The notes under the pieces: generated by a model | What the model was told of the DNA's origin: nothing | What the model saw: the letters and a program-made list of their open reading frames with translations, nothing else | Database searches by the model: none | Made by a program: the position numbers and the translations under genes | Shown: positions 1-12,203 of the stretch, piece by piece | Layout: each line of letters starts with the position of its first letter | How positions within the stretch are numbered: position 1 is the stretch's first letter | Assembly: GCA_030024065.1 (NCBI GenBank) | Contig: JASEIE010000089.1 | Location: 1 to 12,203 of the forward strand | Source of the DNA: Thermodesulfobacteriota bacterium | GTDB lineage: Bacteria; Desulfobacterota; BSN033; UBA1163 | DNA: 12,203 bases | Reading direction: 5' to 3'

Positions 1-28
1 AGCCACCTATTAATTATAGAATATAAAT

Positions 29-46
29 ATAACTTGTTCAAGTTAT
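29..46. repeat. 18-nt palindrome at the break of the transposase remnant
   Basis: Two 8-bp arms, ATAACTTG and CAAGTTAT, are separated by TT. The palindrome overlaps the premature stop of the transposase remnant, just past the point where its protein stops resembling the family. It may be a recombination scar or an IS-end hairpin; no function is shown. The flanking 28 bases are AT-rich and contain nothing else I can name. Confidence 0.4.
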
Positions 47-306
47 TTTGCAACGACTCCTAAGTTCGTAATACCTATCCCTTTTGCAAGAGATTCTTCT
101 TTTCTTGGTACTGCAAGAATATGAACATGATTGGTCATTAAACAGTAAGCCCATATCTCAAAATCCCATTCATCGCTATATTTGCTAAGGATCCTTAAAT
201 AAAATTTTCTATCTTCATCATCGAAAAAGACGGTTTCTCTATTATTCCCACGCTGGGTGATATGATGGGGATAATTGATAGCACAAACTCTTGCTATTCT
301 AGGCAT
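43..306 (-). pseudogene. Truncated REP-associated/IS200-like (Y1, HUH) transposase remnant
   Basis: The 87-residue product matches the N-terminal half of Y1 transposases of the REP-associated tyrosine transposase group. Visible landmarks are the start MPRIARV, HHITQRGNNR (about residues 14-23), and the metal-binding HUH motif H60-V-H62 inside YCLMTNHVHIL. Family members usually run to roughly 150-300 residues and carry the nucleophilic tyrosine in a later helix. Here the match ends near GIGITNL (about residue 82) and a stop follows five residues later, so the tyrosine is missing and the protein should not transpose DNA. I see no convincing ribosome site before the ATG. It reads away from the gemA-like gene and is best treated as a decaying single-gene mobile element. 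Confidence 0.8.
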
Positions 307-349
307 GAGATGAAAGTATTAGAGAAGAGACCAATTGTCAAGAAAAATA

Positions 350-361
350 GGGAAGTGTCCC
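350..361. repeat. Small IS-type hairpin GGGA-AGTG-TCCC
   Basis: GGGA and TCCC pair around a 4-nt loop, 44 bases upstream of the transposase remnant's start codon. Short GGGA/TCCC hairpins beside REP-type transposases can be the sites those enzymes recognise, so this may be the surviving end of the element. That link is inferred from position. If correct, the mobile element extends to about base 370, which argues against starting the next gene before that point. Confidence 0.35.
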
Positions 362-411
362 TAATTTTAGCAAATTTCCCTTTTTTTCCTGATCTGGGTT
401 ATAATAACAGT

Positions 412-864
412 GTGGCTATCGGGCGGAAGAAGAAGGCGGTTGTCCATATTGCAAAAGAGAACCTCCACCTCGATGAGGACTCTTATCGCCAGATTCTGAA
501 AGGGGTGGCAGGCGTGGAGAGTTCGACGCAGTTGACCAGTGAGGGTTTTGAAAGGGTGATGAAACGTTTTCAGGAGATGGGATTTAAGGGCCTTCTCCCC
601 CACCTGTACCATCCCGTGCCAAAGGGCCGGCTCATTCCTGCCGGCAGCCCCCAGGGCCTGGAATCGATCACCTCGGGCCAGAAGGACTTTATCTCTTACC
701 TCCTGGAAGAATTGGATTGGGAGGAAGGACATTACCATGCCTTCTGCCGGCGCATCATCAAAAGACCTGCCCCCCTAACCAAACGGGACGGCCAGAAGAT
801 CATCATCGGCCTGATGGCCATATTGAGAAAGAGGTCCCTATCTCACAAAAGGAGAGAGCTATGA
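412..864 (+). CDS. GemA/DUF1018-like protein (Mu gp16 family)
   Basis: The 150-residue product resembles the DUF1018/GemA family, named for phage Mu gp16, a small regulator reported to alter host gene expression and DNA topology. Family features are the N-terminal helix KKKAVVHIAKENLHLDEDSYRQ followed by a short G-V stretch, a central ERVMKRFQEMGFKG helix, and a C-terminal domain with GQKDFISYLLEEL and a basic tail. The frame is open upstream with ATGs at 262 and 310, but these fall in or beside the transposase remnant. I chose GTG 412 because it gives the usual family length and places the conserved helix near the N-terminus; no strong ribosome site decides this. The stop overlaps the next start (ATGA at 861-864), implying translational coupling. 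No other phage genes are in view, so it is either a domesticated gene or a prophage relic. Confidence 0.7.
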   Translation: MAIGRKKKAVVHIAKENLHLDEDSYRQILKGVAGVESSTQLTSEGFERVMKRFQEMGFKGLLPHLYHPVPKGRLIPAGSPQGLESITSGQKDFISYLLEELDWEEGHYHAFCRRIIKRPAPLTKRDGQKIIIGLMAILRKRSLSHKRREL

Positions 865-1649
865 AAAAATTTGTCATGATCGGCCTGGCAGCCCTATTGC
901 TCGTCTCTCTGGGGCTGATCACCCTCAGTAAGGAAAAAACTCCTGCCTTCATTGAAATGGAGGTCAAGGGGGTGAGGATCGATGTCATTGGTCAAAGCCC
1001 GGTCGTCATCCTCAGCGACAAGGATGGGAAAAAGGCCCTCCCCATCTGGATTGGTCTGCTGGAGGCCAATGCCATTGATAAAGAATTGAGAAGTATCTCC
1101 TCTCCCAGGCCGATGACGCATGACCTCCTCCATTCCATTCTGGCACAGACCGAGGTGAAGGTGAAAGAGGTTAAAATCGTCAGCCTGAAGGATAACACCT
1201 ATTTTGCCACCCTCTTTCTCATCTTGAATAAGGAGCTGATTGAAGTTGACGCCCGGCCGAGCGATGCGATTATCATCGCACTGAAATCTAGAGTCCCGAT
1301 CCTTGTCTCAGCCAAGATTGTGGATGACCAGGGGATTGCCCTCGCCCAAAAAGACGGCTTCGGAGAGCGGCATGGAATTCGGATTCAGGAGCTCACTCCT
1401 TCTCTGGCCTCACACTTCAACTTTAAAGGGCAGAAGGGCGTATTGGTGGCAGAAGTCCTTCCCGGGAGTGTCTCAGAAATTTCTGGAATTAAAGCAGGGG
1501 ACATCATCACAAAGGTGAATCTCAAGGAGGTAGGAAGTCTTCAGGAATTTGAAGAAGTCCTCGATGCGGTCATGGCGGGAAGCTCTGTTCCAATCCAACT
1601 TTTTAGAGAGGACAAATTCCGGGAGGTGAAATTGAACCTGAAACCCTAA
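861..1649 (+). CDS. Exported bifunctional-nuclease (BFN/DUF151) domain fused to a PDZ domain
   Basis: The 262-residue protein starts at ATG 861, six bases after a GGAG ribosome site, and overlaps the stop of the gemA-like gene. Residues 1-22 are a basic start plus a hydrophobic stretch, fitting an uncleaved signal anchor or a signal peptide. Residues about 31-152 are a BFN/DUF151 domain: the opening VKGVRIDV, PIWIGLLEA (61-69) and the hallmark VDARPSDAIIIALK (129-142) are clear. Residues about 172-260 are a PDZ domain with GVLVAEVLPGS (193-203) and GIKAGDII (209-216). BFN proteins are usually cytosolic, about 140-200 residues, and proposed to have nuclease activity. Export plus a PDZ domain suggests an envelope role, perhaps binding protein C-termini. 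Substrate and activity are unknown. The domain calls are firm; the function is not. Confidence 0.85.
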   Translation: MKKFVMIGLAALLLVSLGLITLSKEKTPAFIEMEVKGVRIDVIGQSPVVILSDKDGKKALPIWIGLLEANAIDKELRSISSPRPMTHDLLHSILAQTEVKVKEVKIVSLKDNTYFATLFLILNKELIEVDARPSDAIIIALKSRVPILVSAKIVDDQGIALAQKDGFGERHGIRIQELTPSLASHFNFKGQKGVLVAEVLPGSVSEISGIKAGDIITKVNLKEVGSLQEFEEVLDAVMAGSSVPIQLFREDKFREVKLNLKP

Positions 1650-1662
1650 ACCAGTGTAATTC

Positions 1663-1756
1663 GGATTTCGGAGTGCGGATTTCGGAGTGCGAAATGCGGA
1701 ATATGCAATACAAAACTTGTAACTTGAATTTTGAAACTTGCCACTTGAAACCTGCA
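1663..1756. repeat. Short tandem repeats in a convergent intergenic region
   Basis: A 14-bp unit GGATTTCGGAGTGC occurs twice in perfect tandem (1663-1676 and 1677-1690) and decays into GAAATGCGGAATATGC. From 1714 there are degenerate copies of an ACTTGNAACTTGAA-like unit to about 1756. The block separates two converging genes (stops at 1649 and 1787). It looks like dispersed simple-repeat filler; I see no terminator stem in it. Confidence 0.6.
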
Positions 1757-1786
1757 ACAGTGGGGAGAGGGAGTGAGTGATGGGGA

Positions 1787-2194
1787 TTAGTTAAGCAGGC
1801 GTTTTATGATCGGGACTTTGACGAATTGGACCCCTTCCTCCTTCAGGGTCACTTCCTCCTCTGTCGTGGCGGTTCCCCGGATGTTTCTCTTCTCTGTCTC
1901 TCCGTAATGGATTTTGAGGGCCTCTTTGGCAAAATCGGCCCCCACATCTTCGAAATGCCTGTCCAGGTATTCCTGAATCAACCGAAACGCCTGGTGAGCA
2001 GCCCCCTCTCCCTTCTTTCTCTCTCCGTTCCCCTTTTTAATCATGAAGGGAGAAAAGGCTCTGACCACCTGAGCATCATTACAGATGGGACAGTTGATGA
2101 TGCCGGCTTCATTCTGCTCCTCATAGGAAGCGCTGTCCTTAAACCAGCACTCAAAGAGATGGCCATTTGAGCAGATAAGATCGTAAGCAATCAT
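1787..2194 (-). CDS. DUF1178 family protein, zinc-ribbon N-terminus
   Basis: The 135-residue protein has the DUF1178 layout. It opens with MIAYDLICSNGHLFE, a linker with CW and SYEEQ, then CPIC and a charged C-terminal half containing AFRLIQEYL, HFEDVGADFAKEALKIHYGE and the closing VPIIKR. C8, H12, C35 and C38 could bind one metal ion, as in FmdB-like zinc ribbons. Residues after about 50 are helical and conserved in the family but have no known activity. The gene faces away from the peroxiredoxin gene across 122 bp and converges on the BFN-PDZ gene. Family identity is clear; no function can be given. Confidence 0.88.
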   Translation of the reverse strand: MIAYDLICSNGHLFECWFKDSASYEEQNEAGIINCPICNDAQVVRAFSPFMIKKGNGERKKGEGAAHQAFRLIQEYLDRHFEDVGADFAKEALKIHYGETEKRNIRGTATTEEEVTLKEEGVQFVKVPIIKRLLN

Positions 2195-2260
2195 TTCTCA
2201 ACCCCTATTTTAATATAACATTCCAACATCAATCGGGCAAGGGATTTTTAGTGATTCAAG

Positions 2261-2290
2261 TTTCCAAAACCGAAATAAATCACTTATTCT
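2261..2290 (+). promoter_or_regulatory. Possible promoter for the peroxiredoxin-lipoprotein pair
   Basis: TTTCCA (2261-2266) and TATTCT (2285-2290) match the -35 and -10 consensus at four of six positions each, with an 18-bp spacer, 26 bp before the start codon. This lies in the 122-bp divergent gap with the DUF1178 gene. It was found by eye, and AT-rich DNA often gives matches this weak. Confidence 0.25.
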
Positions 2291-2316
2291 TAATTACTAA
2301 CAGAAAGGAGGCCCTT

Positions 2317-2880
2317 ATGAAAAGGAAGAGTTTTTACAAGCGGTTCTTTTTGATTTCCCTCTTACTATTCCTCTTTCTTCTTTCCAATGCAGAAGCGAAG
2401 AAAAAAGTGGAATGGGTTGGGAAGGAAACACTCAATTTTACTCTTCCCTCCACCTATGATCGGGTGATCAATTATGCCGATGAGTATTATGGAAAACACT
2501 ATTTGATTATCACCTTCTTCCCGGCTGCCTTCACCCCTCTCTGAACGGGCGAGATGGAGGGCCATCAGAGGAATCTCTCCCTCTATGAGCGCTTCAACGC
2601 CCGGGTCCTGGGCGTCAGTGTGGATGATGTGGCCATATTGAAATACTGGGCGAAAAGCCTGGATTTAACCTTTCCTCTCCTTTCGAATATCACCGGTTTT
2701 CTGGGCGCCTCATTCGGTGTCCAGCCTTCACCTGAGATCAAGGGCTATCCTGTATTCGGGAGACGGACGGTCGTCATCGATAAAAGCGGTATCATCCGTT
2801 ATGTTAAAGACGGATCACCTGACTACAAGGATATTCTCCTCTTTCTCAAAAAACTGAACCAGGAAGGAGGAAAGCCATGA
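2317..2880 (+). CDS. Secreted selenocysteine peroxiredoxin (AhpC/TSA-type), in-frame UGA at residue 76
   Basis: This is one 187-residue protein if the UGA at 2542-2544 is decoded as selenocysteine. ATG 2317 follows the strong site AAAGGAGG by five bases. Residues 1-27 are a signal peptide (basic MKRKSFYKR, a leucine-rich core, cleavage near NAEA/KKK). The thioredoxin fold follows, with HYLIITFFPAAFTPL then U76 and TGEM. In peroxiredoxins this is the PxxxTxxC loop with the peroxidatic cysteine exactly at the UGA. The frame then runs intact for 111 codons through VLGVSVDDVAILKYWAK, FPLLSN and RRTVVIDKSGIIRYV, all typical of AhpC/TSA. No cysteine occurs anywhere else, so this is a one-Sec enzyme without a resolving cysteine. 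The likely role is peroxide reduction in the periplasm with an unknown reductant. A nonsense mutation is the alternative but is unlikely given the position and the intact downstream frame. Confidence 0.85.
2542..2586 (+). promoter_or_regulatory. Candidate bacterial SECIS element at the UGA codon
   Basis: Bacterial SECIS hairpins lie within the coding sequence just 3' of the UGA. One fold pairs 2554-2561 with 2579-2586 (8 bp, one G-U), leaves a 5-nt bulge CCAUC, then pairs AGAG 2567-2570 with CUCU 2575-2578 under a GAAU loop. The loop begins 26 nt after the UGA and opens with G, within the known spacing. A competing fold pairs 2547-2555 with 2573-2581. Both were found by eye without energy calculation. 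Confidence 0.5.
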
Positions 2881-3488
2881 AAAGAAAAGGGATCTTGATT
2901 CTATGGTCTTTTTCCATTCTTCTGTTTTTTCTTTCCGGGTGCGCCACCATGGAAAGGGCTAAAAAACCCTATGAGGTAACTTCGCGGGGGACGTTGATTT
3001 ATGGGGGAGAGTATGAGTTCACGTTACTGCCTCAGGGTTGGAACTTGTTTTGGCCGGAGGGTGAGAGTTCAGGGGAGTTTGCCTTTGGTTTTATGAAGAG
3101 GGATCCGGGTCCTTTTCCGTCCCAATCGGTCTTTGCCTATGATGAGGAGCCTTTCGGATATTCCACAACGTTTGAGAATCGGCAGAAGGAGTTTTTCAAA
3201 CGGTTTCTCTGGAATGCTGTTTTGAAGTTTGAGATTCTGGAAAAGAAGAAGGTTGAGTTCCTTGGAAGAGAGGGTTTGTCAGTGATGGTTGAGGGGAAGG
3301 ATCCGGTGAAGAAGGAGAAGGCGAAGTCCAAGGTGATTTTTACAAAGCGAGGAGAGCGTGTCGTGGCCTTCTATATCACCCAGTGGAGGCCTATGGATGG
3401 GACTTATGATCCTTCGGCCTTTGAGGTCTTTGATAGATTTGTTCAATCCTTTAAGTATCTGAAGAAGTCTTTTTTTGAGACGCTTTAG
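2877..3488 (+). CDS. Putative lipoprotein of unknown function
   Basis: The 203-residue protein has a lipoprotein signal: KRK, a hydrophobic core, and the lipobox LSGC with acylated C22, which is its only cysteine. The position after the cysteine is Ala, giving no inner-membrane retention signal, so outer-membrane attachment is likely. The mature part has no domain I recognise. It begins with a strand-rich stretch (TSRGTLIYGGEYEFTLLPQG), and its second half alternates basic and hydrophobic strands (KKVEFLGREGLSVMVEGKD), resembling small beta-rich periplasmic lipoproteins. Its ATG overlaps the peroxiredoxin stop (ATGA), so the two are translationally coupled and probably act in the same compartment. 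A strong terminator follows 26 bp after the stop, marking this as the last gene of the unit. Confidence 0.75.
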   Translation: MKRKGILILWSFSILLFFLSGCATMERAKKPYEVTSRGTLIYGGEYEFTLLPQGWNLFWPEGESSGEFAFGFMKRDPGPFPSQSVFAYDEEPFGYSTTFENRQKEFFKRFLWNAVLKFEILEKKKVEFLGREGLSVMVEGKDPVKKEKAKSKVIFTKRGERVVAFYITQWRPMDGTYDPSAFEVFDRFVQSFKYLKKSFFETL

Positions 3489-3513
3489 GGATGTATTCTT
3501 AGCTTAGGGAGAG

Positions 3514-3548
3514 AAAAGGGGTGAGAGAAATTATCTCATCCCTTTTTT
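3514..3548 (+). terminator. Strong intrinsic terminator after the peroxiredoxin-lipoprotein unit
   Basis: AAAAGGGGTGAGA (3514-3526) pairs with TCTCATCCCTTTT (3534-3546) for 13 bp including one G-U, around a 7-nt loop, followed by the end of a six-T run. The A-run on the 5' side also gives a U-tract on the opposite strand, so it may work in both directions. Confidence 0.9.
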
Positions 3549-3599
3549 ATTAAAAAGGATCAGAACAAAGCACAGGAGAAACCCGATCAAGGATCCAAG

Positions 3600-4117
3600 A
3601 TATTGTTCAGAGATATCCTTGAGACTATCTGCGTCAAGATCTGTATCATAAATGGCTCCAACCCTTTCTTTTGTTTTATTAAGAATATGGTCGAATTCCT
3701 TTTCGTCCACGCCCAGCGCGATTTTCCCAAAGAGTTGAATGAAACGCCGGTAGGCGTCGTAGGCAAACCGCCCATCCGAGGTGATCTTAATCAATCCTTC
3801 AATGGTCTCGTCATTGAGACCCAGATTGAGGATGGTATCCATTATTCCTGACATAGAGAGGACTGCGCCCGATCGGACAGAAAAGAGGGTTCTGGGGATT
3901 TCCAAATACTTTGCCAGTTTTTTTCCTCAACCTTTTTTAGGTTGGCCTGGACTTCTTCCACCAGACCTTTGGGAAGTCTTTTTTTTGTTCTCATAGTTAC
4001 TGGATACAGGCCTTGGTAGTGACAATAAATCCGGGTGGGACAGGAAGGCCCATATGGGTCATTTCGGCCAGGCCTGCCCCTTTTCCACCGAAGAGTTTTT
4101 TATTAGTACCCTCGCCT
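3600..4117 (-). pseudogene. ppdK: Pyruvate phosphate dikinase fragment, frameshifted and truncated at both ends
   Basis: Read on the minus strand, three stretches in different frames match the N-terminal part of pyruvate phosphate dikinase (pyruvate + ATP + Pi to PEP + AMP + PPi). The first, near 4114-4000, reads [19 protein letters not shown] then [16 protein letters not shown] and hits a stop. The second, about 3990-3905, is the KGLVEEVQANLKKVEEK helix and then EKTGKVFGNPQNP. The third, 3905-3600, reads VRSGAVLSMSGIMDTILNL then ETIEGL, RFAYDAYRRFIQLFG and VDEKEFDHIL. At least three to four small indels fall mostly at A/T runs. The start codon is gone, and the match ends at about residue 200 of a protein normally near 880 residues. 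An open frame continues to 3531 but is no longer PPDK. It is a dead remnant; sequencing error cannot explain the missing ends. Confidence 0.85.
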
Positions 4118-4433
4118 TATTCAAAGAGATAGATCTACTTTGGATTTTCAACAGCATTATGATTTTTATTGAAAATTTCTATTCAATCGACTAATATCTT
4201 TTTTGACTAAAGTTGTAAGCCCCACCTTGTAGTCGGGGGACCTTATATTGGGGGTCAAGGGGATATCCCACTTGACAAGGTAAGCTTAAATACCCCACAT
4301 GCGGAGGCAAGCATCCCACGTAAGTGTACCGCCTGCAGGTTGCAAGTTTACTTTAATAGGCTTTTTAAGAAGAATTCCCTCTTTTTACACATTATAGTCC
4401 CTTTTGATCTAAAGCTGAATAAAGGAAGGTTAC
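4118..4433. other. 316-bp gene-free region with clustered inverted repeats
   Basis: No credible protein is encoded. The left third is AT-rich. Between 4220 and 4281 and again at 4299-4337 there are nested complementary runs: for example TGC(GG)AGGC at 4300-4308 faces GCCTGCA at 4331-4337 with a two-base bulge. The right end lies directly behind the fumarase-beta stop and shows no clear terminator. The region may hold an old IS200/IS605-type end, a small RNA, or only decayed DNA. Confidence 0.5.
4224..4281. other. Possible branched RNA structure or IS end
   Basis: ACCTTGT (4224-4230) is complementary to ACAAGGT (4275-4281). Inside, GACC (4239-4242) can pair with GGTC (4253-4256), and CAAGGGG (4256-4262) with CCC-A-CTTG (4267-4274), leaving a bulged A and an ATAT loop directly stacked on the outer stem. 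An alternative pairs CCCC (4220-4223) with the G-run at 4235-4239, as seen at the ends of some IS200/IS605 elements. The strand of any transcript is unknown. Confidence 0.3.
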
Positions 4434-5120
4434 TTAAAGAGGCTCTTGTTCAGGGGAGGTAATCTCACCTAATCTCTTTAATAAATAAATCTTTTTATCG
4501 CTGTAGAGTTTAGATAGCTCCATGTTGATTCTTTCATTAGCGAGAGACCATAGGTGGTTGCCTTGAGTATCAAAGGCGACGAAAAATGGGCCGAAGTTCT
4601 CCACCTCCAGAATCCACATAGCTTCTGCAATGCCCAGTTCCTCTTTCCAATATACTTCTTTGACCCTTCTTAACCCCTCGCTATAAAGAGCACCGATTCC
4701 ATATCCAACCGATGTGAGATAAACTGCGTTATATTTTTTGAAGTATTGGTAAAAATCTTCATGCATACCTGCCTTTCCAATTATCGCCCGCAAACGATAT
4801 TTTTCAAGCAGCTTCGGAATCCAGGGAGAAAATCTAAAACCAGATGTACAGGTGATGCCTGAGACCCTATATTCATTCGGTCGCACTTCAGCTCCTGCAG
4901 GAGAACTATGCATCATCACGTTATACTTATTAGTAATGTCTACGGGGGGAGGATTCCCTTTGTCAATCACATGGATGCACCATAGAGACCTCCCTGTAAA
5001 GATGCCTCCACTGAGGTAGACGATATCACCCACTCTAAGATCCTTTATGCTTTCTTCGGACAAGGGTATATTTAGTCGTACTTCTCTAAGTTCCAAATCA
5101 TCTAAGGATTCTATTTTCAT
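4434..5120 (-). CDS. Class I fumarase/tartrate dehydratase family hydro-lyase, beta subunit
   Basis: The 228-residue protein matches the C-terminal domain of class I (Fe-S) fumarases, which forms a separate beta subunit in two-subunit enzymes such as TtdB. Visible features are the swivel-domain opening (LDLREVRLNIPLSEE-like, then LRVGDIVYLSGGIFTGR, about residues 28-44), the HSSPAG turn (71-76), IIGKAGM (113-119), and the closing VENFGPFFVAFDTQGN. The usual GPTTS-x-RM loop is changed here to TCTSGFRF (about 90-97), suggesting a substrate other than fumarate. It starts two bases after the alpha stop, with GAGG inside the end of alpha as its ribosome site. It should work only with alpha, adding or removing water across a double bond next to a carboxylate. 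Fumarase, tartrate dehydratase or a novel hydro-lyase cannot be separated by eye. Confidence 0.87.
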   Translation of the reverse strand: MKIESLDDLELREVRLNIPLSEESIKDLRVGDIVYLSGGIFTGRSLWCIHVIDKGNPPPVDITNKYNVMMHSSPAGAEVRPNEYRVSGITCTSGFRFSPWIPKLLEKYRLRAIIGKAGMHEDFYQYFKKYNAVYLTSVGYGIGALYSEGLRRVKEVYWKEELGIAEAMWILEVENFGPFFVAFDTQGNHLWSLANERINMELSKLYSDKKIYLLKRLGEITSPEQEPL

Positions 5121-5122
5121 TC

Positions 5123-6121
5123 CTAAGCCTCTTGAGCTATAGTTTTTCTTCTATAATAAGGGGTAAACCAGTCTGGACTATCTTTATATTCAACCTTATT
5201 TGTCGGGTAAATTCTGGCTGACGCCCTCCTTACGGCATTGCAGTGCTGATGAATAGACATCGGCGGCCCACCCGTATGTCCATAGGCAATCTCTATATGA
5301 ACATCCATAACCGTAACATCTCCCCATAGCCCCATTGCACCGAACATGGTGGAATTGGCTAATTCTTTTAATTCTTCCTCTAAGTCGGCAACATAAGGGT
5401 CTGGATGCCGATCTCCTACCGTCCGAAGTGAGACAGCTTCCCTCCCCAGTCTGAATGATACGTCCTTATTTCCCCCAATCCCGATGCCTACTAAAGAGGG
5501 TGGACAGGCATACCCTCGATGACCATTCACGCTGATGACGTCTAAGAAGAACCTCTTCATTCCATCTATTCCGTCCCCAGGTAGAAGCCACCTGTAATCA
5601 CTTCCATAAAAACCACCCTTGTGGGAGACGGTTATCTCAATCCAATCTACCATGGGCTCAAAGCTATAAAAGACATCTGGAGCAAAAATCCCGAGATTTG
5701 TGGCAGGGTTTTCGTGGGTCAAGGGATGCACCGCATTTGATCTCAAAGGAATGTCTTTAGTAGCCCTCGCTGTAGCCCTTCTAAGAGCTTCTTCCAAAGC
5801 TACAAATCCACCGCGGATTGAAGCTTTATTTCCAACTTTAACATAAAATCGAGGAATACCCGGGTCTGAACAAATAGACAATTTTTGGCTTTCCGCCTTC
5901 TCAAAGTTTTCGATTATTTTACCCAGGACATATTTAGGAAGTTTCTTAGTCTCTCTCTGGAAAATGTCCCTTAATGACTTTTTGGCATCCTCAGGCATTT
6001 TCGTTGCGGCTCTCCAGTGTAAATAATATCCTGCTTCTTCTATGATATCCTGTTTGATAGACACTACTCCCCCAATTATCGGTTGTCCAATAAATTCTTT
6101 CAATAGTTTAAAAATTGCCAA
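5123..6121 (-). CDS. Class I fumarase/tartrate dehydratase family hydro-lyase, alpha subunit
   Basis: The 332-residue protein is the Fe-S catalytic subunit of the class I hydro-lyase family. Three cysteines stand where the family binds its [4Fe-4S] cluster: C84 in SICSDPGIP, C206 in YACPPSLVGIGIGG, and C294 in HQHCNAVRRASA. R128-S-N-A-V-H132 and THENPATN (135-142) match the substrate-site region. The first in-frame start is TTG 6121: a stop lies four codons upstream and no ATG exists before residue 42. AAAGGG is nearby but too close to be ideal, and the family match begins only around V19-V20 (a GTG), so the true start may be internal or a small frameshift may have occurred. Family members are usually 280-300 residues. 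It is separated from the ABC genes by 192 bp and coupled to the beta subunit. Oxygen sensitivity is expected from the cluster type. Confidence 0.87.
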   Translation of the reverse strand: MAIFKLLKEFIGQPIIGGVVSIKQDIIEEAGYYLHWRAATKMPEDAKKSLRDIFQRETKKLPKYVLGKIIENFEKAESQKLSICSDPGIPRFYVKVGNKASIRGGFVALEEALRRATARATKDIPLRSNAVHPLTHENPATNLGIFAPDVFYSFEPMVDWIEITVSHKGGFYGSDYRWLLPGDGIDGMKRFFLDVISVNGHRGYACPPSLVGIGIGGNKDVSFRLGREAVSLRTVGDRHPDPYVADLEEELKELANSTMFGAMGLWGDVTVMDVHIEIAYGHTGGPPMSIHQHCNAVRRASARIYPTNKVEYKDSPDWFTPYYRRKTIAQEA

Positions 6122-6144
6122 ACCCTTTGCTCATTATGCCAACA

Positions 6145-6206
6145 CATGAACTTCATGATTACATTTTTCTACAATACTACCCTATAGTGAAGTTCGAATA
6201 GTTCAT
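6145..6206. promoter_or_regulatory. Repeated GAACTTCA half-sites upstream of the hydro-lyase genes
   Basis: CATGAACTTCATG (6145-6157) is a near-perfect palindrome (6+1+6). GAACTTCA (6148-6155) recurs inverted as TGAAGTTC (6188-6195), followed by TTCGAA and GTTCAT (6201-6206). This clustering in the 192-bp gap suggests an operator and a separate promoter for the hydro-lyase pair. No regulator gene is in view, and I could not fix -35/-10 boxes. Confidence 0.3.
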
Positions 6207-6217
6207 CGCCAAAAACC

Positions 6218-6230
6218 TTCCCAACGGGAA
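6218..6230. terminator. Weak hairpin flanked by T-runs behind the ABC ATPase gene
   Basis: TTCCC and GGGAA pair over a 3-nt loop, with AAAAA at 6211-6215 and seven Ts at 6234-6240. Either strand would give a short stem followed by a U-tract. With only 5 bp, it would at most partly terminate transcription between the ABC and hydro-lyase genes. Confidence 0.3.
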
Positions 6231-6313
6231 CTGTTTTTTTCTTAATTGGGAGTGAATATCTTTTTGGCCAAATCAAATAATTCTTCAATTGTTATCAAGA
6301 TGTCCATTGAGCT

Positions 6314-7435
6314 CTATTCTAATAAACTACTTCGTGTCTTTTTTATTTCCATCTTTTCTGAAATAATAACCACTTTATCAGGGTTAATACACAAATAAAC
6401 CTCCTCTTTTTCCGCACAAAAAGTATCGGTATTAAAATCATGTATGCGAATGATCTCCTCCTCTACTGCTACCAGGTAATCTATGTAATTACCCATAAAT
6501 GTTTTGGATATCACTTTTCCCTTCAACATATTATTCTTTTTAAGGTAATTCGTATAAATTCGGATGTTTTCAGGTCTGATAGAAATGGTAACCTCTTTCT
6601 TATCAGGAAGATCGATGGGTTCATGTAAATAAATTATATCTCCACTTCGAATGAGAACTCCTTTATTCCTGTCGGAATCACACACGATCGTTGCTGGCAA
6701 GAGATTTGTTATGCCGATGAAATCTGCTACTGTGCAACAATTGGGCTTATCGTAAATCTCCTTTGGAGGACAGGATTGCAATATCCTGCCTTCATACATA
6801 AGGCAAATTTTGTCCGATAGTATGATAGCCTCTGCTTGGTCATGGGTTACATAAATAGTGGTGATATTCAATTTGTCGTGAAGCTGCCTAAGTTCAAAGC
6901 GCATGGATTCTCTTAATTTCGCATCCAAATTACTTAAGGGTTCGTCCAAAAGGAGCACATCGGGTTCAGTGGCGATGGCCCGGGCAAAGGCGACCCTTTG
7001 CTGCTGTCCCCCTGAGAGTTGGTGGGGAAATCGATCTGTCAGGTGACCTAATTTAACTAAATCAAGGGATTGGATCGTCCTTTCCTTGGCTTTGCCGACG
7101 GGAACCTTCCTTGCCCTTAAACCGAACATAACATTCTCTAAGACGTTCATATGGGGCCACAATGCATAACTCTGGAATACCATGGACATTTTCCTCTTCT
7201 CCGGGACAATATTGAGGCCTCTTTGGGCAGAACTTATAATTCGATCTCCGACCCGGATCTCCCCTGAATCAGGCTTAAAGAATCCCGCGATCATTCGGAG
7301 TGTTGTCGTCTTTCCGCAACCACTAGGTCCTAAAAGAGTCAGAAATTCCTTGTCTCTGACCGTCAGATTAATATGGTCTACAGCAGCTACTTTCCCAAAC
7401 TTTTTACACAGATTGGATAGTACGACTTCTGGCAT
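6314..7435 (-). CDS. ABC transporter ATP-binding protein (PotA/FbpC/PhnT type) with TOBE domain
   Basis: The 373-residue ATPase drives the importer formed with the two preceding genes. Counting from ATG 7435, Walker A is GPSGCGKT (36-43), the Q-loop glutamine is 88, the signature is LSGGQ (140-144), Walker B is VLLLDE (160-165) and the switch histidine is H198. Residues after about 240 form the C-terminal TOBE-type domain of the MalK/PotA/FbpC group, with [11 protein letters not shown] as the typical strand. The frame can be read back to GTG 7444, but that codon is part of the AGGAAAGG ribosome site, so ATG 7435 with 8-nt spacing is preferred. It begins 14 bases after the permease stop. The substrate cannot be read from the ATPase: this group serves polyamines, iron(III), thiamine, 2-aminoethylphosphonate and others. 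Confidence 0.93.
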
Positions 7436-7449
7436 AGTATACACCTTTC

Positions 7450-9162
7450 CTATAGTTCGACGAACTTAACGGCTCCAAGTCTGACAGCGAGCCAAGTACC
7501 GATGATGACAATGATTACCAATATGAAAGAAAGAGATACGGCTTCGGAAAAATGTCCATCTGAAAATTGAATTAGAGCCATTACCGGAGCCACTTCGGTC
7601 CCAGGAGACCAAACGATCGATGTCATGCTCACTTCCTTCATCACCGAAACAAATACTAACAACCAAGCCCCAATTAGCGTATTCTTGAGAATAGGTAATA
7701 AAATCTTTATCTGAGTTTTGATCCAGGTAGCACCAAAAATCCGTGCAGCCTGCTCCAATTCTTCTTCTATCTGTCTGAATGCGGCTGTTCCTGAACTGGT
7801 TACAATGGGCAAAAATCTTACTACATAGCCCACCAAAAGAATCCAAAGTGTCCCATACAAAGAAAATGGAGGCCTGGAAAATGCCAAAATGAGCCCAAGT
7901 CCGATCACTATCCCGGGAATGACAAAAGGAATAAAAGCAGTTAAATTAAGGGCCTTTGAGCTTACTTGGCCTCCCCTAATAATAAAATAAGAAATGAGTA
8001 TACCAAGGATAACGGCACATACCCCTCCCCAAACTCCGAGTGAGATTACGTTCACGATACTCCTTCGATAAGTTTCATCTTCAAATAGCACTCCTTTTAA
8101 ATGCCTCAACGTTGAATTAGCCAAGGTGTATCCCTTTCCCCAAATATCTATAGTAGCCCCGAAAAGAAGGGTAACCAGTGGAACGATAATCACCACAAAC
8201 AAGAAAGCAAAAGAAATTAAAAGGGCTACATTTTTCCATCTCCCCAAAGGTATAATCTCAATTCTGCTTGCTTTCCCCGTCACGGTAGTAAATCTTCTCC
8301 GACTGAGGTAAGTTTGATTGAGGGTCAATATCACGAGTGTACATACTACTAAAGTAATAGCTAAAATCGCTGCCAAACTAAGGTCTGTGGGGAAAACAGT
8401 AGTGAAAGACCAAATTTGGGTCGTCAGGACGTAAACTCCTGCTGGTCCTCCCAAAAGCATTGCTGGAGCAAATTCGGCCATTGCGTAAGCGAATACTAAG
8501 ATTGTACTGCCCAATATAGCGGGCGCCAGTAAAGGAATGGTGAGTCGCCTTAGAATATAGAATTTTCTACCCCCAAGAATTCTTCCGGCATCGAAAAATT
8601 CTTGATTAAACTGTGCAAAGGCATTGGTAATGAGAATGAAGGCAAAGGGGTAGATGTGAATTGCTTGGATCAACACTACGGGCCAATATCCATAGACATT
8701 AAGATCAAGTTCTATCCCCAAAAAATATTCCAAGATACCATTTCTGGAAAGGAGTAAAACCCAAGACATACATAGAGCATAGGACGGAAGAATATAGGGA
8801 ACGATTAGCCCGATGCTGATTAATTTCTTGAACGGAAGGTCGGTTTTTGCCACCAGATACCCAAAAGGCAGAGCGATGATTAAGCAAATCAGTGTAGTCC
8901 AGGCAGATATGCTCAATGAATTGACCAAAGGCATAACAAGGACACCCCTGAATTCAATTGCCCTGTGAATATTTTCAAAAGTGAAACTCCCTGTTCTCGA
9001 AAGCATACTTTTTTGAAGCATGATCCCATAGGGATAGACAATAAAGATCAGTATAAATAAGGCGGCAATTCCAACCATGATGTGTTCGGTTCTTATATTG
9101 AATAGATAGGCCTTTATTCGGTCCCAAAGAGTAAACCTTATATAATAGGTTTTGCCTTCCAT
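7450..9162 (-). CDS. Fused two-domain ABC permease (FbpB/ThiP-like)
   Basis: The 570-residue membrane protein contains two binding-protein-dependent permease domains in tandem, each with about six membrane helices, giving 12 in all. The two cytoplasmic EAA loops that contact the ATPase are at about 188-212 (EFFDAGRILGG... with TIPLL) and 468-492 (ELEQAARIFGA... with ILLPIL). Such fused permeases are typical of the iron(III)/thiamine/2-aminoethylphosphonate branch, where one polypeptide replaces the usual pair. The N-terminal helix is at about 28-50 and the second half begins near 310. ATG 9162 follows GAGGTAGGA by roughly nine bases. An 82-bp gap with a stem-loop separates it from the binding-protein gene upstream. 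Family assignment is secure; substrate is not. Confidence 0.93.
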   Translation of the reverse strand: MEGKTYYIRFTLWDRIKAYLFNIRTEHIMVGIAALFILIFIVYPYGIMLQKSMLSRTGSFTFENIHRAIEFRGVLVMPLVNSLSISAWTTLICLIIALPFGYLVAKTDLPFKKLISIGLIVPYILPSYALCMSWVLLLSRNGILEYFLGIELDLNVYGYWPVVLIQAIHIYPFAFILITNAFAQFNQEFFDAGRILGGRKFYILRRLTIPLLAPAILGSTILVFAYAMAEFAPAMLLGGPAGVYVLTTQIWSFTTVFPTDLSLAAILAITLVVCTLVILTLNQTYLSRRRFTTVTGKASRIEIIPLGRWKNVALLISFAFLFVVIIVPLVTLLFGATIDIWGKGYTLANSTLRHLKGVLFEDETYRRSIVNVISLGVWGGVCAVILGILISYFIIRGGQVSSKALNLTAFIPFVIPGIVIGLGLILAFSRPPFSLYGTLWILLVGYVVRFLPIVTSSGTAAFRQIEEELEQAARIFGATWIKTQIKILLPILKNTLIGAWLLVFVSVMKEVSMTSIVWSPGTEVAPVMALIQFSDGHFSEAVSLSFILVIIVIIGTWLAVRLGAVKFVEL

Positions 9163-9195
9163 TGTTATAAATCCTACCTCAAATTAGATAAGAGG

Positions 9196-9229
9196 GGAGG
9201 AGAGAGAATGTAACTTTCCTCTCTCCTCC
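9196..9229 (-). promoter_or_regulatory. 11-bp stem-loop between binding-protein and permease genes
   Basis: GGAGGAGAGAG (9196-9206) and CTCTCTCCTCC (9219-9229) pair perfectly around a 12-nt loop. No U-run follows on the minus strand, so it is not a standard terminator. In ABC operons such hairpins often protect the upstream binding-protein mRNA from 3' decay, making that protein more abundant than the permease. That role is inferred from position. Confidence 0.7.
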
Positions 9230-9244
9230 AATACGTCTCTGTCT

Positions 9245-10294
9245 CTATTTTTTCTCCTTTTCCCCTGACAATGTTGTCCACATTTTATGAATATCCCTTT
9301 TGTTCTCCTCTAACCAGGCATCATCAGGGGTAAGTAATTTAAGTTCGCCTAAAATCGGCATCCCTGGCGGAGAGGCAACATCTACTCTTCCAGAATAATA
9401 AAATTCATCAGAGATGATCTTACCCAATTCTGCTGACATTAGGAATTTCTGAAAAAGTTTTCCTGCATTCGGGTTCGGTCCGCCTTTGACTAATGAACTC
9501 GAAGACTGAACGACGATGAGACCTTCCTCTGGAACAACCACCTTGACCGTACCTTTGGGGTAAAGCGGAAACATTGAGATATAAGCCCAAATGCAGGGAC
9601 CAATCTCTCTTTCTCCAGCGGCGACAGTTCTTGCGATATCGGGCGTATCTCTAATAAGTAGGGGATCATTCGCTAATACTTTTTTCCAATAGTCCCAGCC
9701 CCACCCCGGAACATTCAGAAACTGCCCCACGGTAATTAGGGAAGTTGCTGAGTAGAAAGGTGAACCAAGAACAATCCTTTTCTTGTATTTAGGGTCTGTC
9801 AAGGAACGCCATGACGTTGGGGGATCCAGCCCTGCCTTTTTTAATCCTTCTACATTATACCAGATGCCAACGGTATAACTTCTCGGGGTGACCCAATAAC
9901 CGTCAGGATCCCGGAGCTTTTCGTCAAATTTCTGATATTCTTCAGGCGTATATTTCTCGAGGAAACCTTTCTTTTTGAAGTCCCTATAAACGGACAAATC
10001 ACTGACCGTAAGGACATCGCAAAGAACCTTACCCGCTTCCTTTTCCGCCGAGAGCTTTGCCGCGACCACCCCTGTTCCTGAACGAAATATCATCACAGCG
10101 ATTTCCGGATAATGTACCCTAAAGGCCTTTGCAACCGTGTCCATCAGTGGTTTTGGCCAAGCGCCATACCAACCCACCTTCCCCTCTTTAATGGCTGCTT
10201 TCTCCAAATCAGTTTTGGCAAAAACACCAGTTTGAATCCCCAACGTGATCGCCAGTACTACTAACAAACCGACCAATAATTTTAAGTATTTCAT
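9245..10294 (-). CDS. Periplasmic substrate-binding protein of an ABC importer (FbpA/AfuA-type fold)
   Basis: The 349-residue precursor has a signal peptide (MKYLKLL, hydrophobic core, cleavage after VFA at 24-26) and the fold of cluster-D type binding proteins for iron(III), 2-aminoethylphosphonate, polyamines or thiamine. Recognisable parts are EGKVGWYGAW near the mature start, FRSGTGVVAAKL, CDVLTVSDLSVYRDFKKKG, WYNVEGLKKAG, and the closing SLVKGGPNPNAGKLFQKFL. ATG 10294 lies seven bases after AGGAGG; a TTG 18 bases earlier overlaps that site and is not the start. Iron-binding FbpA proteins carry adjacent tyrosines in the second domain. The stretch I align to it (AYISMFPLYPKG, about 237-248) has no such pair; a YY occurs later at 299-300. 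An organic or phosphono-acid ligand is therefore more likely than iron, but this alignment is by eye. Confidence 0.9.
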   Translation of the reverse strand: MKYLKLLVGLLVVLAITLGIQTGVFAKTDLEKAAIKEGKVGWYGAWPKPLMDTVAKAFRVHYPEIAVMIFRSGTGVVAAKLSAEKEAGKVLCDVLTVSDLSVYRDFKKKGFLEKYTPEEYQKFDEKLRDPDGYWVTPRSYTVGIWYNVEGLKKAGLDPPTSWRSLTDPKYKKRIVLGSPFYSATSLITVGQFLNVPGWGWDYWKKVLANDPLLIRDTPDIARTVAAGEREIGPCIWAYISMFPLYPKGTVKVVVPEEGLIVVQSSSSLVKGGPNPNAGKLFQKFLMSAELGKIISDEFYYSGRVDVASPPGMPILGELKLLTPDDAWLEENKRDIHKMWTTLSGEKEKK

Positions 10295-10314
10295 CTTCCT
10301 TCCTCCTTTCAATT

Positions 10315-11205
10315 TTATAGTGTTTTTTGAAACTCGGGGAACTCCCCCCTCACCTCCCTTAATTTTTCCTCTATGAAATTTGGCACGCTCCAGAAATTCT
10401 CAGGCTTTGTCTCAAATTTTTTTCTCAACCCCATTATCATAGACCTTTGGAAGAAATTCAGGGTGCTCCGAGTCATGACCGGGTCAATACCGATCTCCTC
10501 CAATGTCTCAATCGCCTGGACCACCTCATGGTATCGCCTTTCACAGGCCAGTGGATGGGTTTTAATCCAGTTTTCAGCCACCCTTTCAAATGAATTTTCT
10601 CTCATCAAATCCACGATATCCTTCCAAAGGTAATCCTCAATACCTGCACGCCTTCCTGCAATCAGCATTTCCAAAAGAAGGCATTCAACCCCTTTTGAAA
10701 AGATGCTTCGGATCATCTTCACCATGGAAGAATCACCAATTTGCGGCGAAAAATATTTCAGATTAATCAGCCCCAAACGGTTCATCCATCGGGAAAATTC
10801 TTCGGCCTTCTTACCTGAGACGAGAATGGACGCTTTTGAACCGGTTTCCCCAACCGCACTCAGAACTGCGCCTTCAATGAAATTCGCATTCGATTCTTCG
10901 ATAATTCGTGCGATTTTTTTCTTGACGGTTGGTGAAGTTGAGTTCATGTCGGAGTAGGTTTTTTCGAAGTTCAAAAATTTTGCAGCCTCCTGTGCTACCT
11001 CTATGGCTACATGGGATACGACTGTAGATAAGATAATATCGCATGTCTGAATAAGCTCATTGAGAGGAAGAAACGTAATCCATTTCTCCGGTTTCTTATT
11101 CACAATATCGTAGTAGTAAACCTCTGCGCCTTGGGTCTTCATCTCCTTAGAAAAGGCCCTGCCGACCTCTCCAAATCCAATGAATCCAATCCTCTTTATT
11201 TCCAC
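10315..11205 (-). CDS. NAD(P)-dependent beta-hydroxyacid-type dehydrogenase, DUF1932 family
   Basis: The 296-residue enzyme has an N-terminal Rossmann domain with IGFIGFGEVG (6-15; GxGxxG at 10-15) and an acidic residue at the end of strand two (D33), favouring NAD over NADP. DMNSTSP (86-92) and EGAVLSAVGETGSKASILVSG are typical of 6-phosphogluconate/3-hydroxyisobutyrate dehydrogenase relatives. The C-terminal helical domain is DUF1932-like: SSMVKMIRSIFSKGVECLLLEML (159-181), with K163 in the position of the family's catalytic lysine. It starts at GTG 11205, seven bases after GGGAG, and sits between the PEP-mutase gene (22 bp) and the binding-protein gene (20 bp). It should oxidise a hydroxy-acid or reduce the keto form. 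The substrate is unknown; the neighbouring PepM makes phosphonolactate/phosphonopyruvate a testable idea. Confidence 0.85.
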   Translation of the reverse strand: MEIKRIGFIGFGEVGRAFSKEMKTQGAEVYYYDIVNKKPEKWITFLPLNELIQTCDIILSTVVSHVAIEVAQEAAKFLNFEKTYSDMNSTSPTVKKKIARIIEESNANFIEGAVLSAVGETGSKASILVSGKKAEEFSRWMNRLGLINLKYFSPQIGDSSMVKMIRSIFSKGVECLLLEMLIAGRRAGIEDYLWKDIVDLMRENSFERVAENWIKTHPLACERRYHEVVQAIETLEEIGIDPVMTRSTLNFFQRSMIMGLRKKFETKPENFWSVPNFIEEKLREVRGEFPEFQKTL

Positions 11206-11227
11206 TCAAAATCTCCCTTAGATCCTT

Positions 11228-12133
11228 TTATCCGATTAGATACTTTTCTTCGTCTTCTTTCATCTTTGGCACTCCTTGAAGATCGAAGATTCTGTTAACA
11301 GGGACCATCATTTTATCGATGGTATGGATTCCCCCGGATCTCTTTATCTCCTTCAACAGTTCCTGTTGGGCTTTGACGGCAGCTCTCATGGGCTGATTTG
11401 CATAAATGTACAGTTTGACTTTTCCCAAAGTTTCGACAGCCTGACGCGTGAGGGAAGGATAGTTCGTGGGAACTAAAACCAAGGGTACTGAACTATCCCA
11501 ATTTCGCACAAACTCGAGAATCTCGTCAGGGTTACTCGATTTGGAATGGATAAGAATACAATCAGCTCCGGCCTCCACATAACGAAGAGCCCGTTTCATC
11601 GCCTCCTGTTGTCCCCAGCCGGCGATAAGAGCCTCCACCCGGGCAATGACGATAAATTCCCTATTTTTCTGATGGTCTTTGGCTGCCTTTATTTTTCCCA
11701 CAAACTCTTCGATTGGAGCTAAATCTTGTCGGCCACCCTCCAGCAAACTATTGTCCTTAGGGAATTTCTTATCTTCGATCGACATCCCTGCGATACCGGC
11801 TTCTTCAAATTTCTTCACTGCATAGATGACATTGTTTGCGTTGCCATACCCCGTATCGCAGTCTGCAATGATGGGGATGGAGACAACCTCATTCATGCTG
11901 CGTGCAGCTTCACAGTACTGGCTCATCGAAATCAGGTTGGCATCGGGAACAGCAAAGGAGGCGGAAATACATAAACTGCTTGACCAGATAAAATCAAACC
12001 CTGCCTGTTCGATCAATTTTGCACAAAGGGCATCTCCCGCTCCAACACCTACGGCCACCCCAGGTTTTGTTAACATCTCCCTCATCTTTACCAATTTATC
12101 CTTATATGGTGTAGTATCCCTACAACGATACAT
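11228..12133 (-). CDS. pepM: Phosphoenolpyruvate phosphomutase (PEP mutase; phosphonopyruvate/PEP interconversion)
   Basis: The 301-residue protein belongs to the isocitrate lyase/PEP mutase superfamily and carries the PEP-mutase signature EDKx5NS exactly, at E120-D-K...N128-S129. Other active-site stretches match known PEP mutases: DCDTGYGN (91-98, Mg-binding aspartates), ARVEALIAGWG (164-174), HSK (196-198) and VPT (221-223). PEP mutase moves the phosphoryl group between the enol oxygen of PEP and C3 of phosphonopyruvate; equilibrium lies far toward PEP. ATG 12133 follows GAGAGG by seven bases; M17 is a less likely start. It is the first complete gene of the operon. No phosphonopyruvate decarboxylase accompanies it, which is unusual for a biosynthetic pepM and raises a catabolic role. 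Phosphonopyruvate hydrolase is the main alternative. Confidence 0.88.
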   Translation of the reverse strand: MYRCRDTTPYKDKLVKMREMLTKPGVAVGVGAGDALCAKLIEQAGFDFIWSSSLCISASFAVPDANLISMSQYCEAARSMNEVVSIPIIADCDTGYGNANNVIYAVKKFEEAGIAGMSIEDKKFPKDNSLLEGGRQDLAPIEEFVGKIKAAKDHQKNREFIVIARVEALIAGWGQQEAMKRALRYVEAGADCILIHSKSSNPDEILEFVRNWDSSVPLVLVPTNYPSLTRQAVETLGKVKLYIYANQPMRAAVKAQQELLKEIKRSGGIHTIDKMMVPVNRIFDLQGVPKMKEDEEKYLIG

Positions 12134-12203
12134 ATGATGTCCTCTCGGCCATGGCCAGTTTCCGTTTCCGGTGTGAGAGATAGGCTCGATGGTTCTTCAT
12201 CTG
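12120..12203 (-). CDS. Possible C-terminal end of an upstream gene (partial)
   Basis: A minus-strand frame enters from the window edge and is open for 27 codons, ending in TAG inside the start of pepM (14-bp overlap). The tail is basic (NHRAYLSHRKRKLAMAER). An overlapping stop would suit a tightly packed operon. A second frame is also open here, and 27 codons are too few to prove coding, so this is tentative; no family can be named. Confidence 0.3.
   Translation of the reverse strand, partial: QMKNHRAYLSHRKRKLAMAERTSYVSL

What the first reader, a model, noticed from the sequence alone, without database searches (positions are those of the whole stretch)
4434..12133. Operon joining PEP mutase, a dehydrogenase, a fumarase-type hydro-lyase and an ABC importer: possible new phosphonate pathway
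The three enzyme types line up as a chemical series on phosphono-analogues of C4 acids: phosphonoacrylate (like fumarate) + water to phosphonolactate (like malate), oxidation to phosphonopyruvate (like oxaloacetate), then PepM to PEP. PEP mutase strongly favours PEP, so this would release a phosphonate as a high-energy metabolite without C-P lyase or a hydrolase. The importer's fused permease and binding protein belong to the group that includes 2-aminoethylphosphonate systems. The altered TCTSGFRF loop in the hydro-lyase beta subunit fits a non-fumarate substrate. The gene content is seen; the reaction order and substrates are inference.
Basis: partly seen in the sequence, partly recalled or inferred. 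Interest (0 to 1): 0.85.

Follow-up and report, generated by a model that had tools for sequence, protein, structure and literature searches.

The report
Import operon feeding backward PEP mutase
A bacterial gene cluster looks like an uptake and breakdown route for a phosphonate in which an enzyme normally used to build phosphonates would run backwards and release the carbon-phosphorus bond as an energy-rich metabolite; five genes fit this reading well, the two hydro-lyase genes beside them much less.

Summary
The seven genes are real, but split 5 + 2. Five (PEP-mutase-type enzyme, NAD dehydrogenase, binding protein, fused permease, ATPase) are packed with gaps of 2-82 bp; the hydro-lyase pair lies 192-249 bp downstream.

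The five-gene block recurs on one contig of a distant genome (L101), without hydro-lyase. Contig-length matches suggest about 21 further contigs with the mutase-dehydrogenase pair. The layout is that of the known phosphonoalanine (pal) operon with a dehydrogenase replacing the aminotransferase. On trees the mutase-type enzyme groups with catabolic phosphonopyruvate hydrolases, yet 41 of 41 sampled clade rows keep Leu48 and Asn122 of the mutases, where the hydrolases examined have Phe and Thr.

Best reading: import of phosphonolactate or a similar acid, oxidation to phosphonopyruvate, reverse PEP mutase to PEP. All chemistry is inferred; a hydrolase giving pyruvate and phosphate is not excluded.

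The phosphonoacrylate step is weakly supported: none of 86 wider-family hydro-lyase loci shows the mutase or dehydrogenase in the DNA fetched; 71 have a succinate-dehydrogenase-like gene, 11 a sulfonate-related one; and the window's clade lacks two arginines kept in all 86.

The parts
11228..12133 (-). PepM-type enzyme, motif EDKKFPKDNS; most likely phosphonopyruvate -> PEP
   Evidence: PF13714; best solved matches: phosphonopyruvate hydrolase 2dua, then PEP mutase 5unc; mutase-type Leu54 and Asn128 in 41 of 41 clade rows; trees
10315..11205 (-). NAD-type beta-hydroxyacid dehydrogenase (NAD_binding_2 + DUF1932); predicted 2-hydroxy-3-phosphono acid (phosphonolactate) dehydrogenase
   Evidence: model pLDDT 88; best Foldseek matches 3qsg, 1i36, 4ezb carry no assigned substrate; Asp33 after strand 2 invariant in 34 rows
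9245..10312 (-). ABC importer binding protein (PhnS2/AfuA-like; start probably the internal ATG at about 10294, after a GGAGGA)
   Evidence: AfuA phosphate-contact positions keep a hydroxyl, sugar-contact positions are lost
7450..9162 (-). ABC importer fused double permease (PhnU2-like)
6314..7444 (-). ABC importer ATPase (PotA/PhnT2-like)
5123..6121 (-). Fe-S hydro-lyase alpha subunit (Fumerase); likely start GTG at 6064; role in this pathway unproven
   Evidence: PF05681; C84, C206, C294 invariant in 17 aligned rows
4434..5120 (-). Fe-S hydro-lyase beta subunit (Fumerase_C), loop ITCTSGFRF
   Evidence: PF05683; aligns to 7xky_B, 2isb, 5dni

Best explanation
The five packed genes (12133-6314) are an import-linked phosphonate-catabolic operon, built like the pal (phosphonoalanine) operon but with a dehydrogenase instead of the aminotransferase and a mutase-type instead of a hydrolase-type C-P enzyme. 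The ABC importer takes up a 2-hydroxy-3-phosphono acid, most simply phosphonolactate (inferred). The DUF1932 dehydrogenase oxidises it with NAD+ to phosphonopyruvate (inferred). The PepM-type enzyme turns phosphonopyruvate into PEP, the favoured direction (more than 500-fold, in print), which pulls the dehydrogenase step and keeps the C-P bond energy as PEP (inferred from residues, not assayed). The hydro-lyase pair 192-249 bp downstream may feed phosphonolactate from an unsaturated or dihydroxylated phosphono acid; that part is only a suggestion (about 0.2).
For: Gene packing. Cousin block L101: PepM 60%, binding protein 34%, permease 31%, ATPase 48%, dehydrogenase 36% identical, in a row, with an Ldh_2 gene (cut by the contig end) 1.7 kb further whose best NCBIfam model is L-sulfolactate dehydrogenase (119 of 500 bits). 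Pal-type blocks L117 and L118: importer of the same kind + aminotransferase + phosphonopyruvate hydrolase (the L117 enzyme passes the cut-off, L118 misses it by 3 bits). Trees: window clade + L101 + hydrolases together, 99/97 and 93/84, apart from decarboxylase-linked mutases. Of 8 columns parting 5 hydrolases (two nearly identical) from 11 mutases, the window clade has the mutase letter at 5, the hydrolase letter at 1, its own at 2; Leu48 and Asn122 positions mutase-type in 41 of 41. EDKXXXXXNS is the published PEP-mutase mark (PMC6697681, passages seen). Its Gly47->Ser also occurs in L103 and L104, both beside decarboxylases over cut-off; the L103 mutase is over cut-off too, L104's was not scanned. 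PepM and dehydrogenase homologues share 22 contig lengths in lists of 119 each (chance mean 0.57, maximum 4); one (1357) is too short for both genes. Binding protein: AfuA phosphate contacts Ser37/Thr150 align with Thr/Thr, sugar contacts His205/Asp206/Glu229 with Ser/Met/Val.
Against: NCBIfam scores the hydrolase model above the mutase model, both under cut-off. The clade has Gln at position 240, where 6 of 11 mutases and 4 of 5 hydrolases have His. No dehydrogenase of this clade has a known substrate that I found, and a 48% relative (L122) sits beside an HpcH/HpaI aldolase gene, so substrates may be diverse. Importer models are far below their AEP cut-offs, and most solved kin of the binding protein are labelled iron-binding (3 of the 5 at E <= 1e-9). 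Only one five-gene cousin was found: dehydrogenase hits at the set limits in 3 of 395, 2 of 6, 2 of 23, 0 of 148, 1 of 247, 1 of 5, 1 of 12 and 1 of 394 genomes (samples overlap). The block was seen only in G179; other hits were read in short flanks or single contigs and L115 not at all. The hydro-lyase linkage is seen only in the window.
Confidence: 0.45

Rival explanations
1. Same pathway, but the C-P enzyme is a hydrolase: phosphonopyruvate + water -> pyruvate + phosphate, so the cluster is a phosphonolactate version of the pal pathway with no PEP made.
For: Best NCBIfam model and best solved match are phosphonopyruvate hydrolase; the clade groups with the hydrolases; shares Gly268 with them.
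Against: Keeps Leu, Asn and Ala (41 of 41) and Gln (39 of 41) where all 5 hydrolases examined have Phe, Thr, Gly and Arg; 54 bits below the hydrolase cut-off.
Confidence: 0.22
2. The substrate is not a phosphonate: the PepM-type clade acts on another 2-oxo acid and the set handles a sulfonate or carboxylate.
For: The wider hydro-lyase family has an SDHA-like neighbour in 71 of 86 loci and at least one of six sulfonate-related markers in 11 of 86 (plasmid annotations); a dehydrogenase relative pairs with an HpcH/HpaI aldolase gene.
Against: 12 of 13 positions that I recall as the active site of PEP mutase are kept; the Cys of the lyase motif (KKCGF, KRCGH) is absent; no sulfonate gene among the window genes identified.
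Confidence: 0.2
3. Biosynthesis: PEP -> phosphonopyruvate -> phosphonolactate, as in natural-product clusters that pull PepM with a 2-hydroxyacid dehydrogenase.
For: That route is in print (PMC12871164, passage seen); the motif is the mutase one.
Against: Binding-protein-dependent importer in the same block and in L101; tree position with catabolic enzymes; no tailoring or export gene recognised in the window, which ends 70 bp upstream of the first gene.
Confidence: 0.07
4. A separate question: the hydro-lyase pair belongs to an unrelated function and is a neighbour by chance or recent joining.
For: 0 of 86 wider-family loci show PepM or the dehydrogenase (loci of 3 to 21 kb); six nearest alpha relatives' contig lengths occur in neither list of 119; G179 with the five-gene block has no alpha homologue at E <= 1e-10; 192-249 bp gap.
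Against: Same strand, directly downstream; its clade has altered conserved residues, as expected of a changed substrate. The homologue lists show the best 120 of 3012 and of 410. Contexts of the six nearest relatives could not be read.
Confidence: 0.5

Closest known systems
pal operon for phosphonoalanine (Variovorax sp. Pal2; palA hydrolase, palB aminotransferase, palC-E transporter, palR; PMC10574752 passages seen)
   Same: ABC importer of the same kind + enzyme making phosphonopyruvate + PepM/hydrolase-family C-P enzyme in one block (L117, L118)
   Different: Dehydrogenase instead of aminotransferase; mutase-type residues instead of hydrolase-type; no LysR gene seen, but the window ends 70 bp upstream
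PEP mutase (PepM), EDKXXXXXNS family
   Same: Motif and 12 of 13 active-site positions checked
   Different: Importer and dehydrogenase neighbours, tree position with hydrolases, no decarboxylase seen beside it
Phosphonolactate branch of phosphonate biosynthesis (2-hydroxyacid dehydrogenase pulling PepM; PMC12871164 passage seen)
   Same: PepM plus hydroxy-acid dehydrogenase
   Different: Opposite predicted direction; DUF1932-type dehydrogenase; importer present. The sequences of the biosynthetic dehydrogenases were not compared
Two-subunit class I fumarase / L-tartrate dehydratase (7xky, TtdAB)
   Same: Family profiles, three cysteines, Thr and Arg of the beta loop and a GK(G/A)GM lysine (their roles recalled, not from a call)
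   Different: Below the equivalog cut-offs; Arg->His in alpha and Asp->Ser after the (A/G)R of beta relative to 7xky
SDH-like + hydro-lyase clusters with sulfonate-related genes (plasmids L001, L002, L003, L006)
   Same: Hydro-lyase alpha about 50% identical
   Different: SDH-like genes and sulfite handling; no PepM

Membership tests
PEP mutase (PepM) | EDKXXXXXNS motif | tested here: met
   EDKKFPKDNS in the window; Asn position in 41 of 41 rows
PEP mutase (PepM) | NCBIfam TIGR02320 curated cut-off | tested here: not met
   301 of 320 bits
PEP mutase (PepM) | interconverts PEP and phosphonopyruvate | not testable with these tools
   needs an assay
Phosphonopyruvate hydrolase (PalA) | NCBIfam TIGR02321 curated cut-off | tested here: not met
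   320 of 374 bits
Phosphonopyruvate hydrolase (PalA) | Thr in place of the mutase Asn122, Phe in place of Leu48 (as in the 5 hydrolases compared) | tested here: not met
   Asn and Leu in 41 of 41
pal-type operon | ABC importer + phosphonopyruvate-forming enzyme + C-P enzyme in one block | tested here: inconclusive
   importer and PepM-family enzyme present; that the dehydrogenase forms phosphonopyruvate is inferred
pal-type operon | PLP aminotransferase PalB | tested here: not met
   none among the window genes identified; the window ends 70 bp upstream of PepM
2-aminoethylphosphonate importer (PhnS2/U2/T2 type) | curated cut-offs of TIGR03261/03262/03265 | tested here: not met
   121/393, 183/593, 336/458 bits
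class I fumarase / tartrate dehydratase | three cluster cysteines in alpha | tested here: met
   C84, C206, C294 invariant in 17 rows
class I fumarase / tartrate dehydratase | equivalog cut-offs (fumarate hydratase, TtdA/TtdB) | tested here: not met
   208/276 and 151/365 for alpha; 126/269 and 106/264 for beta; the general alpha model TIGR00722 is passed (221 over 101)
3-phosphonoacrylate hydratase (proposed) | conserved linkage with PepM and dehydrogenase | tested here: not met
   0 of 86 wider-family loci; the nearest relatives' contigs could not be read

The most novel reading that the evidence does not exclude
PEP mutase is used backwards as the C-P-cleaving enzyme of a dedicated import-and-oxidise pathway (phosphonolactate -> phosphonopyruvate -> PEP), so that a phosphonate is a source of PEP, carbon and phosphorus together without C-P lyase or a C-P hydrolase; in the window a fumarase-type hydro-lyase may extend it to phosphonoacrylate.
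Probability: 0.38. Interest if true: 0.85.

Novelty: new variant of a known kind. Interest (0 to 1): 0.62.

Why it matters
PepM serves as a marker gene for phosphonate production (so in PMC9381506, and its motif is used to pick mutases in PMC6697681; passages seen). If a clade of mutase-motif enzymes is catabolic, such counts would include consumers. In the catabolism review PMC10574752 the word mutase occurs twice, neither time for a breakdown route. A mutase route would keep the bond energy as PEP, which should suit energy-poor anaerobes, and it is testable with two small soluble enzymes and a binding protein.

Tried and rejected
Lines that led nowhere: no genome is held for the window. A scan of viral contigs with a PepM homologue gave no relative. 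Sampling genomes with the dehydrogenase gave only the G179 cousin as a block (samples overlap). The contexts of the six nearest hydro-lyase relatives (P0002-P0007) could not be read; only contig lengths are shown. Rfam at gathering thresholds and the tRNA scan of the window were empty. Promoter- and terminator-like sites were near chance (19 against 15.5, 9 against 7.3) and 6065-6325 folds no better than shuffles (z -0.03), so a separate transcript for the hydro-lyase pair is neither shown nor excluded. The dehydrogenase model points to proteins without assigned substrate and, lower, to imine reductases and a 3-hydroxyisobutyrate dehydrogenase.

Considered and dropped: Gly47->Ser as evidence against mutase activity (it also occurs beside decarboxylases). 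The altered beta loop as evidence for a phosphonate substrate (shared in outline by the wider family). The two lost arginines as support for phosphonate binding (if anything they speak against a more highly charged substrate).

Rows dropped: the tree left out L105, L087, L088, L095 (duplicates or fragment). One search left out also L091-L094, L096 and the long-branched L116. In one search L112, L113 and L116 were not in the mutase set; L112 and L113 bore the label mutase although one search found no EDK motif in them. Clade samples: 40 of the 119 listed homologues plus the window, 13 and 8. Of 20 plasmid records listed for alpha (87 matched) six were fetched; one of them (L004) carries no annotation, and L005 shows no sulfonate gene in its annotation.

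Full report
What is there. Seven frames lie on the minus strand from 12133 to 4434: a PEP-mutase-family enzyme, a NAD_binding_2 + DUF1932 dehydrogenase, an SBP_bac_6 binding protein, a 570-aa permease with two permease domains, an ABC ATPase, and the alpha and beta subunits of a fumarase-type Fe-S hydro-lyase. From the coordinates the gaps are 22, 2, 82 and 5 bp within the first five genes, then 192 bp (249 bp if alpha starts at the GTG at 6064, as in the 313-aa database form P0001), then 2 bp.

Are the genes linked elsewhere? I compared the listed relatives of PepM and of the dehydrogenase (119 each without self, from the best 120 of 3012 and of 410). 22 contig lengths from a shared source occur in both lists, against a mean of 0.57 and a maximum of 4 for lengths shifted by up to 200 bp. 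One of them (1357 bp) is too short for both genes, which leaves 21; this is an inference from lengths, not a reading of contigs. Three of the 21 are under 2.7 kb (2461, 2462, 2631), so there the two genes must be close neighbours. On the other strand, 490 bp further, begin an MFS gene and then an Ldh_2 gene cut by the contig end, whose best NCBIfam model is L-sulfolactate dehydrogenase (119 of 500 bits). G179 has no homologue of the hydro-lyase alpha subunit at E <= 1e-10.

The hydro-lyase does not show this linkage. The 86 loci with wider-family alpha subunits are the 80 best of 283 relatives in GTDB genomes and 6 of 87 matching plasmid records; they are 3 to 21 kb long. None has a PepM or dehydrogenase match at the limits used. 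71 have an SDHA-like and 64 an SDHB-like gene. The six nearest relatives of the window's alpha subunit (76-86% identical over the alignment) lie on contigs whose lengths are in neither list. The dehydrogenase list reaches down to 57% identity, so a close dehydrogenase on, say, the 50-kb Nitrospirota contig should have shown; but the contigs themselves could not be read.

What the C-P enzyme is. By profile it falls between two families: hydrolase 320 bits of 374 needed, mutase 301 of 320. On a tree of 39 rows the window clade, L101 and four plasmid enzymes of the hydrolase kind form one group (99/97). With the solved enzymes added and long rows removed (30 rows) the group stays at 93/84. A tree that holds the window clade and L101 with the mutases, leaving the hydrolases out, is 27 log units worse (p-AU 0.025, near the usual limit). 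So its kin are catabolic. Its residues are those of a mutase: of 8 columns that separate 5 hydrolases (2dua and L117 nearly identical) from 11 mutases, the window clade (41 rows) has the mutase letter at 5, the hydrolase letter at 1 and its own at 2. Of 13 positions that I recall as the active site of the mussel enzyme, 12 are kept in 41 of 41 rows, among them Leu48 and Asn122, which are Phe and Thr in the 5 hydrolases. Asn122 belongs to the published EDKXXXXXNS mark of PEP mutases (PMC6697681, passages seen). The thirteenth, Gly47, is Ser; that also occurs in two Neomarinimicrobiota enzymes next to phosphonopyruvate decarboxylases that pass the curated cut-off. Outside that list the clade has Gln at position 240, where 6 of 11 mutases and 4 of 5 hydrolases have His.

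What the layout says. L117, a Variovorax plasmid whose hydrolase is nearly the solved Pal2 enzyme, and L118, from Pseudosulfitobacter, carry binding protein, ATPase, fused permease, aminotransferase and hydrolase in one block (L117 passes the hydrolase cut-off, L118 misses it by 3 bits). That is the pal operon described for phosphonoalanine (PMC10574752, passages seen). The window and L101 have the same plan with a hydroxy-acid dehydrogenase in the aminotransferase's place. An alcohol in place of an amine, oxidised to the same keto acid, gives phosphonolactate as the simplest substrate. Phosphonolactate is made from phosphonopyruvate by 2-hydroxyacid dehydrogenases in known biosynthesis (PMC12871164, passage seen).

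The binding protein. Its best solved match is 4r72, which I take to be the AfuA of PMC4546632 (passages seen), a hexose-phosphate binder. A pyridoxal-phosphate-binding protein is third of the five matches at E <= 1e-9; the other three, and most of the 18 at E <= 0.001, are labelled iron-binding or iron-transport. At AfuA's phosphate contacts Ser37 and Thr150 the window has Thr and Thr; at the sugar contacts His205, Asp206 and Glu229 it has Ser, Met and Val. A numbering offset of two fits all five AfuA positions, but the alignment is distant and gapped near the histidine.

The dehydrogenase keeps Asp33 after its second strand in all 34 rows aligned, which by general Rossmann-fold knowledge favours NAD.

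Direction. The equilibrium favours PEP more than 500-fold (PMC12871164, passage seen). With an importer in the block the sensible direction is inward: uptake, oxidation, and mutase to PEP. This keeps the C-P bond energy, where the pal hydrolase gives it away. The hydrolase rival differs only in the last product and is not excluded.

The hydro-lyase. Three cysteines of alpha are invariant in 17 rows, and the beta-loop Thr and Arg and the GK(A)GM lysine align with those of solved fumarases; their roles are recalled. At two positions that are Arg in 86 of 86 wider-family loci the seven-member clade of the window has Ala and His; 7xky has Val and Arg there. In the window's own beta subunit Ser stands where the wider family mostly has Glu, Asp or Ile after the (Y/F)T(A/G)R stretch (75 of 85 loops printed). 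The substrate has therefore probably changed, but fewer arginines do not point to a more charged one.

The wider family itself is instructive. Plasmid loci L001, L002, L003 and L006 put it with SDH-like genes and, variously, with sulfite exporters, sulfite dehydrogenases, a methylmalonate-semialdehyde dehydrogenase, a sulfolactaldehyde-reductase-like and a sulfolactate-dehydrogenase-like gene. Such markers are in the minority: at least one of six (TauE, YeiH, SoxC, NIPSNAP, sulfolactaldehyde reductase, Ldh_2) in 11 of 86 loci (counted). A discussion in PMC11489063 (passage seen) cites a thesis in which 3-sulfopropionate is degraded via sulfoacrylate and sulfolactate. Whether the window's clade does it with phosphorus is open; I give it about 0.2.

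Searches behind the statement that I know of no such route in print: (open-licence library only), and the passages read. None that I saw described a catabolic PEP mutase or a phosphonolactate importer, 30 of 104 papers were listed, and subscription papers were not searched.

Noticed in passing
window 2311-2880 (+), TGA at 2542-2544: A peroxiredoxin-like frame (AhpC-TSA match in its 2554-2880 part) has an in-frame TGA where the peroxidatic Cys stands in the motif as I recall it (FFPAAFTPL-U-TGE), with a hairpin about 10 nt downstream (z -1.81, 8 of 200 shuffles as good): a likely selenoprotein.
   Followed up: partly
L001, L002, L003, L006 and other loci: A two-subunit fumarase-type hydro-lyase family has SDHA-like neighbours in 71 of 86 loci and sulfonate-related ones in 11 of 86: a candidate sulfoacrylate hydratase in 3-sulfopropionate breakdown, perhaps with malonate semialdehyde + sulfite as products where an MMSDH-like gene is present (21 of 86).
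   Followed up: partly
   Followed up: yes
L122 71-1735 (-): A 48% relative of the dehydrogenase directly upstream of an HpcH/HpaI aldolase gene, in a genome (G004) whose best PepM-family match has a lyase motif.
   Followed up: partly
L007 about 10001-10951 (+): A wider-family alpha subunit with no beta-subunit match in the 16-kb locus, downstream of an NMT1-type ABC importer and a gene that by eye resembles an acyl-CoA dehydrogenase.
   Followed up: no
window 43-864: IS200-like transposase fragment (-) and a GemA-like (phage Mu) frame (+) near the window's left end.
   Followed up: no
window 3531-4120 (-): The 3531-3905 frame and the stretch beyond it read, by eye, like a broken piece of a pyruvate phosphate dikinase gene; Pfam gave no match at E <= 0.001 for the frame.
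   Followed up: no
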